NCBI GenBank assembly: GCA_903885195.1
Contig: CAISHQ010000094.1
Location: forward strand, 1 to 42,855
DNA length: 42,855 nucleotides
From: an uncultured Pseudomonadota bacterium
GTDB taxonomy: Bacteria > Pseudomonadota > Gammaproteobacteria > Steroidobacterales > Steroidobacteraceae
Reading direction: 5' to 3'
Position numbers and translations under genes: made by a program
Shown: in pieces, positions 1 through 42,855 of the stretch
Position numbering within the stretch: position 1 is the first letter of the stretch
How the letters are laid out: each line of letters begins with the position of its first letter
Notes under the pieces: generated by a model
What the model was told of the DNA's origin: nothing
The model's input: only the letters and a program-made list of their open reading frames with translations
Database searches by the model: none

Positions 1-7
1 AGAACCT

Positions 8-1102
8 TCACGGCCTGCGACCCCGCTCGATGGCGCGACTGCCCGCGGGCAGACTGAACCAGTCGCCATCTCGGCCGACCTGCATCGGGCCAGAAAACTC
101 CGCTGCGGTGCCTTCAAGAAACTTCGCCTCGAGTCCCGGCACCGGCAAGGGCGGCACGATGTGGTTGAACACCAGCATGCCGACGCCTGCTGCGGCTGCA
201 ATCTGCGCGGCCTCTACCGGAGAGGCGTGATAGTTGCGAATGTCCGACATGATCTGCGCCATATGCGGTCGTTGAGCGCGAGCGAAACTGTGTTCCATCA
301 TGCGCACGAGTTGCGGTGAGAGCGCTTCGTGCACAAGCAGATCAACGCCCCTCGCCTCGCGCTGCACGGCTGCGCTACGCCGTGTGTCGCCGCTGATGAC
401 GACCGTCCGATCCTTGTAACGGATCCGGTATCCCACGGCCGGCGATACCGGGCCGTGATCTACGCGGAAGGCCACGACCTGCAGTGTCGGTGAGTCGATC
501 AGCACGCGACGTTCGTCCGCGCCGAGGTCAAAGGGGCGAGGCTCGGTGCCGAACCCTGCGGGGGGGGCCACCGTCTGGCCGTGGTGAGCCGTCCGATAGC
601 CCGCATCGAGTCGATACGCGGCCTCGATGCCATCGAGCACCTGCTGCAAGCCTTGCGGTCCGTACACGGGTAAGGGCTGCGAGGCGTTCGCGCCGACCCA
701 ACGTTGCAGCAGTAGATCACCCAAGCCACCAATGTGATCCGAGTGATAGTGCGTCAGCAGTACGGCGGTCAGCTGACCAGGATTCAATTGCATCCTCGCC
801 AGTTGCACGGCCGAGCCACCACCGGTATCCACCACGAACATGTTTCGGCCGGCGATCACCACGGTGCAGGGCCCACTGCGCGCGGGGTCTGGAAAAGGCG
901 AGCCAGCGCCACAGAGGCCGACATGCAATCCGTCCGCGAGGGATGCGAGCGGGTCAGCGTTTGCGGCGATGCGCGAAAGCCCTCGCTCGGCGATCCAAAG
1001 GGACAACGGTGCGCGTAGTGTGAAAACGGCCAGAGCCAGCAAGGCCAGAACGAGCAAGACCACACCGATGGTCTGCAGACTGAGGTTGGGCGTCGGGCGC
1101 AT
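8..1102 (-). CDS. Membrane-anchored MBL-fold metallo-hydrolase
   Basis: The 364-residue protein has an N-terminal hydrophobic anchor (about residues 10-30) followed by a metallo-beta-lactamase-fold domain. The metal motif THYHSDHIGGL supplies H118, H120, D122 and H123. Further likely ligands are H216 in VDHGPVSP, D239 in ISGDT and H314 in FNHIVPP. The order and the GYRI strand after H216 resemble the RNase Z/arylsulfatase-like branch of the superfamily, but the membrane anchor argues against a tRNA-processing enzyme. It more likely hydrolyses an unknown substrate at the periplasmic face. The ATG start is followed directly by a charged segment and the anchor. It stands alone on the minus strand and is complete. 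The fold is clear; the substrate is not. Confidence 0.85.
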   Translation of the reverse strand: MRPTPNLSLQTIGVVLLVLALLALAVFTLRAPLSLWIAERGLSRIAANADPLASLADGLHVGLCGAGSPFPDPARSGPCTVVIAGRNMFVVDTGGGSAVQLARMQLNPGQLTAVLLTHYHSDHIGGLGDLLLQRWVGANASQPLPVYGPQGLQQVLDGIEAAYRLDAGYRTAHHGQTVAPPAGFGTEPRPFDLGADERRVLIDSPTLQVVAFRVDHGPVSPAVGYRIRYKDRTVVISGDTRRSAAVQREARGVDLLVHEALSPQLVRMMEHSFARAQRPHMAQIMSDIRNYHASPVEAAQIAAAAGVGMLVFNHIVPPLPVPGLEAKFLEGTAAEFSGPMQVGRDGDWFSLPAGSRAIERGRRP

Positions 1103-1145
1103 CCCGACAAGACTATCGGTCGGGTGTTCGGGGTTCCAGCGCCGT

Positions 1146-1397
1146 TTATGCCGCCGGTGGTGGTCGGAGGTGCAACTCCACGAGCGCGTTGGTTGCTTCC
1201 ATGATCTGTTGCAAGTCTTTTTGTGCAGACTCGATTACTGCGCACACTGCATCCGCGTGCGATGGGCTGATGCCCCGCCCATTCTGCAGCGACTCATAAA
1301 GCAAATGCACCGTACCGCTGACACGCAAACTAGCGCTGTGCAGCGCCATCAGATGCTCTTCTACTAACGGCTGCGTAGGCTTTCGGTCAGGTAACAT
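1146..1397 (-). CDS. Small hypothetical protein
   Basis: I do not recognise this protein. From the ATG at 1397 it is 83 residues, mostly amphipathic helix, without signal peptide, membrane segment or cysteine pair. It has a short histidine-containing stretch near residues 15-20 and a proline-rich end. A GTG at 1427 would add ten residues, but no ribosome-binding site precedes it; GAG lies directly before the ATG. It sits 43 bp upstream of the hydrolase gene on the same strand, so the two may be co-transcribed. The region upstream is the most AT-rich of the window. It could be a non-gene, but the coherent helical pattern favours a real protein. Confidence 0.5.
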   Translation of the reverse strand: MLPDRKPTQPLVEEHLMALHSASLRVSGTVHLLYESLQNGRGISPSHADAVCAVIESAQKDLQQIMEATNALVELHLRPPPAA

Positions 1398-1427
1398 CTC
1401 AACACCATGACGACATTGTGAGAACAC

Positions 1428-1548
1428 ACACGGAAATGCTGCTTATCATCGCATATCAATTACTTCGCCTATAACTCCCCAATGGGCGTTTTTCATTCAG
1501 TAACGCGCGTTTTGTGTAATTCTCGCCCTGGCGGGGTACTTCAGCTGC
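1428..1548. promoter_or_regulatory. AT-rich divergent intergenic region
   Basis: This gap separates the small minus-strand gene from the histidine kinase. It is visibly richer in A and T than the rest of the window. A plus-strand -10-like box TGTAAT lies at 1515-1520 and a second, TATAAC, at 1470-1475. Neither has a good -35 partner at 16-18 bp. The kinase GTG at 1549 is preceded by GGCGGGG, a weak ribosome-binding site. Confidence 0.3.
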
Positions 1549-4206
1549 GTGACATTTAGTAACAACTCGGTGCTGCGTATGTTGAGTTTGACCCTCGCGG
1601 TTGTGGCAGTTGTGGCACTTTTCGGTGCGCCCGTTCTGTCGGCAACGCCCAGCTCTGTTGCGTCTGTTGTCACGGTCGCGACGACCGAGTCCTATCAGGA
1701 CCTCTCTGGCTACGCCGATTGGTGCACCCTGCCGTCTGGTGCGACTCTGGGCACGACACTGTCCCGCGGTTGTGCGTGGCGCGCGCTCGACGACAACGTC
1801 GGATTCGTCGGGCCAATGGAAGACAGCGCTCGCTGGGTTCGTGTGGCTTTGCGCAATCCGACGAACGACGAGCTCGTGCGGGATTTACTTGTATTGCCGT
1901 CGGTTTTGCAAAGCGTGTCGTTCTTCACGTGGCAAGGCGACAGATGGCTGCAGGTCGATTCGGGCTTGAACGCCCCGATGGGGTCACGTGATCCGGCCCT
2001 TCGCGGGCAAAATGTGGTGCGGCTGCTGTTGCCACCGAGCTCGATCACCAGGATCTACGTGAAGGTTAGGGCCGGCGGCATGCTGAGGGTGCAACCTCAG
2101 TTGTGGAAGCCGCTTGATCGGGAACTCGCACTGGAGCGGGCGAACTTGCTGTTCGCAACCCTCAGCGGCGGCATGATGGTCGCCATCTTGTTCGCCGCCT
2201 TGATGTTTTTCGTCAGCTGGCAGCGCGAATATTTGTATTTTTCCCTTGCCGTGTTGGGCGAGTTGCTCTCCGACCTGCTGCGCAACGGTTTGTTGCAGCG
2301 ATTCGTCTGGCCTGCCTCGTTGCCGGTCCCGGGGAACTTGTTGGTTGTCGCGGCTCTTGCATCACTTATCGGCGGAGTCAGTTTCGTCTACGCCGTGCTC
2401 CCGCGTGTGAACCGACAAGGCTGGTTGCACCGACTGGTGGTCGTCGCGGCCGTTGCGGTGGCGCTTGGGCAGGCGTTGTCGCTCGTCATGGATTTTGGTA
2501 CCGGTTCGTTGTCGTCATTGCAGCTGGCAGTGTTGATCCTTGTGTCGGTGCTTGCGGTCCAGTCCGCAGCTGAGTGGCGCAGCGGCGATCGTGTCGGGGC
2601 TTGGTTGCTCGCTGCTGCAGTCATTTGGCTGCTTGGGATCATTTCGCGGTTTCTGGTGTATCACGGTGAGCTGACGGTCGCATTATGGGAGTCTCGCATC
2701 TACCCTATCGCGACTACGCTGGTTGTGCTCATGCTGCTGCTTGCGTTGGTGGAGCGTACTGGCGCGGTCACGCGAAAATTGGCAGTAGCAGAGTCAAAGA
2801 ATGCTGCGCAGCTCGACTTTCTGGTCAAAATGAGCCATGAGCTGCGTGCGCCGCTAGACACGGTTCTCGGCAACGCGCAATTGCTCCTGCGCCGCGCTGA
2901 GCAAAGAAAAAGTAACGGTCTTCAGGCGATCTTGCAAAGCGGTCGCCATCTGCTGCGAATGATCGACGACATTCTCGACTATGCGCGGGGTGTATCCGGC
3001 GCGATCGACGTCTGTCCGGAGCCACTTGAATTGAAGGGATTCCTCCGGTTTATCGCCGTCGGAGGGAAGCTGTTTGGCTTGCGCAACCGCAACCAGTTTG
3101 TGGTGCGTTGTCACGGTCTCGCTAAGGACGATGGGCCGCTCTGGATACGAGCCGATCCAGGCCGGCTGCGAGCGATCCTCGACAACCTACTCATCAATGC
3201 GTCACGGCACACGGAGGATGGGTGGATCTTTCTCGATTGCACGGTCGCCCGTCCTGCGGCCAATGAATATCGAATTGATTTTTCGGTGACCGACACGGGC
3301 GAAGGAATTGCACCAGAAGATCTAGAACGAATTTTTCAGCCATTTGAACGAGCCGGACGGCAGGGTGCATTGGGTGCCTTGGAAGGTCGCGTTGGAAAAG
3401 GCGCGGGAATCGGCTTGGCTATCTCCCGGCAGTTGGTGGAGCTGATGGGCGGTCAACTCGATGTCGACAGCGCGCCTGGGAAGGGTGCGAGTTTTAGATT
3501 CTCGCTGACGCTGCCTTCCGCCGACGTTCCGGCCGAAGCCCCGGGCACCGAGTCTGGCGATGCGCCATCGCTCATGGCATATGCGGGGCCACGGCGTAGG
3601 ATCATGGTTATCGACGACGACGCTGACAGTTTGGCTATTCTACAGACTCTGCTGGGTCTAACCGGGTTCGAGGTCGTCACAGCAGGCAGCGGCAACGAGG
3701 CCGTGCGCGAACTGAAGGCCGGTCTCAAGGTCGATCTGATTATCGTCGATCAGCTCATGGACGATGGTGACGGATGGGAGGTGCTGGAGAGTGCCGAACG
3801 TATCGCACCCAGCATCCCGCGGATCTTGATTTCCGCAACGAATCCCATGTCCGGCCAGCGCACCGCGGGAGAGTCTCTCTACTCGGCGTTTTTGTCAAAA
3901 CCCATCAACCACGACCGCTTGCTTCGATGCATAGGCGAATTGCTCTCCCTTCGGTGGTCCCCTCGAGCGGAGACGAGTGAGGGGCCGGATAGTGCTGTAG
4001 ATGCAGATATTTCGCCCGAAGACAGGCAGGCGCTTGCCCGGCTTGTTGCGCTGGGTGCAGTCACCCATATTCGTCGGTGGACTCGCGACTTGCGGCAGCG
4101 GAGGCCCGAGAGCGCAGCTTTCGCTGCGTCAGTGGATCAGGCGGTCGATGAGGTGAACTTTCCGCGTTTGCGTCAGTTGGCGGGCATGTCCAAGGGGGCG
4201 GGATAA
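1549..4206 (+). CDS. 7TMR-DISM hybrid sensor histidine kinase
   Basis: This 885-residue inner-membrane kinase has a signal peptide (1-31), a periplasmic 7TMR-DISMED2-like sensor (about 45-190) and seven hydrophobic helices (about 200-404). Then come a HisKA domain with SHELRAPL (phospho-acceptor H430), an HATPase with N box (DNLLINASRH), G1 (DTGEGIA) and G2 (GAGIGLAIS), and a receiver domain. The receiver has the acidic pocket D689-D691, phospho-acceptor D734, S762 and K784. About 100 residues follow the receiver, helical and ending in an Arg-rich WTRDLRQRRPE region, with no HPt-type His motif. DISM sensors often detect carbohydrates or envelope ligands; the ligand here is unknown. The response-regulator gene starts one base after the stop, so the pair is an operon. 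The start is GTG. Confidence 0.92.
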   Translation: MTFSNNSVLRMLSLTLAVVAVVALFGAPVLSATPSSVASVVTVATTESYQDLSGYADWCTLPSGATLGTTLSRGCAWRALDDNVGFVGPMEDSARWVRVALRNPTNDELVRDLLVLPSVLQSVSFFTWQGDRWLQVDSGLNAPMGSRDPALRGQNVVRLLLPPSSITRIYVKVRAGGMLRVQPQLWKPLDRELALERANLLFATLSGGMMVAILFAALMFFVSWQREYLYFSLAVLGELLSDLLRNGLLQRFVWPASLPVPGNLLVVAALASLIGGVSFVYAVLPRVNRQGWLHRLVVVAAVAVALGQALSLVMDFGTGSLSSLQLAVLILVSVLAVQSAAEWRSGDRVGAWLLAAAVIWLLGIISRFLVYHGELTVALWESRIYPIATTLVVLMLLLALVERTGAVTRKLAVAESKNAAQLDFLVKMSHELRAPLDTVLGNAQLLLRRAEQRKSNGLQAILQSGRHLLRMIDDILDYARGVSGAIDVCPEPLELKGFLRFIAVGGKLFGLRNRNQFVVRCHGLAKDDGPLWIRADPGRLRAILDNLLINASRHTEDGWIFLDCTVARPAANEYRIDFSVTDTGEGIAPEDLERIFQPFERAGRQGALGALEGRVGKGAGIGLAISRQLVELMGGQLDVDSAPGKGASFRFSLTLPSADVPAEAPGTESGDAPSLMAYAGPRRRIMVIDDDADSLAILQTLLGLTGFEVVTAGSGNEAVRELKAGLKVDLIIVDQLMDDGDGWEVLESAERIAPSIPRILISATNPMSGQRTAGESLYSAFLSKPINHDRLLRCIGELLSLRWSPRAETSEGPDSAVDADISPEDRQALARLVALGAVTHIRRWTRDLRQRRPESAAFAASVDQAVDEVNFPRLRQLAGMSKGAG

Positions 4207-4207
4207 G

Positions 4208-5020
4208 GTGGTGAGCTCACTGTCCGTTGATGTATTGATCGTTGACGATTCAGTGGTCGACTTGCGATTGCTGATGCATATGATGGAAACGCAAGATTTG
4301 ACGTTCGCCGTTGCCCAAGACCCGTTCAGCGGATTTGACAAGGCCAAGGAGTTGTTGCCCGGCCTCATTCTGCTCGACGTGCGGATGTCGGGCATGGACG
4401 GGTATCAGCTGTGTCGACTGCTGAAAAGCGATCCGACGACTCGGCACATCCCGGTGATCTTTCTGACCGCGGCCTCGGATCTACAGGAACGTCTGTATGG
4501 TTTTTGCGCGGGCGGAGTCGATTACATCAGCAAACCTTTCTCGCCAGAGGAAGTATTGGCTCGGGTCGGAGTTCATCTCGATTTGGCGAGGCGCCGCTTG
4601 GCTGAATCAGTCAAGACCGGCGAGCCGGAGTCAGGGCATCCCGTATCGCGGGGTGCCGTGCTGGTGGCGGCCGCGCAAAAGGAGTTGCGACGACGAATAC
4701 AATCTCCACCGACGCTGGAGGAGTTGGCATTATCGCTGCGTACGAGCCGACGAAAACTGAGCCAAGTTTTTCAGCAATTCTGCGGCATGACGGTGTTCGA
4801 ATGGGTCCGCGAAGAGCGGTGGCGCCGAGCGCATGCACTGGTGGTTGGCACAGAGTTGTCGGTGTCCGCAATCGCCGAGGAAACGGGGTTCTCCACGCCG
4901 GCCAACTTCACGCGTGGATTTCGCGAGCGTTTTGGTTACTCGCCTCGGGAATTGCGTGCCAACGTGGATCGCAGCGCCTCGGTGGTCGGGGCTGTTCTGG
5001 CCCCTTCTCAGCGAGAGTGA
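4208..5020 (+). CDS. Response regulator, receiver plus AraC-type DNA-binding domain
   Basis: The 270-residue protein has an N-terminal receiver (about 6-125) with the acidic pair in LIVDDS, phospho-acceptor D57 in LLDVRMSGMDG and conserved K109 in ISKPF. A C-terminal AraC/XylS double helix-turn-helix follows (about 155-255); its second helix pair contains GFSTPANFTRGFRERFG and the signature ends YSPRELR. It is the likely partner of the hybrid kinase immediately upstream, and phosphorylation at D57 would control DNA binding. Two adjacent GTG codons (4208, 4211) are possible starts. The 3' end overlaps the end of the convergent hydroxylase gene by 13 bp. Target genes cannot be read from the sequence. 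Confidence 0.92.
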   Translation: MVSSLSVDVLIVDDSVVDLRLLMHMMETQDLTFAVAQDPFSGFDKAKELLPGLILLDVRMSGMDGYQLCRLLKSDPTTRHIPVIFLTAASDLQERLYGFCAGGVDYISKPFSPEEVLARVGVHLDLARRRLAESVKTGEPESGHPVSRGAVLVAAAQKELRRRIQSPPTLEELALSLRTSRRKLSQVFQQFCGMTVFEWVREERWRRAHALVVGTELSVSAIAEETGFSTPANFTRGFRERFGYSPRELRANVDRSASVVGAVLAPSQRE

Positions 5021-6198
5021 ATCAAACGAAGACTGCCGAGGGCGATGGCCGCAATCATCAGTTCAACTGACGCGTCGGCACTCCAGCCGAACCAACTCGG
5101 CATCAGCAGTAGGGCGGCCGTCGTACCGCCGACGCGCAGCCACTCGAACACTCGGGCGTACCGCCGACCCTCGAGCACCCAGCCGACCCCTACCGTCCAG
5201 ACGAGAATGAGCAGCGCATAGGCCACTTGTTCGCCGAGCGTCAGGGTCGGGGAAACGGCAATGAAGTGTGTCGTCGGCGCGATCAGCAGAGCATATTGGA
5301 TGAGCGCGTAGGCACGCGTGGCGCTGGTCATGGAAGGTGCGTAGCGCTTGAAGCTCTGCGGATCGAAGGTGTCGCGCTGTGCGGGGCTGCCTGCGGGTGG
5401 CGCGAACATCGCGTGCAACGCTGCCCACGGCGAGCCGCTTGCGGCCATCCGCCGTCCAAGGTCGCGGTACACATGCAGGTTGCCCCACAGCGGGTTGTAG
5501 GACGCGAGCGGCTTGCGTATGCCGTAGATCACAGGCTCATCGTCGCGCTCCTCGACGAACGTCCCGAACAGTCGATCCCAAAGAATGAAAATTCCGCCGT
5601 AGTTGCGGTCGATGCAGTAGTCGTTCTGGCCGTGGTGGACGCGATGATTCGAAGGCGTCACGAAGACCCGATCAGCCCAGCCCAGCTTGCGCACGAGTTC
5701 CGTGTGGACCCAGTACTGATACAGCAGGTCGATCAGCGCTACCGCGCCGAACACCATCGGCGGGACGCCGAGCAGTGCCATGGGCAAGTAGAAGGGGAAG
5801 GAAGCGAAGGCGCCCGTCGAGGTTTGGCGCAACGCCGTCGACAAGTTGAAGTACTCAGAGGAGTGATGCACCTGATGCGCAGCCCACATCAAATGCGTCT
5901 CGTGACCGAAGCGGTGCACCCAGTAATAGATGAAGTCGTAGGCGATGAGCGCGCCGAGCCACACCCACACGCTGTCCACCGGGAGGGTGAACCAGCGCAG
6001 GTGCTCGAACACGAGCACATAGACCCCTAAGGTCAAAGCACGGACGAACACGGCCGACACCTGGCTCAGCACCCCGAAGTGCAGGCTCGTGATGGCATCG
6101 GCGACGTCGTACGTCGCAATGCGCCGCCGATGCGCGAGCCACGCCTCCAGTGCGATGGTGATCATGAAGACGGGAATGGCGTAGACGATCGGGTTCAC
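5008..6198 (-). CDS. Fatty acid hydroxylase/sterol desaturase family membrane protein
   Basis: This integral membrane di-iron oxygenase carries the eight-histidine signature of the family: HRFGH (95-99), HQVHH (108-112), H165 in YWVHTE and HRVHH (185-189), followed by GQND. Hydrophobic helices precede and surround these motifs, and a further 150 residues with several C-terminal helices follow, as in alkylglycerol-monooxygenase-like members. The likely reaction is O2-dependent hydroxylation or desaturation of a lipid. I place the start at the GTG at 6198 because GAGG lies six bases upstream. The open frame continues to a TTG at 6246, but that would cross the divergent gene's start. The substrate is unknown. 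It overlaps the response-regulator gene tail to tail. Confidence 0.87.
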   Translation of the reverse strand: MNPIVYAIPVFMITIALEAWLAHRRRIATYDVADAITSLHFGVLSQVSAVFVRALTLGVYVLVFEHLRWFTLPVDSVWVWLGALIAYDFIYYWVHRFGHETHLMWAAHQVHHSSEYFNLSTALRQTSTGAFASFPFYLPMALLGVPPMVFGAVALIDLLYQYWVHTELVRKLGWADRVFVTPSNHRVHHGQNDYCIDRNYGGIFILWDRLFGTFVEERDDEPVIYGIRKPLASYNPLWGNLHVYRDLGRRMAASGSPWAALHAMFAPPAGSPAQRDTFDPQSFKRYAPSMTSATRAYALIQYALLIAPTTHFIAVSPTLTLGEQVAYALLILVWTVGVGWVLEGRRYARVFEWLRVGGTTAALLLMPSWFGWSADASVELMIAAIALGSLRLIHSR

Positions 6199-6240
6199 GA
6201 TGAGCCTCGGCGATCTCGGCCAAGTGTATAGTTTGGCGTC
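6199..6240 (+). promoter_or_regulatory. Candidate promoter of the cystatin-like gene
   Basis: TATAGT at 6227-6232 matches the -10 consensus at five of six positions and ends eight bases before the ATG at 6241, so a transcript from it would be nearly leaderless. No convincing -35 box is visible. The minus-strand GAGG that serves the divergent hydroxylase lies at 6205-6208. Confidence 0.35.
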
Positions 6241-6609
6241 ATGCAATGCAGTGTCCTGTCAATCGCTTCGGCGTGCGTGCTGCTTGGAATGGCGAGCTTA
6301 GACTTGCGCTCTGCAACCCCGCTGCCGATGCCCGGCGCCTACCAGACCGCGGCGTCCATAGGGCCTGACGAGCGCGCCGCCGCCAGCGCGGCGGTGAGTG
6401 CCCGGGCGGTTCAGGAGAAATTGCCGCTCAAGTTACTGACGATCGAGCGGGTCGAGCGGCAGGTCGTGGCCGGCCTGAATTTCCGCTTGCGCCTGCGCGT
6501 GGAGCTCGGCGGTCAACCCCGCATGGTGGAGGCAGTGGTGTACCGGAACCTTCAGGGCCAGCACCAGCTGACGTCGTGGCAGTGGTTGCTCAGCAGGAGA
6601 ACGCAATGA
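6241..6609 (+). CDS. Secreted cystatin-like protein
   Basis: The 122-residue product has a signal peptide (about 1-25) and then a compact domain that matches the cystatin pattern. It has a conserved Gly near the mature N-terminus (G32), an amphipathic helix (about 42-60), the strand pair around QVVAG (74-78, the QxVxG protease-contact loop) and a Trp near the end (W113). In eukaryotic and bacterial family I25 cystatins these three elements insert into the active-site cleft of papain-like cysteine proteases. It is therefore probably a periplasmic or secreted cysteine-protease inhibitor, or a protein that reuses that fold. The next gene overlaps it by four bases (ATGA). The assignment rests on motif order rather than a database hit. 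Confidence 0.7.
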   Translation: MQCSVLSIASACVLLGMASLDLRSATPLPMPGAYQTAASIGPDERAAASAAVSARAVQEKLPLKLLTIERVERQVVAGLNFRLRLRVELGGQPRMVEAVVYRNLQGQHQLTSWQWLLSRRTQ

Positions 6610-7172
6610 AAGCACCGGGGCTAACACGAACGCGGCGAACGTTTTTCGCACCGATCTGGGTTGCGCTGCTCGCGGCCGTGATCCTGACTTTGTTGCTGCT
6701 CGCGGCCGTGCGCGTCAGCCTGTATCTGTTCTCAACCACCACAACGGTGGTTCTGGTGCGTCATGCCGAGAAGGCGCCTCCCGAGAGCGGTCCCGACCCG
6801 GTGCTCTCGGCCGAGGGTCAGGAGCGGGCGCTGCGGCTCGCGCGGTTGCTCGGGGAGGCGGACGTCGCAGCGGTTTACGCGAGCGATACGCGCCGTGCCC
6901 AGTTGACCGCCTCACCTCTGGCCGCCCGCCTGGGCGTCACCGTCACGACGCGCGCCGGTAACGATGTCGAGGGTTTGCTGGATGACATCGGCGAGCACCA
7001 CCAGGGTGAGCGCGTTGTGGTGATCGGTCACTCGAACACCGTACCGGCGCTGGTCGAGCAGCTGACGCGCGGTCGCGCGGAGGTCACGATAAGCGACGAC
7101 GAGTTCGACGCCGTTTATGTTGTCACCGTGACGCGCTTCGGGCCCGCTTCCGTGTTGCGTTTGCGGTATTGA
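6606..7172 (+). CDS. Membrane-anchored histidine phosphatase (phosphoglycerate mutase-like)
   Basis: This 188-residue protein has a basic N-terminus, one membrane anchor (about 16-42) and a histidine-phosphatase domain. The catalytic RHAEK motif gives R52 and H53. R96 in YASDTRRAQ and H142 in VIGHSNTVPAL complete the phosphate pocket. The short form resembles SixA-type and small periplasmic phosphatases. The anchor predicts a periplasmic catalytic domain. The start ATG overlaps the cystatin-like gene stop (ATGA) and is preceded by AGGAG, so the two are translated together. The substrate is unknown. An open frame continues upstream to 6576 but lies within the previous gene. Confidence 0.88.
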   Translation: MKAPGLTRTRRTFFAPIWVALLAAVILTLLLLAAVRVSLYLFSTTTTVVLVRHAEKAPPESGPDPVLSAEGQERALRLARLLGEADVAAVYASDTRRAQLTASPLAARLGVTVTTRAGNDVEGLLDDIGEHHQGERVVVIGHSNTVPALVEQLTRGRAEVTISDDEFDAVYVVTVTRFGPASVLRLRY

Positions 7173-7216
7173 TCTGGCCGCAGTGGCTGTGGCGTTTGGG
7201 GATGTCGTTACCGTGT

Positions 7217-7246
7217 TTGGGCATTTGGCGGATGGGGTGCTAGAAT
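7217..7246 (+). promoter_or_regulatory. Promoter of the tRNA-Ala/tRNA-Arg unit
   Basis: TAGAAT (7241-7246) is preceded by TGC, giving an extended -10. A weak TTGGGC lies 18 bp upstream. The hexamer is followed by a GC-rich discriminator, CCGCGCCC. The predicted start point near 7253 lies about eight bases before the mature tRNA-Ala, as expected for a stable-RNA promoter; GC-rich discriminators are typical of ppGpp-sensitive promoters. The rest of 7173-7260 shows nothing else. Confidence 0.6.
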
Positions 7247-7260
7247 CCGCGCCCTCGTGT

Positions 7261-7336
<76 letters not shown>

Positions 7337-7360
7337 TTTCCTCTCAACGCTCCGCTCAGT

Positions 7361-7436
7361 GCCCCCGTAGCTCAGTGGATAGAGCGACCGCCTCCTAAGC
7401 GGTAGGTCGTCGGTTCAACTCCGGCCGGGGGCGCCA
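7361..7436 (+). tRNA. tRNA-Arg (anticodon CCT)
   Basis: The 76-nt cloverleaf has acceptor arms GCCCCCG and CGGGGGC, D-stem GCTC/GAGC, anticodon stem ACCGC/GCGGT and loop CTCCTAA, with anticodon CCT reading AGG. CCA is encoded. It follows tRNA-Ala on the same strand with no separate promoter visible and precedes the sucA leader. Confidence 0.95.
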
Positions 7437-7504
7437 CGTCGCTCCCAACTCCCTGAATCTGTGGACGTTTCCGGCAAACAGAGGTTCCCCGCGGGCGGAT
7501 GGGA

Positions 7505-7529
7505 TAGAATCACGACCCTTTCGCAAGGG
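7505..7529 (+). promoter_or_regulatory. sucA promoter -10 and leader hairpin
   Basis: TAGAAT at 7505-7510 is a candidate -10 for the sucA-sucB-lpd operon; no clear -35 is seen. A hairpin CCCTT-TCGC-AAGGG (7516-7529) follows at the predicted 5' end of the transcript, then a G-run (7532-7536) 13 bases before the ATG. The hairpin could stabilise the mRNA end or influence initiation. Confidence 0.4.
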
Positions 7530-7549
7530 ACCCGGGGGTTCGGTTTTAC

Positions 7550-10468
7550 ATGGGCGCCACGCGCAGCGATCAGATCGCTTCATCTCCGCTTTACGGCAGC
7601 AACGCCGATTACGTCGAATCTCTCTACGAGCAATATCTGGCCGACCCGACCACGGTAAGTCCGACGTGGCGGGAGTATTTCGCCAAATGGCCTCAGCCGA
7701 CTCGGCCGGAGGCCTCGCATCGTGCGATCCAGGAGTCCATCGCCGCACGCGCGCAGGCGGCCCGCCAGGTTGGCGGCGCCGTGGCCGCAGCGCTCGATGG
7801 CGATGCGAGCGCCAAGCAGGGCGCCGTCTCGCGACTCGTACAGATCTACTCCAACCGAGGTCACCTGACCGCCAAGCTCGATCCACTCGGCTTGATTCGT
7901 CGCGAGCGGCCGCGGGTGCTCGATCTCGATTACTTTGGCCTGAGCGAAGCCGACCTCGATACGCAGTTTTTCACCGGCAGCCGGGTCAACAACGTCCCCG
8001 CGCGGGCGACGCTACGCGAGATCATCGCCACGCTCGAGCACGTGTACTGCGGTTCGGTGGGTGCGGAATTCGCCCACGTCTCCAACACGGAAGAGCGACT
8101 GTGGTTGCAGGACGAATTCCAGTCCGGGCGCACGCGGCATGCGTTCTCGGCCGAGGAGCGCAAGAATATTCTCTGGCAGCTGACGGCGGCCGAAGGCCTC
8201 GAGCGTTACCTGCACACCAAGTACGTCGGTCAAAAGCGCTTCTCGCTCGAGGGTGGTGATTCGCTTATTCCGCTGCTCGATGATGTGGTGCAGACCTCGG
8301 GCGGCATGGGCGTCGAGGAATTCGTCATCGGCATGGCCCATCGTGGTCGCCTGAACGTGCTGGTCAACGTGCTGGGCAAGGCGCCTTCGGTGCTCTTCAG
8401 CGAGTTCGAGGGCAAGTACGACATCTCCCAGATCAAGGGATCGAGCGATGTGAAGTACCACAAGGGCTTCTCCGCTGATCTGCGCACGCCGGGTGGCAAC
8501 GTCCACGTCGGACTCGCGTTCAACCCATCGCATCTCGAGGTGGTCAACCCGGTGGTTGAGGGTTCGGTGCGCGCGCGCCAGGAGCGACGCAGCGATGTGC
8601 GCGGCGAGCGCGTCGTGCCCTGTCTGATCCACGGCGATTCGGCGTTCGGCGGCCAGGGCGTGGTCATGGAGACCATGCAGCTGTCGCAGGCTCGCGGTTA
8701 CTACACCGGCGGCACGGTGCACATCGTGGTGAACAACCAGGTGGGTTTCACCACCTCAGACCCGCAGGACATGCGTTCGACCATGTACTGCTCGGATGTC
8801 GCGAAGATGCTGGAAGCGCCGATTTTCCACGTCAATGGCGACGATCCCGAGGCCGTGGTGTTTGTCGCGCGCCTCGCCATGCAGTATCGGCAGCGCTTTC
8901 ATAAAGACGTCGTCATCGATCTCGTCTGCTATCGCAGGCTCGGCCACAACGAAGCCGACGAGCCCGCGGCCACGCAGCCGGTGATGTACAACGTCATCCG
9001 CAAGCATCCGACGACTCGCAAGCTGTATGCCGATCGGCTGGTGGCCGATGGTGTGCTGACGCAGTTCGAGGCCGATGGTCTCGTCGAGCAATACCGCGCC
9101 GGACTCGATGAAGGTCGACCGCAGGCCAAGGCCTCGCTCGGCATGATCGGCAACAAGTACACGGTCGACTGGAGCGCCTACATGCGCAACATCGACTGGA
9201 CTGCGCCGGTGGTTTCCGGTGTCGAGGGGCGCCGTCTGAGGGCGCTCGGCGCACGGCTCGTGGCGGTGCCCGCGGGTCACTCGCTCCATCCGCGGGTGCA
9301 GCAGGTTATCTCGAACCGGGCCAAGATGATCGCCGGAGAGCTGCCGCTCGACTGGGGCTGTGCCGAATCTTTGGCCTACGCCTCCTTGCTCGAAGACGGC
9401 TACGGCGTGCGCATTTCCGGTCAGGACTCGGGGCGTGGCACATTCTTTCACCGGCACGCGGTGTTGCACGATCAGCAAACGGGCCGCACGCACGTGCCGC
9501 TCGAGCATATCGCCGAGCGGCAACCGCGGTTCACGGTGATCGACTCCGTGCTGTCGGAGGAGGCCGTGCTCGCTTTCGAGTACGGCTACTCGCAGACGGA
9601 CCCGGGTGTCCTCGTTGTCTGGGAAGCCCAGTTCGGCGACTTTGCCAATGGCGCGCAGGTGATCATCGACCAGTTCATCAGCTCGGGCGAGTCCAAGTGG
9701 GGCCGCTTCTGTGGTCTCACCCTGTTCTTGCCGCACGGCTACGAAGGTCAGGGTCCTGAGCACTCTTCCGCGCGTCTCGAGCGCTTCCTGCAGTTGTGCG
9801 CCGAAGCCAACATGTCGGTGTGCGTGCCCTCGACGCCGGCGCAGATGTTCCACATGCTGCGTCGGCAGATGCTGCGCGAGTTCCGCAAGCCGCTCGTCGT
9901 CATGACCCCGAAGAGCCTGCTGCGCCACGAAATGTCGGTCTCTTCGCTCGCTGATCTCGAACAGGGCTCGTTCCGCAACATCATCGACGAGATCGACCCG
10001 GTCGATCCAGCCAAGGTGCGTCGGGTCGTATTCTCGAGCGGCAAGGTGTATTTCGATCTGCTCAAGGCGCGTCGAGCGCTCGCGGCAGAAGATGTCGCCC
10101 TCGTGCGCCTCGAGCAGATCTATCCGTTCCCGGCAGACGAGTACGCCGCAATCATTGCGCGTTATCCGAACGCGGCGGAAATTGTCTGGTGTCAGGAAGA
10201 GCCGCAGAACCAGGGTGCCTGGTACCAGATCCGGCATCGGTTCGAGCGGCCTCTGGGCGGCAAGCGCGTATTGCTGTACGCCGGGCGTCCGCCGGCTGCT
10301 GCACCGGCCACGGGCATCGGCAAAATACACGAGGCCGAACAAGCGAGCCTCGTGCAGGCTGCGTTGACTTCACCGGCACGCCAGGACGACAACCGAACCA
10401 CCAAGCGCCTCTCCGAGCAGGCGACCGAACCGGCGCGTGAAGCGACGACCGGTCGCCGCAAGCGTTGA
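7550..10468 (+). CDS. sucA: 2-oxoglutarate dehydrogenase E1 component
   Basis: SucA is the thiamine-diphosphate-dependent decarboxylase of the 2-oxoglutarate dehydrogenase complex (TCA cycle). The N-terminal segment starts with the [16 protein letters not shown]-type motif that contacts the other subunits. H264 in AHRGRLNV and the NPSHLE motif line the active site, and GDDPE (430-434) begins the ThDP/Mg region, ending near GHNEADEPA. The C-terminal transketolase-like domains are complete. At 972 residues it is about 40 longer than E. coli SucA; the excess is mainly a charged, disordered tail after the normal end (about 940-972). The ATG at 7550 fits the family N-terminus. sucB follows after 16 bp. 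Confidence 0.97.
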
Positions 10469-10484
10469 TCAGGAAAATCATCCC

Positions 10485-11711
10485 ATGACCATGGAAATCC
10501 GCGTTCCCCAACTTCCCGAGTCCGTCGCCGATGCCACGCTGGTGGCTTGGCGCAAGCAGCCCGGTGAGGCCGTCTCTCGAGACGAGAACCTTGCCGATCT
10601 GGAAACCGACAAGGTGGTGCTCGAGGTGCCTGCTCCGGCAGCAGGCGTCATCAAAGAATTCAAGGTGGCGCAAGGTGCCACCGTCAAGAGCGGCGACTTG
10701 CTCGCGATCTTCGAGCCGGGCGCTGCCGCGGCCAAGACTGCGCCCGCAGCGAGCGTCGCTGCGGTGGCTGCTGCACCGGCTCCGTCGGCAGCCAAATCCG
10801 GCGCCGCCGAGAAGTTGAGTCCTGCCGTGCGCCGCGCGGTCGAGGAGAGTGGCGTCGATCCTGCCGCCGTCAGCGGCTCGGGTCGCGATGGTCGGCTGAC
10901 CAAGGGCGATGTGCTGGCTGAGGCCAGCAAGCAAAAGAGCGCGCCGGCCGCGGCACTCGCGGCGGCCAAAGTCGCGGCCAAGGCATCGGCGGTCGCGGCT
11001 CCCCCGGGTCCCCGCGCCGAGCAGCGCGTGCCAATGACCCGTCTGCGTCAGCGCATCGCCGAGCGCCTGGTTCAGGCGCAGCACTCGGCGGCGTTGCTGA
11101 CGACGTTCAACGAAGTGGACCTCACCGCCGTTAACGAATTGCGTGCGCGGCACAAGGATCGCTTCGAAAAGCAGCATGGCGTGAAGCTGGGCTTCATGTC
11201 TTTCTTCGTCAAGGCCAGCATCGAGGCGCTGCGCAAGTTCCCGGTGATGAATGCGGCCGTCGATGGCACGGACATCACTTACCACGAGTTCTACGACATC
11301 GGCGTTGCGGTCTCGACCGACCGAGGTCTCGTCGTGCCCGTGCTGCGCAATGCAGAGAACATGAGCTTTGCGGACATCGAGCGACAGATCAACGATTTCG
11401 GTACCCGTGCGCGGGCCGGCGGGCTCGCACTCGAGGAACTACAAGGCGGCACGTTCACGATCACCAACGGTGGCGTGTTCGGCTCCATGCTCTCGACGCC
11501 GATCGTCAACGCACCGCAGAGCGCGATCCTCGGCATGCACAAGACGCAGGACCGCCCCGTGGTGGTGAACGGCGCCATCGTGGCGCGACCGATGATGTAC
11601 CTGGCGGTCAGCTACGACCATCGCATCATCGATGGTCGCGAAGCGGTGCAGTTCCTCGTGGCAATCAAGGACTGCCTCGAGGATCCGGGTCGCATGCTGA
11701 TCGGTATCTGA
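10485..11711 (+). CDS. sucB: Dihydrolipoyl succinyltransferase (E2 of 2-oxoglutarate dehydrogenase)
   Basis: The 408-residue E2 core protein has an N-terminal lipoyl domain with the lipoylated lysine K43 in [10 protein letters not shown], an Ala/Pro-rich linker and a peripheral subunit-binding domain (about 107-143, [16 protein letters not shown]). After a second linker comes the acyltransferase domain with catalytic H379 and D383 in SYDHRIIDG. It transfers succinyl from lipoyl-lysine to CoA and forms the structural core of the complex. The ATG at 10485 has AGGA ten bases upstream; a second ATG at 10491 lacks good spacing. It is flanked by the E1 and E3 genes of the same complex. Confidence 0.97.
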
Positions 11712-11724
11712 AGCGGAGAGCGAC

Positions 11725-13152
11725 ATGAGTGAATTCGACGTCGTCGTCATTGGCGGAGGCCCTGCAGGCTACCCGGCGGCGATCCGTGCCGGACAAAACG
11801 GGCTGAAGGTCGCCTGCATCGACGAGTGGAAAAACTACGATGGCAGCACGGCCTTCGGAGGCACCTGCCTCAACGCCGGCTGCATTCCCTCGAAAGCCTT
11901 GCTCGAGTCCTCGGAGCTCTTTCACCGGGCCCAAGTCGAGTTCGCGGCGCATGGGATCAAGACCGGTACGCTGTCGTTCGACGTGGCCGCGATGCAAAAG
12001 CGCAAGAGCGGTATCGTCAAGACTATGACGGGCGGCATCAATCAGTTGCTGAAGTCCGCCGGGGTGACGGCCCTGCAGGGTCATGGGCGGCTGCTGCCGG
12101 GGCGACAGGTGGAGTTCACGGCACACGATGGTGCCCAGCAGACGCTGACTGCGCGACACGTGGTGCTCGCGAGCGGCTCGACGCCGATGCCGCTGAAGAG
12201 CGCACCCTTCGATGGCAAGCACATCGTCGACAGCTGGGGTGCTCTTGAATTCACGGCAGTGCCTAAGCGCCTTGGGGTCATCGGCGCCGGCGTGATCGGT
12301 CTCGAGCTTGGCAGCGTTTGGCGCCGTCTCGGTGCCGATGTGGTGGTGCTCGAGGCAATGCCCGCTTTCCTTGGGATGGCGGATCAACAGGTGGCCAAGG
12401 AAGCGCTCAAGCACTTCAAGAAACAGGGGCTCGACATTCGTCTCGAGGCTAAGGTCACCGCAGCGCGCGTTGCGGGCGACGCCGTGCAGGTCGAATACGC
12501 GGATGCCGCCGGTGCTACGCAATCCCTGACGGTGGACAAGCTGATCGTCTGTATCGGTCGACGGCCGAACACGACGGGTCTGTTGGCCGACGGAACCGGC
12601 GTGCACATCGACGAGCGTGGCTTCATCAAGGTTGATGACCATTGCCACACGGGCGTCGAGAACGTCTGGGCAGTGGGTGATTGCGTACGCGGCCCCATGC
12701 TCGCGCACAAGGGCAAGGAAGAGGGCGTCGCGGTCGCCGATCGCATCGCAGGGCTCTACGCGCACGTCAACTATTCGGCCATTCCATCGGTCATCTATAC
12801 GGCGCCCGAGATCGCCTGGGTGGGCGCCACCGAGGAGCAGGTCAAGGCGAGTGGCCGGGCGTACAAGGTCGGCAACTTTCCGTTCATGGCCAGTGGCCGC
12901 GCTCGGGCCATGGAAGCAGGCCAGGGTTTTGCCAAGGTGATCGCGGCGAAAGACGACGATCAGATTCTCGGGGTACACATCATTGGCCCGATGGCGGGCG
13001 AACTGATCGGCGAGGCGGTGCTCGCGATGGAGTATTCGGCGAGCACCGAGGATCTGCAGCGCACCATTCATGCGCATCCGACTCTGTCGGAGGCCCTGCA
13101 CGAAGCGGCGCTCGCGGCCGACAAGCGCGCGATCGACATGCCTAATCGCTGA
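11725..13152 (+). CDS. lpdA: Dihydrolipoamide dehydrogenase (E3)
   Basis: The 475-residue flavoprotein reoxidises dihydrolipoamide with NAD+. It shows the FAD-binding GGGPAGYPAA motif (10-19), the redox disulfide C48/C53 in GGTCLNAGCIPSK, the NAD-binding GAGVIGLELG motif in the centre and the C-terminal HAHPTLSE, in which H451 and E456 form the proton-relay dyad. It starts 13 bp after sucB with GGAG nearby, so it is the E3 of the same operon; it may also serve pyruvate dehydrogenase and glycine cleavage. No sucC/sucD follow: the next gene is convergent relA. Confidence 0.97.
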   Translation: MSEFDVVVIGGGPAGYPAAIRAGQNGLKVACIDEWKNYDGSTAFGGTCLNAGCIPSKALLESSELFHRAQVEFAAHGIKTGTLSFDVAAMQKRKSGIVKTMTGGINQLLKSAGVTALQGHGRLLPGRQVEFTAHDGAQQTLTARHVVLASGSTPMPLKSAPFDGKHIVDSWGALEFTAVPKRLGVIGAGVIGLELGSVWRRLGADVVVLEAMPAFLGMADQQVAKEALKHFKKQGLDIRLEAKVTAARVAGDAVQVEYADAAGATQSLTVDKLIVCIGRRPNTTGLLADGTGVHIDERGFIKVDDHCHTGVENVWAVGDCVRGPMLAHKGKEEGVAVADRIAGLYAHVNYSAIPSVIYTAPEIAWVGATEEQVKASGRAYKVGNFPFMASGRARAMEAGQGFAKVIAAKDDDQILGVHIIGPMAGELIGEAVLAMEYSASTEDLQRTIHAHPTLSEALHEAALAADKRAIDMPNR

Positions 13153-13179
13153 GCCGCGACGGCTCGCCGTCACGGCGGC
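13153..13179. terminator. GC-rich hairpin between convergent lpd and relA
   Basis: The 56-bp gap holds the inverted repeat GACGG-CTCG-CCGTC (13158-13171), which can be lengthened by flanking GCCGC/GGCGGC with a small bulge. There is no T-run on either side, so it is not a textbook intrinsic terminator. It could slow polymerase from both directions or protect 3' ends. Confidence 0.35.
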
Positions 13180-13208
13180 GCCTGCGCGGGGTCCGGCGGC
13201 AATTGGCG

Positions 13209-15098
13209 TCAGTCAGCGGGCATTGCAGCGCCGGTCCACTGCACTTCGAGACAGCGCGCGCCGTGCGTGGCACGCATGCGTGTGAGGTTGGCGCACCGTT
13301 CGGCGTGCACCGTGACGCCGCGGCCGAGCGTCAGATAGCCCACTACGGGTTCGGGTGCCACCGGAGCGCAGCAACGGCCAATGGTGAGCGGCAAGTCACC
13401 TAATCCTACAAGTTGCAGTGGCCCCTTCGTCGTGCGTGACGGCGTCGGCTTGCGGGGTTTCGGTGCGCTCGCGGCCGTTCGCGAGGTGAGCGGGCGCAGC
13501 AGTTGCGCGACGTTGATTTCCCCTTCGCCCAACCAACGAAAGAGTTCGCGCGGATCGGCGGCCTTGAGTTCACGTGCGAGCATCGGCGCCAGATCGAGCC
13601 CCAAGCCGAGTCGCGCAAGTTCGCGCTCGGCGATCGCGCGCCCCTCCGCCTCGTTGACGTCCGCATCGCGTCGCCTGAACCAACTGCGCAGCTTCGCGCG
13701 GCTGCGGGGTGAGGCGAGGTAGCCGTCCTGGATCAGCCAATCGCGGCTCGGTGACTCCTCCTTGCCGGCGATGATTTCGACGACTTCGCCGTTGGTGAGG
13801 GTTTGCGTCAGCGGCACGATACGTCCGTTTATTTTTGCGCCACGGCATCGATGGCCGAGACCCGTGTGTACCTGGTACGCAAAGTCGAGCGGTGTCGCGC
13901 CGCGTGGCAAGTCGATGACCTCGCCGCGCGGCGTCAGTGCGTAGACCCGATCCTCGAACAGATCCGCTCGCACGCGATCGATGAAGTCCGCATCCGGCGT
14001 CGCCGCACCGTCCTCGGTTGGTTCCAGCAGTTGTCGCACCCACTCGATCTTCTGCGCGTAGCTGGCATCCCGCGGGCCGCCTTCCTTGTAAACCCAATGC
14101 GCCGCGACGCCGAGTTCGGCTTGCTGGTGCATGTCATGCGTGCGGATCTGCACCTCGATCGGCAGCGACTGCGGGCCGATCACCGCCGTGTGGATCGAGC
14201 GGTAGAAGTTGTCTTTTGGGGTTGCGATGTAGTCGTCGAATTCGCCTGGAATATACGTCCAGCCGCCGTGCACGACGCCGAGTGCGGCGTAGCAATCGCG
14301 GATGCTGGCGCACAGGATGCGTACCGCGCGCACGTCGTACAGTTCCTCGAAGGCGAGCTGCTTGCGCTGCATCTTTCGATGGATGCTGTAGATGTGTTTC
14401 GCGCGACCGCTGACTTCCGCCTCGATGCCTTCGCTCGCGAGGCGCGCCTGCAGTTGGGCGCGAAACTCCTCGACGTAGCGCTCGCGATCGACACGTTTCT
14501 CGGCGAGTGCTGCAGCGATGTGCCGGTAGTCCTGTGGCTCAAGGTAGCGGAAGGCCAGATCCTCGAGTTCCCACTTCACTTGCCAGATGCCGAGACGATT
14601 GGCGAGTGGCGCGAATACGGCACGGGTCTCGGCGGCCAGACGCCGCTGAGCCGCCGGCGGCAGGTCCCTCGCGGCACGCATCCGTGCGAGCTGAATGCCG
14701 ATGCGCGCCACGACAAGGCGTGGGTCGGCGACGATGGCAAGCAGCATCTTGCGCAGCACTTCAGCCTGCGCCTCCTGCAACCCGCCCTCCGGATCCCAAT
14801 GGGCGGCATCGGTGAATTCGCCGAGTCGAGCGAGACCTTCGATCGAGCTCAGCGTCGTCTTGTCCACCTCCTTGGGGAGCGGGGTTGAGGCCAGGGGTTC
14901 TGCACTCGGATGTTGCTGTGTTTCGCGGATCAGCACCGCCACGGCGAGCTGCGCATCGTCGGTGAGTGCCGCGACCACGCCCGCAGCCGCTCTGCCGCAG
15001 CCGAGTGCAGGTTCCGGCCACCCCAGCGGTCGCAACAGGGCGACGGCCTCATCGATGGCGTGCTGCATGGCGGGTGGGACGGCGTCGGCGACGCGCAC
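13209..15098 (-). CDS. relA: RelA-type (p)ppGpp synthetase lacking the C-terminal ACT domain
   Basis: RelA makes (p)ppGpp on starved ribosomes. The 629-residue protein has a degenerate hydrolase domain without the HD metal site. The synthetase domain carries the G-loop region KHIYSIHRKM and the acidic EFDD motif (286-289), the RelA form as opposed to the RxKD of SpoT. A TGS domain follows (VYALTPRGEVIDLPRGATP), then a helical region and the Cys-containing ZFD/RIS domain with C576-C577. The protein ends there; the roughly 80-residue ACT/RRM domain of E. coli RelA (744 residues) is absent. The GTG start at 15098 has AAGGAG six bases upstream. The gene is convergent with lpd and divergent from ruvC. 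A separate SpoT is expected elsewhere. Confidence 0.93.
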   Translation of the reverse strand: MRVADAVPPAMQHAIDEAVALLRPLGWPEPALGCGRAAAGVVAALTDDAQLAVAVLIRETQQHPSAEPLASTPLPKEVDKTTLSSIEGLARLGEFTDAAHWDPEGGLQEAQAEVLRKMLLAIVADPRLVVARIGIQLARMRAARDLPPAAQRRLAAETRAVFAPLANRLGIWQVKWELEDLAFRYLEPQDYRHIAAALAEKRVDRERYVEEFRAQLQARLASEGIEAEVSGRAKHIYSIHRKMQRKQLAFEELYDVRAVRILCASIRDCYAALGVVHGGWTYIPGEFDDYIATPKDNFYRSIHTAVIGPQSLPIEVQIRTHDMHQQAELGVAAHWVYKEGGPRDASYAQKIEWVRQLLEPTEDGAATPDADFIDRVRADLFEDRVYALTPRGEVIDLPRGATPLDFAYQVHTGLGHRCRGAKINGRIVPLTQTLTNGEVVEIIAGKEESPSRDWLIQDGYLASPRSRAKLRSWFRRRDADVNEAEGRAIAERELARLGLGLDLAPMLARELKAADPRELFRWLGEGEINVAQLLRPLTSRTAASAPKPRKPTPSRTTKGPLQLVGLGDLPLTIGRCCAPVAPEPVVGYLTLGRGVTVHAERCANLTRMRATHGARCLEVQWTGAAMPAD

Positions 15099-15149
15099 AG
15101 CGAACTCCTTCTCGGCTGCCGTTGGGCTGCTCGGGGTCAGCCGATTCCG

Positions 15150-15160
15150 GGTATCATACC
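15150..15160. promoter_or_regulatory. Palindromic -10 element between relA and ruvC
   Basis: GGTATCATACC is a perfect 5+1+5 inverted repeat. It reads as -10 box TATCAT on the plus strand (15152-15157) and TATGAT on the minus strand (15158-15153), so it may start transcription both ways, toward ruvC (ATG 15200) and relA (GTG 15098). No strong -35 box is visible on either side. Confidence 0.4.
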
Positions 15161-15199
15161 GGCATCGTTTTCGGGCACATTTTCCGGGGTCGCGAACGC

Positions 15200-15829
15200 A
15201 TGCCGCGTTATCGGTCGAAGTCCTGGCGGGCCTTTCAACCGCGATCGTCGGCTACGGCTGAATCGGCTACCGCTGAATCGGCTACCGCTGAAGTTAAGCC
15301 GTCCGTTGCGCCGCCCAAGGCCATCTTGCGTGGTGCGTGTCGCATTCTGGGCCTCGATCCGGGATCGCGTCGCACGGGCTACGGCCTGATTGAGGTCAAC
15401 GGCGCTGAGATTCGCTGTCTTGCGCAGGGCCGTATCGAGGTTGACGGCTTGCCGCTCGTCGAGCGGCTGGCGCGTATCCATGCGGGAGTTGCCGATCTCG
15501 TTGTCCTGCATCGACCGCAGGAAGTGGCGGTCGAAAAAGTCTTCGTCAATCGCAACGTCGAAAGTGCGCTGAAGCTCGGTCAGGCGCGGGGGGCAGCTCT
15601 CGCCGCGCTCGGCCCGACCGTCGAGCTCGCTGAGTACGCGCCGCGGGCGATCAAGCTCGCCACGGTGGGCTTTGGTGGTGCCGACAAGATGCAGGTCGTG
15701 CACATGATGCGTACGTTGCTGCAGCTGCCCGGCAAGGTGACGAGCGATGCCGCCGACGCGCTCGCCGTGGCGATGTGTCATGCGCAGCATCGCCGGCTCG
15801 GAGTACTCATGGCCGGAGGTGTCGGGTGA
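15200..15829 (+). CDS. ruvC: Holliday junction endodeoxyribonuclease RuvC
   Basis: RuvC cuts Holliday junctions symmetrically during recombination, guided by RuvAB. The RNase H-like core begins with ILGLDPGSRRTGYG (D53), and contains E112 in VEKVFVNRN and D183/D186 in SDAADALA, matching the four acidic residues of the family. From the ATG at 15200 the protein is 209 residues, about 46 longer at the N-terminus than E. coli RuvC. The extra segment is basic, then holds three SATAE repeats. A TTG just before the core (around 15327) could be an alternative start. The stop overlaps the ruvA start (GTGA). Confidence 0.95.
   Translation: MPRYRSKSWRAFQPRSSATAESATAESATAEVKPSVAPPKAILRGACRILGLDPGSRRTGYGLIEVNGAEIRCLAQGRIEVDGLPLVERLARIHAGVADLVVLHRPQEVAVEKVFVNRNVESALKLGQARGAALAALGPTVELAEYAPRAIKLATVGFGGADKMQVVHMMRTLLQLPGKVTSDAADALAVAMCHAQHRRLGVLMAGGVG
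15248..15292 (+). repeat. Three 15-bp tandem repeats in the ruvC 5' end
   Basis: The unit TCGGCTACCGCTGAA occurs three times in direct succession (15248-15262 with one mismatch, 15263-15277, 15278-15292). It is in frame and encodes SATAE three times, outside the conserved RuvC core. A length change of one unit would keep the frame. Confidence 0.9.
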
Positions 15830-16410
15830 TCGGCTCGCTGCGCGGGCGTTTGGCCGTCAAGGCGCCTCCCCAGCTGCTGCTCGAAGTCGGCGGAGTGGGC
15901 TATGAGCTTGAGGCACCGATGTCCACGTTTTACGGTTTGCCGGCGATCGGTGAGGAAGTGCGCCTGCTGACTCATCTCGTCGTGCGCGAGGACGCGCACG
16001 TGCTCTATGGGTTCGCCAGCGAGGCCGAGCGGCAGTTGTTCCGTTCGTTGCTGAAAGTCACGGGCGTTGGACCGAAGATGGCTCTGGGCATCCTCTCGGG
16101 CACCTCCGTCGAGGGATTCGCTGCCTGTGTCACCTTGCAGGATGCGACTGCGCTCACGCGCATCCCGGGTATCGGCCGCAAGACGGCCGAGCGACTGATC
16201 ATCGAGATGCGCGATCGGTTGGCAAGTCCGCTGCCCGCCTCGGGCCTTGGGGTGCCTGCCGCCGCGGGTGCCGAAGGCGAGGCCTTCGCGGCGCTCGTGG
16301 CACTCGGCTACAAACCCGCCGAGGCCAGTCGCCTGCTAAAGGGCGTGGGCGATGAGGTGACGAGCACCGAAGATTTGATCCGCCGTGCCTTACAGGGAGC
16401 TGCCCGATGA
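15826..16410 (+). CDS. ruvA: Holliday junction DNA helicase subunit RuvA
   Basis: RuvA binds the four-way junction and loads the RuvB motor. The 194-residue protein has the N-terminal OB domain (MIGSLRGRL, about 1-62), tandem helix-hairpin-helix motifs ([10 protein letters not shown] and [12 protein letters not shown], about 70-140), a flexible linker and the C-terminal RuvB-binding domain ([16 protein letters not shown]). The GTG at 15826 overlaps the ruvC stop and has GGAGG just upstream; its stop overlaps the ruvB start by four bases. Length is close to the usual 200. Confidence 0.97.
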
Positions 16411-17444
16411 ACGAGCGACTGGTCAGTGCCGAGGGCGGTCGCGAGGACGAAGCCATCGATCGGGCGATACGCCCGAAGCGGCTCGCCGATTACGTTGGTC
16501 AGCGTCCCGTCAAGGAACAACTGGGTATTTTCGTCGACGCGGCGCGAGGGCGTGGCGAGGCGCTCGATCACGTGTTGATCTTCGGCCCTCCGGGTCTTGG
16601 CAAGACGACACTCGCGAATATCCTGGCCACCGAGCTTGGCGTGAATCTGCGCCAGACATCCGGCCCCGTACTCGAACGGCCGGGTGATTTAGCCGCCATC
16701 CTCACCAATCTGCAGGCCCGCGATGTGCTCTTTGTTGATGAAATCCATCGACTGTCGCCCGTGGTGGAGGAGGTGCTGTATCCCGCGATGGAGGACTATC
16801 AGCTCGACATCATGATCGGCGAGGGTCCGGCTGCGCGCTCCATCAAGCTCAGTCTGCCGCCGTTCACACTGGTCGGTGCCACCACGCGCGCGGGCCTGCT
16901 GACTTCTCCGCTGCGCGATCGTTTCGGCATCGTGCAGCGGCTCGAGTTTTACGACGTGACGGATCTGACAAACATCGTGCTGCGCTCGGCGGGCATCCTC
17001 GGGGTGCCGCTCGAGGAGGATGGCGCGGCCGCGATCGCGGCGCGCGCGCGGGGCACGCCGCGCATCGCCAACCGGTTGCTGCGCCGCGCGCGCGACTATG
17101 CCGAGGTGCGTGGCGACGGTCGCATCACCTCGACGATCGCCGTGGCGGCCCTTGATCTGCTGGCCGTCGACCCTGCCGGTTTCGATGCACTCGATCGAAA
17201 GCTCCTGACCACCATCATCGATAAGTTCGAGGGTGGGCCGGTGGGCATCGACAGTCTCGCGGCAGCGATCGGCGAGGAACGCGGCACGCTCGAGGATGTC
17301 ATCGAGCCGTTTCTGATCCAGCAGGGTTTTTTGATGCGCACGGCGCGCGGCCGTATCGCCACCCGTACCGCCTACCAGCATTTCGGCCTGCCCATGCCCG
17401 CACGGGCGGGCGGCGCGCTGCCTCTGTTCGAGGAGGGGGCGTGA
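16407..17444 (+). CDS. ruvB: Holliday junction branch migration ATPase RuvB
   Basis: This 345-residue AAA+ motor drives branch migration with RuvA. Walker A is GPPGLGKT (60-67, K66), Walker B is FVDEIHRL (D111-E112), and the sensor region GATTRAGLL and arginine-finger segment PLRDRFGIV are present. The C-terminal winged helix ends with [10 protein letters not shown]. The start ATG overlaps the ruvA stop (ATGA), and the stop overlaps the ybgC start (GTGA), so the whole run is translationally coupled. Confidence 0.98.
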
Positions 17445-17845
17445 GTCCATTCAGTTGGCCGGTCCGTATCTACTGGGAAGATACGGACGCCGGTGGCGTC
17501 GTCTATTACGCCAATTACCTGCGCTATCTCGAACGTGCGCGCACCGAGTGGCTGCGTGCCAAAGGCGTCGATCAATCGCGTCTGGCGGCCGAGCAGGGCG
17601 TGCTGTTCATGGTGCTGGCGGTGAACGTGGAGTACAAGGCGCCGGCCCGGCTCGATGATCGTCTCCTCGTCACCTGCGAGGCGCTACCCGATGGGCGGAC
17701 CACGGTGATCTTCCAGCAGCGCATCTACAAGGAACCGGCGGCAGCCGGGGCGGAGCGCGAACTTCTCATCGAAGCGACGGTCAGGGTAGTCTGCCTCGAC
17801 GGTCGAACCATGCGACCACGACGTATAGCGGGGTACATACCTTGA
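17441..17845 (+). CDS. ybgC: Tol-Pal associated acyl-CoA thioesterase YbgC
   Basis: The 134-residue hot-dog-fold thioesterase acts on acyl-CoA or acyl-ACP linked to phospholipid metabolism and is normally encoded with the Tol-Pal genes. The signature [18 protein letters not shown] is intact, with catalytic D16, and ERARTEWL follows. GTG at 17441 has a strong GGAGG upstream and overlaps ruvB; the end overlaps the tolQ start (TTGA). The length is typical. Confidence 0.95.
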
Positions 17846-18528
17846 ACGATCTGTCCATTCTCCGACTCATGGCCGAAGCGACCATCGTGGTGCAGCTCGT
17901 CATGCTCATGCTGGCGGCGGCGTCGGTGTATTCCTGGAGCATCGTGTTTCACAAGCGTGCGGTGATTTCCCGCGCACGAGCCGACTTCGTGCGCTTCGAG
18001 ACCGAATTCTGGTCAGGTGGCGATCTGGCGGCCCTCTATAAATCGATCGAAGCGCGTGGTCAGTCGCGCGGCATCGAGAGCGTATTTCAGTCGGGCTTTC
18101 GCGAGTTCGCACGCTTGCGGCAACAGGGTGTCGAGGCGGCGGACGTGTTGCTCGAGGGCGCCCGCCGCGGCATGAAGGCGCAGCAAATCAAGGAAGTCGA
18201 ATACCTCGAGAAGAGTCTCTCGACGCTCGCCACCGTGGGCTCGACGAGTCCCTATGTGGGCCTCTTCGGTACCGTGTGGGGCATCATGCATGCGTTCGTC
18301 GGCTTGGGATCCGTGCAACAGGCGACGTTGGCCACCGTTGCGCCTGGCATCGCTGAGGCACTCGTGGCGACGGCCATAGGCTTGTTCGCTGCTATACCGG
18401 CCGTCGTTGCATACAACCGGTTCGCCGACCAGATCGGACGACTCGAGATGCGCTATGACGCGTTTACTGAGGAGTTCTCGACCATTCTGCAGCGTCACGT
18501 GACGCGCGGCCCGCAAGCGGCGGCTTGA
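17842..18528 (+). CDS. tolQ: Tol-Pal system protein TolQ
   Basis: TolQ is the inner-membrane stator subunit (MotA/TolQ/ExbB family) that uses the proton gradient to energise TolA. The 228-residue protein has TM1 at about 14-34, a cytoplasmic loop, and TM2 and TM3 at about 135-155 and 165-190, with the conserved SPYVGLFGTVWGIMHAF and GIAEALVATAIGLFAAIPAVVAYN stretches. The TTG at 17842 fits the family N-terminus (MNDLSILRL); the next ATG, at 17869, would remove conserved residues. It overlaps ybgC by four bases. Confidence 0.96.
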   Translation: MNDLSILRLMAEATIVVQLVMLMLAAASVYSWSIVFHKRAVISRARADFVRFETEFWSGGDLAALYKSIEARGQSRGIESVFQSGFREFARLRQQGVEAADVLLEGARRGMKAQQIKEVEYLEKSLSTLATVGSTSPYVGLFGTVWGIMHAFVGLGSVQQATLATVAPGIAEALVATAIGLFAAIPAVVAYNRFADQIGRLEMRYDAFTEEFSTILQRHVTRGPQAAA

Positions 18529-18531
18529 GCG

Positions 18532-18981
18532 ATGGCGCAACCGAGCCGCAGGCGCAAGCCGATGAGCGAAATCAACGTCGTACCTTATATCGACGTGATG
18601 CTGGTGCTGCTCATCATCTTCATGGTGACGGCGCCGCTGCTTTCTCAAGGCGTCAAGGTCGATCTGCCTGATGCCGCTGCCGAGCCGATCGATCCTGCCG
18701 AGTTGCAGAACCGGCCGCCGCTTATTCTCTCGGTCGATTCTGCAGGGCAGCTGTACCTCAATCAGGGCGAGGATCCCGAGGCTCCCCTTACCGACGAACT
18801 GCTCGAGGCGCGCGTTGCTGCGTTGTTGCGCAACACCCCTGGCTTACCCGTTTTCGTCAAGGGTGATCGCACGGTGAGCTACGGGCGTGTGGTCGAGGCG
18901 ATGGTGTTGCTGCAGCGTGCGGGTGCCGTGAAAGTGGGCTTCCTTACCGATCCCGTGGCGGTGCGGCGCGCGGGCTCATGA
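18532..18981 (+). CDS. tolR: Tol-Pal system protein TolR
   Basis: The 149-residue partner of TolQ in the proton channel has a short cytoplasmic N-terminus, then NVVPYIDVMLVLLIIFMV, a single membrane helix that holds the essential Asp of ExbD/TolR proteins. A periplasmic domain follows and ends at a VVEAMVLLQRAGAVKVGFLT segment. It starts three bases after the tolQ stop. The tolA ATG lies 11 bp past its stop. Confidence 0.96.
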   Translation: MAQPSRRRKPMSEINVVPYIDVMLVLLIIFMVTAPLLSQGVKVDLPDAAAEPIDPAELQNRPPLILSVDSAGQLYLNQGEDPEAPLTDELLEARVAALLRNTPGLPVFVKGDRTVSYGRVVEAMVLLQRAGAVKVGFLTDPVAVRRAGS

Positions 18982-18991
18982 GCGCGGCGGG

Positions 18992-19858
18992 ATGTCGCGG
19001 CTGAAACCGTACCTGCTGTCCATCGCTCTGCACGCGCTGCTCGTCGCAGCGATCGTATTCTTTGGCGTGCGCGAGTGGCGCGAGACGGAAGAGACCCCGC
19101 AGGCGCTCGCGCTCGAGGGCCGTTTCGTCACGACCGAGGAGCTCGAGGGGCAGATACGCGCGACCGAGGTGGCGCCACCTCGCGAGGCCGACTCTGAGGT
19201 CGCGCCACCGCCCGAGCCAGCGGTGCCTGTGGATGAGGCCAAGCAGCAGCGTGAGGCCGAAGCAAAGCGTCAACTCGAAGCAAAGCGCGAGTCGGTGCTG
19301 CGCGAAACCGAGCGCAAGCGCGTTGTCGAACAGCAGCGCGTCGCTGAGCAGCAACGCCTGGCGGAACAGCAGCGTGTGGCTGCGCAGCAACGTGAAGCCG
19401 AAGCGCAGCGGCTTGCGCAGCAGCAGCGGCAGGCCGAGTTGCAGAAACTCATCGACGAGCAGGAGCAGGCCGAACGGCGTCGAGCGCTGGCTGCGCAGGC
19501 GGAAAAGGAGTCTGAACTGCAGCGTCGTCTGGCTGCCGAGCAGGCCGCAGAGCGACGGCGTGCCGAGGCTGCCCGCCGTGCGTCGCTGAGTGCACAATGG
19601 GCGGCAGCCATACAGGCGCGGGTGCAACGCGCGTGGCTGCGCCCCGACACGGCACGGGCCGGTATCGATTGTCGGGTCGCGGTGACCCAAGTGCAGGGTG
19701 GCACGGTGGTTCGCGTCGAGGTGCGCGAGTGCAACGGCGATGAGGCGGTGCGCCAGTCGATCGAGGCGGCGGTGTTTCGCGCCTCGCCGCTACCGCCGCC
19801 CCCTGAGCCCGAATTGTTCGAACGCAATCTGGAGTTGAGGTTCCGTCCCAATGATTGA
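18992..19858 (+). CDS. tolA: Tol-Pal system protein TolA
   Basis: TolA links the inner-membrane TolQR motor to Pal and TolB. The 288-residue protein has an N-terminal membrane anchor (about 8-27), an acidic Pro-containing stretch, and a long Gln/Arg/Glu/Ala coiled coil (about 72-195) with repeated QQR-xAE units. The C-terminal domain (about 198-288) shows W-A-A-A-IQARVQRAW and a PPPPEPELFERN tail. It is shorter than E. coli TolA (421) because the helical region is shorter. Its stop lies inside the tolB start (eight-base overlap). The repetitive codons are degenerate, not a recent expansion. Confidence 0.94.
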   Translation: MSRLKPYLLSIALHALLVAAIVFFGVREWRETEETPQALALEGRFVTTEELEGQIRATEVAPPREADSEVAPPPEPAVPVDEAKQQREAEAKRQLEAKRESVLRETERKRVVEQQRVAEQQRLAEQQRVAAQQREAEAQRLAQQQRQAELQKLIDEQEQAERRRALAAQAEKESELQRRLAAEQAAERRRAEAARRASLSAQWAAAIQARVQRAWLRPDTARAGIDCRVAVTQVQGGTVVRVEVRECNGDEAVRQSIEAAVFRASPLPPPPEPELFERNLELRFRPND

Positions 19859-21092
19859 ACGAATCGCCCGCGCTTTGCGCTACGGTTTGGTGACTGCGGC
19901 GCTGGCGCTCGTCTCGACGTCGGCTCGTGCCCAGTTGCAGGTGGATATCACCTCGGGCGTCACGGCCCCGGTGCCGATCGTGATCTCGGCGTTCACTGAC
20001 GACGCTCAGCCCTCTTCGGCGGTGGTCGGACAGGATCTGTCGCGTAGCGGACGATTCGTGCTGCAAGAGCGCACGCGAGCCGACTACATGGTCGCGGGCC
20101 GTGCACTGCCGGCCGCCGAGGGGCGCATCACGATCGAGTTCGAGCTCGTCAATCTGCTCACGGGTCAGCGCTTGCTGGCCGAGCAAGTGACGGCGGCGCC
20201 CTCTGCCTGGCGGAATGCGGCACATCGGATCGCCGATCGGATCTATCAAAGAATTCTGGGCGTGCGCAGCGCGTTCGCCACGCGCATCGCTTATGTCGCC
20301 GTCGATGGCGTGGCGCCAGCATTGCGCTATCGGCTGGTCGTGGCCGATGCCGATGGAGAGAACCCGCGAACGATCCTCGACTCCCGGCTGCCGATCATGT
20401 CGCCGGCATGGTCGCCGGACGGCGAGTCGATTGCTTACGTGAGCTTCGAGACCCGAAGCGCGGCCATCTATGTGCAAACCGTGCGCACGGCAGCGCGGCG
20501 ACGCGTCTCGGGTCGCGCGGGTGTCAACGGCGCGCCCGCGTGGTCGCCCGACGGCAAGCGTCTCGCGCTGACGCTGTCCTCGGCCGCCGGCAACCTCGAT
20601 GTGCACGTGCTCGAACTGGAGAGCGGCACGCTGACGCGAGTGACCGAACATCCAGCGATCGATACCGAACCGGTCTGGGCGAGCGACGGTACAGCACTCT
20701 TTTTCACCTCCGATCGAGCGGGCGGCCCGCAGATCTATCGAGCCGCGCCGGTGGCGGCCGCGGCTGTGCAGCGTGTGAGTTTTTCGGGCAGCTATAACGC
20801 TCGGGCCCGACCCAGTCCCGACGGTCGGCAGTTGGCACACGTCACTCGCGAGGGGGGCGCGTATCGAATCGCCGTGCTCGATTTACAGAGTGGTGCGGTG
20901 CGTGTGCTGTCGAAGGGTACACAGGACGAGTCGCCGGGTTTTTCGCCTGATGGGGGCACGCTGATCTACGCCGGGCGTGAGCGGGGTCAAGACGTCCTGG
21001 CGACGGTGTCGACGGATGGCCTGATTGCGCAGCGGCTCCAGGCGACGAGCGGCGATGTGCGCGAACCGGCCTGGGGGCCGTTTCGGCCTTGA
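19851..21092 (+). CDS. tolB: Tol-Pal system translocation protein TolB
   Basis: The 413-residue periplasmic protein has a signal peptide (about 1-27, ending SARA), an N-terminal alpha/beta domain that contacts TolA and a six-bladed beta-propeller with SPAWSPDG, GAPAWSPDG, EPVWASDG, RARPSPDG and SPGFSPDG repeats. It shuttles between TolA and Pal during outer-membrane constriction. The start ATG overlaps the end of tolA. The pal gene follows after 52 bp with its own likely promoter. Confidence 0.97.
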   Translation: MIERIARALRYGLVTAALALVSTSARAQLQVDITSGVTAPVPIVISAFTDDAQPSSAVVGQDLSRSGRFVLQERTRADYMVAGRALPAAEGRITIEFELVNLLTGQRLLAEQVTAAPSAWRNAAHRIADRIYQRILGVRSAFATRIAYVAVDGVAPALRYRLVVADADGENPRTILDSRLPIMSPAWSPDGESIAYVSFETRSAAIYVQTVRTAARRRVSGRAGVNGAPAWSPDGKRLALTLSSAAGNLDVHVLELESGTLTRVTEHPAIDTEPVWASDGTALFFTSDRAGGPQIYRAAPVAAAAVQRVSFSGSYNARARPSPDGRQLAHVTREGGAYRIAVLDLQSGAVRVLSKGTQDESPGFSPDGGTLIYAGRERGQDVLATVSTDGLIAQRLQATSGDVREPAWGPFRP

Positions 21093-21119
21093 TGCCCAGG
21101 CTGCGTGCCGTGCGATAAT
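21089..21119 (+). promoter_or_regulatory. Candidate pal promoter
   Basis: GATAAT (21114-21119), preceded by TGC, forms an extended -10 element. TTGATG (21089-21094), sharing bases with the tolB stop, is a possible -35 at a long 19-bp spacing. The predicted start near 21126 gives a short leader with AGGAG before the pal ATG. A separate pal promoter would allow the lipoprotein to be made in excess of TolQRAB. Confidence 0.45.
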
Positions 21120-21144
21120 TTCAGCAGATTCAGGAGATACCTCG

Positions 21145-21684
21145 ATGTTCAAAAAATCCCTTGTTCTCGTGTTGCCGCTGCTTGTCCTCGCAGCCTGCAG
21201 TTCGACGAGTCGCCAGGAAGAGGCGCCACCTGCAGAGGTGGCTCCGCCGCCCGCAGCCGTGGCAACACCAGACGATGCGGACGCCATGGCTTCGGCCGGT
21301 ACCGTCGGGGAGCTGAACGCCCGCTCGGTGACGCTGCCGCCGGAGCTTGCGGATCGGCGCATCATTTATTTTGCCTTCGACAGCGATGCCATCAGCGCTG
21401 AGGATCAGGCCCTGATCGCCGCCCACGCCCGTTTTATGGCGGGCCGGACGGGTGTACGGCTGCGGCTCGAGGGTCACACCGATCAGCGCGGCTCGCGGGA
21501 GTACAACATCGGTCTCGGCGAGCGGCGGGCTCAGGCGGTGCGCCGGGCTCTCGGGTTGCAGGGTGTCGCCGAGGCGCGGCTCAGCACCGTGAGTTACGGC
21601 GAGGAGCAGCCGGCGGTCGGCGGTGAGGACGAGGCGGCTAACGCGCGCAACCGTCGCGTCGAACTCGTCTACACGGCGGAGTGA
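21145..21684 (+). CDS. pal: Peptidoglycan-associated lipoprotein Pal
   Basis: The 179-residue outer-membrane lipoprotein has a lipoprotein signal with lipobox LAAC (C18). A Pro/Ala/Glu-rich linker (about 20-60) is followed by an OmpA-like peptidoglycan-binding domain with IIYFAFDSDAIS, LEGHTDQRGSREYNIGLGERRA and ANARNRRVEL. It anchors the outer membrane to peptidoglycan and binds TolB or TolA. The ATG at 21145 has AGGAG at a good distance; the open frame continues upstream into tolB but without a start signal. The cpoB start abuts the stop. Confidence 0.97.
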   Translation: MFKKSLVLVLPLLVLAACSSTSRQEEAPPAEVAPPPAAVATPDDADAMASAGTVGELNARSVTLPPELADRRIIYFAFDSDAISAEDQALIAAHARFMAGRTGVRLRLEGHTDQRGSREYNIGLGERRAQAVRRALGLQGVAEARLSTVSYGEEQPAVGGEDEAANARNRRVELVYTAE

Positions 21685-21686
21685 AC

Positions 21687-22472
21687 ATGCGCCGTATCGC
21701 GCTCTTCATGGCACTGGCGTTCGTCGCTCCGGCGATGGCGCAGTCCACCAAGTCTCGCCTTGAGGGGCTCGAGCAGCGTCTCGGCCAGCTCGAGGAGGTC
21801 ATGAAGGGGCAGGCTCTCGTCGAGATGTCGCAGCGCGTCGATCAACTCGAACGCGAGCTTCGCGAGTTGCGCGGTGAGGTCGATGCGCTAGTGCAGGCCA
21901 ATGCGGCGCTCAAGAAGCAGCAGCTCGACATCGCCGCAGACCTCGAGCCGCGCCTCGCAGCCATCGAGGCACGCGAGCGTGCCGCGGCCGAGGCCGAGGC
22001 CGCGGCGCAGGCTGCGGCACCGGCGGGCCAGGGCGCATCGACGCCGGTCGAGGGGTCTGCGATGGAACCGGGGGCTGCCGCAGCAGATACGGGCGGCAAG
22101 TCGCCGGAGCTGCGCTATGGAGAGGCGTTTGATGCGCTGAAGGCGGGTAAATACCCCGAAGCGATCGCGGGTATGCAAGAGTTTTTGACGCTGCATCCGA
22201 ACCACCCGCTCGCCGACAACGCCCAGTACTGGCTCGGGCAGACGTATTACGTCACCCGGGATTACGAGCGGGCGATTGCCGCATTCGCGGCGGTGGGCGT
22301 GCGACCCACGGATCTCGCGAAGACGCCGGATGCACTGCTGAAAAAGGGTTTGTCCGAGATCGAGTTGAAACGCCCCGATGCCGCGCGCGCGACGCTCGCC
22401 GACCTCGTCAACCGCTTTCCGAACAGTGATGCGGCCCGCACCGCCCGCGAGCGGCTGCAAAGCCTGCGGTGA
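21687..22472 (+). CDS. cpoB: Cell division coordinator CpoB (YbgF)
   Basis: CpoB couples the Tol machine with peptidoglycan synthesis at the septum. The 261-residue periplasmic protein has a signal peptide (about 1-18, ending APAMA), an N-terminal trimerising coiled coil (about 22-75), an Ala-rich linker and C-terminal TPR repeats (from LRYGEAFDALKAGKYPEAI onward) with the family's NAQYWLGQTYY motif. ATG 21687 has CGGAG five bases upstream; a GTG at 21681 overlapping the pal stop would add two residues. The end overlaps the queE start by four bases. Confidence 0.95.
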   Translation: MRRIALFMALAFVAPAMAQSTKSRLEGLEQRLGQLEEVMKGQALVEMSQRVDQLERELRELRGEVDALVQANAALKKQQLDIAADLEPRLAAIEARERAAAEAEAAAQAAAPAGQGASTPVEGSAMEPGAAAADTGGKSPELRYGEAFDALKAGKYPEAIAGMQEFLTLHPNHPLADNAQYWLGQTYYVTRDYERAIAAFAAVGVRPTDLAKTPDALLKKGLSEIELKRPDAARATLADLVNRFPNSDAARTARERLQSLR

Positions 22473-23125
22473 GCGTCGTCGCGGCACCACGCCTGAAGCT
22501 CACGGAGATCTTCAGGTCCCTGCAGGGAGAGGCCGACACCGTCGGTATTCCGACCGTGTTCGTTCGCCTCACGGGCTGTCCGCTGCGCTGCGGCTATTGC
22601 GATACGGCGTATGCATTTCATGGCGGCGAGTGGTGGTCGATCGAGCGGATCATCGATCGGGTGCGCGAACTCGAGGTGACCCATGTCTGTGTCACGGGCG
22701 GCGAGCCCCTTGCTCAGCCCTCGGTCCACGCCTTGCTGGCGGCGCTGTGCGATGCCGGCTACCGAGTGTCGCTCGAGACGAGTGGTGCGATGTCACTCGC
22801 TGCCGTCGATCCGCGGGTGGTGAAGGTGGTCGACGTGAAGACCCCGGGCTCTGGTGAGGTGGAGCGCAATCTATACGCCGAGCTCGACGCGCTGAATGCC
22901 ACCGATCAGATCAAGTTCGTGATCACGAGCCGGGCCGACTACGAATGGAGTCGTTCGCAGCTTCGCGAGCGTGCCTTGTCGAAGCGTTGCAGCGTGCTCT
23001 TCTCGCCGAGCCATGCGCAGCTTCCTGCGCGCGATTTGGCTGACTGGATCCTGGAGGATCGGTTGCCGGTGCGGTTGCAGATCCAGTTGCACAAATATCT
23101 TTGGGGCGATGTCCCGGGGCGATGA
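22469..23125 (+). CDS. queE: 7-carboxy-7-deazaguanine synthase QueE
   Basis: QueE is the radical-SAM enzyme that contracts 6-carboxytetrahydropterin to 7-carboxy-7-deazaguanine in the queuosine pathway. The 218-residue protein has EIFRSLQGE near the N-terminus and the [4Fe-4S] motif [11 protein letters not shown] with C37, C41 and C44. [10 protein letters not shown] follows as the SAM-binding GGE motif. GTG at 22469 overlaps the cpoB stop (GTGA). queC follows directly, so two successive steps are co-encoded. Confidence 0.96.
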
Positions 23126-23135
23126 GGGGCAGCGC

Positions 23136-23822
23136 ATGAAAGCTCAGGCGCAGCGCAGGAAGGCGGTGGTGCTGCTGTCGGGCGGGCTCGACTCCGCTAC
23201 GGTGCTGGCGCTTGCGCAGGAGCGCGGCTTTGCCTGTCACGCCCTGTCGGTGCACTACGGCCAGCGACACTCTTCTGAGCTTGCGGCCGCGGCGCAGGTG
23301 GCGCGCGTGCTGGGTGCCGCAGAGCACCGCGTCATGGGCGTGGACCTCGCTGGGATTGGCGGCTCGGCGCTGACTGATGTGGCCATCGAGGTGCCCTCGA
23401 CGCCGGCTCCGGGAATCCCCGTCACGTACGTCCCGGCGCGCAACACCCTGATGCTCGCGCTGGCGCTCGGTTGGGCCGAGGTTCTCGAGGCTGAGGCCCT
23501 GTTCATCGGCGTCAACGCAGTCGACTACTCTGGCTACCCGGACTGCCGTCCGCAGTTCATCGAGGCCTTCCAGACGCTCGCTGAAGTGGGGACTCGGGCC
23601 GGGGTATCGGGCCATGCGCCACGCATCGAGGCCCCACTGCTGCATCGGTCCAAGGCCGAGATCATCCGCGAGGGTGCAAGGCTCGGAGTCGACTATGCGC
23701 TGACGGTGTCCTGCTATCAGGCCGATCACGAGGGACAGGCCTGTGGTCGCTGTGATTCCTGTCGTTTGCGACGCGAAGGATTCCTTGCGGCGGGTGTGCC
23801 CGACCCAACCCGTTATGTGTAG
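23136..23822 (+). CDS. queC: 7-cyano-7-deazaguanine synthase QueC
   Basis: QueC uses ATP and ammonia to convert the QueE product to preQ0. The 228-residue protein has the PP-loop SGGLDSAT near the N-terminus, [10 protein letters not shown], and a C-terminal zinc site formed by C193, C203, C206 and C209 (SCY then CGRCDSC). The ATG at 23136 is chosen because GAGGGG lies six bases upstream; the frame is open further into queE. The stop codon is part of the -10 box of the tRNA-Lys promoter. Confidence 0.97.
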
Positions 23823-23825
23823 AAT
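23820..23825 (+). promoter_or_regulatory. tRNA-Lys promoter -10 box
   Basis: TAGAAT overlaps the queC stop codon and is followed by TCGCGTCC, almost the same as the discriminator of the tRNA-Ala promoter (CCGCGCCC after TAGAAT). The predicted start near 23832 lies nine bases before the mature tRNA. No good -35 is visible. Confidence 0.5.
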
Positions 23826-23840
23826 TCGCGTCCGCGCGAC

Positions 23841-23913
23841 GGGTCCTTAGCTCAGCCGGTAGAGCAGCTCCCTTTTAAGGAGTTGGTCGACAGTTCGAAT
23901 CTGTCAGGACCCA
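23841..23913 (+). tRNA. tRNA-Lys (anticodon TTT)
   Basis: The acceptor stem is GGGTCCT/AGGACCC, the D-stem GCTC/GAGC, the anticodon stem GCTCC/GGAGT with loop CTTTTAA, and the T-arm contains GTTCGAATC. The discriminator base A is followed by ATT, so CCA is not encoded, unlike the other three tRNAs in the window. It lies between queC and aroD, 27 nt before the aroD ATG. Confidence 0.95.
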
Positions 23914-23940
23914 ATTCCCACTCGTCCCCGGTGTCTCGAC

Positions 23941-24723
23941 ATGCCTGCCTGCAAACCGCTCACTCTTCGCGGACGCCTGCTCGGGGCCGAGAAGTCGCCG
24001 CTCGTGTGTGTGCCGCTCGTTGGGCGCAACGCGCCGCAGTTGCTCGATGAGCTCGATCGAGTGCGTGTCGCAAGACCCGATCTCATCGAATGGCGCGCCG
24101 ATTTTCTTGAGGAATCTCTGACTGTCGCGCAGTGGCTGGCCATTGCCGCGCAGCTGCAGGCCGCAGCCGCGGAGCTGCCGTTGATTTTCACCTGGCGCTC
24201 GGCGGCCGAAGGTGGGCAGGTGGTTGCGAACGATGCGGCGAGTGTGTGCGAGATCAATACGGCGATGGCCGCGTCGGGGCTTTTCGCGCTGATCGATCTT
24301 GAGTCGGCCTCGGACCGCGCTTTTCGCGAGCCCGTCGTGCAGGCGGCGCGGCGTACGGGTACGGCCATCATTCTGTCGCGGCACGATTTTGCGACAACGC
24401 CGTCGATCGCAACGATGCTCGAGTGGTTTGCGCTGGCGCAGCAGTTGGGAGCCGATGTCGCGAAGGTGGCGGTGATGCCCCAGCAGGATGAGGACGTCCT
24501 CTCGCTGCTCGCGGCCACCGCGCAGGCGAGTCGGTCTTTGCGCATTCCACTCATCAGCATGGCCATGGGGGCGCGCGGCGCACTCAGTCGAATCTTTGGG
24601 CACCAATTCGGTTCGAGTGTCACATTCGCCGCGGGCGTCGCGCCCTCGGCACCGGGTCAATGGAGCGTGGCGGCACTGCGCGCTGTGCTTGAGGCCGTTG
24701 CAGCTTCGGACGCCGCGCGCTGA
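23941..24723 (+). CDS. aroD: Type I 3-dehydroquinate dehydratase
   Basis: AroD performs the third step of the shikimate pathway, dehydrating 3-dehydroquinate through a lysine Schiff base. The 260-residue protein has DLIEWRADF and FTWRSAAEGG substrate motifs, general base H148 in SRHDF, Schiff-base K175 in VAKVAVMPQ, and the C-terminal SMAMGARGALSRIFG and SAPGQ motifs. The spacing is that of E. coli AroD with five extra N-terminal residues. The ATG has no visible ribosome-binding site and follows tRNA-Lys by 27 nt. The type I class is notable because many gammaproteobacteria use the unrelated type II enzyme AroQ. Confidence 0.95.
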   Translation: MPACKPLTLRGRLLGAEKSPLVCVPLVGRNAPQLLDELDRVRVARPDLIEWRADFLEESLTVAQWLAIAAQLQAAAAELPLIFTWRSAAEGGQVVANDAASVCEINTAMAASGLFALIDLESASDRAFREPVVQAARRTGTAIILSRHDFATTPSIATMLEWFALAQQLGADVAKVAVMPQQDEDVLSLLAATAQASRSLRIPLISMAMGARGALSRIFGHQFGSSVTFAAGVAPSAPGQWSVAALRAVLEAVAASDAAR

Positions 24724-24745
24724 TTCACCGAGGGCCGTGAGCGGA

Positions 24746-25519
24746 TCAACCCGCTGGTGTAGCCGTGCAGCCGCATTGCGTGAGCACGTGTGCTGCGGCC
24801 TCCGCACCCGAGTCGACCACGTGCACGAGGGAGGCATCGGCGGCCTCGATGAAGCCGTGTCCGGCCAGGTGCGCGAAGTCGACGGCTTTGGCCCAATAGT
24901 CGCGACCGATGAGCACGATCGGCATCGGTGCGATGGTGCGCGTCAGCACTAAATTGAGCGCTTCATAGACTTCATCGAGGGTGCCGAACCCGCCGGGCAG
25001 TGCCACCAGGGCTCGTGCGCGGAACAGGAAGTGCATCTTGCGCAGCGCGAAGTATCGGAACTGGAAGGCGAGTCCCGGCGTGATGTAGGGATTCGGTTGC
25101 TGCTCGTTCGGTAACCGGATGTTGAAGCCGATCGTCGGTGCGCCGGCTTCGCTCGCGCCACGGTTGGCGGCGGCCATGAGGCCGGGGCCACCGCCTGTGG
25201 CGACGACGAGCTGATGACAACCGGGTCGGTGCAGGGCGCCTGAACTCAGTTCGTATGCAAAACGTCGCGCTTGCTCGTAAAGCCCGCGCTCGGCAGGCGT
25301 CGCTGCAGAATCCTCTGGGGGACGCACCCGCGCGCTGCCGAAGACAACGACGGTACTTTCGATGCCTGCAGCCCGCAGGTAGGTGTCGGTACGATGAAAC
25401 TCGAGTGCCAAGCGCACCGCGCGGGCGCTGTCGCTCTCCAGAAAGTCGAGATCGTCCTCGGCGAGCCGAAAGCTCGGGCTCGCCAGGATGGCCTGAAGGC
25501 GGTCTGCGTCGGTCTGCAC
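24746..25519 (-). CDS. LOG family protein (TIGR00730-type phosphoribohydrolase)
   Basis: The 257-residue Rossmann-fold protein carries the LOG motifs GGGPG (109-113) and PGGFGTLDE (175-183). These form the nucleotide pocket of cytokinin riboside 5'-monophosphate phosphoribohydrolases and of bacterial nucleotide-monophosphate nucleosidases such as PpnN. The N-terminal extension (1-55) and the LNLVLTRTIAPMPIVL stretch fit the longer proteobacterial branch often mislabelled lysine decarboxylase. The GTG start at 25519 has no clear ribosome-binding site and lies 28 nt downstream of tRNA-Glu on the same strand. Likely role: releasing a base from a nucleoside monophosphate; the physiological substrate is uncertain. 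Confidence 0.88.
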   Translation of the reverse strand: MQTDADRLQAILASPSFRLAEDDLDFLESDSARAVRLALEFHRTDTYLRAAGIESTVVVFGSARVRPPEDSAATPAERGLYEQARRFAYELSSGALHRPGCHQLVVATGGGPGLMAAANRGASEAGAPTIGFNIRLPNEQQPNPYITPGLAFQFRYFALRKMHFLFRARALVALPGGFGTLDEVYEALNLVLTRTIAPMPIVLIGRDYWAKAVDFAHLAGHGFIEAADASLVHVVDSGAEAAAHVLTQCGCTATPAG

Positions 25520-25547
25520 GGGGTCGTCCGCAGGGCGAGGACCCGGA

Positions 25548-25623
25548 TGGCGCTCCTTACGGGATTCGAACCCGTGTTACAGCCTTGAGAGGGCTATGTC
25601 CTGGGCCTCTAGACGAAAGGAGC
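25548..25623 (-). tRNA. tRNA-Glu (anticodon CTC)
   Basis: On the minus strand the acceptor stem is GCTCCTT/AAGGAGC. The D-arm contains CGTCTAGAGGCCCAGGAC, as in bacterial tRNA-Glu. The anticodon stem AGCC/GGCT holds loop CTCTCAA with anticodon CTC, and the T-arm contains GGGTTCGAATCCC. CCA is encoded. It reads GAG and lies between its own promoter and the LOG gene. Confidence 0.95.
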
Positions 25624-25655
25624 GTTGGGCCGGGTGCAGGAGGGGAAGGCGCGGT

Positions 25656-25683
25656 ATTATAGGCGCCCGCCCCAATTGCTCAA
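25656..25683 (-). promoter_or_regulatory. tRNA-Glu promoter
   Basis: On the minus strand a perfect TATAAT (25661-25656) is preceded at 16 bp by TTGAGC (25683-25678), four of six consensus bases, and followed by a GC-rich discriminator ACCGCGCC. The predicted start near 25649 lies about 26 bases before the mature tRNA. It is the best sigma-70 promoter in the window and sits within the region upstream of divergent pcnB. Confidence 0.7.
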
Positions 25684-25699
25684 GCGGAACGAGTCAGCT

Positions 25700-27217
25700 T
25701 TGAATTCCACCCCCGCCTCCCCCGAGGCTGCACCCCGATTGGCGCGCATCATCCCGCGCGACGGTCACAGCATTTCCCGCTCGCGAATATCGCCGGACGC
25801 ACTGCGGGTCCTCTACCGCCTGCGCGAGGCGGGTTTTCAGGCCTATCTCGTCGGCGGCTGTGTCCGCGACCTGATGCTGGGGCTTGAGCCCAAGGACTTC
25901 GACGTGGCGACCGATGCACTGCCCGAACAGGTCAAGCGCCTGTTTCGCAACTGCCGGTTGGTAGGGCGGCGTTTTCGATTGGCGCACGTGTTTTTCGGGC
26001 GCGACATCATCGAAGTCGCCACTTTTCGCGCCTCGGGCGCCCCGTTGCCGGCCGACGAGCCGGTGCCGACCCGCGACGAGCTCGACGAGGTCGACGAGGT
26101 TGACGGCACCGAGCCGGGCGAGCCTGAGCTCGCGGAGGAGATTCCCGAGCCGCCCGCCGACTCGCGCGATCTGCACGATTTCGACGAGTCGCTCGAGCGG
26201 GTGGTCGATGAGAGCGGGCGCATCCTGCGCGACAACATTTACGGCAGCATCGACGATGATGTCTGGCGGCGGGATTTCACCTGCAATGCGCTGTACTACA
26301 ACATCGCCGATTTCTCCGTGTGGGACTATTGCGGCGGCTTCGAGGACGTTTCGGCGCGCCGTCTGCGCCTGATCGGTGACCCCGAGACTCGTTACCGGGA
26401 GGATCCGGTGCGCATGCTGCGCGCCGCGCGTTTTGAGGCGAAACTGGGTTTCAGCATCGAGCCGGCGACCGCCGAGCCCATTGCCCGTCTGAGCGAATTG
26501 CTGGCCGGGGTTCCCGCGGCGCGTTTGTTCGATGAAACCTTGAAGCTGTTTCTGACCGGCCACGGAGCCCGCAGCTACGCCGTGCTCAAGCAGCGAGGAT
26601 TGCTCGAGCCCTTGTTGCCGAATCTCGCGGCGTTCGTGCGGCGCTATCCGGACAGCGCTCCGGAGCGAATGCTCATCCGCGGTCTCGAGAATACCGATGC
26701 CCGCGTGCTCGCCGACAAGCCGGTAACCCCCGCATTCCTCTTTGCCCTGCTGATGTACGGGCCAGTCGGTGTGGAGATCGAAAAAGCACCGCGGGCCCGC
26801 TGGAACGAAATCGGCACCATTCTCGATGCCGTCGATCAGGCGATGCGCGTGATTCAGCCGCGCGTGGCGGTGCATCGTCGCTTCGTGCTCGGCTTGCGCG
26901 ACATGTTCGCCTTGCAGCCGCGCCTCGAGTCGCCGCGCGGGCGAAGAGCCTTGCGCACGCTCGAGCACCCGCGTTTCCGTGCCGGGTTCGACCTGCTGCA
27001 GCTGCGTGCCGAGTTCGGTATGGCCGATCCCGCCATCGTGCGTTGGTGGGAGCAGTTGCAGGCTTCCAATCCGCAGCAGCGTGCTCTGCTCAGCGACGCG
27101 AGCGCAGGCAGTTCATCGGCGGGCGGTTCAGGTGGGGAGTCCGCGGGACGACGCCGCGGTCGACGTCGTGGGCGCGGCGGTCGTGGGCGTGGCGGTGGTG
27201 GCGGCGCCGGATCCTGA
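25700..27217 (+). CDS. pcnB: Poly(A) polymerase I
   Basis: PcnB adds poly(A) tails that promote RNA decay. The nucleotidyltransferase head shows LVGGCVRDLMLG and the catalytic KDFDVAT Asp pair. NCRLVGRRFRLAHV separates PcnB from CCA-adding enzymes, and RRDFTCNALYYN and YREDPVRMLRA follow. Between VATFRA and RDNIYGS lies an acidic insert (about residues 112-174) roughly 35 residues longer than in E. coli. The C-terminus is a basic Gly/Arg-rich tail. No ATG precedes the conserved region; I use the TTG at 25700 (505 residues), with TTG 25676 as an alternative. It is divergent from tRNA-Glu and heads the folK-panB unit. Confidence 0.94.
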   Translation: MNSTPASPEAAPRLARIIPRDGHSISRSRISPDALRVLYRLREAGFQAYLVGGCVRDLMLGLEPKDFDVATDALPEQVKRLFRNCRLVGRRFRLAHVFFGRDIIEVATFRASGAPLPADEPVPTRDELDEVDEVDGTEPGEPELAEEIPEPPADSRDLHDFDESLERVVDESGRILRDNIYGSIDDDVWRRDFTCNALYYNIADFSVWDYCGGFEDVSARRLRLIGDPETRYREDPVRMLRAARFEAKLGFSIEPATAEPIARLSELLAGVPAARLFDETLKLFLTGHGARSYAVLKQRGLLEPLLPNLAAFVRRYPDSAPERMLIRGLENTDARVLADKPVTPAFLFALLMYGPVGVEIEKAPRARWNEIGTILDAVDQAMRVIQPRVAVHRRFVLGLRDMFALQPRLESPRGRRALRTLEHPRFRAGFDLLQLRAEFGMADPAIVRWWEQLQASNPQQRALLSDASAGSSSAGGSGGESAGRRRGRRRGRGGRGRGGGGGAGS

Positions 27218-27221
27218 CACG

Positions 27222-27707
27222 GTGCGCTGGGTTCCGGCCTACGTCGGACTCGGCAGCAATCTGGGTGACTCGGTGGCGCTCATCGAGCGGGCCATCGAAC
27301 TGATCGGCGCGCATTCAATCACACGGGTCATATCTCGCAGCGCACTCTACCGCACCGCGCCGTTTGGGTCGGTGCAGCAGCAGCCTTTCGTCAACGCGGT
27401 AGTCGGCGTGCTGACGCTCGAGACGCCGATGCAGTTGCTGCAGCGCTTGCTCGAGACGGAACGGAGTCTCGGACGACGGCGTGATGGCGAGCGCTGGGGG
27501 CCGCGCCTCATCGATCTCGATCTGCTCGTACACGGCGACGCTCGCCTCGAGGTCGAAGGTTTGACGCTGCCGCATCCCGGGATTCCGGAGCGGGATTTCG
27601 TTCTGTATCCTCTATTCGACGTCGCGCCGCATCTGTCGATTCCGGTTTTCGGTGTCGTGCGTGATCTGGTGGGCAGGGTCACCAACCGCGGCGTGCAGCG
27701 GCTCTAG
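27222..27707 (+). CDS. folK: 6-hydroxymethyl-7,8-dihydropterin pyrophosphokinase
   Basis: FolK transfers pyrophosphate from ATP to hydroxymethyl-dihydropterin in folate synthesis. The 161-residue protein shows YVGLGSNLGD at the N-terminus, YRTAPFG, QPFVNAVV, the ERWGPRLIDLDLL signature and LPHPGIPERDFVL. The GTG at 27222 lies four bases after the pcnB stop and gives the family length; the frame is open upstream within pcnB, so an earlier GTG is possible. The stop nearly touches the kinase gene start. Confidence 0.95.
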   Translation: MRWVPAYVGLGSNLGDSVALIERAIELIGAHSITRVISRSALYRTAPFGSVQQQPFVNAVVGVLTLETPMQLLQRLLETERSLGRRRDGERWGPRLIDLDLLVHGDARLEVEGLTLPHPGIPERDFVLYPLFDVAPHLSIPVFGVVRDLVGRVTNRGVQRL

Positions 27708-27712
27708 TGAAC

Positions 27713-28369
27713 ATGGCGGATACCGTCACGCATCGTTTTGTGGTGATCGAGGGCCCGATCGGTGTGGGCAAGACCTCGCTCGCACGGCGTTTGGCGGAAG
27801 TGTGGAACGCCGAGCTCGTGCTCGAGCAGGCCGACACCAATCCGTTTCTCGAGCGCTTTTATCGCGACCCCGTGGCGGCAGCATTGCCGGCACAGTTGCA
27901 TTTTCTCTTCCAGCGGACGCAACAGCTCGCGGCCTTGCGTCAAGCGGATCTGTTCGCTCCGGTACGCGTGGCCGATTATCTGCTCGAGAAGGATCGATTG
28001 TTTGCACGGGTGACGCTCGATGAGGCCGAGTTTTCACTTTACGAGCAGGTCTATGCCCGGATGGTGGTCGACCCACCGAAGCCCGATCTTGTGATCTATC
28101 TGCAGGCACCCGTCGACGTGCTGCTCGAGCGCATCGGCCGTCGGCGCATCAAGGCCGAACAACTGATCGAGCGTCCGTATCTCGAAAAGCTCAACGAGGC
28201 GTACGCGCGCTTTTTCCATGACTATGACGGCGCGCCGACGTTGATTGTGAACGCCGCCGCCCTTGATCCGCTTTCGAGCGAAGTCGACTTCAACGAGTTG
28301 CTCGGCGCCATCCGGCGCATGGGCAAGGGAAAACTGTATTTCAATCCGCTGCGGCACGCGGCGATTTAG
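27713..28369 (+). CDS. Deoxynucleoside kinase (dNK/dGK-dCK family)
   Basis: The 218-residue protein has P-loop GPIGVGKT (14-21), the EQADTNPFLERFY substrate segment, KDRLFARVTL, DLVIYLQAP and the Arg-rich lid GRRRIKAEQ. These are features of the deoxyadenosine/deoxyguanosine/deoxycytidine kinase family. It would phosphorylate salvaged deoxynucleosides in the cytoplasm; specificity cannot be read from sequence. ATG 27713 is preferred; GTG 27707, overlapping the folK stop, would add two residues. A dNK between folK and panB is a recurring arrangement in gammaproteobacteria, with no obvious pathway link. Confidence 0.92.
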   Translation: MADTVTHRFVVIEGPIGVGKTSLARRLAEVWNAELVLEQADTNPFLERFYRDPVAAALPAQLHFLFQRTQQLAALRQADLFAPVRVADYLLEKDRLFARVTLDEAEFSLYEQVYARMVVDPPKPDLVIYLQAPVDVLLERIGRRRIKAEQLIERPYLEKLNEAYARFFHDYDGAPTLIVNAAALDPLSSEVDFNELLGAIRRMGKGKLYFNPLRHAAI

Positions 28370-28391
28370 CGAATTTGTCGGGAGAGTTACC

Positions 28392-29222
28392 GTGTATACC
28401 CATCTGCAATTGCGTGATTCGACGCGACCGCCTGTATCGCTCGCCACGCTGCACAAGATGAAGGCCGAGGGCGAGAAGATCGCCTCGTTGACCTGCTATG
28501 ACGCGAGCTTCGCAGCGCTTGTCGACGAAGCGGACGCGGACATCGTGCTGGTCGGCGATTCGCTCGGTATGGTCATCCAGGGCCACGACACTACGGTGCC
28601 TGTCACCATGGACCAGATGGTCTATCACTGTCAGTCCGTAGCGCGCGGCTTGCACCGCCCGCTGTTGATGGCGGATCTGCCGTTTGCGAGTTATCCGACG
28701 CGCGAACTCGCGCTCGCCAACTCGGTTCGACTGATGCAGGAGGGGGGTGCCGAGGTCGTCAAGCTCGAAAGCGGGCCCTCGCAAATCGAGGTGGTCGAGT
28801 TTCTTGCGGGGCACGACATCGCCGTCTGTGCCCACCTCGGTCTCAAGCCGCAGTCGGTGCACAAGACGGGCGGGTTTCGGGTGCAGGGGCGCGAGGCGGA
28901 CGCAGCCGAACGGATGCTGGCGGCCGCGCGTGATCTCGAATCGGCAGGCGCCGATCTCATTCTGCTCGAGTGCATTCCGAGCGAACTGGGGCAGCGCATC
29001 ACGGAGGCGCTGAGGGTTCCCGTCATCGGCATCGGCGCAGGGCCGCACACCGATGGCCAGATCCTTGTGCTCTACGATGTGCTCGGCATCACGACGGGTC
29101 GCAAACCGCGCTTTGTGCTCGATTGCATGGCGGGCGCCGGCGACAACTTAGGTGCGATGAAGCGCTACGTGCAGGCGGTGAAGACGGGAGCCTATCCCGC
29201 GCCTGAACACTGCTTCAGTTGA
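28392..29222 (+). CDS. panB: 3-methyl-2-oxobutanoate hydroxymethyltransferase
   Basis: PanB makes ketopantoate, the first dedicated step of pantothenate synthesis. The 276-residue protein has ITSLTCYDA-type (IASLTCYDASFA), VGDSLGMVIQGHDTTVPVT and MADLPFASY motifs around the metal site, VCAHLGLKPQSV, and the C-terminal IGIGAGPHTDGQILV segment. The GTG at 28392 has GGGAGAG at good spacing; the frame is open upstream into the kinase gene. A terminator-like hairpin follows before panC. Confidence 0.97.
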   Translation: MYTHLQLRDSTRPPVSLATLHKMKAEGEKIASLTCYDASFAALVDEADADIVLVGDSLGMVIQGHDTTVPVTMDQMVYHCQSVARGLHRPLLMADLPFASYPTRELALANSVRLMQEGGAEVVKLESGPSQIEVVEFLAGHDIAVCAHLGLKPQSVHKTGGFRVQGREADAAERMLAAARDLESAGADLILLECIPSELGQRITEALRVPVIGIGAGPHTDGQILVLYDVLGITTGRKPRFVLDCMAGAGDNLGAMKRYVQAVKTGAYPAPEHCFS

Positions 29223-29234
29223 AGCGATCGGTTT

Positions 29235-29257
29235 AAAAACGCTTCGGTCGTTTTTTT
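29235..29257 (+). terminator. Intrinsic terminator between panB and panC
   Basis: AAAAACG (29235-29241) pairs with CGTTTTT (from 29249). The loop is closed by the stable CTTCGG tetraloop with one bulged T, and a run of seven T's ends the element. The AT-rich stem is also nearly symmetric. It should at least partly separate panC from the upstream operon. Confidence 0.6.
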
Positions 29258-29284
29258 GGTTGTTGTGGGCTACCATGCCTTCCT

Positions 29285-30145
29285 ATGGAGAGGGTGGGAA
29301 CCGTTGCTGCGGTCCGTCGCGCGGTGTCGGAGTGGCGCGCGGCCGGGCAGACCGTCGCCTTCGTGCCGACCATGGGCAACTTGCATGATGGTCACGTCGC
29401 GCTGCTGCGCCTTGCGCGCAAGAAGGCCAAGCGGGTGGTCTCGAGCACCTTCGTCAATCCGATGCAGTTCGGGCCCAACGAAGACTTCAATCACTACCCG
29501 CGTACACCGTCGCGAGATAGCGAACTTCTGACGGCGGCGGGTTGCGATCTGCTGTTCGAACCCGACGCCAAGGAAATCTATCCGCTCGGCCATCTGAATG
29601 CGACGCGCATCGATGTGCCCGGACTCACCGACATCCTGTGTGGCGCATTCCGACCGGGTCACTTCGCGGGAGTCGCGAGTGTGGTCGCGAGGCTGTTCAA
29701 CATCGTGCAGCCGAACATGGCCATCTTTGGCGAGAAGGATTTTCAGCAGCTCGCCGTGATTCGTCGCATGGTGACCGATTTGCAAATCCCCGTGCAGGTT
29801 ATCGGTGCCCCCACCGTGCGTGCATCGGATGGGCTCGCGCTCAGTTCGCGCAATCAATATTTGCTGCCCGAGGAGCGTGAGCTTGCGCCGCGCTTGTATC
29901 AGCAGCTCGTGCGGGTCGCCGAGCTTCTGAAGTCAGGAGAAAATTCGCGCGAGGACATCGCACGGCACGAGGCGGAGAGCCGCGCGGCACTCAAGGCGGA
30001 TGGCTTTAACGTCGAGTATTTTTCGGTGCGCAGCGCCGAGACCCTGCATGCGCCGAGTTTGTCGACCGAGCAGATGGTCATTCTTGTGGCTGCCCGAATT
30101 GGGAAAGCCCGGCTGATCGACAACGTTCAGGTGGAGTTGGCCTGA
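29285..30145 (+). CDS. panC: Pantothenate synthetase
   Basis: PanC condenses pantoate and beta-alanine with ATP. The 286-residue protein carries the nucleotidyltransferase HxGH in MGNLHDGH (H34, H37), FVNPMQFGPNEDF, GEKDFQQLAVI, and the KMSKS-like LALSSRNQYL. It is complete. The ATG has no ribosome-binding site; a TACCAT box at 29271-29276, eight bases upstream, suggests a possible near-leaderless transcript. panD, which supplies beta-alanine, is not in the window. Confidence 0.97.
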   Translation: MERVGTVAAVRRAVSEWRAAGQTVAFVPTMGNLHDGHVALLRLARKKAKRVVSSTFVNPMQFGPNEDFNHYPRTPSRDSELLTAAGCDLLFEPDAKEIYPLGHLNATRIDVPGLTDILCGAFRPGHFAGVASVVARLFNIVQPNMAIFGEKDFQQLAVIRRMVTDLQIPVQVIGAPTVRASDGLALSSRNQYLLPEERELAPRLYQQLVRVAELLKSGENSREDIARHEAESRAALKADGFNVEYFSVRSAETLHAPSLSTEQMVILVAARIGKARLIDNVQVELA

Positions 30146-30164
30146 ACGGCGAGAGCCTGATTTA

Positions 30165-30186
30165 CTGAATCCCAAGTCGGATTTAG
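30165..30186. terminator. Hairpin between convergent panC and queG
   Basis: CTGAATCC (30165-30172) pairs with GGATTTAG (30179-30186) over eight positions with one G-U pair; the loop is six bases. No T-run follows on either strand, so termination is only plausible. A second weaker inverted repeat lies near 30199-30214. Confidence 0.35.
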
Positions 30187-30223
30187 GTCACTCACGCGCG
30201 TCACGCCCTACGGTGTGCGTCGG

Positions 30224-31375
30224 TCAGGTCTCGACGCCGTGGCGGGACAGTGCCCACCTGACGTGTTCGCGAACAACAGCGCTTGGATCCTCCATGCGCG
30301 CGCACAGAGCAGACACGACCGCTTGATGAGTCCCGGCCGCGTGGTCAATCCCGGCCGCGTGGTCAACCCCGGCTGATGTCTGGGTGCTGCACGTCGACGA
30401 CCATCCTGTCGCAGCAGCGCAGTTGCCGAGCGCCACGGCGATGTTGCGCAACCAGCGCTCGTGACCGATGCGTCGGATCGCCGAGCCGCGCAGGCGCAAC
30501 TCGAACTCCTCGGCATTCCAGGCGAACAACTCGATGAGCGTCGCGGTGTCGAGCGCATTGCGTACGGCCCGTAATTGCGGGTGAGAGGCAGCCTGCGCGA
30601 ACTTGTTCCAGGGACAGACGAGCTGGCAGTCGTCGCAGCCGTAGATGCGGTTGCCGATCAACGGGCGCAAGGGCTCGGGGATCGATCCGGCCAGTTCGAT
30701 GGTGAGGTAGGAGATACAGCGCCGCGCATCGAGTTGGTATGGCGCGATGATCGCGCCGGTGGGGCAGGCGGGCAGGCAGGCCGTGCAGGTGCCGCAGTGA
30801 CTCGCGGCTGGGGCATCGGCCGGCAGAGGCAGATCAGTCAGCAGCTCGCCCAAAAAAAACCATGATCCGGCTTCACGGGCGATGAGGTTGGTGTGCTTGC
30901 CGATCCAGCCGAGGCCTGCATTGCGCGCCAGCGCTTTTTCGAGCACGGGCCCCGAGTCGACGAACACGCGATATCCGAACGGACCGACACGCTCGACCAT
31001 GCGGTCGGCGAGCCGCTGCAAGGCGTTGCGCATGAGCTTGTGATAGTCGCGGCCGAGCGCGTAACGCGATACGTAGGCGCGCTGTGGGTCGGCGAGTGTG
31101 GCAAGGGCGTCGGCGGCCTCTTCGGGCCAGTAATCCATGCGCACGCTTATGGAACGCAGGGTGCCGGGTTTCAGTTCCGCCGGACGGGCGCGACGACGGC
31201 CGTGCCGAGACATGTAGTGCATGTCGCCGTGGTAGCCCGCCTCGAGCCAGCGCAGCAGGTGCTGCTCGTCCTCAGGGAGTTCGACGTGGGCGACGCCGAC
31301 TGCCGCAAAACCGAGTTCCGCCGCGAACCCGTCGAGCTCCTGCCTCAGTGCCTGCATGTCGACGGCTTCGACCAT
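30224..31375 (-). CDS. queG: Epoxyqueuosine reductase QueG
   Basis: QueG reduces epoxyqueuosine to queuosine in tRNA using cobalamin and two [4Fe-4S] clusters. The 383-residue protein has RYALGRDYHKLMR and VDSGPVLEKALARNAGLGWIGKHT motifs, and two cluster motifs, CGTCTACLPACP and CDDCQLVCP. The C-terminal HEAT-like tail is interrupted by a low-complexity insert with repeated GxDHAA units. ATG 31375 or the internal ATG at 31357 could be used; no ribosome-binding site favours the first, and a -10-like box lies seven bases from it. It is divergent from nnr across a 20-bp gap, the same order as in E. coli. Confidence 0.95.
   Translation of the reverse strand: MVEAVDMQALRQELDGFAAELGFAAVGVAHVELPEDEQHLLRWLEAGYHGDMHYMSRHGRRRARPAELKPGTLRSISVRMDYWPEEAADALATLADPQRAYVSRYALGRDYHKLMRNALQRLADRMVERVGPFGYRVFVDSGPVLEKALARNAGLGWIGKHTNLIAREAGSWFFLGELLTDLPLPADAPAASHCGTCTACLPACPTGAIIAPYQLDARRCISYLTIELAGSIPEPLRPLIGNRIYGCDDCQLVCPWNKFAQAASHPQLRAVRNALDTATLIELFAWNAEEFELRLRGSAIRRIGHERWLRNIAVALGNCAAATGWSSTCSTQTSAGVDHAAGIDHAAGTHQAVVSALCARMEDPSAVVREHVRWALSRHGVET
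30331..30375 (-). repeat. 18-bp tandem repeat inside queG
   Basis: The unit TCCCGGCCGCGTGGTCAA (plus-strand reading) occurs twice without mismatch (30331-30348, 30349-30366) and a partial third copy follows. On the coding strand it encodes repeated DHAAG-type hexapeptides in a C-terminal segment where E. coli QueG has no such insert. Confidence 0.9.
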
Positions 31376-31395
31376 GCAGCCAGTATACTTCCGAC
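31376..31395. promoter_or_regulatory. Symmetric divergent promoter, queG/nnr
   Basis: The whole gap between the two start codons is 20 bp. Its exact centre is the palindrome AGTATACT (31382-31389), which reads as -10 box TATACT on both strands. Each box ends six bases before the respective ATG, so predicted start points coincide with the start codons and both messages would be leaderless. No strong -35 is visible inside either gene. Confidence 0.5.
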
Positions 31396-32937
31396 ATGCC
31401 TACGCCCGACGGGCTGTACCTGGCCGCGCAGGTGCGTGCCTGCGATCGACACGCGATAGACGTGCAGGGAGTTGCGGGATACACCCTCATGGAACGTGCT
31501 GCCGCGGCGGCACTAAGGCGGCTGCGTGCCGCATGGCCCGTGGCACGGGAATTGGCTGTCGTTTGCGGCGGTGGCAACAATGGAGGCGATGGTTACGTGC
31601 TCGCGCGTCTCGCGCAGTGCGAGGGACTGCGGGTCGAGGTCTTTGCTGTCGTGGACCCTGCTGCGCTGCAAGGCGATGCGGCACGGGCCGCGGCGGATTG
31701 CCGGAACGCGGGGCTGATTCCGCATTCCTTGCATGGGCCTCAGGCGATGCACGGACCTCAGGCGATGCACGAGCTCGGTAAGAAGGCGGGGCTCGATAGC
31801 TTCGACGTCATCGTGGATGCGGTGCTCGGCATCGGCTACTCGGGACCCTTGCGTAAGGACATTGCCCGCGCCATCGGTGCGATTCGTGCTGCAGGCCGCC
31901 CCGTGCTGGCACTCGATGTCCCCTCGGGGCTCAATGCCGACACCGGGCTCGTGAGCGATGTCGCCGTGCGTGCGGATGTCACGGTGACTTTCATCGCGCA
32001 AAAGTTGGGCCTGTGGATCAATGCTGGACCCGCGCATGCGGGGGCCGTGCTACTCGAGAACCTGGGTGTCGACACCACGGTGGCCGGGGCGCCCGTCCTC
32101 GAGAGGATGTCCGAGTCGTGCCTGAGGGCTGCATTGCCGCGGCGTTCGCGCGAGGCGCACAAGGGCTCAGCCGGTCACGTGATGGTTTTGGGCGGCGGCC
32201 CAGGCATGGCCGGGGCGGCTCGCCTCGCCGCAGAGGCGGCTCTGAGTGCCGGGGCAGGTCGCGTGACGGTGTGTGCGGCACCGGAGTCGGTGGCTGCGAT
32301 CACGGCGGCTGCGCCCGAACTCATGACACGTGCCGTCGAGGACCCTCGCGAGTTGCACTCGCTCCTCGCATCGGCAGATGTGATCGCCATCGGTCCGGGG
32401 CTCGGCCGCAGCGCCTGGGCTGAGGCCATGGTCGATGCGGCTCTTGCCGCGACGTGCCCGAGCGTTATCGACGCCGATGCGCTCAACGTCCTCGCGAGGC
32501 GACGGCAGGGCGGAGTCTCGATCCGTCGTAGTCACTGCATCTGGACGCCCCATCCGGGCGAGGCCGGCCGTTTGTTGCAGATCGACACTGCAGCTGTGCA
32601 GTCCGATCGTCTGGCCGCGCTGCAGGGGCTGATCGAGTGCTGCGGCGGTACGGTGGTGCTGAAGGGCGCCGGCACCTTGGTCGGCGAGGGTGGGTCGGTG
32701 CCGTCGATCTGTGAGTGGGGCACGCCGGCCTTGGCGGTCGCCGGGACGGGCGATGTGCTGACCGGAGTGATCGCCGCGCTCTGCGCTCAGGGTGTGGCAG
32801 CGCCGCAGGCAGCGCGCGCCGCAGTGTGGTGGCATGCTGTGGCGGGCGAGCGGCGTTCGGCCGGTGCGACGCGAGGCTTGCGTGCCGGGGATTTGCCGCC
32901 ACAGTTCATGCAGATGCTGCGCGACGGGGCGTACTGA
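31396..32937 (+). CDS. nnr: Bifunctional NAD(P)H-hydrate epimerase/dehydratase
   Basis: Nnr repairs hydrated NAD(P)H. The 513-residue protein joins an N-terminal epimerase domain (about 1-215; GYTLMERAA, CGGGNNGGDGYVLAR, DAVLGIGYSGPLR, LDVPSGLNADTG) and a C-terminal ribokinase-like ADP/ATP-dependent dehydratase (about 235-513; GHVMVLGGGPGMAGA, WTPHPGEAGRLL, GTGDVLTGVIAAL). A six-residue repeat (HGPQAM twice) is inserted in the epimerase domain near residues 112-124. The ATG has no ribosome-binding site. tsaE starts immediately after the stop. Confidence 0.96.
   Translation: MPTPDGLYLAAQVRACDRHAIDVQGVAGYTLMERAAAAALRRLRAAWPVARELAVVCGGGNNGGDGYVLARLAQCEGLRVEVFAVVDPAALQGDAARAAADCRNAGLIPHSLHGPQAMHGPQAMHELGKKAGLDSFDVIVDAVLGIGYSGPLRKDIARAIGAIRAAGRPVLALDVPSGLNADTGLVSDVAVRADVTVTFIAQKLGLWINAGPAHAGAVLLENLGVDTTVAGAPVLERMSESCLRAALPRRSREAHKGSAGHVMVLGGGPGMAGAARLAAEAALSAGAGRVTVCAAPESVAAITAAAPELMTRAVEDPRELHSLLASADVIAIGPGLGRSAWAEAMVDAALAATCPSVIDADALNVLARRRQGGVSIRRSHCIWTPHPGEAGRLLQIDTAAVQSDRLAALQGLIECCGGTVVLKGAGTLVGEGGSVPSICEWGTPALAVAGTGDVLTGVIAALCAQGVAAPQAARAAVWWHAVAGERRSAGATRGLRAGDLPPQFMQMLRDGAY
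31731..31766 (+). repeat. 18-bp tandem duplication inside nnr
   Basis: Two adjacent 18-bp copies (31731-31748 and 31749-31766) differ at two positions and encode HGPQAM twice, in frame, within a surface loop of the epimerase domain. Confidence 0.85.
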
Positions 32938-33447
32938 ATGGGCGCTGAGTCCTCCGTCGAACTTGTTCTGCCCGATGAGGCGGCCACCGTCGAGCTCGGC
33001 GCTCACATCGCCCAGGCTTTGCCGAGCACTGTCGGGGAGGGCGCATGGCGGGTGCATTTGCACGGCGATCTCGGTGCGGGGAAGACCACCCTTGTTCGAG
33101 GCCTCGTGCGCGCGCTCGGCGGGCGGGGGGCCGTGCGCAGCCCCACGTACAGCCTCCTCGAAACCTATGCCCTAGCCCCGTGGGAGGTGCTGCACCTCGA
33201 CTTGTATCGCCTCGCAGGTGCGGGGGAACTACAGGCGCTGGGTCTTCCGGACTTCGATCGGCCGGGTGCCCTGTGGTTGATCGAGTGGCCGGAGCGGCTG
33301 GGCGCGGGGCCGCCCGCAGATCTCGAGGTGCAACTGCGTGCCGAACCCGCGCAGCACCGAGTGAGCTTAAGGGCCGGCACGCCGCGGGCGATCGAGGTCG
33401 TCGACCGGATCGCAAGTTCGTATGAGTTATCTCCGACAGGTCGTTAA
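32938..33447 (+). CDS. tsaE: tRNA threonylcarbamoyladenosine biosynthesis ATPase TsaE
   Basis: TsaE is the ATPase that resets the TsaBD complex making t6A37 in tRNA. The 169-residue protein has P-loop GDLGAGKT (43-50, K49), the SPTYSLLETY motif and LHLDLYRL, and ends with the IEWPERLG segment. The ATG directly follows the nnr stop, so translation is probably coupled. The amiB signal sequence begins 43 bp after the stop. Confidence 0.96.
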   Translation: MGAESSVELVLPDEAATVELGAHIAQALPSTVGEGAWRVHLHGDLGAGKTTLVRGLVRALGGRGAVRSPTYSLLETYALAPWEVLHLDLYRLAGAGELQALGLPDFDRPGALWLIEWPERLGAGPPADLEVQLRAEPAQHRVSLRAGTPRAIEVVDRIASSYELSPTGR

Positions 33448-33452
33448 TTTTC

Positions 33453-33482
33453 TTGAGTTTATTACCCCTGTCGTCGTACATT
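33453..33482 (+). promoter_or_regulatory. Candidate amiB promoter
   Basis: TTGAGT (33453-33458) and TACATT (33477-33482) are spaced by 18 bp, each matching four of six consensus bases. The start point would fall at or within a base or two of the amiB ATG (33491). Confidence 0.35.
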
Positions 33483-33490
33483 CCGCGCTC

Positions 33491-34756
33491 ATGAATCTGC
33501 CTTATTTCACCCGTCGTGTCTGGCTGCTCGGGGCTCTGGTCCTGCTGGCCGGACCGCTGGCCGAGGCCACTGAGTTACGTGCGATCCGCGTCGCAGAGGG
33601 TGCGGAGGCGACTCAAGTCGCCATCGAGTTGAGCGAGCCGACGGCCGTGACGGTCTTTACGCTCGATTCGCCGAAGCGCACCGTCATCGATCTCGCGGGC
33701 ACTCGCAAGGCGACGGCGCTGCGGCTCCCCAAGACGGGCGGTGGGATCGCCGCGCTGCGTGTGGGCCAGCAGGCCGGTGGGGTCCTGCGCGTGGTCATCG
33801 AGACCGAGGGCGGTGCGGAACTGCGCTCAGCGCCACTGCCGCAGCCGGGGGCGCGTTTGGCCCGTCTCGATTTGGCGATCTCTCGCAGTACAGCGTCACC
33901 GCCGGTCGTCGCCGAGGAGGCGGCAGCTCCGCCCGTGCTCAAGCCCATCAAAGCCGCCCATGCACCGCCTGCTCAGGGTCGCGACGTGATCGTCGCCATC
34001 GATGCCGGCCACGGTGGGCAGGATCCGGGCGCCATCGGTCCCGCTGGCACTCGCGAGAAGGACGTGGTGCTCGAGATTTCGCGCGAGCTTGCCGAGCGCA
34101 TCAACCGTGAGCCCGGCATGCGCGCCATACTCACGCGCGAGGGCGATTATTTTTTGAAGCACCGCGAGCGCATCCGTCGCGCACGCGACGCGGGTGCGCA
34201 GCTCTTCGTATCCGTTCACGCCGATGCCGTGCGTGATCGGAGCGTCTCCGGCTCCTCGGTCTACGTGCTCTCCGAGAAGGGGGCGACCGACGAGCAGGCG
34301 CGATGGTTGGCGGATCGGGAAAATGCCGCGGACTTGGCTGGGGGCATCTCTCTCGATGATAAGGATCCGGTAATTGCTTCGGTGCTCGTGGATCTGTCGC
34401 AGTCGGCGCAGATCAGTCAGAGCATGATCGCTGCCGAGCGGGTGCTGCGTTCGCTGGTGCGGGTGAACGAGGTGCGCAAGCCGCAGGTGCAGCAGGCCGG
34501 CTTCCTCGTGCTCAAGAGCCCCGATGTACCCTCGATGCTGGTCGAGACGGCATTCATCTCCAATGCGGCCGACGAGCGTTTGCTTGGGCGTCCCGATCGA
34601 CGTAGGGCGCTCGCCGAAGCGATTTTCGATGGCGTGAAGCAGTACTTCATCGACCATCCGCCCGATGGCTCGCGGTTTGCCCTGGCGCGCGAGGCAGAGC
34701 GCAAGGTCGTGGCGACCGTCGATGACGCGGCCGCGGGCCGCTCCGGCAAGTTGTAG
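33491..34756 (+). CDS. amiB: N-acetylmuramoyl-L-alanine amidase (AMIN plus Amidase_3)
   Basis: The 421-residue periplasmic enzyme cleaves septal peptidoglycan during cell separation. It has a signal peptide (about 1-24), an N-terminal AMIN domain for septal targeting (about 26-130), a Pro/Ala linker and an Amidase_3 zinc domain (about 165-400). The zinc domain contains AIDAGHGGQDPGA (zinc ligand H174), the KDVVLE glutamate, SVHADA and catalytic LVETAFISN. No LysM repeats are present. The ATG at 33491 is chosen because it begins a proper signal peptide; the frame opens earlier at 33422 inside tsaE. mutL starts 25 bp after its stop. Confidence 0.95.
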   Translation: MNLPYFTRRVWLLGALVLLAGPLAEATELRAIRVAEGAEATQVAIELSEPTAVTVFTLDSPKRTVIDLAGTRKATALRLPKTGGGIAALRVGQQAGGVLRVVIETEGGAELRSAPLPQPGARLARLDLAISRSTASPPVVAEEAAAPPVLKPIKAAHAPPAQGRDVIVAIDAGHGGQDPGAIGPAGTREKDVVLEISRELAERINREPGMRAILTREGDYFLKHRERIRRARDAGAQLFVSVHADAVRDRSVSGSSVYVLSEKGATDEQARWLADRENAADLAGGISLDDKDPVIASVLVDLSQSAQISQSMIAAERVLRSLVRVNEVRKPQVQQAGFLVLKSPDVPSMLVETAFISNAADERLLGRPDRRRALAEAIFDGVKQYFIDHPPDGSRFALAREAERKVVATVDDAAAGRSGKL

Positions 34757-34781
34757 TCCGCCGCGTCTCGTAGCTCGCCAC

Positions 34782-36572
34782 GTGCCCATCCAACTGCTGC
34801 CGAGCGCACTCGTCGACCAGATCGCCGCTGGCGAGGTCGTCGAGCGACCGGCGTCCCTCGTCAAGGAATTGGTCGAGAATAGTCTCGATGCCGGGGCATC
34901 GCGCATCGATATCGACATCGAGAACGGCGGGCTGACACTCGTGCGCATCGTCGATGACGGTTGCGGCATCACCGCCGCCGAGCTGCCGCTCGCTGTGCAG
35001 CGGCACGCCACCAGCAAGATCGCGACGCTTGAAGATCTCGCCGCTATTCGCTCGCTCGGGTTCCGTGGTGAAGCACTGCCCTCGATCGGTTCGGTGGCGC
35101 GCTTGCGCATTGCGTCCCGCGCACGAGACGCGAGCGCCGGTGCGCAGCTGCGGGTTGAGGCGGGGGAGGTGGGCAGCGTGATTCCCGCCCCGCAGCCCCA
35201 AGGCACGCAGATCGAAGTTCGCGACTTGTTCTTCAACGTTCCCGCGCGGCGCAAGTTCATGCGTGCCGAGAGCACGGAGCTCGGGCACATCGCGAGGCTG
35301 GTCGAGCGGTTTGCACTGGCGCGGTTCGATGTCGCGTTTCGTCTGCGCCACCACGCTCGGGTGCTGCTCGATGCACCGCTCGCCGCCACGCCCGCGCAGC
35401 AGCGCGCCCGGATCGCTTCGATCATGGGCGACTCGTTCATCGAGGCCGCCGTACCGTTCGATCGGCAGTCGGGTCCCGTTCGGGTATGGGGCTGGCTCGG
35501 GCAACCCGAGGCGGCGCGCGCGAGCAGTGATCAGCAGTTCGCCTACGTCAACGGTCGCGCGGTGCGTGATCGATTGCTCGCGAATGCGGTGCGCATCGGT
35601 TATCGCGACGTGCTGTACCACGGCCGTCAGCCCGCGTACCTGCTGTACCTCGAACTCGATCCGCAGTGGGTCGATGTCAATGCGCACCCGCAAAAGCTCG
35701 AGGTCCGTTTTCGCGACAGTCGGCAGGTGCATGATTTCATCGTGCGCGTGGTGCACGAGGCGTTGGGCGTTGCGGCCGGTGTCGCGGCGCCTACGGCGCG
35801 TCCCGAGACGCTCGGTGTCGCCGCGCCTGCGCATCGTCCGACGGCGTTGGGCGCCCCGTTCGAGGTGCGCCAGCCCTCCCTCGATTGGACCGCCTTGAGC
35901 GGCGCGCCTGCCGAGATCCTGATGTCGCAAGGCGCTATGAGCGCCGAGTGGCTGCAGAGTGCCGAGCCGGGTCCAATCGTTGCGTTGACCGACGGGGTGC
36001 TCGGCACCGCGATCGCCCAGTTGCACGGTGTCTACATTGTCGCGCAGTCGGCTGCGGGGCTCGTGCTGGTGGATGCGCATGCGGCGCACGAGCGCGTGCT
36101 CTACGAGCGCATGAAGCGTGAGTTCGGCGCTCAACCTGCGATCCAGCGGCTGCTCGAGCCGCAGGTGGCCGAGGTGCCGCTGCATCAGACCGACGCGTTC
36201 GAATCGTTGCGGGACGAGTTTACGGCGGCTGGTTTCGAGATCGATGTGCTCTCGCCTGGGCGGCTGGCGATCCGGACCGTGCCGGCGTTGCTGGCCGGCG
36301 CCGACGCGGCGAATCTGATTCAGCAAGTGCTGCGTGATCTGCAGGAGGAGCGTGGCACGCACCACCTCGAGGCGGCGGCGCATCGATTGCTCGGCAACAT
36401 GGCCTGCAAGGCTGCCATCAAGGCCAATCGTCGTCTAAGCCTCGCCGAGATGAATACGCTGCTGCGCGACATGGAGGCGACCGAGCGAGCCGGGCAGTGC
36501 AATCACGGTCGCCCGACCTGGACGCTGTTGACGCTGGCGCAACTCGACCAGCTCTTCCTGCGCGGTCGTTGA
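34782..36572 (+). CDS. mutL: DNA mismatch repair protein MutL (endonuclease type)
   Basis: The 596-residue protein has an N-terminal GHKL ATPase domain with IAAGEVVERPASLVKELVEN, DDGCGI and SLGFRGEAL, a variable Ala/Pro linker (about 325-360) and a C-terminal dimerisation domain. That domain carries D431-x-H-A-x2-E437-x4-E442 (in DAHAAHERVLYE) and a CNHGRPTW motif near the end, the metal-binding set of MutL homologues that nick DNA themselves. E. coli MutL lacks these because MutH does the nicking. The GTG at 34782 matches the family start (MPIQLLP). The neighbours amiB and miaA follow the E. coli order. Confidence 0.97.
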   Translation: MPIQLLPSALVDQIAAGEVVERPASLVKELVENSLDAGASRIDIDIENGGLTLVRIVDDGCGITAAELPLAVQRHATSKIATLEDLAAIRSLGFRGEALPSIGSVARLRIASRARDASAGAQLRVEAGEVGSVIPAPQPQGTQIEVRDLFFNVPARRKFMRAESTELGHIARLVERFALARFDVAFRLRHHARVLLDAPLAATPAQQRARIASIMGDSFIEAAVPFDRQSGPVRVWGWLGQPEAARASSDQQFAYVNGRAVRDRLLANAVRIGYRDVLYHGRQPAYLLYLELDPQWVDVNAHPQKLEVRFRDSRQVHDFIVRVVHEALGVAAGVAAPTARPETLGVAAPAHRPTALGAPFEVRQPSLDWTALSGAPAEILMSQGAMSAEWLQSAEPGPIVALTDGVLGTAIAQLHGVYIVAQSAAGLVLVDAHAAHERVLYERMKREFGAQPAIQRLLEPQVAEVPLHQTDAFESLRDEFTAAGFEIDVLSPGRLAIRTVPALLAGADAANLIQQVLRDLQEERGTHHLEAAAHRLLGNMACKAAIKANRRLSLAEMNTLLRDMEATERAGQCNHGRPTWTLLTLAQLDQLFLRGR

Positions 36573-36597
36573 AACCCCTCGTCCTGCAGTCGTGACG

Positions 36598-37536
36598 ATG
36601 GATGCGATTTTGCTCTGCGGCCCGACGGCGAGCGGCAAGTCCGATTGGGCCTTAGCGATGGCCGAGCGCTGGCCCGTCGAAATCATCAGCGTCGATTCGA
36701 CGCAGGTTTACCGCGGGTTCGACATCGGCTCGGCCAAGCCCGACAAGGCGCTGCGCGAGCGTGTTCCGCACCATCTGCTCGATTTGCGCGATCCGCAGGA
36801 GACTTACAGCGCGGGTGAGTTCGTCGCCGATGCGCTGGCCGCCATCGCCGCCGTGCGCGGGCGTGGCGCGCTGCCTGTGCTCGTCGGCGGCACCATGCTT
36901 TATTTCAACGCGCTGGTCAGAGGTCTCGCTCGATTGCCGCAGGCCGACCCAAAGATTCGGGCCGCGATCGATGCGCGCGCAGCGATGCTCGGGTGGCCGG
37001 CCTTGCACACTGAGTTGCAAGGCATCGATCCCGAGGCCGCCGCACGCATCCATCCGAACGACCCGCAACGCATCCAGCGGGCTCTCGAGGTGTTCGAGTT
37101 GAGCGGGCGCACGATCAGCGCCTGGCAGCGAGACACCCGCCCGGAGCATGGTTTGCGCTGGTCGCGTTGGGCACTGGTGCCGGCCGATCGAGCTGCGCTG
37201 CACGCGCGGATCGCGGCTCGGTACGCGCAGATGCTGGACGCTGGATTGCTGACCGAGGTGCAGCGCCTGCTCGCGCTGCCCGGGCTCGAGGCACGGAGCC
37301 CCTCGATGCGGGCCGTGGGCTACCGCCAGCTCGCAGCACACCTGGCCGGCCAGTGCTCGCTTGACGCGGCGGTCGAGCAGGCGGTGGCGGCCACCCGGCA
37401 ACTCGCCAAACGACAACTGACCTGGATCAACGCCGATCCGCTCTGGCGGCGCATCGATCCGTTCCAGCCGGGTGCGCGTGAGGCGTGGATGGCCGCCTTG
37501 CAGTCCGACATCCAAACGATGCTCGGCGTCACGTAA
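36598..37536 (+). CDS. miaA: tRNA dimethylallyltransferase MiaA
   Basis: MiaA attaches the isoprenoid group to A37 of tRNAs that read codons starting with U. The 312-residue protein has P-loop GPTASGKS (8-15), the ISVDSTQVYRGFDIGSAKP signature, GGTMLYFNALVRG and HPNDPQRIQRALEV. The C-terminal segment RAVGYRQLAAHL and RQLAKRQLTWI is typical. ATG 36598 or GTG 36592 can start it; neither has a strong ribosome-binding site. Hfq follows after 69 bp. Confidence 0.96.
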   Translation: MDAILLCGPTASGKSDWALAMAERWPVEIISVDSTQVYRGFDIGSAKPDKALRERVPHHLLDLRDPQETYSAGEFVADALAAIAAVRGRGALPVLVGGTMLYFNALVRGLARLPQADPKIRAAIDARAAMLGWPALHTELQGIDPEAAARIHPNDPQRIQRALEVFELSGRTISAWQRDTRPEHGLRWSRWALVPADRAALHARIAARYAQMLDAGLLTEVQRLLALPGLEARSPSMRAVGYRQLAAHLAGQCSLDAAVEQAVAATRQLAKRQLTWINADPLWRRIDPFQPGAREAWMAALQSDIQTMLGVT

Positions 37537-37605
37537 CGTTGAACTTGGGCCATGGTAGTCTGGTCTAGGGAGTAGTGGGAGTTACAAGAACATCAGGAGT
37601 AAGCC

Positions 37606-37866
37606 ATGGCCAAGGGCCAGTCTCTGCAGGATCCGTTCCTCAACCAGCTGCGCAAGGAGCGCGTGCCGGTATCTATCTATCTCGTCAATGGCATCAAGCT
37701 GCAGGGTCAAATCGATTCCTTCGACCAATTCGTTGTCCTGCTGAAGAACACCGTGAACCAAATGGTCTACAAGCACGCCATCTCGACGGTCGTTCCCGCC
37801 CGCAACGTGCGTTTGCCCTCGCCCGAAGAGCCTGAAGGCGGAGTCGATCCGGCCCCTGCCGATTGA
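37606..37866 (+). CDS. hfq: RNA chaperone Hfq
   Basis: Hfq is the Sm-like hexamer that pairs small RNAs with mRNAs. The 86-residue protein has the proximal-face residues in [21 protein letters not shown], the Sm1 segment NGIKLQGQI and Sm2 [10 protein letters not shown] with the conserved KH pair. The C-terminal tail is short and acidic. AGGAG lies a few bases before the ATG. The 69-bp gap to miaA contains no promoter that I could call with confidence, though TTGAAC (37539-37544) is a possible -35. Confidence 0.98.
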
Positions 37867-37890
37867 TGCCGCTGCGGCTTCGATACACGC

Positions 37891-39237
37891 GTGTTTGAGC
37901 GGCCTCGCGGCGGCGAGCGCGCCGTGCTCGTGCGCTTGGGTCTTGGCGGTCCGGTGGATCCCGAGGATCTCGAAGAGTTCGAGCAGCTCGCCCGCTCGGC
38001 AGGCGTGTCCGAATGCATGTCCATCACCGGGCGTCGCGAGCGACCGGACCCGCGGTATTTCGTCGGTAGCGGCAAGGCTGAGGAGATCCGTCAGGCCGCG
38101 GCAGAGTTCTGCGCCGAGGTCGTCCTCGTCGATCATGCGCTCTCGCCGAGCCAGGAACGCAACCTCGAGAAACTCACGGGCCTGCGGGTGCTCGACCGCA
38201 ATGCGCTGATCCTCGATATCTTTGCGCAACGCGCCCGTAGCCACGAAGGCAAACTCGAAGTGGAGCTGGCGCAGTTGCGCCACCTCTCCACCCGTCTCGT
38301 GCGGGGCTGGACGCATCTTGAGCGGCAAAAGGGCGGTATCGGCCTGCGTGGACCGGGTGAAACCCAGCTCGAGACCGACCGACGGCTGCTCGGCGAGCGA
38401 GTCCGAGTGCTGGGCAAGCGGCTTGAGAAGCTCAAGCAGCAACGCGAGACGGGGCGCCAGCGTCGGGTAGAAATTCCCATCCCCTCTGTGGCGCTCGTCG
38501 GCTACACGAATGCGGGCAAGTCGACGCTGTTTCGATCGCTGACTGGCGCTGATGCCTACGTCGCCGATCAGCTCTTTGCCACCCTCGATCCGTTGGTTCG
38601 GCGCGTGATGCTGCCGGGCGGCAGCCCGGTGGTGCTCGCCGATACCGTGGGGTTCATCCGCGAATTGCCCCATGAACTCGTCGCCGCGTTCCAGTCGACC
38701 CTGACCGAGGCTCGCGAGGCGACCTTGTTGCTGCACGTGATCGATGCCAGCGATCCGCGTCGTGACGAGCGCATCGACCAGGTCAACGCCGTGCTCACTC
38801 AGGTGGGGGCGGGCGAGATTCCGCAGATCCGCGTTTACAACAAGATCGATCGGCTGGAAGGCAGCCCGCGCATTGAGCGTGATGGCCACGGCCAGGTGTC
38901 GAGCGCTTGGATATCCGCCGCCAAGCGGCAGGGCCTCGAGGAGTTGCTGTCTGCCATCGCCGAGCGCCTGTCGCGTTTTGCCCGACTGCGCCGCGTCGTG
39001 GTGCCACCGCAGCGCGCGGGTGCGGTGCGGGCTCGGCTCTTTGCCGCAGGCGTGGTCCGTGGCGAAGAATCGCTGCCCGATGGTGGCGTCGCCTTGCTGG
39101 CTGAGTTGCCCGATGGCGAGATCGGGGAACTCGGGCGGATCCCCGGCGTCGAAGTCGCCGACTGCAGCGATGCAGGCCAAACTTGTGCGCCAGACGGGGG
39201 GTACCTACAATCTGCCTCATCTGCGCGCCACCCCTAG
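37891..39237 (+). CDS. hflX: GTPase HflX
   Basis: HflX is a ribosome-associated GTPase that splits stalled ribosomes under stress. The 448-residue protein has the N-terminal HflX nucleotide-binding domain (about 1-190, with VDHALSPSQERNLEK and a coiled coil rich in QLE), the signature GGIGLRGPGETQLETDRR, then the GTPase domain with G1 GYTNAGKST (204-212, K210), G3 DTVGFI and G4 NKID. The C-terminal domain includes a Cys-containing end. The start is GTG without a visible ribosome-binding site, 24 bp after hfq. Confidence 0.95.
   Translation: MFERPRGGERAVLVRLGLGGPVDPEDLEEFEQLARSAGVSECMSITGRRERPDPRYFVGSGKAEEIRQAAAEFCAEVVLVDHALSPSQERNLEKLTGLRVLDRNALILDIFAQRARSHEGKLEVELAQLRHLSTRLVRGWTHLERQKGGIGLRGPGETQLETDRRLLGERVRVLGKRLEKLKQQRETGRQRRVEIPIPSVALVGYTNAGKSTLFRSLTGADAYVADQLFATLDPLVRRVMLPGGSPVVLADTVGFIRELPHELVAAFQSTLTEAREATLLLHVIDASDPRRDERIDQVNAVLTQVGAGEIPQIRVYNKIDRLEGSPRIERDGHGQVSSAWISAAKRQGLEELLSAIAERLSRFARLRRVVVPPQRAGAVRARLFAAGVVRGEESLPDGGVALLAELPDGEIGELGRIPGVEVADCSDAGQTCAPDGGYLQSASSARHP
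39183..39211 (+). promoter_or_regulatory. Candidate hflKC-purA promoter within hflX
   Basis: TTGTGC (39183-39188) and TACAAT (39206-39211) are separated by 17 bp inside the 3' end of hflX. The -10 matches five of six positions. A transcript would start near 39218, 47 bases before the hflK ATG. Confidence 0.45.
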
Positions 39238-39264
39238 TCTCCCTACCCGGCGCCCAAAAAATTT

Positions 39265-40413
39265 ATGGCATGGAACGAACCAGGCGGAAGCCCGAAAAAC
39301 CCTTGGGGAAAGCGACCCGGCAAGTCCGGTGACGACGCTTTCCGCAAATTCCAGCGCAAGCTGGACAACATCATGAAGGGCGGTGGCCCCGGCAACGATG
39401 ACGGTGGCAGCGGTGGCACGGGCGGCGGCGGTCCGGAACAGATGCTCGGCGACAATCGCACGCCTTACATCATCGCGGGCATCGCGGTGCTGTTCTGGGC
39501 GTACCAGAGTTTCTTCACCATCGACCAGGCCGAGCGGGGCGTCGTCCAGCGATTCGGTCAGTTCGTCGCCGTGCGTGACCCGGGCCTCGGGTTCCACTTC
39601 TGGCCGATCGAGCGTCTGACCAAGGTAAACACGCAGCAGGTCAGCAGCGTGAACTACACCGCCAAGGTGCTCACGCAGGACATCAACCTCATCGACATGT
39701 CGCTCGCGGTGCAGTACCAGTTGCGCGATCCGGTGAAATTCCTCTTCCAGGTCAAGGACCCCGAACAGACGCTGCGCGAAGTCGGCGAAATGGCGATCCG
39801 CGAAGTGGTAGGCCGCAGCACGCTCGAGGAAATTCTGATTTCCAAGCGCGAGCAGGCGACAACCCGAACCAAAGATCTCATCCAGCGGACGCTCGACCAG
39901 TACGGCACGGGCATCGTCATCTCGAGCGTCAACCTGACCGACATCCAGGTGCCGAGCGACGTGCGCCCTTCGCAGGAAGACGCCAACAAGGCGATCGCCG
40001 ACAAGGAGCGACTCGTCAAAGAAGCCGAGGCCTACGCGAGCGGCATCCTGCCGGTCGCCGAAGGTGCGGCCTTACGCCAGTTGCAGGAGGCCGAGGGTTA
40101 TCGCGCCCAGGTCGTCGCAGTGGCCGAAGGTGAGGCCCAGCGCTTTACCCAGCTTGTGTCGCAGTACGAAAAGTCGCCGCGGGTGACGCGCGATCGACTC
40201 TACATCGAGACCATCGAGAACGTGCTCGGGCGCTCGCAGAAGGTCGTCGTCGATACTAAGGGCAACAACCAGATGCTGTACCTGCCGCTCGATAAGTTGC
40301 TCGAGCAGCAGCGCAAGAACGGCGAGGCGGAGATTTCGGTCGTCGCGCCGCGAGCCGGTGCAGCCGAGGATTCACCGCCGCAAACTGACCCGCGCGCGCG
40401 GACGGAGCGCTGA
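39265..40413 (+). CDS. hflK: FtsH protease regulator HflK
   Basis: HflK is an SPFH (band 7) inner-membrane protein that forms a large cage with HflC around FtsH. The 382-residue protein has a Gly/Pro-rich cytoplasmic N-terminus (about 1-65), one membrane helix (about 70-90), the SPFH domain (FTIDQAERGVVQRFGQF onward), and a coiled-coil region with the KEAEAYASGILPVAEG motif before a variable C-terminus. The ATG has no clear ribosome-binding site. hflC starts with the next codon group after the stop. Confidence 0.96.
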   Translation: MAWNEPGGSPKNPWGKRPGKSGDDAFRKFQRKLDNIMKGGGPGNDDGGSGGTGGGGPEQMLGDNRTPYIIAGIAVLFWAYQSFFTIDQAERGVVQRFGQFVAVRDPGLGFHFWPIERLTKVNTQQVSSVNYTAKVLTQDINLIDMSLAVQYQLRDPVKFLFQVKDPEQTLREVGEMAIREVVGRSTLEEILISKREQATTRTKDLIQRTLDQYGTGIVISSVNLTDIQVPSDVRPSQEDANKAIADKERLVKEAEAYASGILPVAEGAALRQLQEAEGYRAQVVAVAEGEAQRFTQLVSQYEKSPRVTRDRLYIETIENVLGRSQKVVVDTKGNNQMLYLPLDKLLEQQRKNGEAEISVVAPRAGAAEDSPPQTDPRARTER

Positions 40414-40414
40414 G

Positions 40415-42603
<2,189 letters not shown>

Positions 42604-42617
42604 GGGGGGCTCAGCGC

Positions 42618-42855
42618 ATGCAGTCCCGTGGCGCATTGCGGCGAGTGATGTGGGCGGTGAGCCTGTGTGTGTCGCTGGGCGTGCTCGGCGCGGCGCGTCT
42701 CGAAGCCGCCTGCACCAAAGTCGAGCCTGGCTGGCTGTGGAACTACGACGGAGCCATCGCCGAGAAATATCGGATACGCATGACGCTTGTGTTCGGTACA
42801 GACGAGATCAAAGGCGTGTACTTCTACGGCAGTCAGTTGCGCGACCTGCGTCTGA
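42618..42855 (+). CDS. Secreted protein of unknown function, 5' part
   Basis: Only the first 79 codons lie in the window. The ATG at 42618 follows GAGGGGGG and begins a signal peptide (about 1-30, ending near LEAA) with a Cys directly after it. The mature part is rich in aromatic residues and has a KGVYFYGSQLRDLRL stretch, resembling the G-x-Y-x-Y beta-hairpin often seen in small periplasmic proteins, but I do not recognise a family. It follows purA by 14 bp and may be co-transcribed. Confidence 0.7.
   Translation, partial: MQSRGALRRVMWAVSLCVSLGVLGAARLEAACTKVEPGWLWNYDGAIAEKYRIRMTLVFGTDEIKGVYFYGSQLRDLRL

Follow-up and report, generated by a model that had tools for sequence, protein, structure and literature searches.

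The divergent genes queG and nnr of an uncultured Steroidobacteraceae bacterium appear to share a single promoter element. Their start codons lie 20 bp apart in the window (the 42,855-nucleotide stretch of DNA analysed here), and the middle of this gap holds AGTATACT, a perfect 8-bp palindrome in which the hexamer TATACT can be read on either strand. The best explanation, and quite probably the right one, is one sigma-70-type -10 element that is used both ways to make two leaderless mRNAs.

Positions 31373-31398 of the window read CAT GCAGCCAGTATACTTCCGAC ATG, with six bases between AGTATACT and each start codon, as a preliminary description of this DNA had reported. The hexamer coordinates (Table 1) also agree with its reading of TATACT as a -10 match on both strands with start points on the ATGs: when the final hexamer base is taken as -7, the predicted +1 is the A of the ATG on both sides. 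As start-point distance equals 19 plus the box offset, AKTATAMT, the offset-2 configuration to which AGTATACT belongs, gives predicted start points 21 bp apart. The same two gene starts were picked by a codon-usage gene caller blind to promoters; an alternative queG start is possible in principle at codon 7. GGAG, GAGG and AGGA are absent from the 20 bases upstream of both starts, confirming that neither gene has a Shine-Dalgarno sequence there. No convincing -35 element was found on either strand, the best matches being 2/6 at spacers of 15-18 and 4/6 at a spacer of 19 on the plus strand.

Table 1. Features of the queG-nnr gap and its flanking genes (window positions).
Feature	Position	Strand	Basis
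Divergent gap queG/nnr	31376..31395		Sequence and called starts
AGTATACT, putative symmetric -10 element common to queG and nnr	31382..31389		Two genome copies; conserved in relatives
TATACT, predicted nnr -10 box	31384..31389	+	Spacing 6 to ATG
TATACT, predicted queG -10 box (read 31387 to 31382)	31382..31387	-	Spacing 6 to ATG
nnr ATG, predicted leaderless +1 at 31396	31396..31398	+	Gene caller; spacing peak; start point inferred
queG ATG, predicted leaderless +1 at 31375	31373..31375	-	Gene caller; spacing peak; start point inferred
queG, tRNA epoxyqueuosine(34) reductase	30224..31375	-	TIGR00276 (NCBIfam), E 4.6e-140
nnr, bifunctional NAD(P)H-hydrate epimerase/dehydratase	31396..32937	+	TIGR00197 and TIGR00196, above cut-offs
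tsaE, next in likely nnr operon	32938..33447	+	TIGR00150, above cut-off
AmiB/AmiC-like N-acetylmuramoyl-L-alanine amidase	33422..34756	+	AmiC and AmiB the best NCBIfam matches, each below its cut-off
mutL	34782..36572	+	TIGR00585; start is the gene caller's choice

Both genes contain an in-frame repeat. That of nnr is a tandem 18-bp repeat at 31730-31765 (HGPQAM twice), and that of queG, read from the translation, lies near the C-terminus (VDHAAG-IDHAAG, 30332-30367).

The genome was surveyed for other genes with a -10-like box close to the start codon. The sample comprised 57 genome stretches and the window (529 kb in all, with 508 genes called by codon usage), and the spacing survey covered the 474 called starts that had 60 bases upstream. 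TANNNT peaked at spacings of 6 (18 genes) and 7 (10 genes) before the start codon; the baseline, averaged over spacings 0-4 and 11-30, was 2.2 (Poisson probability 3e-11 for spacing 6). Among these 28 genes, which take in queG and nnr, 26 begin with ATG and 26 have no Shine-Dalgarno 4-mer in the last 20 bases. Such a spacing peak without Shine-Dalgarno sequences indicates that a leaderless class exists in this genome, and the spacing favoured by that class is the spacing found on both sides of the queG-nnr box. Two more candidate leaderless genes were seen in the window, at 8-1102 on the minus strand and 23109-23822 on the plus strand, each with TANNNT at spacing 7.

The box and its geometry are both uncommon. 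AGTATACT has two copies in the 2.72-Mb genome, compared with about 14.6 expected from the base composition of the sample; its reversed control word has three. The queG-nnr gap is the second smallest positive gap among 70 divergent pairs in the 529-kb sample. The other genomic copy of AGTATACT (L073:1501-1508; contig C166 of this genome, G000, 15724-15731) also lies between divergent genes, which were named by reading their translations. One side is near-leaderless, with an acetyltransferase-like start 9 bases off, and the other is leadered, with an SDR-like start 61 bases off behind AGGGAG.

A search for CAT-N6-AKTATAMT-N6-ATG in 296 genomes of the order, with this genome among them, returned 11 sites, one each in 11 genomes, while the reversed control was found in one genome. 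Five of these sites are queG-nnr, from three families. Four lie at other pairs (L252, L254, L255 and L256, 1501-1526, all of family f15), with translation-based names: an oxidoreductase pair three times and a peptide-deformylase-like/cytochrome-like pair once. Two long ORFs flank nine of the 11 sites, and the other two are not gene pairs. The corresponding 7/7 geometry gave five sites in 24 genomes of the genus, every one at queG-nnr, and none for its control. The 18-bp geometry CAT-N5-TATNATA-N5-ATG, also at exact 6/6 spacing, had one site in each of seven of 117 genomes of the order (control, three); none of the seven is flanked by two ORFs longer than 100 aa, although for one of them (L264) the contig ends 287 bases away. 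Within searches limited to exact 6/6 spacing, these counts suggest that double-leaderless pairs of the order may prefer the offset-2 box.

The centred palindrome at queG-nnr is not a product of chance. Were it a coincidence, the two genes would be served by separate, more distant promoters. E. coli offers some support for this, as queG and nnr overlap there by 2 bp and their promoters must therefore sit within coding sequence. However, the box is conserved and recurs across relatives, and the geometry searches returned mainly queG-nnr (5/11 sites at 6/6 and 5/5 at 7/7), so that we find a coincidence scarcely credible.

Within the 24 genus genomes, AGTATACT occurs at 42 sites, 14 of them in the queG-nnr gap. 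As called by the gene caller, the remaining 28 are 17 divergent gaps, four codirectional gaps, six sites inside called genes and one unresolved; some of the calls inside genes look like miscalls, the same loci being divergent in sister genomes, and the counts are kept as called. The enrichment in divergent gaps is weak proof of two-way use and was not relied on, because divergent gaps also hold most of the other TATAMT boxes (with AGTATACT excluded, 9 of 16 promoter-gap sites).

Conservation of the nnr box was assessed in 60 genomes of the order, own included. nnr was present in 54 and its upstream region was read in 53, leaving out one genome that is cut before the nnr start (G038). A divergent queG accompanies nnr in 52 of the 53 loci, and tblastn gave no queG hit in the other (G029). 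A -10 box with at least five of six matches, at a spacing of 4-9 before an in-frame nnr start, was found in 43/53 loci (41 with 6/6), and the spacing was 6 or 7 in 38 of these 43; upstream shuffles averaged 1.2 of 53 loci and never exceeded 5. The ten loci without such a box are four congeners with split boxes, described below, and G045, G054, G041, G040, G035 and G047. In a box-anchored profile of 42 nnr loci, A at -14 (37/42) and G at -13 (40/42) are conserved like the hexamer itself. Further upstream the information content drops, to 0.47-0.66 bits at positions -15 to -17 and to no more than 0.39 bits between -18 and -40; the profile contains no -35 element. A-14 of the nnr reading is T-7 of the queG reading, and A-14 and G-13 together create the minus-strand TATACT.

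The same two bases could have another origin. If the promoter were a one-way leaderless nnr promoter, the symmetry would be a side effect of a lineage preference for G (and A) ahead of TATA, with the queG promoter lying unseen inside nnr. G-13 is indeed common, preceding the hexamer in 17 of the 28 leaderless candidates of this genome, which suggests a lineage preference for G beside the -10 box. In contrast, the frequency of A-14 at nnr compares with only 7/26 among the remaining leaderless candidates with TANNNT in this genome (Fisher 6e-7, calculated on rows that are not independent), and none of 10 TATAAT boxes in the promoter gaps sampled from the genus is preceded by AG. TATACT is unusable as a control for AG because AG before TATACT always makes the palindrome. 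On these comparisons A-14, rather than G-13, appears to be the telling base for symmetry, and G-13 to reflect a wider preference.

The state of the gap in relatives bears on the same alternative. A shared offset-2 box (AGTATAMT) no more than 9 bases from a start of both genes was found in 20/52 loci, with ATG on both sides in 15 and GTG or TTG needed on one side in five; the gaps of these 20 loci measure 20 bp (4), 21 bp (3), 22 bp (10) and 23 bp (3). A further 16/52 loci have a shared box near nnr, with the nearest queG start 11-150 bases away. The conservation of the symmetric box therefore does not require a leaderless queG, which speaks for a one-way nnr promoter, and four loci with an nnr box alone point the same way. 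A-14 is still kept in these 16 loci, in which the queG mRNA would carry a leader. The rest have two separate boxes (6), a queG box only (3), neither box (2) or a shared box far from nnr (1). Against a one-way promoter, the three loci with a queG box only carry AGTATAAG, in which the queG reading alone is left, and the queG ATG stands at spacing 6 or 7 in the 12 loci that combine AGTATACT with a 20-22-bp gap.

Comparison of the gap in relatives, which the preliminary description had proposed as a check, gave for the genus AGTATACT in 14 of 21 loci, AGTATAAT in two and separate boxes in five. By distance to the starts, 13 of the 21 have a shared box near both genes, three have a shared box far from queG, and five have two separate boxes. 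The five congeners with split boxes show what happens once the two readings come apart. queG has its own dedicated box there, at offset 16 and spacing 6, and the nnr box is CGTATACT, which has lost A-14, the base that would serve queG. The nnr spacing in these genomes is 9, 10, 25, 25 and 30, so that in most of them nnr has ceased to be leaderless in the strict sense. The queG tree (see below) contains four of the five, as one group; the splitting may have been a single event. Taken with the A-14 comparisons and the AGTATAAG loci, the dedicated queG box in this clade makes an nnr promoter that works in one direction an unlikely account of the symmetry, and an element shared by queG and nnr is preferred.

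We also considered whether AGTATACT might be a transcription factor operator or some other palindromic site, and not a promoter element, as might be suggested by a perfect 8-bp palindrome that is rare in the genome. However, it varies across the order as a -10 box does (C or A at -8), its spacing of 6-7 to the nnr start is maintained in the 38/43 loci given above, and after splitting each box retains one -10 reading and not the palindrome. An operator is thus very improbable. Both this reading and that of coincidence were rejected on the -10-like variation, the kept spacing and the recurrence at queG-nnr.

A second, named set of 80 loci extended the survey; L102 was dropped as identical to L007, and 62 of the remaining 79 show a divergent queG in the DNA examined. 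Five of the 62 have a symmetric TATGATA/TATCATA box no more than 9 bases from a start of both genes, in gaps of 17-20 bp. These boxes represent the 18-bp configuration (offset -1). The 23-bp configuration (offset 4) was seen in Xanthomonas hortorum and Arenimonas, where nnr has TAGAAT and queG has TATACT, with spacings of 6-7. Over both sets, neither gene is leaderless by the rule used in 33 of 114 loci, 31 of them in the named set; they include Steroidobacter, Peristeroidobacter, Photobacterium, Pseudomonas and Marinobacter, and the nnr box of Steroidobacter and Peristeroidobacter in the named set matches at only 4/6 positions. Four loci of Pseudomonas and Cellvibrio type (L098, L105, L120 and L124) have TATAATTYTGCCAGA in common in the queG-nnr gap, at the spacing of a leader rather than a leaderless gene, and a YTGCCAGA stretch covers the predicted start point.

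A queG tree was built from 110 of the 114 loci, leaving out four with a short queG, among them L021 of the split group. The offset-2 double-leaderless label requires nine changes on this tree, at least five of the changes being forced by well-supported branches, compared with a mean of 17.7 for shuffled labels. By this measure the state appears clustered, but repeatedly gained or lost. A broader proposal, which we hold to be evenly balanced between right and wrong, is that natural selection has made queG-nnr a minimal two-way promoter. AKTATAMT, with start points 21 bp apart, would then be a further symmetric configuration, in which gap, box and start codons are locked at 20-23 bp. Some lineages would lock in by symmetry, others would leave this state through a split of the box or the loss of one reading, and the 18- and 23-bp configurations would serve the same pair elsewhere in Gammaproteobacteria.

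A shared symmetric -10 box with two leaderless mRNAs is a well-supported prediction at queG-nnr. The polymerase holoenzyme would bind AGTATACT, read on both strands as a single sigma-70-type -10 element, in either orientation and without a good -35, and the start point would be the seventh base beyond the box. Both start codons lie exactly six bases from the box, and the queG mRNA and the nnr mRNA, the latter probably extending through tsaE-amiB-mutL, would therefore both start at the A of the ATG and be translated leaderless. The earlier proposal that one element drives both genes as leaderless transcripts thus gains support from comparative sequence, namely the conservation of the box and the leaderless class. 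It is plausible that polymerase binding at the single box is mutually exclusive, with one polymerase at a time. Mutually exclusive expression of queG and nnr, which had been part of the same proposal, is not established. By analogy, five E. coli bidirectional promoters would argue against it at basal activity, as their basal transcription was described as too low for polymerase competition; strong activation one way can repress the opposite direction (both PMC12825309).

Knowledge of bidirectional promoters comes mostly from start-site maps, and queG-nnr appears as two housekeeping mRNAs on one 8-bp element. As neither mRNA would have a leader, the start-codon spacing itself would record the promoter geometry and make it readable across genomes. 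Sequence alone could then show when a promoter stays shared, when its reading on one strand decays and when it splits. The arrangement also raises the question of whether sharing couples a tRNA-modification gene to nnr-tsaE-amiB-mutL.

The original work on bacterial bidirectional promoters by -10 symmetry is reportedly that of Warman, Grainger and colleagues in 2021. Such promoters are described as established, with common start-point distances of 18, 10 and 23 bp and small variations allowed (PMC12825309), and their divergent RNA as often antisense and non-coding (PMC10268837). In leaderless bacterial genes a TANNNT box is reported to precede the start codon by about 12 bp, and the gamma-proteobacterial cases to come mainly from Xanthomonadales and Legionellales (Zheng et al. 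2011, PMC3160421). A queG promoter deletion has been used in E. coli, in a text from which the word 'leaderless' is absent (PMC10950094). In the literature searched, mostly titles and the beginnings of abstracts, no description was found of a promoter both bidirectional and leaderless, and none of the titles on Xanthomonas leaderless dRNA-seq named a Xanthomonas start-site map.

As in the leaderless genes of Zheng et al. (2011, PMC3160421), both queG and nnr have a -10-like box spaced, at six bases each, to put +1 on the start codon. Unlike in that study, whose main text does not contain the word 'divergent', the box here is predicted to be common to two genes. Like the bidirectional promoters of Warman, Grainger and colleagues (PMC10268837, PMC12825309), queG-nnr has one -10 element readable on both strands, predicted start points on opposite strands and a poor -35. 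It differs from them in that both products are predicted to be leaderless, a word found in neither main text, and in that the predicted 21 bp between start points, and not the preferred 18, 10 or 23 bp, marks it as a variant. The queG-nnr promoter would be a variant of the published bidirectional class, one that sets its two start points at a distance of 21 bp and gives neither mRNA a leader.
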